Positions 1-39,898 of a stretch of DNA of 39,898 nucleotides are shown here, piece after piece. The notes beneath the pieces are model-generated. The model searched no databases, was not told the DNA's origin, and was given only the letters and a program-made list of their open reading frames with translations. Origin of the DNA: a virus; the IMG/VR virus record IMGVR_UViG_3300037493_001559, positions 1 to 39,898 of that record, one strand, 5' to 3'. A program made the translations under genes and the position numbers. Numbering within the stretch: the first letter of the stretch is position 1; every line of letters starts with the position of its first letter.

Positions 1-153
1 CTCAACCTGCGCTGCTGCGATGAGTGTAGGGTCAACCTTTGCAGTCGTTAGTCTTGTTATATCATCTAACATAACCGATTCGGTAATGATGTCGAACTTA
101 GTCGGAATATTCCACTTAGGTTGCATTATTCGTAGTTGCTCAGAGGTTACTAA
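1..153. repeat. Terminal overlap, left copy (153 bp, repeats 39746-39898)
   Basis: Bases 1-153 are the same as 39746-39898 except for position 127 (T) against 39872 (C). The repeat lies wholly inside the portal reading frame, and joining the ends restores one uninterrupted portal gene. This fits an assembly overlap of a circularly permuted or circularised genome better than a biological direct terminal repeat, although the sequence alone cannot exclude the latter. The mismatch changes a portal codon (ATA Ile in this copy, ATG Met in the right copy), so it is either strain variation or a read error. Confidence 0.95.
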
Positions 154-1431
154 CTTCTTGTAACGATATAATGAACATATATATCCTATCTTAATCCCCG
201 CCGTTACGATGTCCTCCGCTACTGAGTAGGCGAAGTTATTGGTTTCCTCTCTATCGGTAGCCTTTGCCACGCCAGACTGAGCGAGTGGCGACTGCGATAA
301 GAACTCCATGTTGATAGCCGACAATGCCCGATAGATATTATCATCAAACATCTGATTGATAATATTCATCATCTCCGTTGACTTAGTAATATATCCTACG
401 GGAGGATTCGGTAACTGTTCATCGCCCGTATTAGGTCGTCTGATAGTTACGTGTTCAAATGGATTTAATGGTAGTGATCCTTTTCCCTTACATTCAGGAC
501 ATTTCGTCGGTAATGAATTAGGCATTGCTATTTGTCCCAAACCCGAGCATAATTTACAGTCGGTAGCCTCGTAGCTATACATCGTTGAGTGAACGTGTTG
601 AACGAACTCAGCAACGCCATCAGAGTAAATGTTAACTGCATCATTGAGGTTAGGCAACATTGCCGATACCCTTGTTTCATACTCTGTATATTCAGCCTCT
701 TCATCCATTATAATCGCTCCAATCTCAAAGGCGGGTAATAGCCCTAAGTCGTGATTGATGTTGACTTTCTCAGTATAGATGTCATTCGGTGAAGTCTGCC
801 ATACCTCGATGTATTGCATATCGGTATAAATGGCATAGCGTTTCCCTTCATGCTCAACCTTATTATAGATATACTTGTACTCTTCTAGCTCTTGTACTAA
901 GTACTGATTTTCTACAAAGTCAATCACCTCATCGCATGGTATAACCTTTGCCGTAGGTTGATAGTATTCATTGTCAGCTACCGCCCAAGTGATAGGCTTC
1001 ACCACACAGACTCCACCCGCATCAATCAAATATTGACGTAGATAAACCTTGCTGAGCCATGATTCAAGGCTACCATACTTAGGGTGTTTATGGAAAAGAT
1101 ACTGATATATTGAATCTTCTTCCTTAATCTTTGGTATCATCTCGCCCGACTTGATGAACCAATCCTGCGATCGGAATATCTTTTGCAACGAGCCATAGAC
1201 TTTCATCGTAGGTGCTTTCGTTATCGCTTGATATACCGCCTCTCGCCAATCTTGTATTTGTTTCTCTTCGGCAGGACGTTTCCGAGTGATTAACTTCTTG
1301 GGAAACCTCCCGCAAAAGTGCCATTCGTGTTGCTCTCGTTGGTCGTTATAGTCGGCATAGTAATCTCTTCTCTTCGGATTTGATTTCGATAAGTATGGTT
1401 TTATGAATTGTATTGCGTTTGTGATTTTCAC
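1..1431 (-). CDS. Portal protein, N-terminal 477 residues (continues at 39745)
   Basis: The frame opens with GTG at 1431, two bases after the stop of the preceding glycosyltransferase gene, runs without a stop to base 1, and continues in the same frame at 39745-39458, giving 572 aa after circularisation. Size, mixed alpha/beta sequence and the next gene (MuF-like head protein) identify it as the dodecameric portal at the capsid vertex through which DNA is packaged. Odd feature: residues 292-314 hold two CxxCxGxG motifs (Cys292/295 and Cys311/314), the repeat of the DnaJ zinc-binding domain, which I do not know from ordinary portals. There is no good SD; AGAGG abuts the GTG. The next in-frame ATG would cut off the conserved N-terminus, so GTG is preferred. 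Confidence 0.85.
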   Translation of the reverse strand, partial: MKITNAIQFIKPYLSKSNPKRRDYYADYNDQREQHEWHFCGRFPKKLITRKRPAEEKQIQDWREAVYQAITKAPTMKVYGSLQKIFRSQDWFIKSGEMIPKIKEEDSIYQYLFHKHPKYGSLESWLSKVYLRQYLIDAGGVCVVKPITWAVADNEYYQPTAKVIPCDEVIDFVENQYLVQELEEYKYIYNKVEHEGKRYAIYTDMQYIEVWQTSPNDIYTEKVNINHDLGLLPAFEIGAIIMDEEAEYTEYETRVSAMLPNLNDAVNIYSDGVAEFVQHVHSTMYSYEATDCKLCSGLGQIAMPNSLPTKCPECKGKGSLPLNPFEHVTIRRPNTGDEQLPNPPVGYITKSTEMMNIINQMFDDNIYRALSAINMEFLSQSPLAQSGVAKATDREETNNFAYSVAEDIVTAGIKIGYICSLYRYKKLVTSEQLRIMQPKWNIPTKFDIITESVMLDDITRLTTAKVDPTLIAAAQVE

Positions 1432-1433
1432 CT

Positions 1434-2243
1434 CTAAATGGTTTTACGTTCTTTTAACACTCTTGATTTTGCACGTAGCGTAAAAGTATGTACCCCCGTT
1501 TTCTGTTGGTAATACTTAACCATTTCATTGTATATCTTAGTCGTCTTAGGTGGTATTACATTACCTCCGATAGATAGGATATAAAATTTATTGTAAATAT
1601 CAACATTTTTAAGATTAACACCACTAACATACTCCCAATAACTTGGCATAAACGTATCAATGGTATCGAATTTCTTAATCGTTGCAATCGTTAGTGAAGG
1701 TTCATCGGGCTGACCGTTGGAGAAACGTTGATACCAACACTTATTAGGTAACTCAGCGTATATCGCCCTCGCTGATTCAAAGATGTCGGTACTCTCGAAG
1801 TATATAAGTTCACTTGATAGGTCGTACCATTTGGTCAAGTCAAACTCTTTCTTAATGTGCTCCACTTGCACGAAATCCGACTTGTTAGATTCACCTCTGC
1901 AAATCATCTTGAACTCAGTCCCTTCAAGTTCATTCATTAAGTCGAGTACGTTCTTGTATGGCGAACATAAGGTATCAGCATCTAATAACAATGTCTGTTC
2001 GTATGGTGTTAACTTATCCGCCCATAACTTAGCCTCTACGTACGAGCCTGATGAATAGTATTCCTTCGGGCATACGATACGTTTATGAAAGGCGAACTTT
2101 TGCCCTGCATTAATCTCTGTTAAATTGTCTGAATGAATTAACGTAATATTCACATCTGACGTTGCTCGGATAGATGCAGCGAGGTTAACGGCATACTCTA
2201 CGTATAGCGGATTACCTAATGCAACTATTAATACCCCTTTCAT
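1434..2243 (-). CDS. Glycosyltransferase, GT-A fold (GT8-like)
   Basis: The 269-aa protein starts with a Rossmann-like strand (MKGVLIVALGNPLYVEYAVN) and carries LLLDADTL near residues 86-93, the DxD motif that binds Mn2+ and the nucleotide sugar in GT-A enzymes. A later PDEPSLTIA segment resembles the acceptor-side motif of GT8/glycogenin-like enzymes. It would transfer a sugar to an unknown acceptor in the cytoplasm. It is placed between a tail-tip gene (4-bp overlap with its end) and the portal (2-bp gap), inside the late structural operon, so a virion protein is a plausible acceptor (inference). It is distant from the other glycosyltransferases at 13.2-15.7 kb. Confidence 0.7.
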   Translation of the reverse strand: MKGVLIVALGNPLYVEYAVNLAASIRATSDVNITLIHSDNLTEINAGQKFAFHKRIVCPKEYYSSGSYVEAKLWADKLTPYEQTLLLDADTLCSPYKNVLDLMNELEGTEFKMICRGESNKSDFVQVEHIKKEFDLTKWYDLSSELIYFESTDIFESARAIYAELPNKCWYQRFSNGQPDEPSLTIATIKKFDTIDTFMPSYWEYVSGVNLKNVDIYNKFYILSIGGNVIPPKTTKIYNEMVKYYQQKTGVHTFTLRAKSRVLKERKTI

Positions 2244-3766
2244 CGGTTATATAGTGTATTTATTTTATCTTGAATCTCAATCTGAATCTGAGCCGTATTA
2301 CTCTTTCCATTAGCCTCCCATAGCGGATCATAGTCATTGATAGGCACGAAGTACTCAATGCCACCCATCATGAACGTATCGCAGTTTACTTGTAGTCGTA
2401 GTGTATCGTGTGCATTCTCATCTATGAAGTCAACCCATAATAACTTAGTCTTTTCAGTTCTTACGTACGGCTTTCGCTTACTTCCAATCGGTAATGAATA
2501 GTCATCCCCATCGTTAGAGTACTTCGGATTGATACGGAATACGGGCAGTCGTTGACCTAATGAGAACGAACTATTGGTGAACTCAAAGCCGAAAGCCTCC
2601 CCTTCACACGTTGCTGATATGTATTTCGTTTTCTCGAATCCAGATGCTGAGTAGTTGATACGGTTCACTTGCGTAGTCGTTGAACTACCACCGCAATACT
2701 CAGTAAATTCAATGTAATAGCAGCCCGTAGGCAATGCAATCTGACCTAATAGGTAGGCAACATTGTCTAAAGATACACACCATGATAAGCGGTCTTTATA
2801 ACATATAATCGGATTAATAGAACTTGTAATATCGTAGCCATTAGATACTGATGTGCCTGTTGAGTTCTTGATAACGAAAATACCCGTTTGGATTGGTGTA
2901 AGATCGTAAATCTCAATATCAGAGATACACCCATCAAAGTTCGATGAAGGGGTGATACAAATCTTGCCATCACCACCTGAATCATTCTGAATGTATAATG
3001 TGAAATCCCCGTTTGATGTTACCGATTCGGTTGCTCCGAAGTTATCAATACCATCACTTGACGACTTCATGAATACACTTCCTACCGTTCGGTTATATAC
3101 CTTGAACTTAATCTGATAGTATGAACTTGCGAAAAAGAAATTGCTTAATGATAGTATCGGATTAGTCGATCCATCGCCATGACAAAACGATTTTAGCGTA
3201 TCGTCATAGCTCCATCCCGTTATTGATTCAAATTCCGCCGAGTAAAGACATATTTTTATATTGCTAAATACTACATCATTGGTAGCGGTGAATACTAACT
3301 GATATCCTCCACCGTTGTAAGTGAAGTATATCGTTTTATCGCCCGTATCAGTGAAATAATATGAGAATAGCGGATCAGGCGCACCCAAGTAAACGGATAG
3401 ATAGTCGTTATTTGAAGTAATCGTAAATTCTAATTTATATACTTGACCGACTGTTAATGATGTTGTATCACCTATTAAATCCGACTGTACGCCTCCCGTA
3501 TGAGTAGCCGTAGCACTCCCTACCATCCATCCTGTACCCTCAGTCCAACCAGTATTAGTATTCAAAGTAGCATCAAAACTAGCTACATCATCAGTGCAAC
3601 CGAATAGTGGCAATAGGTTCTCGCCACATGGTGTCATTTTAATTTGCACACATAACGGATCTGATTCTTGTAATAATATATCCCACGCCTTGTTATCGTT
3701 GTTTAATCTCGATTGAGAATCATCAACGAACTTAACGGGCTGATTTGGTATAAATTCTAATCCCAT
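2240..3766 (-). CDS. Tail-tip / baseplate structural protein (508 aa)
   Basis: The gene follows the 654-aa tail protein directly and overlaps the next glycosyltransferase by 4 bp. The N-terminal part (VKFVDDSQSRLNNDNKAWDI) and the Gly/Ser/Thr/Asn-rich, beta-strand-rich middle look like jelly-roll or carbohydrate-binding modules of phage tail tips. No catalytic motif is visible. Order after tape measure and a large tail protein suggests a tail-tip or receptor-contact protein. Function is inferred from position and composition only. Confidence 0.6.
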   Translation of the reverse strand: MGLEFIPNQPVKFVDDSQSRLNNDNKAWDILLQESDPLCVQIKMTPCGENLLPLFGCTDDVASFDATLNTNTGWTEGTGWMVGSATATHTGGVQSDLIGDTTSLTVGQVYKLEFTITSNNDYLSVYLGAPDPLFSYYFTDTGDKTIYFTYNGGGYQLVFTATNDVVFSNIKICLYSAEFESITGWSYDDTLKSFCHGDGSTNPILSLSNFFFASSYYQIKFKVYNRTVGSVFMKSSSDGIDNFGATESVTSNGDFTLYIQNDSGGDGKICITPSSNFDGCISDIEIYDLTPIQTGIFVIKNSTGTSVSNGYDITSSINPIICYKDRLSWCVSLDNVAYLLGQIALPTGCYYIEFTEYCGGSSTTTQVNRINYSASGFEKTKYISATCEGEAFGFEFTNSSFSLGQRLPVFRINPKYSNDGDDYSLPIGSKRKPYVRTEKTKLLWVDFIDENAHDTLRLQVNCDTFMMGGIEYFVPINDYDPLWEANGKSNTAQIQIEIQDKINTLYNR

Positions 3767-5731
3767 TTATTTTGCACCTCCATTTGCTTGACTATTTTTA
3801 TCGCTTATCAACTTAACAGTTGCCATTCCTGACTGTTGATTCCTCTTGATCTCTGATACCCAACCATAGCGGACATTAGAAGGACCGGAATAGAACTTGT
3901 ATGAGTTAAGCGGATTTGCTAATATGTATTCCCATTGCCCTTTCGTCAACGGGTACTGAAATTCATGAATAAAGATAGGGTAATCGTTCGGGTCATAGGT
4001 CTGATATGTGCCGCCTCCGATAGTGTTATCGTAGCATCCGAAGTAAGTATTAACGGCTCTAATAGTGTAGTCAATATCTCCCGAAACGAATACATTCTTA
4101 GTGATTTTAATCTGAACCGTATCCCCAGTATTGAGTGTTATCGTTCGTTTACCACCGATGTCAGTAGTTCCAAGTGTAGCAAATGAGTAATATCCGATAT
4201 TTAATGATGATATGAAGTTGGGGGTAAAGATGTCGTAATCACGAATGAATGTACCCGTACTATCATATCTCGATAGTTGAATTTGCCAATATACGATAGG
4301 CAATGAAGATAGTGCAGTTACTTCAATTCGTACGTTTGCCTCGAATGAGAATCTTCCGTAATTAGAGGCGGTAAACTTATATGTACTATTGTTATAACTT
4401 CCACTAATGTCGAATATCTCGTTAGGGAATCCCGAAGGATTGAATACATCATTACCACTTGATAAATAACTTTGATCTGTACCTAAGAATGCCTTAAATG
4501 TACCATCCCCGACATCACCTAATACAGATACTATATTAGAAGGTACTGCGCCCAATAACCTTTCCGCTATACTTTCATTTCTTAGATTTTGATTATAGAA
4601 ATAAAATGGTGGGGTGTCGCCAAAAGTATTCAGTTGAATAGCATTGCCTAATGAAGCTGTTACATAGGTAGTTTCGATTAAAAATAAATCCTCATCATTG
4701 CCATTATCTAAATTCTCAGCTACATTCTGAATTACATTTGAGGACGTTATCCAATCCGTTTTTAAGTCTAATACCTTATCAATATTGCACTCATATTGCA
4801 TCGGATATTCCTCAGTGTTGAAGCCTAAGAATAAAACTAACTCAGGGAAAGCTACCGTAAGTGCATCACTATTAATTGCCCCTTGCCCGAACTTAATCTT
4901 AGAGTATAACTTCTCCTGATCGAATCTTGTTTTGATCTGATTAATATCTGAGAACTCAACCGCTGATGTGCCCTTATAGAAATAGTCTTTAGCCTCAATT
5001 CGGATAACTGGATTATTAAACGGGTCTTCAATGACGAATCCAATCGGGATACGCTTATTTATCTCGTCGAATAACTCAGAAAAGCTAAACGGTGTCAGTT
5101 GCGGGCCATCGGGTGTTAATGGCAAGTACTCCCGAATCTTACGCCCCGTAGTTATCATCAAACCCGCCCAATCACCACCTACCCCGAAGGTATCAGAGGC
5201 GAAGATAACGCTATTGTCAGTCATGTAGCCTATAAGGAATTTAAATGCATCATACACTCGATGACCATAGATATAACGTGCTATCGTTATCCCTGTATTG
5301 ACATCGTCAAAGATTGAGAAGTAATTACCCGCCTTTGCTAATGTTTCGCCATTCTTAGTCCTCGTACCTCGTAGGTAAGGCTTCAATGATTTATTATTAT
5401 TAATCTTTGCGTAGAAGGAATTATCTTGAATCTTGATAGTAATCTGATTCTTTAACTCATCAATCACCCAATCACTAACAAATGAAAATCCCGAAAATGC
5501 CTGAGTAGGAACGCCCTCACTCGTAGTATCAAATATGTCAATCTTTACCTTGCCACAAAAACCCTCATTGACCTTTGCCAATAGATATTGATAGCCGTCA
5601 TTGTCGAACGTAAATGAACCTTCTACCAATAGCAATACGCCTCCGATAGCCTCATCACGTCTTAATGTCGGCTCAATCTCAAACCAATTAATAGGCGGAT
5701 TCACTTCGGTATTATCTATCCAAAATATCAT
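3767..5731 (-). CDS. Large tail protein, distal tail / tail-hub candidate (654 aa)
   Basis: The start codon shares one base with the tape-measure stop (TGATG), so the two genes are translationally coupled. Starting with MIFWIDNTEVNPPINWFEIE, the N-terminal 300 residues look like a Dit/hub-type region, and the rest is beta-rich. In siphoviruses the genes right after the tape measure encode the distal tail protein and the tail-associated lysin/hub; this gene holds that place. I see no peptidase or lysozyme motif, so a lytic role is not supported. Confidence 0.65.
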   Translation of the reverse strand: MIFWIDNTEVNPPINWFEIEPTLRRDEAIGGVLLLVEGSFTFDNDGYQYLLAKVNEGFCGKVKIDIFDTTSEGVPTQAFSGFSFVSDWVIDELKNQITIKIQDNSFYAKINNNKSLKPYLRGTRTKNGETLAKAGNYFSIFDDVNTGITIARYIYGHRVYDAFKFLIGYMTDNSVIFASDTFGVGGDWAGLMITTGRKIREYLPLTPDGPQLTPFSFSELFDEINKRIPIGFVIEDPFNNPVIRIEAKDYFYKGTSAVEFSDINQIKTRFDQEKLYSKIKFGQGAINSDALTVAFPELVLFLGFNTEEYPMQYECNIDKVLDLKTDWITSSNVIQNVAENLDNGNDEDLFLIETTYVTASLGNAIQLNTFGDTPPFYFYNQNLRNESIAERLLGAVPSNIVSVLGDVGDGTFKAFLGTDQSYLSSGNDVFNPSGFPNEIFDISGSYNNSTYKFTASNYGRFSFEANVRIEVTALSSLPIVYWQIQLSRYDSTGTFIRDYDIFTPNFISSLNIGYYSFATLGTTDIGGKRTITLNTGDTVQIKITKNVFVSGDIDYTIRAVNTYFGCYDNTIGGGTYQTYDPNDYPIFIHEFQYPLTKGQWEYILANPLNSYKFYSGPSNVRYGWVSEIKRNQQSGMATVKLISDKNSQANGGAK

Positions 5732-7731
5732 CAGTTTTTACGGGGGTCGTAATTGTTTTGTATCGCCTGACCTATCCTATTCGCAAGATAGTCAGCATTT
5801 GACAAAGTTACTTTTTTATTGCCTTTCATCGAACTTACAAGCATTGAAATATCAACATTGTCGGATTGTTTTTTACCGCTCATCCGATCACGTACAAAGC
5901 CGTTTAACTCATCGGGTGATATTAGTTTCTTATACAATGCCGATAGTGTCGGATAATAGGCTCTCGTTGTTCGTGCTGGTATAATAGCCTCTTCGGATGC
6001 TACCCATGCAAGTTGATTGTCATTACCTGTATACGTCCCCGCAAATTGTGGCAACTTTCCTTGATTGAACTTCGGTAATGGTCGGGAGATAATGGCAGCA
6101 AGTTGAAGCGTGCCTAATATCGAAGCGGAAGCAACGGCAAAAGGAACGGCACTTGCAGGTTTAGTGTTCAAGGCATTTAATATTGCGCCCGCCAATGATA
6201 GCGTAGCTTGGAAGATAGCCATTTCCTTCTCCTCCTTTGCTGCCTTAATCTTAATTACTCTTAGCTTATCTTGATACTGCTTTTCGCTAATAATGCCTGT
6301 ATCTTTTTCTTTCTGTAGCTGCTCAATTCTCGCATCAGTATTCTGACGATTCATTGTGCTTATTGAATTGCCAAAAGCGGATAATATGCCAAATTCATCA
6401 GACAACTGTTTTATCCTTTTTTGGGAAATCTCATCTTCTTCAAGTTGTTCATCCTTGCGTAACTTCTTTTTTAATAAAGCAAGTTCAAGTTCCAATTCAG
6501 ATGAATCCTTGTTAAACTTCTTAGCTATACCTATCTTCTCCTCTACGGCAGCCATCTCGGCTACTATATCCGCCTGTATTAACTCATGCTTATTATCGAA
6601 CTGCAAGTTGTCCGCCTTAATACGTACTTGTAATGCCTTATCAATAGCCGATGTTTGATCGTTGAACTCTTGATCGAATTGAGCCTTCAAGGCAGCACGT
6701 GAAGCATTGGCAGTATCAACTACTTGCTGCGCTCTCTTCAATTCCGCTACCGTAGCAGCATCAATAGCATTTTTCAATTGCTCTTTAATCAGCAATTCAT
6801 CCCGCCCTAATTGATTAATATCTTGTTGTAGCTTATATCCGTACTTGGTATCCTTTAGCCTATTGAATAGTCGTACTGTGTATTCCTTTTCAACCCCTAA
6901 CTGCGATAATCGCAACTTCAATAATGCTACATCAGATGCACCTTGTTCTTTGGTTAACGCTAAGTTATCGGCTTGTATTTTTTTGAACTCTGAGAACTTA
7001 GCAAGTTGATTCTCTATCAACTCACCAATGGCATCACTCGCCTCCTGTGCTGCATCACGTGTCAGATAAAAATAACCCGCAATGGCTGCAATAGCCACTA
7101 CTGCAATACCTAAAGCATTCGATGATATGGCAGCACTAAAACCCTTCGCTGCTACTGTTCCTTCTACTTCGGCAGCCGTTAGCGCCTCCTGCGCAACGGT
7201 AGTACTTGTCAATAACAATCGTAAATTCTTTAGCGCATCACCCATAGATAATACGCTATTGATACCCATTGTTAAGTTCAATGCACCTTGCAACTTTCTT
7301 GCGATCTCTTCGGCTTCCTTACTCGTACCTCCAAATAGCTGAATAGCACCCGTAACACCTTGAACCGCTCCGATAGTACTACCTAATACTTGATTGAAGG
7401 CGGTGAACTTAGCCTCTGGGTTTAACGCCTTAACTCGATCGTTGAAGTCGCTCATTTCCTCCCGTAAGTTAGCTACCCTTTGCGCCGCCTTATTCGCTTG
7501 TACGCTATTCTCCCCGAACTTCTGAGCCAATACCGTAGCCTCCGTAGTAGCCTCTTTTATCTGAGTCTTTAACGACTTAAATGAGGCATCCGCCTTAGTA
7601 GTCGCCTTCTGAATATTCTCATATTCCTTAACTACCCCCGCTGATACCTTTTGCGTTTCTACCAATACTTGATTCATTTCCTTTAGTGAGGAAGCGTCAG
7701 ATGTTATTTTAACTACTATATTCTCAGACAT
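5731..7731 (-). CDS. Tail tape measure protein (666 aa)
   Basis: Long alpha-helical and coiled-coil protein with Ala/Lys/Glu/Gln-rich N-terminal part, a hydrophobic stretch around residues 205-222 (NALGIAVVAIAAIAGYFYL), more coiled coil up to about 500, and a second hydrophobic helix pair near 505-555. This is the build of tape measure proteins, which set tail length and reach the host membrane during ejection. By the usual rule of about 1.5 angstrom per residue, 666 aa would give a tail near 100 nm (inference). It lies right after the tail chaperone genes, the canonical position. The start ATG overlaps the end of the frameshifted chaperone by 8 bp. Confidence 0.88.
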   Translation of the reverse strand: MSENIVVKITSDASSLKEMNQVLVETQKVSAGVVKEYENIQKATTKADASFKSLKTQIKEATTEATVLAQKFGENSVQANKAAQRVANLREEMSDFNDRVKALNPEAKFTAFNQVLGSTIGAVQGVTGAIQLFGGTSKEAEEIARKLQGALNLTMGINSVLSMGDALKNLRLLLTSTTVAQEALTAAEVEGTVAAKGFSAAISSNALGIAVVAIAAIAGYFYLTRDAAQEASDAIGELIENQLAKFSEFKKIQADNLALTKEQGASDVALLKLRLSQLGVEKEYTVRLFNRLKDTKYGYKLQQDINQLGRDELLIKEQLKNAIDAATVAELKRAQQVVDTANASRAALKAQFDQEFNDQTSAIDKALQVRIKADNLQFDNKHELIQADIVAEMAAVEEKIGIAKKFNKDSSELELELALLKKKLRKDEQLEEDEISQKRIKQLSDEFGILSAFGNSISTMNRQNTDARIEQLQKEKDTGIISEKQYQDKLRVIKIKAAKEEKEMAIFQATLSLAGAILNALNTKPASAVPFAVASASILGTLQLAAIISRPLPKFNQGKLPQFAGTYTGNDNQLAWVASEEAIIPARTTRAYYPTLSALYKKLISPDELNGFVRDRMSGKKQSDNVDISMLVSSMKGNKKVTLSNADYLANRIGQAIQNNYDPRKN

Positions 7732-8451
7732 TGTCCGCCTCCTTCATCATGTTTTCAAGTAATAAATAGAACTCGTATAATGTTGTTGTCTTATAATCTA
7801 CCCCGTAATGTTTGCCGATACTCATGCCTAAGACGTAGGCGTTTTCGTCCCGCTTTTGGAAAGAATGCCAGTAATGATCCTCTGTAACATTTCCTCGCTC
7901 AGACCCTGAATTTCCTCGCATATCTTTAAATCGTTCGCCGATAAATTCGGCAAGGGAAACATACTGCGTAAAGGCAGTGGAACATCGCAAAAAAAAACAT
8001 TCTGATCTTTTACCGCTTTCTTCCACCGCTCTGTTTTCTTAGCACAATATATCTGATCGTAAACGTACGGCGATTCATTCTTATCGAAGAACGCTACCCC
8101 CGCCATTTTCCACATAATCTCAGTAGTAGGTACTACCCATTCAATACGCTCTAATCCCTTATTTACTAAGTCAGATACCTTGCTGATGTTGATTTGTCCA
8201 TTCGTACCGCTCAACTCAGCTTGCATCGCCTTGAAGAATTGAATTAAATTATCGTTCGTCATTCTATTTTGCCACTCTTCATATACGGATAAGGCAGCCC
8301 ATCCACGTTCAGTAAACGTACGATAAGAATCCTCTAATGCGTAATATTGCACCCCGTCTAATACGAATGCGGGTGTTATTACGTGTCCTTCCTTGAGTTG
8401 CCAAATAGGCTTTGAATGAAATAGTGATTTAATTTTGTCGAAGATTTTCAT
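7724..8451 (-). CDS. Tail assembly chaperone long form (gpG-T type, predicted -1 frameshift)
   Basis: A second open frame (-1 relative to the 8451-7828 gene) runs on to 7724 and ends just inside the tape measure start. If ribosomes slip -1 on the run of nine T residues at 7997-7989 (GTT TTT TTT T), residues 1-154 of the short form are joined to 88 residues of the second frame, giving about 242 aa. Segments such as HYWHSFQKRDENAYVLG and KHYGVDYKTTTLYEFYLLLE look truly coding. Tail chaperones with a programmed shift directly before the tape measure are a known rule for siphoviruses. The exact slip point is not proven. The second frame also has its own ATG at 8026, so separate initiation is the alternative. 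Confidence 0.65.
7828..8451 (-). CDS. Tail assembly chaperone short form (gpG type, 207 aa)
   Basis: A 207-aa soluble, mostly helical protein coded two genes before the tail-tip module and immediately before the tape measure. The position and the overlapping -1 frame mark it as the short tail chaperone, which coats the tape measure while the tail tube polymerises and is absent from the virion. Residues after V152-F153-F154 are read either in this frame (to 7828) or in the -1 frame. Its start overlaps the preceding 85-aa gene by 23 bp. Confidence 0.6.
   Translation of the reverse strand: MKIFDKIKSLFHSKPIWQLKEGHVITPAFVLDGVQYYALEDSYRTFTERGWAALSVYEEWQNRMTNDNLIQFFKAMQAELSGTNGQINISKVSDLVNKGLERIEWVVPTTEIMWKMAGVAFFDKNESPYVYDQIYCAKKTERWKKAVKDQNVFFCDVPLPLRSMFPLPNLSANDLKICEEIQGLSEEMLQRIITGILSKSGTKTPTS
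7989..7997 (-). promoter_or_regulatory. Slippery T9 site for -1 frameshifting
   Basis: On the minus strand the codons GTT TTT TTT TGC contain nine consecutive T. In the zero frame this reads T TTT TTT, a canonical X XXY YYZ heptamer. After a -1 slip the ribosome would enter the frame that continues to 7724. A downstream stimulatory structure was not resolved by eye. Confidence 0.55.
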
Positions 8452-8686
8452 TGAATAGGTTTGGTAGGTCTATGAATTTATTTGCTCTGTTGAGGTGTTT
8501 GTTTCGCCAATACTCATACGTTTGCTTCTGTCGGCATATCTTAATCTGTTCGTTGCCTCTCTGATACTTATCTTGTAGGCACATATTACAATGGCACCGC
8601 CCTACGAATGTAAATCCGTAGTCCATTAATAGTCCCGTTAAGTCGGTATTAATCCTAGCTCTGATATTCTCTAACGATTCTTGCAA
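8429..8686 (-). CDS. Small Cys-motif protein of the tail region (85 aa)
   Basis: An 85-aa basic protein with the motif CHCNMC around residues 31-36, a likely metal-binding knuckle or disulphide site. It overlaps the preceding 99-aa membrane protein gene by 32 bp and the chaperone start by 23 bp, so it is part of the late operon. The function is unknown; the position suggests a tail assembly or host interaction role. Confidence 0.6.
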   Translation of the reverse strand: MQESLENIRARINTDLTGLLMDYGFTFVGRCHCNMCLQDKYQRGNEQIKICRQKQTYEYWRNKHLNRANKFIDLPNLFNENLRQN

Positions 8687-8954
8687 TGTTGTACGTTATT
8701 AGCGTCATTCCACACAATGAGAGGATATAAGAAGGGTACATTGACCATTCGTATTGACCTCTCATTATGGCGGGGATGAAGAAATAGGTTGAATGAACGG
8801 ATGCCATACAGTAAGGGCATGACCATAACGGCTTAGTAATATACTCAGGCATCTTAGACGTGTATCGCTCAATGAAGTGCAATACCATACCTTGCTCAGT
8901 AGCAAGATTGAAGCCTATGATAGCTAATGAGTTTATTAACAGCAATTCGATCAT
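8655..8954 (-). CDS. Membrane protein with CPYC motif (99 aa)
   Basis: N-terminal hydrophobic segment (residues 3-20), then the motif WSCPYCMASVHS (about 44-55), then one or two more membrane segments (55-92). The CxxC pair sits at the start of a predicted membrane helix. I recognise the layout as a small membrane protein often found among tail genes of Bacteroidetes phages, but no function is established. The start shares one base with the stop of the preceding gene. Confidence 0.6.
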   Translation of the reverse strand: MIELLLINSLAIIGFNLATEQGMVLHFIERYTSKMPEYITKPLWSCPYCMASVHSTYFFIPAIMRGQYEWSMYPSYILSLCGMTLITYNIARIVREYQS

Positions 8955-9220
8955 TATACTAAGGCATATAGTTCAGATACTAAATCTGATAATGTGCTAA
9001 TTGGTGAGCCGTTAAATGTTGTGAGTTCAGATATTGACCTCATTACTATTACGGTCCTCTCTCCATTCTTGATGAAGAACGTACCATCATTATCAACCCC
9101 ACAATATAGGTGAGCGGTTGGTATCATGAATTTACCATCAATACTATCGGGGAATCCCGATAACTCAACTAATAAACTTGATATGTTAGGACTTACTCCT
9201 GCTGTGATTGCTCCTGCCAT
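8954..9220 (-). CDS. Hypothetical small late protein (88 aa)
   Basis: The ATG at 9220 (MAGAITAGVSPN) is preferred over one 24 bases upstream because the upstream gene ends at 9225. The sequence starts with an ITAGVSPNISSLLVE segment and is otherwise soluble. It lies between a tail spike and the chaperones, a region that often holds spike accessory or assembly proteins. No motif is recognised. Confidence 0.5.
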   Translation of the reverse strand: MAGAITAGVSPNISSLLVELSGFPDSIDGKFMIPTAHLYCGVDNDGTFFIKNGERTVIVMRSISELTTFNGSPISTLSDLVSELYALV

Positions 9221-9224
9221 GTGA

Positions 9225-9473
9225 TTAAGCGTTATAAGATGCAAATAATGAACTCATGTTTACCGATGTGTTTTCTAATGCAATCTGTAACTCTAAGATG
9301 CTATCCGTTGAAGGCCCTAATGCCTCATAGTCTTCATCTGTTAGTACTGAGCGTTTAAACTCATGCAACCCTAAAATAGGTGTGTTGCTAAATTCTAATA
9401 TTGCCGTATCTGTACCGTCAGATACCTTTGCAAATGTTGCGAACTCTGTCGCTACTGCTGATATTACGTTCAT
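9225..9473 (-). CDS. Hypothetical small late protein (82 aa)
   Basis: The start at 9473 (MNVISAVATEF) falls just after the stop of the tail spike gene (9479); an in-frame ATG at 9539 would lie 60 bases inside that gene and adds a non-conserved-looking tail. The protein is short and soluble with no visible motif. Together with the 88-aa gene after it, it forms a pair of small proteins behind the spike. Confidence 0.5.
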   Translation of the reverse strand: MNVISAVATEFATFAKVSDGTDTAILEFSNTPILGLHEFKRSVLTDEDYEALGPSTDSILELQIALENTSVNMSSLFASYNA

Positions 9474-9478
9474 GTGTT

Positions 9479-10999
9479 TTATATTAAATATGGTTTTATG
9501 TACACTCGTGATAATATTGGGGTTACGCCACCTACCCAAATGTTAGGATAAGTACCCGTGTCAATTACTTGTGATGCTGTTGTTGGAGTGCCTTGTAAGT
9601 TCACATTCTGAAAGTCCCAAGCGATATTACCCGCTCCCGACTCATTGTGTTCGACCATCCAACGATTGTTAGAAGTGTTACCGCTGATGTTCTCTAAGTA
9701 TATCCTACTCGTCCCCCCCGCTGAGATATTCGTCTTTACTAATGTCCCGTTAGGGGTGTTCATCTGCCATTCCAAGCCGTTAATCTGCGCATAGTGGAAG
9801 TCTGATCCTGTAACGTACAAGAAAGCCCCTGTGAATGTTCCCGCCCCTGAGTTATTAATCTCGGCACGTCCACGCTCAATTAGCATCTTCTTAGCAACGG
9901 CATTGGCTGCATTGTCGTACTTAACAGCATACAGCGCATCCGATCCTTCCCAACCGCAATCTATCATCTTAGGAAACTCTACGCCCCTGAAATTGCATCC
10001 TATTGCCGTTGTATCAATCATTCGGAAACGGCAATCCGTTAGTTTCGGTTGCCATACTTGATCCGATGCACTTGCTCCCGCTACTTTGTTAATCTGAGCG
10101 TCAAATCCAATAAGGCATTGAGCCGTATTAAATCTCACCCATTCGGATTGCAACAGAGTGCAACCCGTAAATGCAATACCGAAGTCTTTAACCTCAATAT
10201 CTTGGAATAGGCACGAACGACCGCCCGTAATGTCAAAAGCGGTTGATCCATCATTACGTGAATCTCCTATAATGTTCATGTTTTGGAATATCCAACGGTA
10301 ATCGATCGCTTGTTGTAGTTCAGTTAAGTTAGCGCATGACTTGACGAATACCGTACCGCTCCCGCCTTCGTATTGAATGATCGAGCCTTTGAAGTCGATA
10401 ATTCTCAACCTCGACTTAGTTCCTGAGCCTTGCGTATTAGGTATCGTTATGCCGCCCGTTTTAATGCGATATAGTCGACCTCCCGCCGAATGCAATGCTG
10501 AGCCTCGCCCACTTGCGAAAACGGATAGTAAAGCCTCCTGAATAACAACCTCGTCATAAGTACGGATAGTTACGTCAATCGACCCCCATAAGGTAGCCGT
10601 TAATGGATACTCAACCGCTGCGGAGGCGTTGGTATAAGCCACGCCCGTAGTCGGATTTGTTAAGGTATTTAGTAATTGAAGCGAACCGTTGCCCGTTACG
10701 TTAGTGCCATCCTCAAAGGTTTGGACGTATATTAACGGGTCTGTTATTGTCGTTGAGCCACCTCCGCCGATAGCATCAATCTGAGTTTGCAAGTCCACTA
10801 CATCTGTCTGCAATGTAGCGATGTTAGCCTCTACCGTTGTGATGTCGGTAGCTGCATAGGTCTTAATGGTTGATAGTGGTACTTTGCGGGTCTTAATTCC
10901 CGTTGCTGAGGGCTGAAAAATAGCTAACTCATCGGCATCCGTTAACGTTGCTGATAAGTCTAACTCATCAATGGTCTTTACCTCTACTACTTGTATCAT
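9479..10999 (-). CDS. Tail spike / fibre with beta-helix (506 aa)
   Basis: Residues 1-75 contain an alpha-helical stretch with a short coiled coil (ITTVEANIATLQTDVVDLQT) followed by GGGG, a typical virion-attachment and trimerisation region. The rest is a run of short beta strands with repeated N, D and I/V ladders (e.g. RWIFQNMNIIGDSR, SCLFQDIEVKDFG), the signature of a right-handed parallel beta-helix as in tail spikes. It would bind, and perhaps cleave, a host surface glycan. No clear catalytic pair can be assigned by eye. It overlaps the preceding structural gene by 4 bp. Confidence 0.75.
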   Translation of the reverse strand: MIQVVEVKTIDELDLSATLTDADELAIFQPSATGIKTRKVPLSTIKTYAATDITTVEANIATLQTDVVDLQTQIDAIGGGGSTTITDPLIYVQTFEDGTNVTGNGSLQLLNTLTNPTTGVAYTNASAAVEYPLTATLWGSIDVTIRTYDEVVIQEALLSVFASGRGSALHSAGGRLYRIKTGGITIPNTQGSGTKSRLRIIDFKGSIIQYEGGSGTVFVKSCANLTELQQAIDYRWIFQNMNIIGDSRNDGSTAFDITGGRSCLFQDIEVKDFGIAFTGCTLLQSEWVRFNTAQCLIGFDAQINKVAGASASDQVWQPKLTDCRFRMIDTTAIGCNFRGVEFPKMIDCGWEGSDALYAVKYDNAANAVAKKMLIERGRAEINNSGAGTFTGAFLYVTGSDFHYAQINGLEWQMNTPNGTLVKTNISAGGTSRIYLENISGNTSNNRWMVEHNESGAGNIAWDFQNVNLQGTPTTASQVIDTGTYPNIWVGGVTPILSRVYIKPYLI

Positions 11000-11751
11000 C
11001 CTAAACTTATTGCGCTACCATTATCATCGACTATAACAGTAGTTGTTAATTCATCTGTTATTAATAGGTAAACGCCAATAATGTCGGACGTAAATGTTTG
11101 ATTGTATAAAAATGATAGCTCGATACAGTCGTATTGAGTTGTGCCGAATATCATCGGTGCGAGTATTGTCATCTCGCTATCGGTGTACGCTCTGAGTTGA
11201 TAAATCCCCGACTCAGGAATAAACATCCCTTCAGGAAATTCAGTTGCCGTAGCGTCAATGGTGAATCCGCCTATTGAATCGGTTGTTATTAGGGCTGAAT
11301 AAACCTTGCCTTTCTGATTCTCTAATGCGATTGTGTATTCTGTATTAGGCGTTAATCCCGCCTTGAAATTATAGGAAGCCTCACAAGCTAACTTAGTGAT
11401 AGGTACACAGGTTTGGCATATGGTTGTCCTATCTGTATTTCCGCTTGATTCAGTAAATGCAGTAAAATACACGTCCCCTGCATCGTTTGTTATTCCTATT
11501 GCAGTAGGGTTTCCGCCTCCTGTATCAACAAAATCTACAAAGGAAATATCAATTACAGTTGTTGTTGCTCCTACTGTTAAAGTATATGTAAAATTACATA
11601 CAGTTGCTAAATCAGCTAAATAAGCATCTAAATCAGTTGTTGAAGATACGCCACCAGAACTATTTGAAGTCTGCTGAAAGTAGTAATAAGTACCACCTGC
11701 TGACCATGTATAAGTATTCGGTACTGTTATTTGTCCTGTGAACGTTGCCAT
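10996..11751 (-). CDS. Structural protein with fibronectin-like region (251 aa)
   Basis: Thr/Ser/Tyr-rich, beta-strand-rich protein without Lys/Arg clusters. It contains ICQTCVPITKLACEASYNF near residues 111-129 with three Cys, and a LTPNTEYTIALENQKGK segment that resembles the last strands of fibronectin type III or Ig-like phage domains. It begins 12 nt after a -7 promoter element and overlaps the spike gene by 4 bp, which suggests a virion surface or spike-anchoring protein (inference). Confidence 0.55.
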   Translation of the reverse strand: MATFTGQITVPNTYTWSAGGTYYYFQQTSNSSGGVSSTTDLDAYLADLATVCNFTYTLTVGATTTVIDISFVDFVDTGGGNPTAIGITNDAGDVYFTAFTESSGNTDRTTICQTCVPITKLACEASYNFKAGLTPNTEYTIALENQKGKVYSALITTDSIGGFTIDATATEFPEGMFIPESGIYQLRAYTDSEMTILAPMIFGTTQYDCIELSFLYNQTFTSDIIGVYLLITDELTTTVIVDDNGSAISLG

Positions 11752-11755
11752 GTTA

Positions 11756-11763
11756 CAAATATA
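11756..11763 (-). promoter_or_regulatory. Possible promoter -7 element (TATATTTG)
   Basis: TATATTTG on the minus strand matches the Bacteroidetes -7 consensus TAnnTTTG and ends four bases before the ATG at 11751, so the transcript would be almost leaderless. No TTG is seen at the usual distance upstream, so this is weaker than the promoters at 24.7, 28.6 and 37.3 kb. Confidence 0.4.
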
Positions 11764-11768
11764 ACAAA

Positions 11769-12995
11769 CTATTTATTAATCTTAAGAAAATGACGATAAA
11801 AAGTATTTAGCGTATATCTGACCGTATCTAACAAGTCGGATTTACGTATATCATTAGATCGGTCTTTCTTAATATCCCCGTTATCATCCACCTCTACGTA
11901 CTTCATATCCCTGATAGTCCAATGTAAGTCGGGGTGGAACTTAACATCACCATTCTGTAACATCGAGTTTAGTAACACCCTCGTATCGGATATAGCGGGG
12001 TTGATAGTAGGCGTTTTCATCTGTTGCTCAGTTAAGTTCAACTTCATCTTTATAATCTGATAGTAGTTGATATTACCCTTACTAACGGCTGATCTCGCCC
12101 GACCTGTTGCATCACCAGTAACTAAGAAAACGGCATTCGGAAAGAAAGCATTTATCCTATCGCATAACTCATAAATGTCCGAATTAGGTAATACGAACTC
12201 TTTAAGGAAGTGAATACTACTAATGAAATCGCCCTGACTTGCAACGGCTGTAATGGGATCAACGTTGAAGTCGAAGGATATGATAACGGGTTTATTCTCG
12301 TTAAATGCAACGTCCGAAGTAACATGAGTATCTTCATCAAAGGCGTAGGCAAATGGATTATTAGAGAGGTCAACATCTTCGGCTAATATCTCACAACGGA
12401 AGGATAACTCATCCATAGTTGAGCGTATCTCTTCAATCTCATCCCTATCAATGTACGGATTATCATAAGTCGATAGGTTAAAGGATGCAAAATTAAACTT
12501 CTTGGTAGCGTGTAGTTCCTTGAAGAAGGTCTGCCCAAATTTAGGGGTTGATAGCACCCAAGCATCCCCTTTGTAGTCCATCAAGGTTGGTAATATTGTA
12601 TTTTGCCATGCCTCCCTAAACTTCTTAGCCTTCTCCGCCTCGTCCACGATAGCTCGTGCATATTCGCGACCTCTCCCGCTATCGGGGTTTGACATACTCC
12701 AAAAGTCGATAGTACCGCCAGTAACGAGTTTTATCTGCTTCGTCTGTTCGTTCTTCTTGGAAATGGCAGGGCGTAAACGTAATAATACCTCTTGCCATAC
12801 TTCGGATAGGTCAGTATAGGTAGGTGCCCAATACGCTACGGGTTTACCGCTGAGTGCTATCTTCGGGATTAGGTAATTAACCGCCATTGTGGTCTTACCG
12901 AATCTCCTCCCGATCTTTAGGAAGTTGAATCGTTTCGCCGACTGCAATACCGCCTGTTGCCCCGAATGTAGCTTCTTTAACTTGATGTTAATCAT
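11769..12995 (-). CDS. terL: Terminase large subunit
   Basis: The 408-aa motor and nuclease packs the DNA through the portal. Walker A is GRRFGKTT (29-36), Walker B with catalytic Glu is IVDEAE (116-121). The C-terminal RNase H-like nuclease shows the acidic residues in SFDFNVD (Asp242), VTGDATG (Asp294) and KSDLLD (Asp387). The length is typical of a compact TerL. It overlaps the small subunit gene by 8 bp. Confidence 0.93.
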   Translation of the reverse strand: MINIKLKKLHSGQQAVLQSAKRFNFLKIGRRFGKTTMAVNYLIPKIALSGKPVAYWAPTYTDLSEVWQEVLLRLRPAISKKNEQTKQIKLVTGGTIDFWSMSNPDSGRGREYARAIVDEAEKAKKFREAWQNTILPTLMDYKGDAWVLSTPKFGQTFFKELHATKKFNFASFNLSTYDNPYIDRDEIEEIRSTMDELSFRCEILAEDVDLSNNPFAYAFDEDTHVTSDVAFNENKPVIISFDFNVDPITAVASQGDFISSIHFLKEFVLPNSDIYELCDRINAFFPNAVFLVTGDATGRARSAVSKGNINYYQIIKMKLNLTEQQMKTPTINPAISDTRVLLNSMLQNGDVKFHPDLHWTIRDMKYVEVDDNGDIKKDRSNDIRKSDLLDTVRYTLNTFYRHFLKINK

Positions 12996-13239
12996 CCCAA
13001 GTTACCCGAATAACGCTATTGTCATCAATCGTTACTGACTCCTTCGGCTTACCGAAACGATACTCGAAGAACATACGAACAAATGGATAATCACCCGCTC
13101 TCACGCCCTTCTCTAATGCTGCGAAAGCAACGTCATCCAATGGCGTTAACCGCTTGATTAGTTCCATCTCCTGAAACTTGGTCTTACGTCCCGCTCCTTC
13201 TCGTTTTCCTCCTTTCCCTACGGGTGGTTTTTGTGGCAT
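12988..13239 (-). CDS. terS: Terminase small subunit (83 aa)
   Basis: A short basic protein beginning MPQKPPVGKGGKREGAGRKT, the Gly/Arg-rich start seen in many small terminase subunits, followed by a helical region. It overlaps terL by 8 bp. It would recognise the packaging site in viral DNA and load TerL. At 83 aa it is small for a full TerS, so an accessory oligomerisation domain may be missing. Confidence 0.7.
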   Translation of the reverse strand: MPQKPPVGKGGKREGAGRKTKFQEMELIKRLTPLDDVAFAALEKGVRAGDYPFVRMFFEYRFGKPKESVTIDDNSVIRVTWDD

Positions 13240-13265
13240 TGTAAAATGATTTTAGATCATTAATG

Positions 13266-13925
13266 TTATAGTCCTTGCGTCAATAGTAACGCTTCACTAT
13301 CGGTAACATCATACGAAATTAATGATTTCGGATGAGTTAACTGCAATTTATGTTGATCGGCTATAAATCCGAGTACTATCTGATCGTGTCTAGAGCCTAA
13401 ACATCTCATGTCTGAGGTTATCTCACCATTGGCATTCGAGTACTCACCGCCAAATAGATTCCACTTGTGGATGTAGTCAAATATCCAATCTTGATACGGG
13501 AAGTTATGCAATGATACGCCAATCACACACGCCATCGGATGAGGCATCCCTTCGGCTTCATCCCTTGTTACCCCGAACGCTTTCAATTGTTCGTCTGTTG
13601 ACCAATTCGCTTGATTCCATCCATTGCGGAATATCAAGTACTCGTTATTCTCCACAATAGCGAACAACTTCATTAAGTCGCCTTGTACCCATACAGCTGA
13701 GTCCATCCAAATGATACTGTCGTACTTCATAGTGATAGCATAGAGGAAGGCAAATGACTTAAAGGCATACGGCATATCCTGATGAGTAGGTGATCCTACG
13801 GGATATTCATCATGCCACACGATATGATCGACATCATCGGCATACTTCGCCATTGAGTCAATCTGTCGTTGTAAGCATTTACCGTAATTACCACCAACGG
13901 CTACCGATATAACACAACGCCTCAT
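13266..13925 (-). CDS. Glycosyltransferase-like protein (219 aa)
   Basis: Opens with RRCVISVAVGGNYGKCLQRQ and has SIIWMDSAVWV near 69-79, a GT-A-like strand where a single Asp replaces the full DxD. The general outline resembles nucleotide-sugar transferases acting on glycans. Last gene of a chain in which successive genes overlap by 4 bp (ATGA), and it is followed by the terminase genes. Target unknown. Confidence 0.6.
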   Translation of the reverse strand: MRRCVISVAVGGNYGKCLQRQIDSMAKYADDVDHIVWHDEYPVGSPTHQDMPYAFKSFAFLYAITMKYDSIIWMDSAVWVQGDLMKLFAIVENNEYLIFRNGWNQANWSTDEQLKAFGVTRDEAEGMPHPMACVIGVSLHNFPYQDWIFDYIHKWNLFGGEYSNANGEITSDMRCLGSRHDQIVLGFIADQHKLQLTHPKSLISYDVTDSEALLLTQGL

Positions 13926-14521
13926 CGAGCCATTATTAAGTTTTCACCGTTGAACAATAGCTCTTTCGTATAGTCATATTGGCGACATAACGAACGAAGA
14001 TAGTCCGCCTCGTTATCATGCTCAATACAGATTACTTTACAGTTCTTGTACATCGGTATCATCACCTTCGCTATCTCAGACGAAATGCCCTCCACGTCAA
14101 TATTGATGAAGTCAAACGTGTCATTGAACTGATGAAATAGGGTAAGCGCCGATACACTCATCACTAAGCACTCGTTGAACTTAACATCTTTTGCCCACTT
14201 GTTACGGTGGTTCTCTTCGGTAGTACCTACCATATCACCATTCGATGAATAGAAGGTCTTAATGCCCGTATCGTGTGGATCAACGGCAGCGCATAAGGTG
14301 AGCGTGTTATGTCCGATGTTATTCTTTCGGCAGTTCTCAGCATTCCCGAAGTCAGCTTCCACCAATACACCTCGCCAACCTTGCTCTATCAAGGCTCGTG
14401 AGTTACTGAATGTTATCCCATCAAATGCTCCGATGTCTAACACTCGACCTGAGTATTGTTGTATTGAGTCGAAGTAAGATTGAATAGCGATGTCCTCGCC
14501 ATTTTGCCCGTATGTTTTCAT
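13922..14521 (-). CDS. FkbM-family SAM methyltransferase
   Basis: The 199-aa protein begins MKTYGQNGEDIAI and has RVLDIGAFDGITFSNSRAL (26-44), the SAM-binding motif I, then VLVEAD (motif II acidic residue), and DFINIDVEGISSEI near 135-148, the FkbM post-motif. FkbM enzymes O-methylate sugars or polyketides. Position between glycosyltransferases suggests that it caps or decorates the same glycan. Overlaps both neighbours by 4 bp. Confidence 0.82.
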   Translation of the reverse strand: MKTYGQNGEDIAIQSYFDSIQQYSGRVLDIGAFDGITFSNSRALIEQGWRGVLVEADFGNAENCRKNNIGHNTLTLCAAVDPHDTGIKTFYSSNGDMVGTTEENHRNKWAKDVKFNECLVMSVSALTLFHQFNDTFDFINIDVEGISSEIAKVMIPMYKNCKVICIEHDNEADYLRSLCRQYDYTKELLFNGENLIMAR

Positions 14522-15060
14522 TTGTTTGAGTTGTAAAGGTAATAATACATGATGTCATCAATAAATTCAGCCCGTTCAATTAATCCTGAATCAGCTAATC
14601 GCATAGAAAAATCAGCATCCTCGCCATGTTTCAAGTCGATATATCCCACCGCCTTAACGATAGATGTTTTAATCACGTTGATATGCGATATAGGGCGGAT
14701 AAAGTGAGCGGAATAGTTCTCGTATGGATGTCCGTACTTATGCTCGAATACTCTCGGTTGACCTCCGTTAACGGTTATCTCACCCTTGAATCCGATAGCG
14801 TCAGGGAACGAATCTAAGGCTTTTAAATGGCTTTCAATATAGTTAGGTGATACTACATCATCATCGTCAATAAACACGCAATAAGGCGTTTTAACCCTTT
14901 TAACCATGTACTGCCTTATCTGACCTATCGACATTGTCCCTTCATCCTCATAAATCTGAATACTGATAGCATCGTTTAGTTGAGGTGCGAGGCAATCTAA
15001 TAACCGATTGAGTTGAATCTTTCGGCTCTTCAATGTCGGAATCATGATCGTCATTATCAT
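14518..15060 (-). CDS. Glycosyltransferase family 2
   Basis: Compact 180-aa GT-A protein. The N-terminus MIMTIMIPTLKSRKIQLNRL is the usual first strand, VFIDDDDVVSPNYIESH (62-78) is the metal-binding DxD region, and HGEDADFSMRL (149-159) matches the ED acidic motif with the catalytic base of GT2 enzymes. It is short for GT2, so it may act with the neighbouring transferases. Coupled to both neighbours by ATGA overlaps. Confidence 0.78.
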   Translation of the reverse strand: MIMTIMIPTLKSRKIQLNRLLDCLAPQLNDAISIQIYEDEGTMSIGQIRQYMVKRVKTPYCVFIDDDDVVSPNYIESHLKALDSFPDAIGFKGEITVNGGQPRVFEHKYGHPYENYSAHFIRPISHINVIKTSIVKAVGYIDLKHGEDADFSMRLADSGLIERAEFIDDIMYYYLYNSNK

Positions 15061-15713
15061 AAGTCGTAATTTCTTAGCCTTAGTTTCTCAATCGCTATCT
15101 TGCCCATCTCATAGGCGTATGTACTATTCTCATGCTGATAGGTTGCATCGTTCTTGCTCAATCCAACGGTATAGTGCAAGTGCTGAAATAACAGATAACG
15201 TGCATCAATAAGGCAATTTAATTTCTGAGCAACCTCTAATAGTGCATTGTCAGCAAATAGACTGAAAAAGTCAGGATGATAGATGTACCCTAATCGCTCG
15301 TATAATGCTCTATTGATAATCGGCAATGAAAGAATATCACCCGCAGTACATATCCCATCATCAATCAATATCGCACATGGATAGTTATTGTCGGTTATTA
15401 GTTCGGTTAATGACTCATCCCAACTTTCGGGACAATCGAAGTCATCGGATACTAGTATAATCAAGTCTCCTGTACTCTTTGAAACGCCCTTATTGGCAGC
15501 CTCTACTAAACATATATTTTCATTAATTGTCAATCGCAATCCCTTGATATCGTTGATTAACTCTAGATAGTCAAAAAGTGTTGTATCGTCCGTATCAAGC
15601 GAAAAGATGTACTCAATATTCTTACGGTTCTTAGCACGATTTAGCCATTTGTTAGCCGTATCAATAGCTATCTGTGGACGACCTTTCGAGGGGTGAACTA
15701 ATGATATTTTCAT
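15057..15713 (-). CDS. Glycosyltransferase, GT2-like
   Basis: A 218-aa protein with MKISLVHPSKGRPQIA at the start, IFSLDTDDTTLF (36-47) and LIILVSDDFDCPESWDE (104-120), the second being the metal-binding loop in GT-A folds. First transferase in the chain; overlaps the DUF1064 gene by 4 bp upstream and the next transferase by 4 bp downstream. Substrate unknown. Confidence 0.72.
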   Translation of the reverse strand: MKISLVHPSKGRPQIAIDTANKWLNRAKNRKNIEYIFSLDTDDTTLFDYLELINDIKGLRLTINENICLVEAANKGVSKSTGDLIILVSDDFDCPESWDESLTELITDNNYPCAILIDDGICTAGDILSLPIINRALYERLGYIYHPDFFSLFADNALLEVAQKLNCLIDARYLLFQHLHYTVGLSKNDATYQHENSTYAYEMGKIAIEKLRLRNYDL

Positions 15714-16009
15714 GATTCTTTAATGTCGATATTGTGAACTGCTTTCATTAACTTTTTCTTTAAAATAAAAATGGCAGTTCTTACTCCCTTCACATCTTCG
15801 ACCACTTGAAAACCACCACGAAAATAAACAAAATCCGCAATATATCGGCAAATTAATATTCCGTTTATTGTGATCGGAAATGATACTTGTAGTTGTAAGT
15901 CGCTTACTTCGGGGTCAATCTTCAAATATCCGTAGCGTGTCGCTTCCTTCTTTGAATCGAACTTAATCCCATCAACTTCCTTTTTTTTGTTCAGATACTT
16001 ATTCGCCAT
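15710..16009 (-). CDS. DUF1064 nuclease-like protein (99 aa)
   Basis: It shows the family pattern NKYLNKKKEVDGIKFDSKKEA (start), then YIADFVY and VVEDVKGVRTAIFILKKKL. The E-x(n)-D-x(n)-E-x-K arrangement (Glu in SKKEA, Asp in ADF, EDVKG) is that of PD-(D/E)XK nucleases, and DUF1064 proteins in phages are usually next to replication or recombination genes. A Holliday-junction or branch nuclease role is plausible but not shown. Shares one base with the preceding gene's stop. Confidence 0.78.
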   Translation of the reverse strand: MANKYLNKKKEVDGIKFDSKKEATRYGYLKIDPEVSDLQLQVSFPITINGILICRYIADFVYFRGGFQVVEDVKGVRTAIFILKKKLMKAVHNIDIKES

Positions 16010-16227
16010 TAGTTCAGGTTTATATCAATCCACCGCCCGTTAATCCTAAATAATTCATGGCGACCAATAAATAAGTTAAACGGATACTTTAAGTTAAGTA
16101 TCGTAACTAATTTAAGACCATGATTATTCAGCCACGCTAAACTTATATGATTATCAGTTGAGTTAATCACAAAAGTACATAGGTTAGTTATGTATTTGTC
16201 TAACTCGATTCTCGTTGATTGTGTCAT
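16009..16227 (-). CDS. Hypothetical protein (72 aa)
   Basis: The start at 16227 (MTQSTRIELDKY) is chosen because its ATG overlaps the stop of the 54-aa gene before it (ATGA). An in-frame ATG 51 bases upstream would lie deep inside that gene. The end shares a base with the DUF1064 start. No domain is recognised; the protein is soluble with an even spread of charge. Confidence 0.55.
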   Translation of the reverse strand: MTQSTRIELDKYITNLCTFVINSTDNHISLAWLNNHGLKLVTILNLKYPFNLFIGRHELFRINGRWIDINLN

Positions 16228-16388
16228 CGGTTCATGGTTATAAATATTGCCAATTCCGCCAACCAAATAACGGCGCAAATCTTAAACAGCATATACGCTC
16301 GTTGCGTTGTGCTATCTTTCTTCGATGTGTAGGCTACGAATAGCCAAATCAAGGCTATTATAGCGGTGAAGGTGATAAGGTATGTCAT
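16224..16388 (-). CDS. Small membrane protein (54 aa)
   Basis: Reads MTYLITFTAIIALIWLFVAY, a first membrane segment, then a polar loop (TSKKDSTTQR) and a second hydrophobic helix (about 33-51). The stop overlaps the next start as ATGA, and the frame fills the otherwise empty 115-bp gap after the DnaB-N-like gene, which supports it as a real gene. Function unknown; small two-helix proteins in phages can act on the membrane or on host complexes. Confidence 0.65.
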   Translation of the reverse strand: MTYLITFTAIIALIWLFVAYTSKKDSTTQRAYMLFKICAVIWLAELAIFITMNR

Positions 16389-16393
16389 AGGTG

Positions 16394-16867
16394 TTATCGG
16401 TTAAGTCGTTTTAATGTTTCTATACTCTTAGGGACAAAATCGGTTATAATGTCCCATCCGCTATAATCATTTGAATTGTACAAACTTACTAATTTTAGTG
16501 CAACATTTTCGCCTTTAGTTTTACAATAACGATACACGTTTTTAAATGTCGGTAGTGTTCCATGTGTGTACGTAGCACATAGCCCCTCAAAAATATGCTT
16601 ATTTTCGATATTCTTAAAATGTTCATCCTTTAATGTCTGAACCGATAGCCTACATACGTTTTCATCAAAGAAGCAACAAAGCAAAATCATCTCAATTAGC
16701 TTTGTCTTATGTGGCTCTTGATATTTATGGATTCCGTACATCTCACATAGCATCTTATCTTTTCCTGTAAATGTTGCAGGATTGCCCTTTATTCCGATTG
16801 CAGTACCATCAAGGTACACGCCATCAGAAAGGAACGTTTGCGTTTGGTTGGATATGCTTTGGCTCAT
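16394..16867 (-). CDS. Free-standing DnaB N-terminal-domain-like protein
   Basis: 157 aa from MSQSISNQTQ (an ATG nine bases upstream is also possible). The stretch LIEMILLCCFFDENVCRLSVQ followed by KHIFEGLCATYTHGTLPTFKNVYRYC has the helical pattern of the DnaB N-terminal domain (two-helix start, then the h-F-x-A-h and 'level of x-x-TV' region), but no ATPase domain follows. It begins 44 bp inside the end of the DnaB helicase gene. It may be a helicase partner, loader or inhibitor, or a primase-binding surrogate. Similarity is judged by eye. Confidence 0.5.
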   Translation of the reverse strand: MSQSISNQTQTFLSDGVYLDGTAIGIKGNPATFTGKDKMLCEMYGIHKYQEPHKTKLIEMILLCCFFDENVCRLSVQTLKDEHFKNIENKHIFEGLCATYTHGTLPTFKNVYRYCKTKGENVALKLVSLYNSNDYSGWDIITDFVPKSIETLKRLNR

Positions 16868-18224
16868 ATTCTTCAAATTTATTAGGGTTAATGTGGAACG
16901 ATTGAGTCCATTGGCTTCGTTCTGATTCGTTAAAGTATTGGTTTGTCCCCATATTACATAGGATAAAATATCCTAAGTTTGGTTCACCATCCCTATTCTT
17001 TGCCGATATTATCAGCATTTTATTTTTTAATGACTCTCCATTTGCATCTATCGGATCATCTTCGTAAATGTCTGGTCGGTGTAATAGTGTTACGGTATCT
17101 GCCACCTCTTCAATACCTCCCGAATCTCGTAGGTCTGTTATCTTTGGTATTCTTACTGCTTCTTTTTCATTCGATCTATTCAACTGCGAAAGTAGTACAA
17201 TGCCAACATCATGTTGTGTTGCCATTGCCTTTATTTCCGCACAAATCTGAGCAATTGCGAATGCCGTATTTTGACCATGTCCTGCACGAATCTGCATCCT
17301 TTGTAAGTAATCGATTACAATATACTCGCATCCATCTTGATAGACCATTTTGTTGATTATTAGCCTCAATCGGTCAATGTCAACCACTCCGCAATATTCC
17401 CGAATAAAGTGTGATTTCTCCCACTCAAATCCTGCCATTGCGATTCTACGGTATTCGGCTTCGGTTAATCGGTTTGCCTCTTTCATCTTGCCGTAATAGA
17501 TACCCGTTAGCATAGATAGTTCACGTCTATTCAATTGCTTACGTGTCATTTCCATAGATATAAAGCCTACTTTCTTACCTGCTTGGGCGTTTTTCTGCAA
17601 TATCCATGTCGTTAGTGCGGTCTTTCCACATCCTTGACGTGCAGCGACTATGTTAAGAGTCCCCTTTTCAAAGCCTCCACATAGGGTATTATCTAAGTTT
17701 TCGATGTATGTAGGCATAACGGGTGCGATAAGTCCATCCATCTTGTTTTTGATCTCGGCTATCGTGTCGTAGATTTCGGGACTTTTCTTTGTTTCCATCT
17801 CGACTATTTCCATAATCTTCGATGAGGCAATTATCAATCTATTAGCCACCTCCCTACTATCCGTTGTATGGTCTAATACCGATGAGTACTCATTTTGCAA
17901 TAATTTAAATACCTCACGTTTTCGGTAAAATTCAAATAATGAAGATACCATCATCTTCACATCAGCACCAATCGCAAGTATTTTTAATTTCGCAATGTCA
18001 GAGGCTTTTATCGTTTTTCCTCTTTTAACACATTCCGCTTCAATCTCTGATACCGTTAAAACCTTATTAGCGTGGCTCAGAACGTCCCAAATAGCTTTAG
18101 CGGTATGTTGGGTAAAGCAATTAGGAGATAGTTCTCCTAAAGCCTTAATAATAGGTAATTCGTTATTTAGTATTAAGCCTATTACCGTATTTTCGATTGT
18201 TTCATTGTAGATTTGTTCGTTCAT
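16824..18224 (-). CDS. dnaB: Replicative DNA helicase, DnaB family
   Basis: 466 aa with the N-terminal helical domain (1-110), a linker, and a RecA-type ATPase: Walker A ARQGCGKT (195-202), Walker B VIDYLQ (303-308), LLSQLNR (344-350) and DLRDSGGIEEVADT (364-377). It unwinds the viral fork as a hexamer. No primase domain is attached and I see no separate primase gene, so host primase is probably recruited. It lies just after the initiator gene in the lambda O-P-like order. Confidence 0.92.
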   Translation of the reverse strand: MNEQIYNETIENTVIGLILNNELPIIKALGELSPNCFTQHTAKAIWDVLSHANKVLTVSEIEAECVKRGKTIKASDIAKLKILAIGADVKMMVSSLFEFYRKREVFKLLQNEYSSVLDHTTDSREVANRLIIASSKIMEIVEMETKKSPEIYDTIAEIKNKMDGLIAPVMPTYIENLDNTLCGGFEKGTLNIVAARQGCGKTALTTWILQKNAQAGKKVGFISMEMTRKQLNRRELSMLTGIYYGKMKEANRLTEAEYRRIAMAGFEWEKSHFIREYCGVVDIDRLRLIINKMVYQDGCEYIVIDYLQRMQIRAGHGQNTAFAIAQICAEIKAMATQHDVGIVLLSQLNRSNEKEAVRIPKITDLRDSGGIEEVADTVTLLHRPDIYEDDPIDANGESLKNKMLIISAKNRDGEPNLGYFILCNMGTNQYFNESERSQWTQSFHINPNKFEEYEPKHIQPNANVPF

Positions 18225-18227
18225 CGT

Positions 18228-19058
18228 TTAGCTTTTTAAAATTTTAACGCTTCCATCTGACTTTACTGATATTTGTGCTGATTGTACTTGTGGAGGTGTA
18301 TTGTCGGTTTCTGTTTCGTCTAAGTATGTTTTTTGGTTTAGGTAGGTAGCAGCGTTTTTTCTAAATTTCTTATCTGGGGTATGTAGTATGTATTTTGGTA
18401 CGTGTTGCATTACACGTTCTTTTTCTTCATCTTTTAGCTTATCCCATTTTTTTTGTGCTTCTATCTTACCATCTGTCTTTAGGTATGCTTTCCAAAAATC
18501 TTGAAAAAGTATTTTTTTATCATCATTATTATCATCACTATCACCATCATTTTTTAATGATGAATTATTAGTATTGTCTACTTTAGTATTCTTTAGTATA
18601 GTATACTTTACTTTAGTATGTGGATTAATGTATACGTTTTCTTCATTTCCGTCTACATAACGTATACATTTAATGCCTAAACGTATACATAAATCCTCAA
18701 AACGTATACATTTATTATTTCTTCTGATGTACGCATCTGATATATTTTCGATAAAATAATCACTCCAAATAACCTTACGTTCCCATAAAAACTGATTAAT
18801 TGCACCAATTTTAGACAGTTCATTTACTATCTTAATTAGCAAATCTTCATCCACGTTGCATCTCGCAGCCAAAAAAATAACTTGATCTTCTTGATTTAAA
18901 TCTAAATAATGATAATCTGTAATGGTTAATGCTTCCAAAATCTTAAACCATGTAGCGTACCCATCGTTGCCAAATTTACGCTCAATTACAAACATTTTTC
19001 TTCCGCTTCCAATCTGATGTGGAAAATAATCGGCAGAGTTTCTTTCTTTACGTGCCAT
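18228..19058 (-). CDS. Replication initiator-like protein (DUF4373/Lin1244 type) containing the origin
   Basis: 276 aa. The N-terminus (ADYFPHQIGSGRKMFVIERK, then GYATWFKILEAL) is the DUF4373/Lin1244 winged-helix domain found in phage replication proteins. The middle is low in complexity (DGDSDDNNDDKK) and encodes three CIR triplets seven residues apart, which are the protein image of a DNA iteron array (18628-18711). The C-terminal part (FWKAYLKTDGKIEAQKKWDK) resembles the tail of primosome-loading proteins. Located between an SSB-like gene and dnaB. It would bind the iterons and load DnaB, as lambda O does (inference). Confidence 0.72.
   Translation of the reverse strand: MARKERNSADYFPHQIGSGRKMFVIERKFGNDGYATWFKILEALTITDYHYLDLNQEDQVIFLAARCNVDEDLLIKIVNELSKIGAINQFLWERKVIWSDYFIENISDAYIRRNNKCIRFEDLCIRLGIKCIRYVDGNEENVYINPHTKVKYTILKNTKVDNTNNSSLKNDGDSDDNNDDKKILFQDFWKAYLKTDGKIEAQKKWDKLKDEEKERVMQHVPKYILHTPDKKFRKNAATYLNQKTYLDETETDNTPPQVQSAQISVKSDGSVKILKS
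18573..18711. other. Candidate replication origin (iterons plus AT-rich repeats) inside the initiator gene
   Basis: The 10-mer ACGTATACAT occurs at 18660-18669, 18681-18690 and 18702-18711, exactly 21 bp apart (two helical turns), with one inverted copy at 18628-18637. Next to it, CTTTAGTAT occurs at 18581, 18591 and 18611 (10- and 20-bp steps) in a very AT-rich stretch that could melt. The layout matches the lambda origin, where O-binding iterons and an AT-rich region lie within the O gene. Confidence 0.6.
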
Positions 19059-19070
19059 TGAATTACAATT

Positions 19071-19149
19071 AAAAAGCCTACTAAAACAGAACTTAGGGTG
19101 CTAACCTCAGGGTGTGCGATGATTCACTCCCGTTCTGCCTTAGTAGGCT
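19071..19149 (-). ncRNA. Structured leader RNA, possible attenuator before the initiator gene
   Basis: On the minus strand, 18 bases at 19149-19132 pair with 19092-19075; the only two non-Watson-Crick positions are G-U pairs. The 39-nt interior can form two hairpins (GGGaGTG with CACaCCC, and GGT with ACC), making a three-way junction. The lower stem is followed by TTTTT and ends 12 bp before the initiator ATG, so it could be a terminator/attenuator or a regulatory RNA. It does not match any riboswitch class I can name. Confidence 0.5.
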
Positions 19150-19227
19150 AATAATGTCTTTATCATCGTTATATCGGGTAGCTAATCCGATTCCGCAATA
19201 TTACAAATAAGTTTCGATAGTTCCAAA

Positions 19228-19587
19228 TTAAAACGGCAATGAATCAACCTTTTCCACATCATTAAAACCGCCATTATTCGCAGCAGGTGCAGGATAGTTA
19301 GCCTCATGCGTTGCCGTTGCTGATATGTCAACTCTAAAGATTGATAGGCTTGTAAACCATGCCCCGTTATATTCGTTTGAGTTGATGTTGAATTGGAACG
19401 TACCAATAGAACCGTACGGCAATTTACTCAGGTACTCAGCAGCTTTGTCGTTGCATTGTAAGGCTTTAATAGGCGAATACTTATCATCTGTTTCGATGAG
19501 GACAGTACGTTGTGTGTAAGGTTTTCCCGCCTTGTTTGTTTTCGATTCTTCTTTGAAGTTAATAAACTTCCCTTTGATTTCTGACAT
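19228..19587 (-). CDS. SSB-like protein (DUF3127 family)
   Basis: 119 aa with FINFKEESKTNKAGKPYTQR at the N-terminus, LIETDDKYSPIKA and the NSNEYNGAWFTSLSIFRVD strand, the OB-fold pattern of the Bacteroidetes DUF3127 family. The C-terminus ends DVEKVDSLPF, an acidic tip with terminal Pro-Phe like that of bacterial SSB, which recruits repair and replication partners. It would coat viral single strands. The following 169 bp hold only the structured leader RNA. Confidence 0.8.
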   Translation of the reverse strand: MSEIKGKFINFKEESKTNKAGKPYTQRTVLIETDDKYSPIKALQCNDKAAEYLSKLPYGSIGTFQFNINSNEYNGAWFTSLSIFRVDISATATHEANYPAPAANNGGFNDVEKVDSLPF

Positions 19588-19590
19588 AGT

Positions 19591-19809
19591 TTAGTCGTGT
19601 TTATTTTTGATTAATATTAATAGGTCTTTTTCAAGTTGTGCGATTCGTTGCTTTTTAAAGTCAATCATTTTTTTAATTGCATCCTCTGTTTCGGGAGCGT
19701 ATCGAGAGCCTTTTTTCTGATAGCGTAGTTGGTGATTTAATTTCTTAATCTCGTATTCAAGGTCAACAATGCGCTCTAAGAATGATTCAGCATCAGATTT
19801 TTCTGCCAT
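19591..19809 (-). CDS. Coiled-coil protein (72 aa)
   Basis: Nearly the whole protein is a predicted coiled coil (LERIVDLEYEIKKLNHQL near residues 10-27, then IKKMIDFKKQRIAQLEKDL near 46-64). It ends 3 bp before the SSB-like gene and overlaps the preceding gene by 34 bp. Function unknown; a dimeric scaffold for replication factors would fit the place. Confidence 0.55.
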   Translation of the reverse strand: MAEKSDAESFLERIVDLEYEIKKLNHQLRYQKKGSRYAPETEDAIKKMIDFKKQRIAQLEKDLLILIKNKHD

Positions 19810-20060
19810 ATAAGATCATCAATTTTCATATTGCGAATTGTCAAGTCCGCAATTTTATTGGTTAGATCAGTAATAATAATCTTGTAATCATTTGATAATG
19901 TTTTTACGTCTACGGTTTTCTTGCTCCAACTAGTTTTCATATACGTCTTTCGCCAATAGTCCATTTTCTTCCAACAGGCTTGAATCTTATCAATGTTGTG
20001 ATTCCGTTCATCTACTAAGAAAGGAATGTTTTCAATTTTTAAGTCAAATTCCATTAGCAT
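19776..20060 (-). CDS. Helical protein, unknown function (94 aa)
   Basis: Helical, charged protein with an aromatic patch (ACWKKMDYWRKTYMKTSWSK, about residues 28-47). It overlaps the HTH gene before it by 7 bp and the coiled-coil gene after it by 34 bp, so the three are probably co-translated. No known domain is seen. Confidence 0.55.
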   Translation of the reverse strand: MLMEFDLKIENIPFLVDERNHNIDKIQACWKKMDYWRKTYMKTSWSKKTVDVKTLSNDYKIIITDLTNKIADLTIRNMKIDDLIWQKNLMLNHS

Positions 20061-20320
20061 CCATGTTCTGGCGTTCGTGTAATTTGTTTCGGCATCGACT
20101 TACATAGTAATGGCTTTATTTCGGCATTAGATAGGCTATATTGCGATACTCTCTTACCTGTCGATGTTGTTATCATTTCAGATGTTATCGAATAGCCTAA
20201 TCGGTTTAAATCGCTTATTCTTGATGCAAGTCTGAAACACTTGAATAGTTCAAGTGCTTCGAGTGATGTTATCTTATTACCTTGCTTTAGATAAAAAAGG
20301 ATTTGTTCATTTTGGTTCAT
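20054..20320 (-). CDS. Winged helix-turn-helix protein (88 aa)
   Basis: The sequence ILFYLKQGNKITSLEALELF followed by CFRLASRISDLNRLGYSI is the helix-turn-helix pattern of a small DNA-binding family (HTH_55-like) common beside phage replication genes; VSQYSL closes the wing. It could regulate the replication operon or assist at the origin. Its ATG overlaps the stop of the 41-aa gene upstream. Confidence 0.68.
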   Translation of the reverse strand: MNQNEQILFYLKQGNKITSLEALELFKCFRLASRISDLNRLGYSITSEMITTSTGKRVSQYSLSNAEIKPLLCKSMPKQITRTPEHGC

Positions 20321-20442
20321 AGCTTAGTTCTGTTTGAGTGAGTGCATAGTATAGGAAACTCGTCTGATATTGAGTGTATTTTAAATATTCGGTTGTCGTA
20401 CATTACACTATTACCGATTCGTATTTCTTGTTTTTGTATCAT
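20317..20442 (-). CDS. RIGN-type micro-protein (41 aa)
   Basis: Starts MIQKQEIRIGNSVMYDNRIF and stops after 41 residues with an ATGA overlap to the HTH gene. The start matches the N-terminal signature of a family of Bacteroidetes phage proteins (E-h-R-h-G-N-x-V) whose full-length members end in VHELQNLYF-like sequence; a longer relative lies at 21331-21744. It is therefore a truncated or minimal member. Preceded by a hairpin leader (20459-20485). Confidence 0.5.
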   Translation of the reverse strand: MIQKQEIRIGNSVMYDNRIFKIHSISDEFPILCTHSNRTKL

Positions 20443-20458
20443 GGTTTTATTTTTGTTG

Positions 20459-20485
20459 TATAGGCGATAGAAAACTGCGCCTATA
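20459..20485 (-). other. Hairpin A, covarying partner of 21292-21318
   Basis: Eight-base arms TATAGGCG and CGCCTATA around an 11-nt loop (ATAGAAAACTG on the plus strand). The same loop and a stem with one swapped pair occur at 21292-21318. It follows the HNH gene's stop and forms the leader of the 41-aa gene. It may be an RNA element or the inner arm of a recombination site. Confidence 0.6.
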
Positions 20486-20490
20486 TTTAG

Positions 20491-20886
20491 TTAGTGACAA
20501 TGGCTACTGACCGTTTCAAAATAGAATTTTACTTCTATATCGGTTTCAGTTACCAAGCCGTAACGCTTTGCAAATTTGTACTGTGTATTGTATTGGTTCA
20601 ATGAGTTGACAAATTGTTTTATATTACTTCTAAATTGCTCAACAGTAAATGAGTTTTTTTGAATGTTGCAACTTGCACAAGCGGGATTGTAGTTTTCTAA
20701 GGTTTCGTTTTCGGGCTTCCTGCAAGTTCCTGTTTGCTCAAATCTGCCTTTATCTCTATTCCATTTGCTATCTCTTACAATCGGCTCTATGTGGTCAGCG
20801 TGCCAACCTTTTACAAGTTCGCAACCACAGTATGCACATTTACCGTTGTATTTGTCAAAAACAATTTGTCTATCTTTCTTTGTCAT
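20491..20886 (-). CDS. HNH endonuclease (131 aa)
   Basis: The start at 20886 (MTKKDRQIVFDKYNGKCAYC) gives the standard length; 60 upstream residues in frame have no homology-like character and cover the attC-like junction. Zinc ligands are CAYC near residues 17-20 and CASC near 91-94; the catalytic part is HADHIEP (about 29-35), with ENYNPACASCN at the end. Such enzymes cut DNA during packaging or act in homing. The unit is bracketed by CACTAAC (20916-20922) and GTTAGTG (20490-20496) in inverse orientation, the arrangement of an integron gene cassette. Confidence 0.8.
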   Translation of the reverse strand: MTKKDRQIVFDKYNGKCAYCGCELVKGWHADHIEPIVRDSKWNRDKGRFEQTGTCRKPENETLENYNPACASCNIQKNSFTVEQFRSNIKQFVNSLNQYNTQYKFAKRYGLVTETDIEVKFYFETVSSHCH

Positions 20887-20915
20887 AAAATTATATTTAA
20901 TTAAACAGCCACAGC

Positions 20916-21004
20916 CACTAACAGCACATAAGCAAAAGCCCAAATCCAACCGCACAATGCCAACGCTATTTGTGCCTTCGACTATCTGCAATCCGTTATA
21001 ACCA
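20916..21004 (-). other. attC-like junction before the HNH gene
   Basis: On the minus strand the junction runs from GGTTATAAC, which contains the stop of the 79-aa gene, to GTTAGTGG. Inside, GCACAA pairs with TTGTGC, and GCACA with TGTGC further out. The outer AAC/GTT cores and inner imperfect arms are the layout of integron attC sites. Sequence-level evidence only, and weaker than the junction at 21694-21830. Confidence 0.35.
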
Positions 21005-21235
21005 ATGCTTGATTCGTGCCTTTTTATCAGCATTTTTCTGGTTAAGAGCACACAGGCTATTTTCACCGTAAAAAAATTCTTTCAGTCCATTAGCTTTTGC
21101 TCTTTCAATTTCCGCTTTGGCTATTCTGCGTTTACGTTCTTCATCAGTTTCTTTTGGCTCAATGTATTCACGCTCTCTATGCGGCGTTTTGTTTTTCAAT
21201 TCAACTTCTTTCTCGATTTTTACTGTTGCTTTCAT
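20996..21235 (-). CDS. Charged hypothetical protein (79 aa)
   Basis: Rich in Lys, Glu and Arg (EPKETDEERKRRIAKAEIER in the middle), then LKEFFYGENSLCALNQKNAD. Helical, no domain recognised. It ends inside GGTTATAAC, the left core of the next junction. It starts behind two hairpins (21259-21284 and 21292-21318). Confidence 0.5.
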   Translation of the reverse strand: MKATVKIEKEVELKNKTPHREREYIEPKETDEERKRRIAKAEIERAKANGLKEFFYGENSLCALNQKNADKKARIKHWL

Positions 21236-21258
21236 TTGTTAATCAAGTATTTAATATT

Positions 21259-21284
21259 TGTTTCCCTCATCAATGAGGGAAACA
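21259..21284. other. Perfect 11-bp hairpin
   Basis: TGTTTCCCTCA and its exact complement flank a four-base loop 24 bp before the 79-aa gene. No T run follows on the minus strand, so it is not a standard terminator. It could be a protein-binding site, an mRNA-protecting element, or part of a recombination site. Confidence 0.6.
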
Positions 21285-21291
21285 TTTGTTG

Positions 21292-21318
21292 TATTGGAGA
21301 TAGAAAACTGCGCCAATA
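21292..21318 (-). other. Hairpin B, covarying partner of 20459-20485
   Basis: Arms TATTGGAG and CGCCAATA with the same 11-nt loop as hairpin A. The fourth stem pair is T-A here and A-T in hairpin A, a compensatory change; one inner pair is mismatched (A opposite C). It follows the stop of the 137-aa gene by a few bases. Confidence 0.6.
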
Positions 21319-21330
21319 TTTTGTTAGCGG

Positions 21331-21744
21331 TCAGCTTAAAGACAGCATCACACCAGTAATACAGTAGTATAAATTTTGCAATTCGTGTACAAAATAAATT
21401 TCCAAAGGCCGACCTCCATAAAAAACTTCTATACAACCAAGCCAATCAGATAAAAATAAATCTTCGCTTTCACCTTTGTATCCTAAATTATGCTTATGAA
21501 AAAATTGAAACCCAAGTTTTTTAACATTGTCTTCATCTAATCTAATAGGCGAATGAACAAGGTTAAATCCTTTCGGGTCTTCGGTAAGCCATTTAAGGTC
21601 TTGCCAGTCAATTACAGTAGGCAAAATTTCTCCTTCTGATGTATCGTAATTTAAAATATTTCCACACTTTAAATCGTGCAGAGAGAAAGCCGAACCGCTA
21701 ACATCGGTTTGGCAAGATTGGGGGTTTTGTGGTAAATTGTTCAT
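21331..21744 (-). CDS. RIGN-family protein, cassette-borne (137 aa)
   Basis: The core runs from SLHDLKCGNILNY (residues 22-34) to FVHELQNLYYCITGVML near the end. The N-terminal h-x-x-G-N and the C-terminal VHELQNLY-hhTG-x-x-L patterns mark a family of unknown function that is widespread in Bacteroidetes phages and mobile elements. The first 21 residues are encoded by the arm of the attC-like site (21705-21724), so the native start may be internal or the N-terminus acquired. TGTTAGCGGT at its 5' side and its exact complement right after the stop (21694-21703 and 21322-21331) bracket the unit. Confidence 0.6.
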   Translation of the reverse strand: MNNLPQNPQSCQTDVSGSAFSLHDLKCGNILNYDTSEGEILPTVIDWQDLKWLTEDPKGFNLVHSPIRLDEDNVKKLGFQFFHKHNLGYKGESEDLFLSDWLGCIEVFYGGRPLEIYFVHELQNLYYCITGVMLSLS

Positions 21745-21830
21745 TTGTATTTCTATTTAAAATTTGTACTAAAATTAAGCGATTGTGCTTCTAAGTCCCC
21801 AACCTCGCCAAACCCGAAAACGTTATAGCC
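21694..21830 (-). other. attC-like recombination site between two cassette-like units
   Basis: About 134 nt on the minus strand: left core GGCTATAAC (21830-21822), arm of about 20 nt (21816-21797), a 72-nt centre, complementary arm (21724-21705) with one unpaired G and two mismatches, and right core TGTTAGCGG (21703 down). Core complementarity is limited to AAC/GTT while the outer bases match each flanking unit's own opposite end, exactly as in an integrated integron cassette array. Extrahelical bases in one arm are also typical. No integrase gene is present in the window. Confidence 0.55.
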
Positions 21831-21843
21831 CATAGCTACCATT

Positions 21844-22131
21844 CTACTTATTCTTTGGATTTACTATTGTTACTTCGCCAGTTGTTGTATTTTTCAAATG
21901 AACATTTTTCAACTCATTTTTCCCATCATCAATCCAAATAAATTTTACTTTAGCAATATCAGAGTTCATTTTTCCTTTATATTCTTCTCGTTCTTTCATC
22001 TTGGCAAAAGTTTCAGTTGTATAACTAAGCCACAGAAGAAAATCAACCGATATTCTCTCAAAATTTTCGGGAGTGGTTATGTTAATTAACTGCTCCAATG
22101 TTTCTATTTCGTATTTTTTTATTTTGCTCAT
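21844..22131 (-). CDS. Hypothetical protein, cassette-borne (95 aa)
   Basis: Soluble acidic/basic protein starting MSKIKKYEIETLEQLINITT with DFLLWLSYTTETFAKMKERE in the middle; no domain recognised. The exact 9-bp pair GGCTATAAC (22166-22174) and GTTATAGCC (21822-21830) brackets the gene, which suggests that it was moved as a cassette. Confidence 0.6.
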   Translation of the reverse strand: MSKIKKYEIETLEQLINITTPENFERISVDFLLWLSYTTETFAKMKEREEYKGKMNSDIAKVKFIWIDDGKNELKNVHLKNTTTGEVTIVNPKNK

Positions 22132-22167
22132 TTTATAAAATTTTATCGTTAATAATCCTTTTACTGG

Positions 22168-22278
22168 CTATAACAGCACCTCCTTAGATTTTGCGAGGAA
22201 TGAATCTACTATTTCAAAACATTCATCGGGAGAAATAACAAAATGCTCTCCATTTGCTAATTTAAATCCTCTAATGTT
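22168..22278 (-). pseudogene. Gene remnant, C-terminal 36 residues without a start
   Basis: In the frame one off the end of the 85-aa gene, an open stretch reads GFKLANGEHFVISPDECFEI and then VDSFLAKSKEVLL before its stop, which overlaps the GTTATAGCC core of the next unit. It has no ATG and is preceded by TGA, yet the residue pattern looks protein-like. It is best explained as the tail of a gene lost when a unit was inserted or deleted. Chance remains possible for 36 codons. Confidence 0.35.
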
Positions 22279-22514
22279 TCAACTCCCGCCATGTCTAATA
22301 GCTCACGAATAGCACGACCTTTTGATGAGCATAGGTGGCAATATTCGCCATCAAACACAGGCACGAACATCTTTGTCATAATGTCCATCCCAGTGTGCGT
22401 TGTTCCCCAATGAGCAGCAAGTTCTGAAGGTCTTACGAAAACCTCGTAAATTCCATTTTTGTTTAAGTTTAGTTGCGCTTCGATAGCTAATGAGAATGTG
22501 TTAGAGTTTTCCAT
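22257..22514 (-). CDS. Hypothetical early protein (85 aa)
   Basis: The start at 22514 (MENSNTFSLAIEAQ) is chosen because the -7 promoter element lies at 22545-22552; the in-frame ATG at 22559 would be upstream of the transcript start. Contains HWGTTHTGMDIMTK and EYCHLCSSKGRA, with a CxxC pair. No known domain. Confidence 0.55.
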   Translation of the reverse strand: MENSNTFSLAIEAQLNLNKNGIYEVFVRPSELAAHWGTTHTGMDIMTKMFVPVFDGEYCHLCSSKGRAIRELLDMAGVETLEDLN

Positions 22515-22544
22515 GACTTTTAGTTTTTTGTTTGTTTGATGAAG

Positions 22545-22552
22545 CAAATATA
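22545..22552 (-). promoter_or_regulatory. Promoter -7 element TATATTTG, third early promoter
   Basis: TATATTTGC followed by the same TTCATCAAAC leader as the promoter at 28.6 kb, so the two promoter regions are related by descent. The -33 TTG is not at the normal distance; the region looks like an internally shortened copy of the 33-bp promoter repeat. Confidence 0.5.
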
Positions 22553-22577
22553 TACGCAAGTCAAGGAAAAGTTTAAT

Positions 22578-23312
22578 TTATTTCGTAACTTGCTGATTTA
22601 GTAGGGGATAATTTTCAGCCATGTACGATCTACACGCCTTAATCCGTTCGCTTAGTAGCTGAATATCCGCATCGTTTCGCTCGATTTCTATCTCGAAAAT
22701 GCGCTCACTATTCGGGATGTCATCAAAGAGTGAGTTTCGATCTATCTTTGCACACGCATCAAGGTATTCGGGAGATGCTTCGTTATCAATCAGCCCCATA
22801 TTCCAACCTAACCTCCTTTTCTGATCCTGTATCAGCGTATCGGGGGTGTTTATAAGGCAATACACCAAAGTTGATTTTGTCGCTCCTGTGAGCCACATAT
22901 AGCCTTGCATTTGCCAATAGTAGTTCTTATTAACTTTTTCGTGCTTTGAGTCGTGAAAAGTGAATAAGTCCCAAGCGGATTTGATGTCGATTATCTTCGT
23001 GGCGGAGGTTATCGTTTCTCCCTCGTAACTATCAGGCGTTCCACAGATGTAGTCATTCATTAGCCAATCTTCATTTTTGTTGAATTGGCGCATCTTTTGA
23101 ATGCTGAAAAGAGTTAATGCTGCTTCTTCTGTTTCAAGTCCTTTCTTGATAGCATCGGAGGTAAAATCTTTATATCGTCCATACTTGCGATTAATATACA
23201 CCTCACGTAAGTAGGTCTTACACGTTTCGGATAGCGTTTCGGTTTTCGCTTTCGGCTCTGTCATTAACGCACCAAGTTTGGAGCAACGAAATAGGATCGG
23301 TTTATTTTGCAT
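22578..23312 (-). CDS. Lambda exonuclease-like / YqaJ recombinase nuclease
   Basis: 244 aa with RCSKLGALM (9-17), KKGLETEEAAL (56-66), GTPDSYEG (91-98), IIDIKSAWD (107-115) and YYWQMQGYMW (131-140), which together form the PD-(D/E)XK core of the lambda exonuclease/YqaJ family (catalytic Asp94, Asp109, Lys111). It resects 5' strands to expose 3' tails. It pairs with the annealing protein just upstream (11-bp overlap), a classic two-gene phage recombination system. Confidence 0.88.
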   Translation of the reverse strand: MQNKPILFRCSKLGALMTEPKAKTETLSETCKTYLREVYINRKYGRYKDFTSDAIKKGLETEEAALTLFSIQKMRQFNKNEDWLMNDYICGTPDSYEGETITSATKIIDIKSAWDLFTFHDSKHEKVNKNYYWQMQGYMWLTGATKSTLVYCLINTPDTLIQDQKRRLGWNMGLIDNEASPEYLDACAKIDRNSLFDDIPNSERIFEIEIERNDADIQLLSERIKACRSYMAENYPLLNQQVTK

Positions 23313-23982
23313 TTAGTTTGTTTCTTTTAGTGATTGCATAGTCTTGTAAGTGGTCGGGTATTGGATAGCTTTCCACGTACATATCGAGTTGCTCGATCGT
23401 ATCGCAGTGGTCAATCATTGCCATTGTGCGCTTATCTTCGGCAGGTATTTTCGCTTCGATGATTGTCGAATCCATGACGTACGAAACAGAATCTTTTCGG
23501 TTTAGGTTCGCCCCGAAGATAGCCCCGAAATGATCCGCAGCATCTTTAACGGCTACCGTCTTAGCTATCGGGAATGCCATAGATAACGCTCCATTGTTGA
23601 TGTTTGCAAGGTCGGCAGGTGATGTTCCTTTCGATGTCTGCAACTGTGCAGCCCCGATACCATCATGATACATCCATTCGCCATTCGCAGGGGACTTGTA
23701 GTGAATACGAACCACAACGAATACGCCATTAAATGCAGTACCTTCACGAAGTACCTCAATTTTGTATTCCTTAAATATTCGCCTCAATAGATACTCTACT
23801 TTGTCAATCGGTAGATAGCGATAATTCGCTATGAACGGGTGCGATTTCACCCACTTTTCAGGAGGTGGTTGATTGAGTAGTGCCGTTAATTGCTCCGACT
23901 TAACTGCTACTTCGAGATTATCCTCGTATAGTTCCGCAATGGTCGGTAGTTTCGTTTGGTTTGTTAGCGTGATATTGCTCAT
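23302..23982 (-). CDS. Single-strand annealing protein (Rad52/Sak- or Erf-like)
   Basis: 226 aa. The part YRYLPIDKVEYLLRRIF, then FVVVRIHY, GEWMYHDGIGAAQLQ and IAKTVAVKDAADHFGAIFG has the order of the Rad52/Sak fold: a beta sheet, a Gly-rich turn, then the A-x-x-x-A-h-K-x-A-A-x-x-F-G helix. Works with the adjacent exonuclease to anneal complementary strands. Which annealing superfamily it belongs to cannot be fixed by eye. Confidence 0.75.
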   Translation of the reverse strand: MSNITLTNQTKLPTIAELYEDNLEVAVKSEQLTALLNQPPPEKWVKSHPFIANYRYLPIDKVEYLLRRIFKEYKIEVLREGTAFNGVFVVVRIHYKSPANGEWMYHDGIGAAQLQTSKGTSPADLANINNGALSMAFPIAKTVAVKDAADHFGAIFGANLNRKDSVSYVMDSTIIEAKIPAEDKRTMAMIDHCDTIEQLDMYVESYPIPDHLQDYAITKRNKLNAK

Positions 23983-24206
23983 TTCCCTTCAAGTATTTCT
24001 AATAGGTCAATTGCGTATTTTGATTTGTATTTACCACCTTCGTTACAGGCTTCGATAATTGCCACTCTTTCCTCTTCTAAAAGTTTGCCGTATTTATGTT
24101 GTAACTTAACAACAGTAATAAGCCTCTTAATTAGATAGTCGAGATACATCTCTCGTTGGCGTTCTTCTTCGAGTGTTTCCGCTATTATTTCGTTAATCTT
24201 GCTCAT
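23979..24206 (-). CDS. Helical hypothetical protein (75 aa)
   Basis: Almost fully helical and strongly charged (IIAETLEEERQREMYLDYLI near the start). Four-base overlap with the annealing protein gene and ATGA overlap with the 51-aa membrane protein. No domain recognised; may be an accessory of the recombination pair. Confidence 0.6.
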   Translation of the reverse strand: MSKINEIIAETLEEERQREMYLDYLIKRLITVVKLQHKYGKLLEEERVAIIEACNEGGKYKSKYAIDLLEILEGK

Positions 24207-24358
24207 GGTCTAATAGTTTTTAAAGTGTCAAAGAAGGACCACACGGTTACGCCAATAATAAGCGAAACGGTAAGTGGTGAGCATTGTCGGGTCGGTTCGA
24301 GTAGCCCGATGCAACACGTTAGTAGTGCTGCGTTTATTAGTAGTCGTTTAGCGGTCAT
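24203..24358 (-). CDS. Small two-helix membrane protein (51 aa)
   Basis: MTAKRLLINAALLTCCIGLL forms one membrane segment, SPLTVSLIIGVTVWSFF the second. It starts three bases after the stop of the previous gene and its stop overlaps the next ATG. The frame fills the gap exactly. Function unknown; early expression next to recombination genes makes a host-targeting role possible. Confidence 0.65.
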   Translation of the reverse strand: MTAKRLLINAALLTCCIGLLEPTRQCSPLTVSLIIGVTVWSFFDTLKTIRP

Positions 24359-24361
24359 GGG

Positions 24362-24589
24362 TTAGTCGTTTAATTCTTTGTAATTCGATGGTTCGTTAAA
24401 ATACTTTTCATCTTCATCCTCTTCTGGTTTCGCATACTCAAGAACATCATCGGCATATTCGTGAGCGTCTAATTTGATGAGTATCTCCGCTATTTCTTCA
24501 TGATCCGAAATCGTGAGATTGTCCTTCCAATTGTCGTATACCATTAATGCGACTAATTGCATTTGTTCGTCCGTTAGTCCTTTAGCCAT
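24362..24589 (-). CDS. Acidic hypothetical protein (75 aa)
   Basis: Very acidic C-terminal half (YAKPEEDEDEKYFNEP). Starts MAKGLTDEQMQLVALMVYDN. The ATG lies inside the end of the RHH gene (8-bp overlap), so the two are coupled. Small acidic early proteins can mimic DNA or bind host enzymes, but there is no specific evidence here. Confidence 0.6.
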   Translation of the reverse strand: MAKGLTDEQMQLVALMVYDNWKDNLTISDHEEIAEILIKLDAHEYADDVLEYAKPEEDEDEKYFNEPSNYKELND

Positions 24590-24716
24590 TTTTTAGATAG
24601 TTTTTAAATGCCTCTGTGATTAAGTAAGACATTGTTAGTTTGTTTTTCTTGAGTTTCTTCTGAACTCTCTCTTTTAATTTCGGCTCTATTTCAGCCGATA
24701 GATTTGGTGCGCTCAT
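24582..24716 (-). CDS. Ribbon-helix-helix DNA-binding protein (44 aa)
   Basis: Starts MSAPNLSAEIEPKLKERVQK; a short strand, then helix A (EPKLKERVQKKLKKN), the turn KLTM and helix B (SYLITEAFKNYLKN), the fold of CopG/Arc-type repressors. It is the first gene after the promoter repeat at 24733-24765, whose exact copy drives the accessory operon at 28.6 kb, so it could control both (inference). Too short for common length cut-offs. Overlaps the next gene by 8 bp. Confidence 0.65.
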   Translation of the reverse strand: MSAPNLSAEIEPKLKERVQKKLKKNKLTMSYLITEAFKNYLKNG

Positions 24717-24732
24717 GTGTTATTGTTTTTTT

Positions 24733-24765
24733 GCAAATATATATCATGTATATACGTTTTGCAAG
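24733..24765 (-). promoter_or_regulatory. Early promoter, 33-bp repeat copy 2
   Basis: Minus strand: TTG, 20 bp, TATATTTG, a full match to the Bacteroidetes promoter pattern. All 33 bases equal 28625-28657. The ends carry the inverse pair GCAAA/TTTGC and the middle a near-palindrome around ATCATG, a possible repressor site overlapping the promoter. Drives the RHH-recombination operon. Confidence 0.8.
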
Positions 24766-24803
24766 TTTTATCTTTTAACTTATTGATAATGTGAGTATTT
24801 ATT

Positions 24804-25943
24804 TTACAAATCGGCAAACCACTTTCTTATTATAGGGTCTTTTTTTCTTATGATATTCTTTTTCTCTAACTGGTCTTTTGTATAATTTACTGATTCTCCA
24901 TATGTCCATTTTATACTTTTAATATTACCCTCCCAATCACACATTAGCATTCTTTTAACTTGATATTTATAACAATCTTCATCATCTATATGTTGTAGAC
25001 GTGTCCATTGCCATTTAAATATCCTTGCTAATTCGGGATTTATGCTATCCATTAGAAAATCTCGGTATTCTTTCCATGTATTAAATGTATCAGGTAGTGA
25101 TCTGATAGAATAAATCAGATTTTCTTTTCCATAAATAGCAGCAGTATGTACTCCATGTAATCTCTTTTCAAGTTTATTATATGTTTCAGGTTCTAATTCC
25201 TGAAGATCAGTTAAGCATCTAAAGGCCTTTTCGTGAATTAAATTAGATACTCTTAATGTTCGCAAATCTTGACCAAGCATATACATTTTATCATAAATTT
25301 TATTATACTTAAATCCTCCATCAATTAAATATTTCCATACGTCAATATATTTCCAATCTATTATTGGATATGCTTTGTGTGGTTCATTTATTCTTCTTAG
25401 CCAAAATAATTCAGAATCTTCTCCAAACATTACAAATCTTCTATCAGGTGATTCTTCTGCTCTTAATCCTATTATAGAGATACTATTACCTTTCAATTTT
25501 CTTAGGTTTTGCCCAACCCATAAATTAAATTTATGAAATCTTTTAGGATATTTAATATCAATTTCTTGAATCGCTAATTTATTTTTATCTCTTACCCACT
25601 CTTCATTTTCGCCCCAAGCCCATAAAAATAGCTGACTACTACTCGCTGCATTTGTCATAAATATAGGCACTTGATACCATTGTGGAATAACATTTGGTTG
25701 CGACATTGCCCACTCTACAAAATCAATAGTTCCTTGATATTCTGCCTCTTGGTCTTGAAAGTATAATATAAATTTACGATCCCTTTTTTTAGCCTCTTCA
25801 TTTAGAAGATGAAATAGTACAGTACTATCTTTCCCTCCACTAAAAGACAATGAAACATTATCATAATTATCAAAAAGGAATGATATTCTTTTATTAGCAG
25901 CATCTAATACATTTTCCGTTCCTCTTATTGCAGTCCTAGCCAT
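24804..25943 (-). CDS. PAPS-reductase-like ATP pyrophosphatase (DUF3440, IbrA-like)
   Basis: 379 aa. SFSGGKDSTV (33-42) is the PP-loop of N-type ATP pyrophosphatases, followed by YFQDQEAEYQGT, RAEES and a DUF3440-like C-terminal half. These enzymes adenylate a substrate before thiolation or a similar step; DndC of DNA phosphorothioation has the same fold. IbrA/IbrB pairs (this family plus a ParB-like protein) are known from E. coli mobile DNA without a defined reaction. Only three Cys (FRC, EDC, LMC) are found in the C-terminal half, not enough to claim an Fe-S site. Shares one base with the GNAT gene stop. Base composition is clearly more AT-rich than the structural genes. Confidence 0.82.
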   Translation of the reverse strand: MARTAIRGTENVLDAANKRISFLFDNYDNVSLSFSGGKDSTVLFHLLNEEAKKRDRKFILYFQDQEAEYQGTIDFVEWAMSQPNVIPQWYQVPIFMTNAASSSQLFLWAWGENEEWVRDKNKLAIQEIDIKYPKRFHKFNLWVGQNLRKLKGNSISIIGLRAEESPDRRFVMFGEDSELFWLRRINEPHKAYPIIDWKYIDVWKYLIDGGFKYNKIYDKMYMLGQDLRTLRVSNLIHEKAFRCLTDLQELEPETYNKLEKRLHGVHTAAIYGKENLIYSIRSLPDTFNTWKEYRDFLMDSINPELARIFKWQWTRLQHIDDEDCYKYQVKRMLMCDWEGNIKSIKWTYGESVNYTKDQLEKKNIIRKKDPIIRKWFADL

Positions 25944-26311
25944 TATAATGTATATTTAATTTTAGTACAACATTTATATTGCTTTATTATTTCAGCACCT
26001 TTATTAAGATGATACCCTAAACTTTTATTAGTCATATTACCTTCTATTGAATTTATTCCTAATTCTTTTATGTAAGCAAATCTAAACTCATTTAACTTAC
26101 TATAAATCCCTTTCCCTCTATGACTATTTAAAACAAAACCATTTTTAAGAATAGCAGTTTTGTTTTTTATCATTAATCCGCAAAAGCCGACAAGAATATT
26201 ATTATCAAAATATCCAAAATAAATATTCGTTGAATTATTAAATGTCAATCCATTTAATTGCGCTATTCTTTTTAATGTATATATTTCTGATTTATCTATT
26301 TGCTTTATCAT
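25943..26311 (-). CDS. GNAT acetyltransferase
   Basis: 122 aa. VGFCGLMIKNKTAILKNGFV leads to LNSHRGKGIYSKL, the R/Q-x-x-G-x-G/A acetyl-CoA loop, and IEGNMTNKSLGYHLNKGA gives the last helix-strand pair (N-x-x-h-x-h-h-x-K-x-G). It would transfer an acyl group from acyl-CoA. Joined by ATGA to the ParB-like gene and by TAATG to the DUF3440 gene, so production of the three proteins is coupled. Confidence 0.78.
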   Translation of the reverse strand: MIKQIDKSEIYTLKRIAQLNGLTFNNSTNIYFGYFDNNILVGFCGLMIKNKTAILKNGFVLNSHRGKGIYSKLNEFRFAYIKELGINSIEGNMTNKSLGYHLNKGAEIIKQYKCCTKIKYTL

Positions 26312-26856
26312 AATTCTTCTTCTATATCAATTTCAACATCTTTTATTTGTCGCTCTATTGAGTATGGCACACCTTTAATTTCTGATGCAATTCCTTTGAT
26401 TCCAATAAGTCGTTGAACCTCTTCCAATGTCATTCCAAGTTCTTTCATTATCTTGAGTTCATCCCATCCTTGCTTCAACATTCCCACTAATGATGCCTGT
26501 AATTCCACTTCATGTTTTCCTCTTGCTCTATTATGTCTAATCGTTGATGCCATTCGATCCGATATATCTTTTTGAATTACAGAAACAGGAAGCATTCCAT
26601 TTTCACGTTCAAAAATATCCTTTCTTGTAATTAGAATAGTATATCTATGAAATCCATCGACAATAATATACTTATCTCTACCTTCATCATAGAAACATAC
26701 AACAGGCATTGTATATCCATCGGCTTTAATTGACTGATACAATAAGTCCATTTCTCTTTTAGCAACATGATTAGGGTTATAATCATTTGCTTCAATCTTT
26801 TCGATTGGTACTGCCTGTACATTATACACTGGGCTTTTAAATGTGTTCGTTTTCAT
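26308..26856 (-). CDS. ParB/sulfiredoxin-fold protein (IbrB-like)
   Basis: 182 aa. IEANDYNPNHVAKREMDLL (21-39) and IIVDGFHRYT (64-73) give the ParB/Srx signature; the DGFHR box parallels the DGQHR box of DndB. RHNRARGKH (107-115) is typical of the ParB-like partner of DUF3440 enzymes, and a helix-turn-helix-like region follows (LKIMKELGMTLEEVQRLIG). Could bind DNA and direct the partner enzyme. ATGA overlap with the SNF2 gene. Confidence 0.82.
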   Translation of the reverse strand: MKTNTFKSPVYNVQAVPIEKIEANDYNPNHVAKREMDLLYQSIKADGYTMPVVCFYDEGRDKYIIVDGFHRYTILITRKDIFERENGMLPVSVIQKDISDRMASTIRHNRARGKHEVELQASLVGMLKQGWDELKIMKELGMTLEEVQRLIGIKGIASEIKGVPYSIERQIKDVEIDIEEEL

Positions 26857-28043
26857 AGTTCTTTTTTTAGTTGTTCTGTTCCTACTTTTTTAAAGTAATC
26901 TAATAGTGATTGTTTATTATTTATATTTCTATCAATTAATGATTCAAGACATACATTACCTGTCATTGACCAATATGTGCAATCTGATTGTTGACCTGTT
27001 CGATATGTACGGAATCTACTTTGTATCATTTGAGAATAATCAAAAGTCTTATCAAAATAAATGGTTGTATTGTATTCTTGTAAGTTTAATCCAAAAGAGT
27101 GCATACCATAGCTTAACACTTTTATTTTTGGATATCGTTTCTGTATTTCTTCACGGCTTTTAATGTACTTACAATATATTAATACTTTTGATACATTTTC
27201 ATTTTCTAATATTTTGTCTAATGCAATAAATTTATTTTCTGATAAACAATAATTGTGTTGCATTTTCTGCGTTAACTCAAGAAATATATTATTATTTAAA
27301 AACTTTAATTTTTCGTTATCTAAATATTCATTTTTAATAAATTTATACTGATCTAATTCATCTTGGGATAACTCATAATCAATGTTTTTATATTCTTGTT
27401 TAATTGATAAACTTAAATCACACTCATAAACATAATGATTAATCAAAGAATAAAGATGTTCGATATTATGATATGCACTTATATATTCCTTTGATTTTGT
27501 AATATTACCTATTCTCTTAGTTATTGTTGTATACTCACAAAATGTATTCTTAAATTCTGCAATATCCATATTAAGAATTAAAGGTGAAAGAAATTTAAAT
27601 TGCGCCCATATGTCAAGTAGATTACGTGTTAATGGTGTTCCATTTAGTATTAATTTATACTCGCAATATTTACCATATTCAATAATTCTTTTAGTTCGTA
27701 TTGCATCGTAATTTTTAATCTTCAATGATTCATCTACTACTAAGAAATAGTTGCCGCTTTTTAATAAATTTGATATTTCCAAATAAATCCTATCGCTACT
27801 ACTTAATGTTTCTATTCCGTAAATGTGCAAATTACTTAACCCTCCACACTTAGCTATCTCTTCCTTTATGTTTAACTTATTCTGAAATGGAGTAAGCCAT
27901 ATGATTCCATCACATTTAACTGACTTTATCAGTTCAAATGCAGTTCTTGTTTTGCCAGTTCCCATCTCCATAAATAAAGCACCTACCTTATATTTACGAA
28001 TCTTTTCAATAGCATTAATTTGATTATCTAATAAGGTCTGCAT
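26853..28043 (-). CDS. SNF2-type DNA helicase/translocase (396 aa)
   Basis: Walker A MEMGTGKT (25-32), DExx-type box LVVDES (101-106), NGTPLTR (134-140, motif III), VLIYCKY (287-293, motif IV) and QSRFRTYRTGQ (341-351, motif VI). The segment between motifs IV and V is much shorter than usual, a compact phage-type helicase. It lacks a nuclease domain. It heads the coupled set with the ParB-like, GNAT and DUF3440 genes, so it probably moves along DNA in the same system. Extremely AT-rich gene. Confidence 0.83.
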   Translation of the reverse strand: MQTLLDNQINAIEKIRKYKVGALFMEMGTGKTRTAFELIKSVKCDGIIWLTPFQNKLNIKEEIAKCGGLSNLHIYGIETLSSSDRIYLEISNLLKSGNYFLVVDESLKIKNYDAIRTKRIIEYGKYCEYKLILNGTPLTRNLLDIWAQFKFLSPLILNMDIAEFKNTFCEYTTITKRIGNITKSKEYISAYHNIEHLYSLINHYVYECDLSLSIKQEYKNIDYELSQDELDQYKFIKNEYLDNEKLKFLNNNIFLELTQKMQHNYCLSENKFIALDKILENENVSKVLIYCKYIKSREEIQKRYPKIKVLSYGMHSFGLNLQEYNTTIYFDKTFDYSQMIQSRFRTYRTGQQSDCTYWSMTGNVCLESLIDRNINNKQSLLDYFKKVGTEQLKKEL

Positions 28044-28308
28044 TGGGATCTATTTTAACTGCATCTATTTTATTAGGAATATGCTTTACAACTATTTCTG
28101 TTGCTTCATCTTCTGATGGAGATTGCCCGAAAATATTCTCATATAGCCATGTGGGAATACTCATATTACCACCTAACTTTTTATTGAGTATAAAGTTGAA
28201 GCATAATTTCTTTGGAAACCAATATTCAGTATATCCAATTTGAAGGAGGACAGCTTTACCCGTTTCCCCCTTTAATTTATCAAATCTTACATAAGCCTTC
28301 GCTATCAT
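28024..28308 (-). CDS. Hypothetical protein of the accessory operon (94 aa)
   Basis: MIAKAYVRFDKLKGETGKAV then LLQIGYTEYWFPKKLC, later WLYENIFGQSPSEDEA. Beta-rich start. Overlaps the gene before by 29 bp and the SNF2 gene by 20 bp. Not recognised; may be a fifth component of the SNF2 module or a small partner. Confidence 0.6.
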   Translation of the reverse strand: MIAKAYVRFDKLKGETGKAVLLQIGYTEYWFPKKLCFNFILNKKLGGNMSIPTWLYENIFGQSPSEDEATEIVVKHIPNKIDAVKIDPNADLIR

Positions 28309-28585
28309 CTGAGTTTTCTGTTGGATTTAAAATTTCTTCAATCTCAGATAATATTGACTCTCTTACTTGTTTTTCCTGTGATGAAATCCAATTATAGTCC
28401 TGTGAAGGGCATTCAATGCGACAGCTAACTAAAAACTCCCCTTCCTTTTCAAAGATAAATGCTTTTGTAGACATTTTCTTTGTATTAAATCCACGATCTA
28501 AGTAGATTCTTTTCATATCGCCCTTAATCCAAAGTTTACCTGCGATAGTCTCTGATAATTGCTCAAGTGTTAATGATGTGTTCAT
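28280..28585 (-). CDS. First gene of the early operon (101 aa, unknown)
   Basis: The ATG at 28585 (MNTSLTLEQLSETIAGKLWI) is used because the promoter's -7 element is at 28626-28633; the in-frame ATG at 28639 lies inside the promoter and cannot be in the mRNA. The protein is soluble with a C-terminal acidic end. Probably an immediate early protein; function unknown. Confidence 0.65.
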   Translation of the reverse strand: MNTSLTLEQLSETIAGKLWIKGDMKRIYLDRGFNTKKMSTKAFIFEKEGEFLVSCRIECPSQDYNWISSQEKQVRESILSEIEEILNPTENSDDSEGLCKI

Positions 28586-28624
28586 GTTGTTTGTTTTTTG
28601 TTTGTTTTTTGTTTGTTTGATGAA

Positions 28625-28657
28625 GCAAATATATATCATGTATATACGTTTTGCAAG
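28625..28657 (-). promoter_or_regulatory. Early promoter, 33-bp repeat copy 1
   Basis: Same 33 bases as 24733-24765 (TTG-20 bp-TATATTTG). It lies between the terminator of the lysis operon and the first accessory gene. The leader after it (TTCATCAAACAAAC) is shared with the promoter at 22.5 kb. Presumably read by unmodified host RNA polymerase right after infection. Confidence 0.82.
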
Positions 28658-28719
28658 GAAAATGTTACATTAAAAACATAACTAACTGAAAATGTAGGTA
28701 AAAACTTTACTCCGATAAA

Positions 28720-28747
28720 AGAAAAAGCCCCGATTTCTCAGGGCTTT
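28720..28747 (-). terminator. Rho-independent terminator of the late/lysis operon
   Basis: Minus strand AAAGCCC, 10-nt loop, GGGCTTT followed by TTCTTTT. It stands 46 bp after the spanin-like gene's stop and separates it from the early promoter. Confidence 0.8.
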
Positions 28748-28792
28748 CGCTAACAAACATGGAATAATTACTAACAAACCGACTCAAATATA

Positions 28793-29281
28793 CTACTTTT
28801 TTAATTTGTACGCTACGAACAAGGCAATAATTATCCCGAAGACCCAAAACAATCTACGTTGCCATTGCTCAAACTTGCTAATTTGTCGCTCACTAAGTAC
28901 GTTCCTGGTTTTCTCTACGTAGGTTACATGGCTCTTAATGCTGTCTATCTTCGCTTGTAATGAATCAATAGTAGCCTCGCATATAAGTTTACCATTCGCC
29001 ACTCGTAACGAGGTTGTAACGCCTCTTTTCGTTGTTTTGATGATTGTGGTATCGTGCGTCGATTTTAGTAGGTGTAATATCGAATCTACATAGGCGAATG
29101 TGTTAAACACATCGGTATCGTGAATCGTTACCACGCTATCCTTATACACAATCGAATCCCTTGTAACGGTCGATTCCGCTATCTGCGGACACTTGCACGA
29201 TGATAGGCATATAGCAATTAGCACGAATAGGGCTACCAATATCTCGAGAGCCATTACTTCGTTGATCGGGCGTTTTGTCAT
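28793..29281 (-). CDS. Candidate unimolecular spanin (162 aa)
   Basis: The start at 29281 is set by the ATGA overlap with the gene before. Residues 10-30 form a signal (MALEILVALFVLIAICLSSC) that ends in the lipobox LSSC; the middle is a periplasmic region with DSIVYKDSVVTIHDTD and coiled coil; LFWVFGIIIALFVAY near the C-terminus is a membrane segment. Lipid anchor at one end and membrane helix at the other is the build of u-spanins, which fuse inner and outer membrane at lysis. Last gene before the terminator. Confidence 0.62.
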   Translation of the reverse strand: MTKRPINEVMALEILVALFVLIAICLSSCKCPQIAESTVTRDSIVYKDSVVTIHDTDVFNTFAYVDSILHLLKSTHDTTIIKTTKRGVTTSLRVANGKLICEATIDSLQAKIDSIKSHVTYVEKTRNVLSERQISKFEQWQRRLFWVFGIIIALFVAYKLKK

Positions 29282-29487
29282 AGCACCCATAACGCAATGA
29301 TATAACCATTCTTTTCGCAGTATCTTTCCGCTCCACGTTTCGCATTCCATCTACGGGCGTAGACTTCTGACGTGTGAATAGTGTTGTTCGTTTTGCGATC
29401 GTAAATGTGAAATACATACTTTCCATCGCCATTACGAAAACGCCCCTCTGTTGAGATGGACGCTTCTACTTTATGTAGTTTAGTCAT
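29278..29487 (-). CDS. Hypothetical protein (69 aa)
   Basis: Short beta-rich protein (KLHKVEASISTEGRFRNGDG, then YVFHIYDRKTNNT) with a C-terminal basic helix. Coupled to the spanin-like gene by ATGA. Role unknown; member of the lysis-end cluster. Confidence 0.55.
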   Translation of the reverse strand: MTKLHKVEASISTEGRFRNGDGKYVFHIYDRKTNNTIHTSEVYARRWNAKRGAERYCEKNGYIIALWVL

Positions 29488-29493
29488 GATTTA

Positions 29494-30552
29494 TTATTTT
29501 AATGTACCTTTTACAAATGTTTTTCTTTCAATCCCAGAAGCAGTCATACGATCTTGCACCAACACCGCAGGAAGTTTACCTCCACTCCATACGCTCGTAG
29601 AAGTCCAATCAAGTCCTGCCGTACCTCCATTGATATACCACCTACATCCGCCTGTACTTTTCAATGTCGTTCCGCTTGGCTTCCATGTCGTATTGTCGAG
29701 CATGATATTCGGATAACCCGCTTGACTTGTAGCATCAACTAATACTTGCCCATACTGAGCATAGATGTTTTGAAGGAAGATAACGCCCTCACGAATGCTA
29801 ACCTTGAACGCTGCCACCGAAGCGATTGATTCAACGTGTACGGTACGAGCGTAGAACTCTTTCACAACCGTTGAGTTAGTGCCATCGAATAACACGTGAA
29901 TCTTAGGTGAGCCACCCTCAGAGATGCAAGTATTCATCGAGCATTCAGAGGCTGCAATAATCCCGAACGCATACTCAGCACTATCAGCATTGAATACCCT
30001 GCACGAGTTAAATATTGAGCAGTTCGATTGTGAGTTACTATTCGATGCACCTACCCAATCGCCTTTATCGTACAAGAATCCAATTCTCTTGCAATTCACA
30101 GCGAAGCAATTATTTAAGATGCTTTTCAATGCGAAACGACATACGATAGCCGAATCTTTGCCTTCCACTCTCACGTTGTCCACATTCAATCCATAAGTCG
30201 ATGACCAATAGATACCACACCCGTTACGAGTTACGCCCTTGTAGAGCCTCAAATCACGAAACGTAGCTGAGTATTGGTTCATCTGATTGAGAGCCGTTGA
30301 CTGATCGGGAGCGGTACGATAGAATCCGCCATAAATCGCAGCCCCGTTACCGTTAATTATTACAGTCTTCGATTTCGCTAATAGCGTTGTGGGGAGAATA
30401 AACTCTCCCGTATAGGAAGTGCCGACTAAGTTTATACACGAATAGTTCCCGTTAAGTGCGGATTGCAGTTCGGTAGCCGTTCCTACATTGATAGTCTGAG
30501 CGTGGAGGTTGACCGTAGCAAGTACGGCAAAGAGTAATAGTAGTTTTTTCAT
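29494..30552 (-). CDS. Secreted beta-helix protein with signal peptide (352 aa)
   Basis: MKKLLLLFAVLATVNLHAQT is a classic Sec signal with AxA-like cleavage after LHA. The remainder shows beta-helix strand ladders (VIINGNGAAIYGG, NVDNVRVEGKDSAIV, SILNNCFAVNCKR). The C-terminal part (VLVDATSQAGYPNIMLDN, then STGGCRWYINGG) resembles the distal part of phage tail spikes, yet virion spikes carry no export signal. It lies in the lysis region. It may be a depolymerase released to the periplasm or outside, or a surface-exclusion factor. Confidence 0.65.
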   Translation of the reverse strand: MKKLLLLFAVLATVNLHAQTINVGTATELQSALNGNYSCINLVGTSYTGEFILPTTLLAKSKTVIINGNGAAIYGGFYRTAPDQSTALNQMNQYSATFRDLRLYKGVTRNGCGIYWSSTYGLNVDNVRVEGKDSAIVCRFALKSILNNCFAVNCKRIGFLYDKGDWVGASNSNSQSNCSIFNSCRVFNADSAEYAFGIIAASECSMNTCISEGGSPKIHVLFDGTNSTVVKEFYARTVHVESIASVAAFKVSIREGVIFLQNIYAQYGQVLVDATSQAGYPNIMLDNTTWKPSGTTLKSTGGCRWYINGGTAGLDWTSTSVWSGGKLPAVLVQDRMTASGIERKTFVKGTLK

Positions 30553-30558
30553 TTTGTT

Positions 30559-30867
30559 TTATTTAGTGGTTGTAATTTTCTCAATCTTAATTTTGATATA
30601 ATCCGCTGCTTTTTCAAGATCGGATAGTTCGAGTTTGTCGAATATGATTATAGCGTGATCGTATGGATGAATATCGAAGTACACATTGAAGTCGCCGTTA
30701 TCTATTGCCATCCAAAATGCATAACCATCTTCGGTATCACCCCAATAAAATCCGCCATATTCATAGTCCGTACATAAATCATTCTCCTCCTTCGGTTCGT
30801 TCCCTTGCTCCCGAATCCGCTTCTCAGCGAGTTCTCGGATCGGTTGTGGTAGGTCTTTTAATTTCAT
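30559..30867 (-). CDS. Acidic hypothetical protein (102 aa)
   Basis: The start at 30867 (MKLKDLPQPIRELAEKRI) is supported by the ATGA junction with the frame before it; an ATG 33 bases upstream gives an unlikely extension. Contains DLCTDYEYGGFYWGDTEDGY, a Trp/Tyr-rich acidic stretch, then a helical end. I have seen such sequence among Bacteroidetes phage proteins without known role. Confidence 0.6.
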   Translation of the reverse strand: MKLKDLPQPIRELAEKRIREQGNEPKEENDLCTDYEYGGFYWGDTEDGYAFWMAIDNGDFNVYFDIHPYDHAIIIFDKLELSDLEKAADYIKIKIEKITTTK

Positions 30868-30989
30868 GGCGTTATTAGTTTTGACCCCATAACAAACCAA
30901 TATTTTTTGTCGTACATGGTGTCTGTGTTATTTTTTACATAAAGAACATAATCGCCATTAGTTTCATGCTTCCTTGTTTTTCGGTTCAA
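30864..30989 (-). CDS. Possible micro-gene (41 aa from TTG, 17 aa from ATG)
   Basis: The frame between the 60-aa and 102-aa genes is open from a TTG at 30989 through NGDYVLYVKNNTDTMYDKKY to a stop that overlaps the next ATG (ATGA). The residue pattern is protein-like (beta strand YVLYVKN, then YWFVMGSKL). The only ATG (30917) would give 17 aa. Start uncertain; moderate support. Confidence 0.4.
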   Translation of the reverse strand: MNRKTRKHETNGDYVLYVKNNTDTMYDKKYWFVMGSKLITP

Positions 30990-31146
30990 ATTTTACCTCC
31001 CTCGTATGAGTATAGCTTTGAGGTGCTTCTTGCTGCGTTATGTTGCGCCTCTTCTTTTCGGCAATAGCTCGCCCAAGTAGTTCGGTGTCAATATAGCCTC
31101 CTATCATTCGCATGGAGGGGTCGTTTCGGTCGATTGTGTTTGTCAT
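30964..31146 (-). CDS. Basic hypothetical protein (60 aa)
   Basis: Start at 31146 (MTNTIDRNDPSMRMIGGYID), since the in-frame ATG at 31170 overlaps the -7 element at 31168-31175. Basic centre (AEKKRRNITQQE). No domain recognised. Confidence 0.55.
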   Translation of the reverse strand: MTNTIDRNDPSMRMIGGYIDTELLGRAIAEKKRRNITQQEAPQSYTHTREVKFEPKNKEA

Positions 31147-31167
31147 GTTGTTAGTTTTTTTACTCCG

Positions 31168-31175
31168 CAAATATA
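31168..31175 (-). promoter_or_regulatory. Promoter -7 element TATATTTG
   Basis: TATATTTGC lies 22 bp before the 60-aa gene. TTTG motifs occur 4 and 14 bp upstream, closer than the normal 17-23, so strength is uncertain. It follows a terminator-like sequence, which makes a new transcription unit likely. Confidence 0.5.
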
Positions 31176-31234
31176 ACTACAAATCGGAGCAAATTAACAC
31201 TTGGGGTTAATTTAGAATGGTTCTAAATAAGAAA

Positions 31235-31263
31235 AGCCCCGAATAACTCGACATAATCGGCGA
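31235..31263 (-). terminator. Weak terminator-like sequence
   Basis: On the minus strand a CCGA...TCGG pairing is followed by GGGCTTTTCTT shortly after the lipoprotein gene stop. The stem is short and imperfect, so this is only a candidate. Confidence 0.35.
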
Positions 31264-31269
31264 AATAAT

Positions 31270-31845
31270 TTATTTTATAAAAGCTATCTGCGTCCGAATA
31301 TCCCACAATGAACCGCCCGAACCAACCTCGATGTAAACGCCCGACTTTCTTCGCCCGACTGATGAGATATTAATCTGAGCAATGTAGTAGGCTATCTTCG
31401 TTTGCCCTTCATAGAGCGTGATAGACCAAGCGTTCCCTATGAGTTTTATTGAGCAAAAGTATTTCGTGTTGTACTTCAATAATAGATTACCGCCTAAACT
31501 GTCTTTAAATGCCGTATAAGAGAACTTGCCACGATCGTGGATATATGGACAAGCAATTAACCCGTTGCGCTCTCTGTCGGCTCGTCTGACCCCTAATCGA
31601 ATAGAGTTACGCCCGAATAAATCCGATATTCCACAGACCTTATGCGTACTATTGTCGGGTGATTGATAGAGTTGCGCCCATGTGCTATCTAGAATAAAGT
31701 AATATTCTAACTTAGTCGAAGCCGTTCCGCTAATTGTCGGGGTGCAATAAGTTTCGCCTTTCGGGACGGTGTAGGTAGTCCACGATTGAGCGTTACCGCA
31801 TCCGTAAAAGAGTAGGCTAAGAAGTAGGAGTATCGTTCGTATCAT
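31270..31845 (-). CDS. Lipoprotein, lysis region (191 aa)
   Basis: From the ATG at 31845 the N-terminus MIRTILLLLSLLFYGCGNAQ is a lipoprotein signal with lipobox FYGC; 11 extra residues from an upstream ATG would spoil it. The mature part is a beta-rich jelly-roll-like domain (KLEYYFILDSTWAQLY, YYIAQINISSVGRRKSGVYI). Phage lipoproteins in lysis clusters can block superinfection or alter the envelope. No catalytic motif is seen. Overlaps the holin-like gene by 29 bp. Confidence 0.62.
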   Translation of the reverse strand: MIRTILLLLSLLFYGCGNAQSWTTYTVPKGETYCTPTISGTASTKLEYYFILDSTWAQLYQSPDNSTHKVCGISDLFGRNSIRLGVRRADRERNGLIACPYIHDRGKFSYTAFKDSLGGNLLLKYNTKYFCSIKLIGNAWSITLYEGQTKIAYYIAQINISSVGRRKSGVYIEVGSGGSLWDIRTQIAFIK

Positions 31846-32065
31846 CCTTAAAAAAGTTTGATAATATTTTCCCGACAAAAGTCAACACAACAGAGAATAC
31901 GGTTACCGTTGTGAGTAGCTTTTGTAATTTCTCATCTTCGACATTAAGAGCCGAGATAAGCGTTATCGAACTGATAGCCGTACCACCTGCGAGAATGGTG
32001 TCGCCAATCTTGCGAAATAGTTTAGGCGTAGGCTCGAAGTAGTGTTTCCAATCGAATGAAGCCAT
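31817..32065 (-). CDS. Holin-like protein (82 aa)
   Basis: Two hydrophobic segments (about 24-41, AGGTAISSITLISALNVE, and 50-68, LLTTVTVFSVVLTFVGKIL), a charged C-terminus (FFKDDTNDTP). Size, topology and position next to the M15 endolysin fit a class II-type holin that lets the endolysin reach the cell wall. Confidence 0.6.
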   Translation of the reverse strand: MASFDWKHYFEPTPKLFRKIGDTILAGGTAISSITLISALNVEDEKLQKLLTTVTVFSVVLTFVGKILSNFFKDDTNDTPTS

Positions 32066-32067
32066 GT

Positions 32068-32535
32068 TTATACATTTTTAATTTGAAAGTGCATACCATC
32101 AGGTCGAGTTTTCCAATCCGCGCCACAGTCCACAATAGGACGTGATACGGATATAAACTTTTCGCTGAATGGTGTTAATCCTCTTCGTCTGCAATCATCA
32201 GCGGTTAACCCTAATGGATTATGCGAGGCGTTAACATCTATTGCACAACCGAAGGAATGAAGCGATAAACTACGAAGCCCTCTTTTCATTCGCACATTAA
32301 AGCATCCATCCCACGTCTTAATTTCCTTCAATAAATCAGCCTCTAATAAAGCCAACAACCACCTTTCGATGATTGTACCGAATGCTTTATTACAGTATAT
32401 TTTAGAAGGTATTACGCCATTCGATAAATGGATAGTCGGGTTAAGTGCGTACAATGTCATGTTTCGCATTTCCCACTTCGACTGCTCGTTGATAGGTGAT
32501 CCGAATCGGTTAATACAATCTTGAGATGTTACCAT
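32068..32535 (-). CDS. Endolysin, M15-family peptidase (155 aa)
   Basis: LHSFGCAIDVN (92-102) and PDGMHFQ (145-151) form the M15 zinc site: His93, Asp100 and His149, with the acidic residue before GMH as catalytic base candidate. M15 enzymes act as L,D- or D,D-peptidases that cut peptidoglycan stem peptides. No cell-wall-binding domain or signal peptide is attached, so a holin is needed. Overlaps the membrane protein gene before it by one base. Confidence 0.85.
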   Translation of the reverse strand: MVTSQDCINRFGSPINEQSKWEMRNMTLYALNPTIHLSNGVIPSKIYCNKAFGTIIERWLLALLEADLLKEIKTWDGCFNVRMKRGLRSLSLHSFGCAIDVNASHNPLGLTADDCRRRGLTPFSEKFISVSRPIVDCGADWKTRPDGMHFQIKNV

Positions 32536-32879
32536 TATTTTCGTTTATTAGCACCTGTTAGTAGGGCAGTTGTGAGTAATGTTGAGAGTAGATTAATAAT
32601 CTCTAGAATCAGTTTTTCAAATAAAATCTTTTCATTCATCTCGTAGGCATACCTACACGTCCATTCATTGAAGTAGTGATAGATAGCGAATGAATAGACG
32701 AACCAAAGTACCGGCACACAGAATGCTATCGTTAGGTTGTCATCCGTTAGATAGGTATTTTCCCACGACTTATGTCGAGAGGAAACTATTCCGTACGTTA
32801 CATAGGCAATGCCACCCATAAGAATAAGCATCGTAAGCCATTGAACGGCAAAACAGGAACGGTATAAAAAGTTCAACAT
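32535..32879 (-). CDS. Membrane protein of the lysis cluster (114 aa)
   Basis: Hydrophobic segments at about 11-31 (AVQWLTMLILMGGIAYVTYG), 49-66 (LTIAFCVPVLWFVYSFAI) and 90-107 (ILEIINLLSTLLTTALLT). Three membrane helices next to the endolysin suggest a class I-type holin or antiholin. It shares a base with the endolysin start. Confidence 0.58.
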   Translation of the reverse strand: MLNFLYRSCFAVQWLTMLILMGGIAYVTYGIVSSRHKSWENTYLTDDNLTIAFCVPVLWFVYSFAIYHYFNEWTCRYAYEMNEKILFEKLILEIINLLSTLLTTALLTGANKRK

Positions 32880-32882
32880 AGG

Positions 32883-33167
32883 CTATACCTTTCGGCTCAT
32901 TCTGTCTTCTCTTAGGTCTTTTCGTAGTTCATCGACTGCATTAATAAGTCCATGCAATGCGAGTGTATTTAATTCTTTCGCCTTGTTCGATGATTCGATG
33001 ATTGTTTCCAACTTCATCGAGTAGGCTTTTCTATCTTCCTTATTATCCTTGTATAGCCAAATGATACCACCAACTACGGACGTTATCACACCACCTAAAC
33101 ACCATATAACCCATTGGAACTGTCCTGCATCTACGGTAGGCATATTTCCAAGCATTGCGTCTGTCAT
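32883..33167 (-). CDS. Single-span membrane protein with coiled coil (94 aa)
   Basis: One membrane helix near 19-38 (WVIWCLGGVITSVVGGIIWL) and a charged helical C-terminal half (YKDNKEDRKAYSMKLETIIE). The layout resembles small phage proteins beside endolysins that assist holins. First gene after the terminator of the tail tube gene. Confidence 0.55.
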   Translation of the reverse strand: MTDAMLGNMPTVDAGQFQWVIWCLGGVITSVVGGIIWLYKDNKEDRKAYSMKLETIIESSNKAKELNTLALHGLINAVDELRKDLREDRMSRKV

Positions 33168-33183
33168 AGTTATAATGAATAAA

Positions 33184-33201
33184 AGCCTCTTACGGGAGGC
33201 T
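33184..33201 (-). terminator. Terminator after the tail tube gene
   Basis: Minus strand AGCCTC, six-base loop, GAGGCT followed by TTTATT, placed 8 bp after the stop of the 185-aa gene. It separates the virion genes from the lysis genes. Confidence 0.78.
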
Positions 33202-33208
33202 ATTTATT

Positions 33209-33766
33209 TTATGCGTAATAGTAACAAGAATCAAAGATGTTAGCAGGTGTGTCATAAGGCACAGGGCTATCAGGTGAAGACCATTTAGCTTGAACCTCCC
33301 AAACAACATTCGATTTAGTATCGTCCGCAATCGGATTCTTAGGTGTTAATGTTACAGGAACATCAACCAAGTGAATCGAATTAGAAGTACGGAATGCGAT
33401 TTTCTTAGTCGATACGTTACGGATAGCGTTATAGAAGTCGGCATTGTCCTTATAATTTGGATCTTTGAACGTCAGTGTGTGTACTGTTATTCCGTTGGTT
33501 GTTTCTTTATCCCCGAATCCCGCTAATTCAGAAGTTGATCCTCCATCGTATGAACCTAGTGTTTCCCAAATTACAGTGATCTTCCCTGTTGTAATTCCTG
33601 TATTCCATTCGGAAGCGAGGGTAGGGTCTGTAAAGGTGAATGATTCATCAATGATAGCTACCGATCTGATACGCCCGAACTCATAAGTCGGGCATGGCGA
33701 ACAAGTGTAAGCAGGTACTGTTCCACCTGGTCCGCAGTTACCCGTTGGGTAATATACCGTTGGCAT
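33209..33766 (-). CDS. Major tail tube protein candidate (185 aa)
   Basis: Beta-rich protein with a Cys-rich N-terminal stretch (YYPTGNCGPGGTVPAYTCSP) followed by FGRIRSVAIIDESFTF and a sandwich-like core. The size, the position after the connector genes and the own terminator (needed for high copy number) fit the tail tube subunit. The NCG...CSPC motif at the start is unusual. Confidence 0.6.
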   Translation of the reverse strand: MPTVYYPTGNCGPGGTVPAYTCSPCPTYEFGRIRSVAIIDESFTFTDPTLASEWNTGITTGKITVIWETLGSYDGGSTSELAGFGDKETTNGITVHTLTFKDPNYKDNADFYNAIRNVSTKKIAFRTSNSIHLVDVPVTLTPKNPIADDTKSNVVWEVQAKWSSPDSPVPYDTPANIFDSCYYYA

Positions 33767-33791
33767 GATTTAATTTTTTTAGGTGAATAAA

Positions 33792-34394
33792 TTAGTTACA
33801 CTCATCACAGTTAGTAGCGCAATTAGAATCGTAATGAACAACGACCTGAATCGTTATTGCAAATAAATATTGGGACGTAGATAGCTGATAATCGTATCCA
33901 CTATATTCATTGTTCCATACGGCTATTGAATCATCGTTGATCTCGGTAGCATCGATCTCAACGGATTGTACACCCGTTAATGTGGAAGTGAATGATGTCG
34001 GCAGTATTGTAGGGATAGCATAACTTACGAGATCGGAAATTTCAAACTCGTTCTTTCTAGTTCGATCTAAGTCAGCATAACAGATAAGATTTAGATTTGT
34101 TGTTTCAATCTTCATCCTATTGCTATCCCCGAAATTATTGTCTGATGTCGTTATCGCCCGTGATACAATTCGATAATAACCGAATAGGTTATATCGGTCG
34201 TCAATACCTGCGAACTGAGTACCATCAGCGATTGAGTATAATATCGGCAATCGCTTCTGACCTTCCTCTGATATTAGAGGTACTGACTTTGCGATACCGT
34301 TGAATTTCTTAATGAACTTAGCCTGATCCAATACACTACCACTCGCCACCATAGTAGCGTTAATCTCATCGACTATATTAGTTAGGTATGGCAT
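33792..34394 (-). CDS. Tail terminator / neck protein candidate (200 aa)
   Basis: Mixed alpha/beta protein that comes after the HK97 gp10-like gene (start shares a base with its stop) and before the tail tube gene, the usual place of the tail terminator. It ends with a Cys cluster, NCATNCDECN. Assigned by gene order; no diagnostic motif. Confidence 0.5.
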   Translation of the reverse strand: MPYLTNIVDEINATMVASGSVLDQAKFIKKFNGIAKSVPLISEEGQKRLPILYSIADGTQFAGIDDRYNLFGYYRIVSRAITTSDNNFGDSNRMKIETTNLNLICYADLDRTRKNEFEISDLVSYAIPTILPTSFTSTLTGVQSVEIDATEINDDSIAVWNNEYSGYDYQLSTSQYLFAITIQVVVHYDSNCATNCDECN

Positions 34395-34981
34395 TATATT
34401 TTTCCCGCTCTATCTTTCACGAAATCATTAGCGATCTTCATAATCTGCAACCGCTCCGTTTTCGTAGGTGTGAATATTTTCTTTTTGTATCTCTGTTCAT
34501 GGATCGTTGCAAGTTTAGCATTCAGCTCTTGCTTCCATCCAATCCCGTAGCCGTTAGTAATCTTTGTCGGCTCTTTGTTGGTCTTTCCTAAGGTGAAGTC
34601 ATTCTCCATATTTCGGGTCAATGACAATATCACCTTTCTATCATTCGTACGGTTGTACTTAATTCGTGGTTTGCCTTTATTCTTACCCTTCGTATATTTT
34701 CCGCTATCCTTCGGTTGTCCCGCCTTTTCGCCTCTCTTATACACGCCTGAATTAGCATACACGCCCGTACGGATATTCATATATTTATCTGTGTAATATC
34801 CAATATTTGCACCCGATGAGTCTTGCCCTCTCTCGTGAATACGTTCACGCATCTGAGCCGCCAATGATACCGCCATTTCTCGCATCAGCATATCAATCTG
34901 TTGAGGTGAAAATGAAACATCGAATTTCTTCTGAATGTTCATCACCACCTGACTGATATTAGACGATACTTTGACGCTCAT
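34394..34981 (-). CDS. Head-tail joining protein, HK97 gp10-like (195 aa)
   Basis: MREMAVSLAAQMRERIHERG near 28-47 is the typical helix followed by GANIGYYTDKYMNIRTGVYA (a phage tail-completion pattern), then a long basic region (YKRGEKAGQPKDSGKYTKGK). The ATG is part of ATGA shared with the 14-aa micro-gene before it. Likely forms the connector between portal complex and tail. Confidence 0.6.
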   Translation of the reverse strand: MSVKVSSNISQVVMNIQKKFDVSFSPQQIDMLMREMAVSLAAQMRERIHERGQDSSGANIGYYTDKYMNIRTGVYANSGVYKRGEKAGQPKDSGKYTKGKNKGKPRIKYNRTNDRKVILSLTRNMENDFTLGKTNKEPTKITNGYGIGWKQELNAKLATIHEQRYKKKIFTPTKTERLQIMKIANDFVKDRAGKI

Positions 34982-35022
34982 TTCTTGCCTCCACGTCCAC
35001 CCTTACCACAGTTGCATCCCAT
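34978..35022 (-). CDS. Micro-gene for a 14-residue Cys/Gly peptide
   Basis: Reads MGCNCGKGGRGGKK and stops. It starts one base after the stop of the 341-aa gene (TGATATG) and its stop overlaps the next ATG (ATGA), so the gap is filled exactly and translation is coupled on both sides. The CxC motif followed by a Gly/Lys-rich tail could bind a metal ion or DNA, or the frame may only serve to hand over ribosomes. Confidence 0.55.
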   Translation of the reverse strand: MGCNCGKGGRGGKK

Positions 35023-35023
35023 A

Positions 35024-36049
35024 TCAATAGAATTTATTAGTCGTGATTACTGTTATCTCTTGATTGCATTCTAAGCAATGCGAATTAGCAAGTTCGATAC
35101 CATCAACGGCATTCATGAGGCTATTCATGAAGTCATCCATGAACTTCTTCTCATAGTCGATAGCCGTCTGTTTGCCGACAATAGTGTATTGATTTAGCCT
35201 ATCCGATGTCTGAACCTCTCGCATGATCTCAACACCTAAGCAATACAACCATGCGCGAGTGAATAAGTCCCGATTCTGACATACTACCGAATCAAACAAG
35301 CACTTAACGGACGCTATCAGACTAACCCCGAAGGTATCAGCCCCTAGGGTCAAATTAGCGTATTCAATCGTTGATGTTATTGCGTTGGTAGTAGATGCCC
35401 CACGAATGGTTAATCCGTTGCCATATCCTTCCGTTACCGATCGAGTTAATACCTTCGAAGTAGCGGTTATATTCTCGGCATCAATAGCCACTAATATCCG
35501 TTGTGGATTGTGGAGGTATGAGCCTGTAAAAGTCTGATCTATATTAATGGTATTCCATCCCACTACGACTGTTATGGTAGTAGTGTATAAAACTTCCGAA
35601 GTATCTAAGTCGATAATCTTCATCGCCACCGATTCGCCTACATCAGATGAAAAATATACTGATACGGATTGAATGTGTATTGATGTTAATGGGTCATGCC
35701 ATTGTGTTGTGTTGTACTCGTTGATGGATAGATAAACACCTTTAGTCTTTAATCCATCCGATGAAAAGGTAGTCGATGTATCAATGTACTTACGAAGATT
35801 GTAGGCATTTAATACATTTATTAGTTTCGCCTTTTTGTTGAACTCGGAACGAACGGCATCACGAAAACGCAATACGGCTCTATTCTCAATATCGTTCAAT
35901 ACCCCCTTGAAAGTTTCTTGCCCTTCATCGGCTATTGATGAAAGCATCTTTTTGTTGACCACTTCCAATACGTCAATAGTCAAACCGCTTGAAGGGGTAG
36001 TAGTACCCCCACAAGCAGTTAAACTAATGTAGCCTCTAAGACAATCCAT
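35024..36049 (-). CDS. Connector/structural protein with Cys-ended termini (341 aa)
   Basis: N-terminus MDCLRGYISLTACGGTTTPS followed by SGLTIDVLEVVN, a start that I associate with a structural family in Bacteroidetes phages. The centre (about 120-235) looks like an inserted jelly roll (SIHIQSVSVYFSSDVGESVA). The end has HCLECNQEI. Coded right after the capsid protein (5-bp gap), so probably the head-tail connector or a capsid accessory. Confidence 0.55.
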   Translation of the reverse strand: MDCLRGYISLTACGGTTTPSSGLTIDVLEVVNKKMLSSIADEGQETFKGVLNDIENRAVLRFRDAVRSEFNKKAKLINVLNAYNLRKYIDTSTTFSSDGLKTKGVYLSINEYNTTQWHDPLTSIHIQSVSVYFSSDVGESVAMKIIDLDTSEVLYTTTITVVVGWNTINIDQTFTGSYLHNPQRILVAIDAENITATSKVLTRSVTEGYGNGLTIRGASTTNAITSTIEYANLTLGADTFGVSLIASVKCLFDSVVCQNRDLFTRAWLYCLGVEIMREVQTSDRLNQYTIVGKQTAIDYEKKFMDDFMNSLMNAVDGIELANSHCLECNQEITVITTNKFY

Positions 36050-36054
36050 AAGGA

Positions 36055-37173
36055 TTAAGAGTTTGTAGCAGTATAGTACAATGTACCGTTGTCACCGCTC
36101 AACGCATCGCCACCGTCAAATAAATCTGTCGGAGGTGTGAATAAGCCGTAATTCTTGAATAACGTAATCTGCCATCCTGCATCAACCGATGTAGAACCTG
36201 CATATCCGCCCGTCTTCGTTTCAGTACAAGTGTTATACACCATGTTCACATCCCAACGAACAGGAACAGGGCCATTAGGCGACCAACAAGTATTGTTAGG
36301 GTCGATGATTGTGAATTTCTTCACCGTTCCTAAGTCCATTTGGAAGTTACCCGCATTGCGGATGTCCTCGATGATGTGAATAGAGCCTGGGGCGAATACC
36401 CCGAATTTATTAGCACCCCAAGTTGTAGCAGTTTTCTGAGAAGCGTAGAACGCAAATCCTAACTTATCAGCCATTGCCTGACCGTCAACACCGTATTGGT
36501 TAAGACCGACAGCTCCCAACTGATTTGCAAATCCTTGAATGATTCCGTTACCTACGATGATAGGCGTTCCGCAATTCTCATTAATTTGGTAGTCTGTCAA
36601 GATACGTGTAATGCCTTCATTGAAGTTTTGCGTTGTTCCGTTAACGTTGAAGTTAACCGTTTGCGCTGCATTCGATCCTGCACGTACGTTCATTCCGAAT
36701 TTAGTTGACATGGAAGTCGTTAATACCGTTTCCATCTTACTATATAATCCGTTCATCAACGTAGTCAATACGTCATAGTGTTCCGCCATGAATGGAGATA
36801 CACCTGTTAACGATTGACCATCTGCCGAAACCATACGTGAAGCATCTTCACAATATAATCGGATTTTGTCATCCGTTACTTGTGCTGACAGTTGAACGTA
36901 TTGGTCAACTGCTGCCGTTGTTTCTTTGTATGCAGGGATTACGTCAACGCCACAAGAGGCAGACGTTTGTACCTGCGCCTCTGTCGAACGTTGTTTATAC
37001 TTTACACGAATTGAACGGGAATGTCCGTTAGTGTATGCCTCTGCGAATGGTCTATCCGTTGCCGAATATAACATATTAACCATTCCGTTGAGAGTTCTTT
37101 TTGCACCGCCATAGTTCTGACCTGCAATAAATTTCTGATGAAGCAACATCGCTTCACAATAACCAAGTGCCAT
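36055..37173 (-). CDS. Major capsid protein (372 aa)
   Basis: Order portal, MuF, scaffold, this gene, its own promoter and its size identify the capsid subunit, presumably with an HK97 fold. N-terminus MALGYCEAMLLHQKFIAGQN. Segments SVDAGWQITLFKNYGLFTPP and CSPNGPVPVRWDVNMVYN are like late strands of known phage coats. Residues that would crosslink cannot be judged. A 209-bp non-coding leader with terminator and promoter precedes it. Confidence 0.78.
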   Translation of the reverse strand: MALGYCEAMLLHQKFIAGQNYGGAKRTLNGMVNMLYSATDRPFAEAYTNGHSRSIRVKYKQRSTEAQVQTSASCGVDVIPAYKETTAAVDQYVQLSAQVTDDKIRLYCEDASRMVSADGQSLTGVSPFMAEHYDVLTTLMNGLYSKMETVLTTSMSTKFGMNVRAGSNAAQTVNFNVNGTTQNFNEGITRILTDYQINENCGTPIIVGNGIIQGFANQLGAVGLNQYGVDGQAMADKLGFAFYASQKTATTWGANKFGVFAPGSIHIIEDIRNAGNFQMDLGTVKKFTIIDPNNTCWSPNGPVPVRWDVNMVYNTCTETKTGGYAGSTSVDAGWQITLFKNYGLFTPPTDLFDGGDALSGDNGTLYYTATNS

Positions 37174-37302
37174 TTTTTAATTGGATTTAGATTGTTTAAT
37201 TAATAAGTGATTTGGCTTTCTCAGCCCTTATTGTAAGTCTTTCGACAATCTTTAAAATAACCCAATAAAGGGAACTTGCTACTAATTCGTGATGAATTAA
37301 GG

Positions 37303-37335
37303 CAAATATAAGTAATAAAATTAAAAAAAAGCAAA
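37303..37335 (-). promoter_or_regulatory. Capsid gene promoter (TTTG-21 bp-TATATTTG)
   Basis: TTTG at 37335-37332 and TATATTTG at 37310-37303, spaced by 21 bp, match the Bacteroidetes -33/-7 pattern. The mRNA would have a leader of about 120 nt. Located after the terminator of the scaffold gene, so the capsid gene can be made in larger amounts than portal or scaffold. Confidence 0.75.
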
Positions 37336-37361
37336 AAGGGCAAAATTTCTTTCGCCCCTTT
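37333..37361 (-). terminator. Terminator after the scaffold gene
   Basis: On the minus strand AAAGGGGC pairs with GCCCTTT (one G-T pair) around a 12-14-nt loop, followed by TTTTT and a further T8 tract. It lies 21 bp after the scaffold stop and its T-run overlaps the -33 box of the capsid promoter. Confidence 0.65.
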
Positions 37362-37382
37362 CCTCAACACAAATCAACTTCA

Positions 37383-38228
37383 CTATACCTTAGATGCCCT
37401 CAGGCTCTGTATGTCGGCATTAATCATATCGACTACGTGGTTATTAGTATGTTGACCACCGCCATTCCCTTGACCGCCGTTTCCGCTATTGTCGTTCTTC
37501 TTCAATAGTGGTGATACCGTTCTATCCATGAAGTCCTTCAATGTTACGGGCTTGTTATTCTCGAAGTATCCGATTGATTCATCATCAGAAGATACTAACG
37601 ATAATGAGCCGTTATCAAGTTTAATCTTAGCTTTTACTTTGCTCAACTCATCAGCTAATAAGTTCTTTGCCGTAATAGGTGCAATGGTAGCGGGGATAGC
37701 ATCAGTATAAGAATAGCCCGCCATCATAGCAGCTAACTTATCCTCTGTCTTTTCTCTGATGTACTCATTACGGATATTAGCGACCTCCGACTGATGAACC
37801 GTTGTCATCTCCGCTAGTTTAGCGTTTAGCACTTTAATCTCATCGGCTGCCTTCTGTGATCCGCTCCCCGATGCCTTAGCACGTTCCTGAATAATCTCGT
37901 TGATCTTCTCGCGCATGATCGGGAACTTCTCATAGGTGGTCTTAGTAGATAGTACCGATGCCTTTTGGTCATCAGTAAATCCAAGTTCATCCATAGTCTT
38001 CTCTAGTTCCTTCTCTACTGGCGTAAGTGAAGCTCCGTAGTAGTGAGACTTTAGGGCGGGGTGGTTCTTTGCCTGTTCGATAGATACAAGCGAATTGACA
38101 GTACTTGATATTGCATCAGGGACTTCAATCTGTAATGACGGATTAGCGACTAAGGCTATCAAGTCCTTATCTGTTGGGGTAACGCCTGATCGGGTCAGTA
38201 CGTCATTAATCATTTCTGAAAGTAACAT
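37383..38228 (-). CDS. Scaffolding protein candidate (281 aa)
   Basis: Helical and charged, with a central coiled coil (KAADEIKVLNAKLAEMTTVH and following) and a Gly/Asn-rich linker near the C-terminus (NDNSGNGGQGNGGGQHTNNH) leading to a short C-terminal helix. Coiled-coil protein directly before the capsid gene is the standard place for the scaffold, whose C-terminal helix binds coat subunits. No protease motif was seen. Confidence 0.68.
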   Translation of the reverse strand: MLLSEMINDVLTRSGVTPTDKDLIALVANPSLQIEVPDAISSTVNSLVSIEQAKNHPALKSHYYGASLTPVEKELEKTMDELGFTDDQKASVLSTKTTYEKFPIMREKINEIIQERAKASGSGSQKAADEIKVLNAKLAEMTTVHQSEVANIRNEYIREKTEDKLAAMMAGYSYTDAIPATIAPITAKNLLADELSKVKAKIKLDNGSLSLVSSDDESIGYFENNKPVTLKDFMDRTVSPLLKKNDNSGNGGQGNGGGQHTNNHVVDMINADIQSLRASKV

Positions 38229-38230
38229 AA

Positions 38231-38560
38231 TTAAGCTGATTTAGTGGTTGATTTCTTTGGATTTGCTAGATGTATCTGAGGCGGCTCGTCAACGTTTGGA
38301 TGTGCCTCAATAGGTAGTTCTGTTTGCGTCTTCTTGAATTGATCAGCCGATTGTTTAGCTGCCTCCTTGATAGCCCCCATATCTATCGACTGTCGGGCTG
38401 CATCAATACGTTTCTGCTTCTCTTCATCCGATAGGTGAGGTCGCAGGATGAACTTCGTCCCTTCATTGTTATGAACCTGTTCAAAGGTTTCACGATTGGC
38501 AGCGGGTATCGTTGCCGCTAATTGACCGCTAATGATAACGTCTAATAGTTCTTCTTTCAT
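38231..38560 (-). CDS. Hypothetical head-region protein (109 aa)
   Basis: Helical N-terminal part (LLDVIISGQLAATIPAANRE) and a Pro/Lys-rich end (VDEPPQIHLANPKKSTTKSA). It lies between the MuF-like gene (4-bp overlap) and the scaffold (2-bp gap). Could be a head accessory or scaffold partner; not recognised. Confidence 0.55.
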   Translation of the reverse strand: MKEELLDVIISGQLAATIPAANRETFEQVHNNEGTKFILRPHLSDEEKQKRIDAARQSIDMGAIKEAAKQSADQFKKTQTELPIEAHPNVDEPPQIHLANPKKSTTKSA

Positions 38561-39483
38561 TTGAATTTATCTTTAAGTGTTTGAGGTACTAATGAAGATG
38601 AAACGGGCATGAACTGATGACCACAACCATAACCGCCCCGCTCAATGGTGAGGTTAAAAACATTCGTACCCTCTTTTAATCCTTCGGGTAGTCCTATCTT
38701 TTTATTCAATGGTACTTGTTGCCCGTTGATACGCCCCTTTAATAAGTCATGGAATTGGCTCTTATGGATGAACTCCATACCTTGACTTTTAGCGTCTATA
38801 AGATGCTTACAAAAAGGCCGCGAGGTAGTCAATAATGAACCAACGTACTTGTACCATTCAAGTCCTAAGTCATCAGTCGCCAATTGCGAGTACCGCGAAT
38901 TATAAGTATTGATAGCATCAACGGCATAGGTCTTAGCATACTTCACTAATGCCCCTGATGAACCATCGGTATCTGTTAAGAATACCCGAACTTGATCGGT
39001 AAGGTCTGCGAATGATGTACCCGACTGTATGTTTTTCTTTAATATGTCCTCAACCTTTAGTGCAATGTTAGCCTCTAATCCAACGCCTAATAGGTTCTGC
39101 GATACTGATTGCACCGCTTGGTTCTTAATCTCATCGAATAGCTTTGAAGGCTCAAAGGTAGGCTTTAACTCGCTAAAGTATTGGCGGTTCAATTCGGTAA
39201 TAGCATCGAACGATTTGATATACTTACCTACCGACTTCTCATACTCAGGTGTTTTGATTACGTCCACTAGCTCCTGACGTATGTTAGCCAATATCTTTAA
39301 ATTCTTGGCCGTTACCTTAACATTTCCATTCGAGGTATCAAGGTCGCCGATTAACTCAACTACTCGTGCATAGGCTCGTTTCTGCAATAACGGTAGCGCA
39401 TCACCGAAAGTCGATGATGATACATCTAACTTACCGACAATGGCATCCGTTAATTCATTAAGCGACTGTTCCTGAGTTGGCAT
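38557..39483 (-). CDS. Head morphogenesis protein, MuF / SPP1 gp7-like (308 aa)
   Basis: The C-terminal domain has EWYKYVGSLLTTSRPFCKHL (209-228) and GGYGCGHQFMPV (283-294), matching the Phage_Mu_F core (W, R-x-x-C, and a closing C-x-H). The N-terminal half is helical. In SPP1 this minor head protein binds the portal and ejected DNA. It overlaps the portal gene end by 26 bp, the normal neighbour. Confidence 0.82.
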   Translation of the reverse strand: MPTQEQSLNELTDAIVGKLDVSSSTFGDALPLLQKRAYARVVELIGDLDTSNGNVKVTAKNLKILANIRQELVDVIKTPEYEKSVGKYIKSFDAITELNRQYFSELKPTFEPSKLFDEIKNQAVQSVSQNLLGVGLEANIALKVEDILKKNIQSGTSFADLTDQVRVFLTDTDGSSGALVKYAKTYAVDAINTYNSRYSQLATDDLGLEWYKYVGSLLTTSRPFCKHLIDAKSQGMEFIHKSQFHDLLKGRINGQQVPLNKKIGLPEGLKEGTNVFNLTIERGGYGCGHQFMPVSSSLVPQTLKDKFK

Positions 39484-39898
39484 TGATTACCTCTGTTGCG
39501 TAGGTTTCTAAAATAGTGTATTTCTCTTTCTTGGATTTCTTAGTCCAATCCTTCTCTTCATCAACTGCACGTTCGACAAATTTACTAATATTATAGTGAA
39601 TAATGGCATCTACTTGTGAAATAGACTTATTGAATAAGGCTACCGATATGCTATCATCACCCATCCCAGCCAATGGGTCAAGTTCCATTTTCGCGACTAT
39701 CTTCTCGGCTACTTCGGGCATGGTGCTAAACTTCTTTCGTGCATACTCAACCTGCGCTGCTGCGATGAGTGTAGGGTCAACCTTTGCAGTCGTTAGTCTT
39801 GTTATATCATCTAACATAACCGATTCGGTAATGATGTCGAACTTAGTCGGAATATTCCACTTAGGTTGCATCATTCGTAGTTGCTCAGAGGTTACTAA
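39458..39898 (-). CDS. Portal protein, C-terminal part (continues from base 1)
   Basis: In frame from the window edge; 39898-39746 repeats bases 153-1, and 39745-39458 adds the last 95 residues of the portal. This part (QVEYARKKFSTMPEVAEKIV, ALFNKSISQVDAIIHYN) is helical as expected for the portal C-terminus inside the capsid. An ATG at 39874 exists only because of the C at 39872 and is not the real start. Confidence 0.85.
   Translation of the reverse strand, partial: LVTSEQLRMMQPKWNIPTKFDIITESVMLDDITRLTTAKVDPTLIAAAQVEYARKKFSTMPEVAEKIVAKMELDPLAGMGDDSISVALFNKSISQVDAIIHYNISKFVERAVDEEKDWTKKSKKEKYTILETYATEVINANSGTVA
39746..39898. repeat. Terminal overlap, right copy
   Basis: Repeats bases 1-153 with one difference (C39872, T127). 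Remove one copy to obtain the 39,745-bp unit. Confidence 0.95.

Follow-up and report, generated by a model that had tools for sequence, protein, structure and literature searches.

What reaction could be carried out by four overlapping virus genes that encode a PAPS-reductase-like protein, a GNAT acyltransferase, a ParB-like protein, and an SNF2-family ATPase? The genes lie in the window analyzed here, that is, the 39,898 nucleotides of IMG/VR virus record IMGVR_UViG_3300037493_001559 (Table 1). Two of the products, the PAPS-reductase-like/DUF3440 protein (PAPSR, or IbrA) and the ParB-like protein (IbrB), represent families that are found widely, on bacterial chromosomes as well as in phages and prophages; they have been assigned no reaction, and the usual annotation is either sulfur metabolism or a loosely defined co-activator. 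All four ORFs were confirmed on the minus strand at the coordinates given in an earlier note on this DNA, and the junctions it described, ATGA, ATGA, and TAATG, are borne out by these coordinates and by the window sequence. Recombination and replication genes are located near the cassette.

Table 1 The cassette and the small genes upstream of it in the window
Gene product	Coordinates	Strand	Remarks
IbrA-like PP-loop ATP pyrophosphatase (PAPS_reduct + DUF3440, SGGKDS), 379 aa	24804..25943	-	putative modification-installing enzyme
GNAT acyltransferase, 122 aa	25943..26311	-	Pfam and family profile; putative decorating enzyme, variable slot
IbrB-like ParB/Srx-fold protein with HTH, DGFHR, 182 aa	26308..26856	-	putative NTP-dependent DNA binder/platform
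Single-module SNF2-family ATPase, 396 aa	26853..28043	-	Pfam and PHROGs; putative DNA motor, dispensable
Small conserved protein u94, 94 aa; gene overlaps SNF2 start	28024..28308	-	36-73% identity across many loci; often accompanies module
Small conserved protein u119, 119 aa; gene upstream of module	28280..28639	-	present in many loci; often accompanies module

The IbrA-IbrB core

IbrA matches both PAPS_reduct (PF01507, 8.8e-17) and DUF3440 (PF11922, 1.8e-9) above the Pfam cut-offs, as well as phrog_2302 (1.8e-118), and is labeled by PHROGs as an auxiliary metabolic gene, 'phosphoadenosine phosphosulfate reductase'. The predicted structure (pLDDT 84) has the PAPS-reductase/FAD-synthase fold, aligning with both FAD synthase and APS reductase at Z 15.5, and the PP-loop relatives of IbrA include the tRNA enzymes TilS, TtuA, and NcsA along with FMN adenylyltransferase. 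The motifs SGGKDS, DxE, GxRxxES, and PIxDWxxxD(V/I) are invariant or near-invariant across the family, whereas no cysteine is invariant or nearly so among 54 diverse IbrA proteins. The match to the DndC profile is weak (6.5e-6), and the scores against the NCBIfam CysH models are far under every cut-off (31 bits against 165). Given that SGGKDS is kept but no cysteine is invariant, IbrA appears to be neither an assimilatory reductase nor a DndC-like enzyme.

The match of IbrB to Pfam ParB_N (6.1e-5) falls slightly below the cut-off, and it is the match to phrog_2159 (5.6e-85) that makes the ParB assignment firm. The protein is 76-92% identical among close relatives and contains the conserved motifs ANDYNPN, DGFHR, and TIRHNRARGxH. 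A Foldseek search with the predicted model (pLDDT 77) retrieved ParB, Noc, and KorB (E 3e-7 to 1e-5, TM about 0.45-0.57), which points to an N-terminal ParB/Srx fold with an HTH, as in ParB/Noc-type proteins. No match to DndB was found for the window protein. The IbrB profile also extends to the free serine kinases SbnI/SerK.

With a PAPS_reduct and DUF3440 protein adjoining a ParB-like partner, the window encodes an IbrA/IbrB pair. Across hundreds of viruses, the two proteins are almost always paired, ParB being encoded within 4 genes of PAPSR in 184 of the 188 non-redundant loci. Among the close IMG/VR loci, ParB-PAPSR is kept in 43 of 43, and SNF2 lies directly upstream in 40 (as a 69-aa remnant only in one of these), so that the association is not due to chance. 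The core pair is also present in cultured phages of Flavobacterium, Streptococcus, Fusobacterium, Microcystis, Faecalibacterium, Mycobacterium, and Arthrobacter. Flavobacterium phages 2A and FCV-1 combine it with SNF2, and Streptococcus phage CHPC1148 has the arrangement SNF2-IbrA-IbrB. Judging from these sequences, the core of the module is IbrA together with IbrB.

Swappable enzymes beside the core

The GNAT gene of the window is far less constant, being found in only 2 of the 43 close IMG/VR loci (L004 and L008). Its product barely exceeds the Pfam cut-off (Acetyltransf_1, 3.9e-4); tblastn against phage records gave no match, and a scan with the single sequence gave no relative. The GNAT family emerged only after clustering the neighbors of distant PAPSR genes, and A5, the profile of this family, retrieves GNATs of solved structure at 1e-13.

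At least five families of putative decorating enzymes are encoded beside IbrA: GNAT, glycosyltransferase (GT), DNA-methyltransferase-like (MT), ectoine synthase (EctC), and an oxygenase-like family that has no Pfam or PDB match and is assigned from its HxD..H motif only. The MT family is closest to adenine DNA methyltransferases (DpnA, 1.4e-7), and the EctC match exceeds the NCBIfam cut-off (1.5e-43). In the 188 non-redundant loci, these families occupy 21% of the positions at -1 from PAPSR, 10% at -2, and 5% at +1, dropping to 0-0.7% at 5 or more genes, a profile that is partly circular because only genes up to 4 away from PAPSR were used to define the families. The reverse searches, for which the oxygenase-like family and, since the full GT and GNAT alignments have no conserved stretches, a single GT protein and one GNAT subfamily served as queries, are free of this circularity. 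PAPSR was found within 1.5 kb of the oxygenase-like gene in 59 of 59 loci (55 of them non-seed), 56 of which also contain a GT, and within 1.3 kb of the GNAT subfamily in 23 of 23; for the GT, PAPSR adjoins in 7 of 8 loci, the eighth running off its contig.

On the PAPSR tree, the minimum number of changes is 14 for GNAT, 16 each for GT and MT, and 6 for the oxygenase-like family, and in the window's own clade of 30 members, GNAT, GT, or MT stands beside the core in different members. Two fusions link such enzymes directly to the core proteins, namely, GT2-like-PAPSR in one locus (L139) and EctC-ParB, which is gp104 of the cultured mycobacteriophage Gaia and adjoins the PAPSR gp103. Another EctC-bearing phage record (L254) has no PAPSR within the 4.6 kb covered. 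In Microbacterium phage Hendrix, the cassette consists of two GTs, MT, GNAT, and PAPSR. Thus, the position profile, the tree, the reverse searches, and the fusions all connect dedicated decorating enzymes to a common core, as would be the case in a DNA hypermodification system, and GNAT is one of several interchangeable enzymes in this slot. No decorating family, as defined here, was detected in 125 of the 188 loci, which weighs against such a system; the core would have to act alone there or use other enzymes.

Proposed modification and alternative explanations

The frequent presence of swappable decorating enzymes beside the core pair suggests a DNA-modifying system that so far escaped recognition. 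We propose, with a probability only slightly above one half (roughly 0.55), that the window cassette represents one variant of a modular modification system of phages, which most likely hypermodifies DNA; the window is best read as carrying the acyltransferase version. Under this scheme, IbrB, with its NTP-binding fold and HTH, would recruit IbrA to DNA, where IbrA, as a PP-loop ATP pyrophosphatase, would adenylate the target and attach a substituent, probably with an amine or a hydroxyl. SNF2 probably would translocate along the duplex or remodel it, providing access. The slot enzyme would then decorate the installed group, GNAT acylating it in the window, whereas in relatives the group would be glycosylated, methylated, cyclized in an ectoine-synthase-like reaction, or oxidized. 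That DNA is the acceptor is suggested by the similarity of the MT family to adenine DNA methyltransferases, the ParB/Noc/KorB fold, the SNF2 motor, and the Hendrix cassette. We infer this order of steps, and further that the modification may protect against nucleases of the host or of competitors.

At the sequence level, the proposal is supported by the conservation of the core pair, the decorating families, which are dedicated to it and were exchanged many times, the two fusions, and the ATP motif of IbrA combined with the lack of a conserved cysteine. The earlier note pointed largely in the right direction, in that a ParB-like binder and an adenylating PP-loop enzyme indeed seem to form the heart of a modification system to which further enzymes and a motor are added; its check for rarity of the gene neighborhood, when run, showed that IbrA-IbrB, SNF2, and the GNAT family are all strongly linked in other genomes. 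The emphasis on GNAT plus SNF2 as the novel core was misplaced because, counting the window, 3 of 44 close loci have GNAT, and less than a third of all non-redundant loci have SNF2; nor are the four genes a fixed unit, the slot enzyme being interchangeable and SNF2 often missing.

Conceivably, the same modular enzymes act on some other acceptor, such as RNA or tRNA, a nucleotide or small molecule, or a surface glycan. This appears unlikely but deserves serious consideration, given the tRNA enzymes and FMN adenylyltransferase among the relatives of IbrA, the small-molecule substrates that EctC and PhyH normally have, and the generality of the GNAT and GT families. The fold and HTH of IbrB, the presence of SNF2 upstream of the core in many lineages, the affinity of MT with DNA adenine methyltransferases, and the fusion of EctC to ParB all speak for DNA.

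SNF2 itself, which matches SNF2-rel (1.9e-10), Helicase_C (3.6e-6), and phrog_62 (9.6e-63), is a common but dispensable neighbor of the core. It might be an ordinary replication or recombination gene that lies upstream by coincidence, the system proper consisting of ParB-PAPSR and the slot enzyme, an explanation that is compatible with the main one. Such genes are indeed close by in the window, and about 70% of the 188 non-redundant loci lack SNF2; coincidence is nevertheless improbable, considering that 54 of the 55 matches to the window SNF2 family lie upstream of PAPSR at a distance of 1-4 genes, with both gene orders and several host phyla represented, and that start and stop overlap in the window. 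Neighbor families of 250-290 aa in two loci (L101 and L103) resembled degenerate SNF2 halves by eye, but the SNF2 profile gave no match.

A regulatory role, whereby IbrA and IbrB would switch genes of the phage or host on or off and the neighbors would be unrelated cargo, is quite improbable. PMC4490671 lists IbrA/B as proteins that co-activate prophage genes, and enterobacterial copies stand alone next to a LysR gene, with ybdNM under CitR control (PMC9068703). Regulators, however, would hardly be expected to conserve catalytic motifs, to have dedicated decorating enzymes in both forward and reverse tests, or to be fused to such enzymes, as both IbrA and IbrB are.

Phosphorothioation of the Dnd/Ssp type, the analogy drawn in the earlier note, would cast IbrA as DndC and IbrB as DndB, in line with the shared PAPS reductase and ParB/Srx superfamilies and the weak DndC match. 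We reject it as very unlikely because the family has no invariant cysteine and no desulfurase was found among the scanned window ORFs; the DndB match is absent, too, and acetylating, cyclizing, and glycosylating partners are at odds with a simple sulfur swap. Still less credible is a viral cysH that raises sulfate assimilation, as the PHROGs label and the common fold would have it, given the missing cysteines, the score far below the CysH cut-off, and the ParB partner in nearly all loci.

More tentatively, IbrA-IbrB might be the core of an entire unrecognized class of DNA hypermodification: a ParB-directed PP-loop enzyme would attach a reactive, perhaps amino-acid-like, group, which would then be diversified by exchangeable enzymes of the acyl-, glycosyl-, or methyltransferase, ectoine synthase, or oxygenase type, and the same core would serve as an RNA-directed modifier in type IV-B CRISPR operons. 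If so, phages would have a further, combinatorial kind of DNA modification, and many viral 'cysH auxiliary metabolic genes' would prove to be misnamed. The decorating enzymes provide a concrete chemical hint and single out cultured phages whose virion DNA could be measured directly.

Relation to known systems

The SNF2 core of the window resembles those of Zorya ZorD and Dpd DpdE, with partial and weak matches; unlike these, it is a stand-alone motor, and the other three module proteins match no Zorya or Dpd model. Dnd (DndBCDE) and Ssp/BREX type 4 share with the window a PAPS-reductase-fold enzyme, and DndB is a ParB-superfamily protein (PMC12839542), whereas the window's IbrA family has no invariant cysteine and is accompanied by decorating enzymes. 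DndB, DndD, DndE, and a desulfurase were not detected among the scanned window ORFs, although a host desulfurase could serve.

The closest counterparts are IbrA/IbrB of E. coli and many prophages and ybdN-ybdM of E. coli K-12, the same two families in the same adjacency; the pair has been reported as IbrA/IbrB in Flavobacterium phages FCL-2 and 6H (PMC4541368). Published accounts are regulatory or leave the genes role-less, and the window system adds the slot and SNF2, of which we found no mention with IbrA/IbrB in the open-access literature searched; an earlier partial description could exist elsewhere.

In two type IV-B CRISPR loci (L039 and L040), IbrB and IbrA (66-78% identity) are encoded beside csf-like genes, in addition to a separate CysH-like gene of 249-255 aa; csf1-csf3 are absent from the module neighborhood in the window. 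CasCysH of type IV-B is a PP-loop protein with SGGxDS and no catalytic Cys (PMC8175902). The proposed function of IbrA-IbrB, if true, would open a route into this unexplained component, and the puzzling cysH link would gain a function.

In a PHROGs scan of the minus-strand window ORFs of at least 100 aa, no hydroxymethylase, TET/JBP, or DpdA was detected, so that the module is not a member of these pathways. Pathways of phage DNA hypermodification include base J formation by JBP and GT, hmC glucosylation in T4, thymidine hypermodification, and Mom of Mu. The module differs from these in its PP-loop and ParB core, with no dUMP/dCMP hydroxymethylase or kinase seen, but shares with them a two-stage logic, in which a primary modification is decorated further with glycosyl, acyl, or other groups, and the pairing of oxygenase-like enzymes with GTs.

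Conservation of the core pair and SNF2

The four genes that the earlier note had proposed as a DNA-modification or counter-defence system are present in the window at exactly the positions it gave, with searches backing each family assignment, and the ATGA, ATGA and TAATG junctions were all confirmed. The core pair consists of PAPSR (IbrA), a PAPS-reductase/DUF3440 PP-loop protein, and its ParB-like partner (ParB, or IbrB). The G+C content of this module is 28% versus 39% for the window, with 23% in the GNAT gene, and its AT-richness is consistent with a mobile cassette. Elsewhere, the window, an IMG/VR virus record of 39,898 bases, encodes a terminase, a DnaB-like helicase, SSB and a YqaJ-type exonuclease.

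Module genes in the window and enzymes of the slot, the exchangeable position beside the core pair (GT, glycosyltransferase; MT, methyltransferase)
Feature	Location	Strand	Basis
SNF2	26853-28043	minus	family searches
ParB-like	26308-26856	minus	family searches
GNAT	25943-26311	minus	family searches
PAPS-reductase/DUF3440	24804-25943	minus	family searches
Window's own GNAT family	beside PAPSR		
Second GNAT-like family	beside PAPSR		
GT	beside PAPSR		phrog_854 glucosyltransferase, 8.8e-10
Second, DDD-containing GT-like	beside PAPSR		motif only
DPPW MT	beside PAPSR		nearest, adenine DNA methyltransferases (DpnA 1.4e-7)
Ectoine synthases	beside PAPSR		PF06339 9.7e-42; NF009806 1.5e-43
PhyH-type dioxygenase	beside PAPSR		single instance
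HxD..H, resembling 2-oxoglutarate oxygenase	beside PAPSR		motif only

In an IMG/VR scan with the window PAPSR as the query, ParB-PAPSR is kept in all 43 close loci and SNF2 lies upstream of ParB in 40 (one a remnant); GNAT, besides the window, appears in L004 and L008. Identity across these loci is highest for ParB (76-90%), followed by PAPSR (66-82%) and SNF2 (mostly 43-78%). In cultured Flavobacterium phages, the SNF2-ParB-PAPSR triad occurs without GNAT, and the annotation is IbrA/IbrB. A wider profile search of viral and bacterial genome collections brought the total to 251 loci (188 when collapsed at 90% PAPSR identity), and ParB lies within four genes of PAPSR in 184 of the 188. The window-type SNF2 family occurs in the orders SNF2-ParB-PAPSR and SNF2-PAPSR-ParB, with 54 of 55 matches 1-4 genes upstream of PAPSR.

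Exchangeable enzymes beside the core pair

Clustering of the genes neighbouring PAPSR yielded the slot families, which account for 21% of genes at position -1 from PAPSR, 10% at -2 and 5% at +1, and are almost gone five or more genes away. The PAPSR tree requires at least 14 changes for GNAT, 16 each for GT and MT, and 6 for the oxygenase-like family; within the window's 30-member PAPSR clade, the core is joined by GNAT, GT or MT, varying between members. Some loci combine two or three slot enzymes (GT, MT and GNAT in L129), and in Microbacterium phage Hendrix two GTs, an MT and a GNAT immediately precede PAPSR.

Given that the slot families were defined from PAPSR neighbours, searches starting from these families provide the independent test. 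The oxygenase-like family led to PAPSR within 1.5 kb in 59 of 59 loci, 55 of them not seeds, with a GT present in the stretch at 56. A GNAT subfamily search found PAPSR within 1.3 kb in all 23 newly retrieved loci (two overlap seed contigs), and the GT search in 7 of 8, the eighth running off its contig. Fusions also occur: a single ORF in L139 joins a GT-like domain to PAPSR, and in the cultured mycobacteriophage Gaia, gp104 is an ectoine synthase-ParB fusion overlapping gp103, the PAPSR. In Pseudoalteromonas phage XCL1123, ectoine synthase lies between PAPSR and ParB. The candidate system is real and more interesting than first stated, with IbrA-IbrB the core of a modular and probably DNA-modifying system; the named cultured phages make its chemistry and acceptor measurable.

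Several further genes were observed around the pair. Two families of unknown function occupy -1 or -2 to PAPSR (L103-L106 and L121-L122, 286-359 aa; L096 and L098-L101, about 250 aa); despite a resemblance by eye, the SNF2 profile search did not confirm them as degenerate SNF2 halves. Cluster C10 (~142 aa, function unknown) recurs by the pair in L084-L089, L094, L149-L171, L252 and L253, forms ParB fusions in L168 and L171, and also accompanies loci of the ectoine synthase (EctC) type. In the window itself, a GT-like gene cluster with an FkbM-like methyltransferase (13266-15713) adjoins the terminase large subunit (11769-12995), and the slot GT profile has a weak match (2.4e-6) in the ORF at 14518-15060. 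Fusobacterium phage phiFN37 (L048, 6010-12954) encodes PAPSR-ParB-SNF2 and, after it, another ParB together with genes for a queuine tRNA-ribosyltransferase-like protein and a queuosine-precursor transporter; here the module possibly coexists with 7-deazaguanine DNA modification.

Predicted chemistry and the type IV-B CRISPR link

For PAPSR, a structural model of good confidence (mean pLDDT 84) resembles FAD synthase, APS/PAPS reductase and ATP sulfurylase (Z 13-15.5) and continues into a helical DUF3440 part. Across the family, the nucleotide motif is invariant, as are several residues on the substrate side, and no invariant cysteine was found in the alignment; the lack of one speaks against both sulfate reduction and a DndC-type chemistry. 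CasCysH is likewise reported to be missing the catalytic cysteine (PMC8175902). The family carries the labels 'auxiliary metabolic gene' and 'phosphoadenosine phosphosulfate reductase' in PHROGs (phrog_2302) and phage records; this sulfur-metabolism label is probably a misannotation, one that affects many viral cysH reports. The ParB model is a ParB/Noc/KorB-type protein with an HTH, and its profile also reaches serine kinases of the same fold.

On the simplest reading, PAPSR would adenylate the acceptor, a group bearing a free amine or hydroxyl would then be attached, and the slot enzymes would acylate, glycosylate, methylate, cyclise or oxidise that group. We infer DNA to be the acceptor because the system is found in phages and includes ParB, SNF2 and slot enzymes resembling DNA methyltransferases.

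The core pair also lies inside operons with csf-like genes in L039/L081 and L040/L082, the matches (L040, Csf2 2.9e-10 and Csf3 1.6e-10; L081, Csf3 2.3e-9) all falling under curated cut-offs. There, the pair is adjoined by a separate, shorter CysH-like gene (249-255 aa), a second PP-loop gene; the IbrB-IbrA relatives in L039/L040 show 66-78% identity. L097 combines csf-like genes, the core pair and a GT; by eye, it also has a PCNA-like clamp and a QueD-like gene. IbrB-IbrA with the second, shorter CysH-like gene in such type IV-B-like settings is located at 5346-10515 in L039, 1245-5289 in L040 and 3027-8500 in L097. We found no mention of ParB in the type IV-B papers searched for it; a single glacial phage-plasmid is listed with both IbrA/B and CRISPR/Cas in a 2015 table (PMC4490671).
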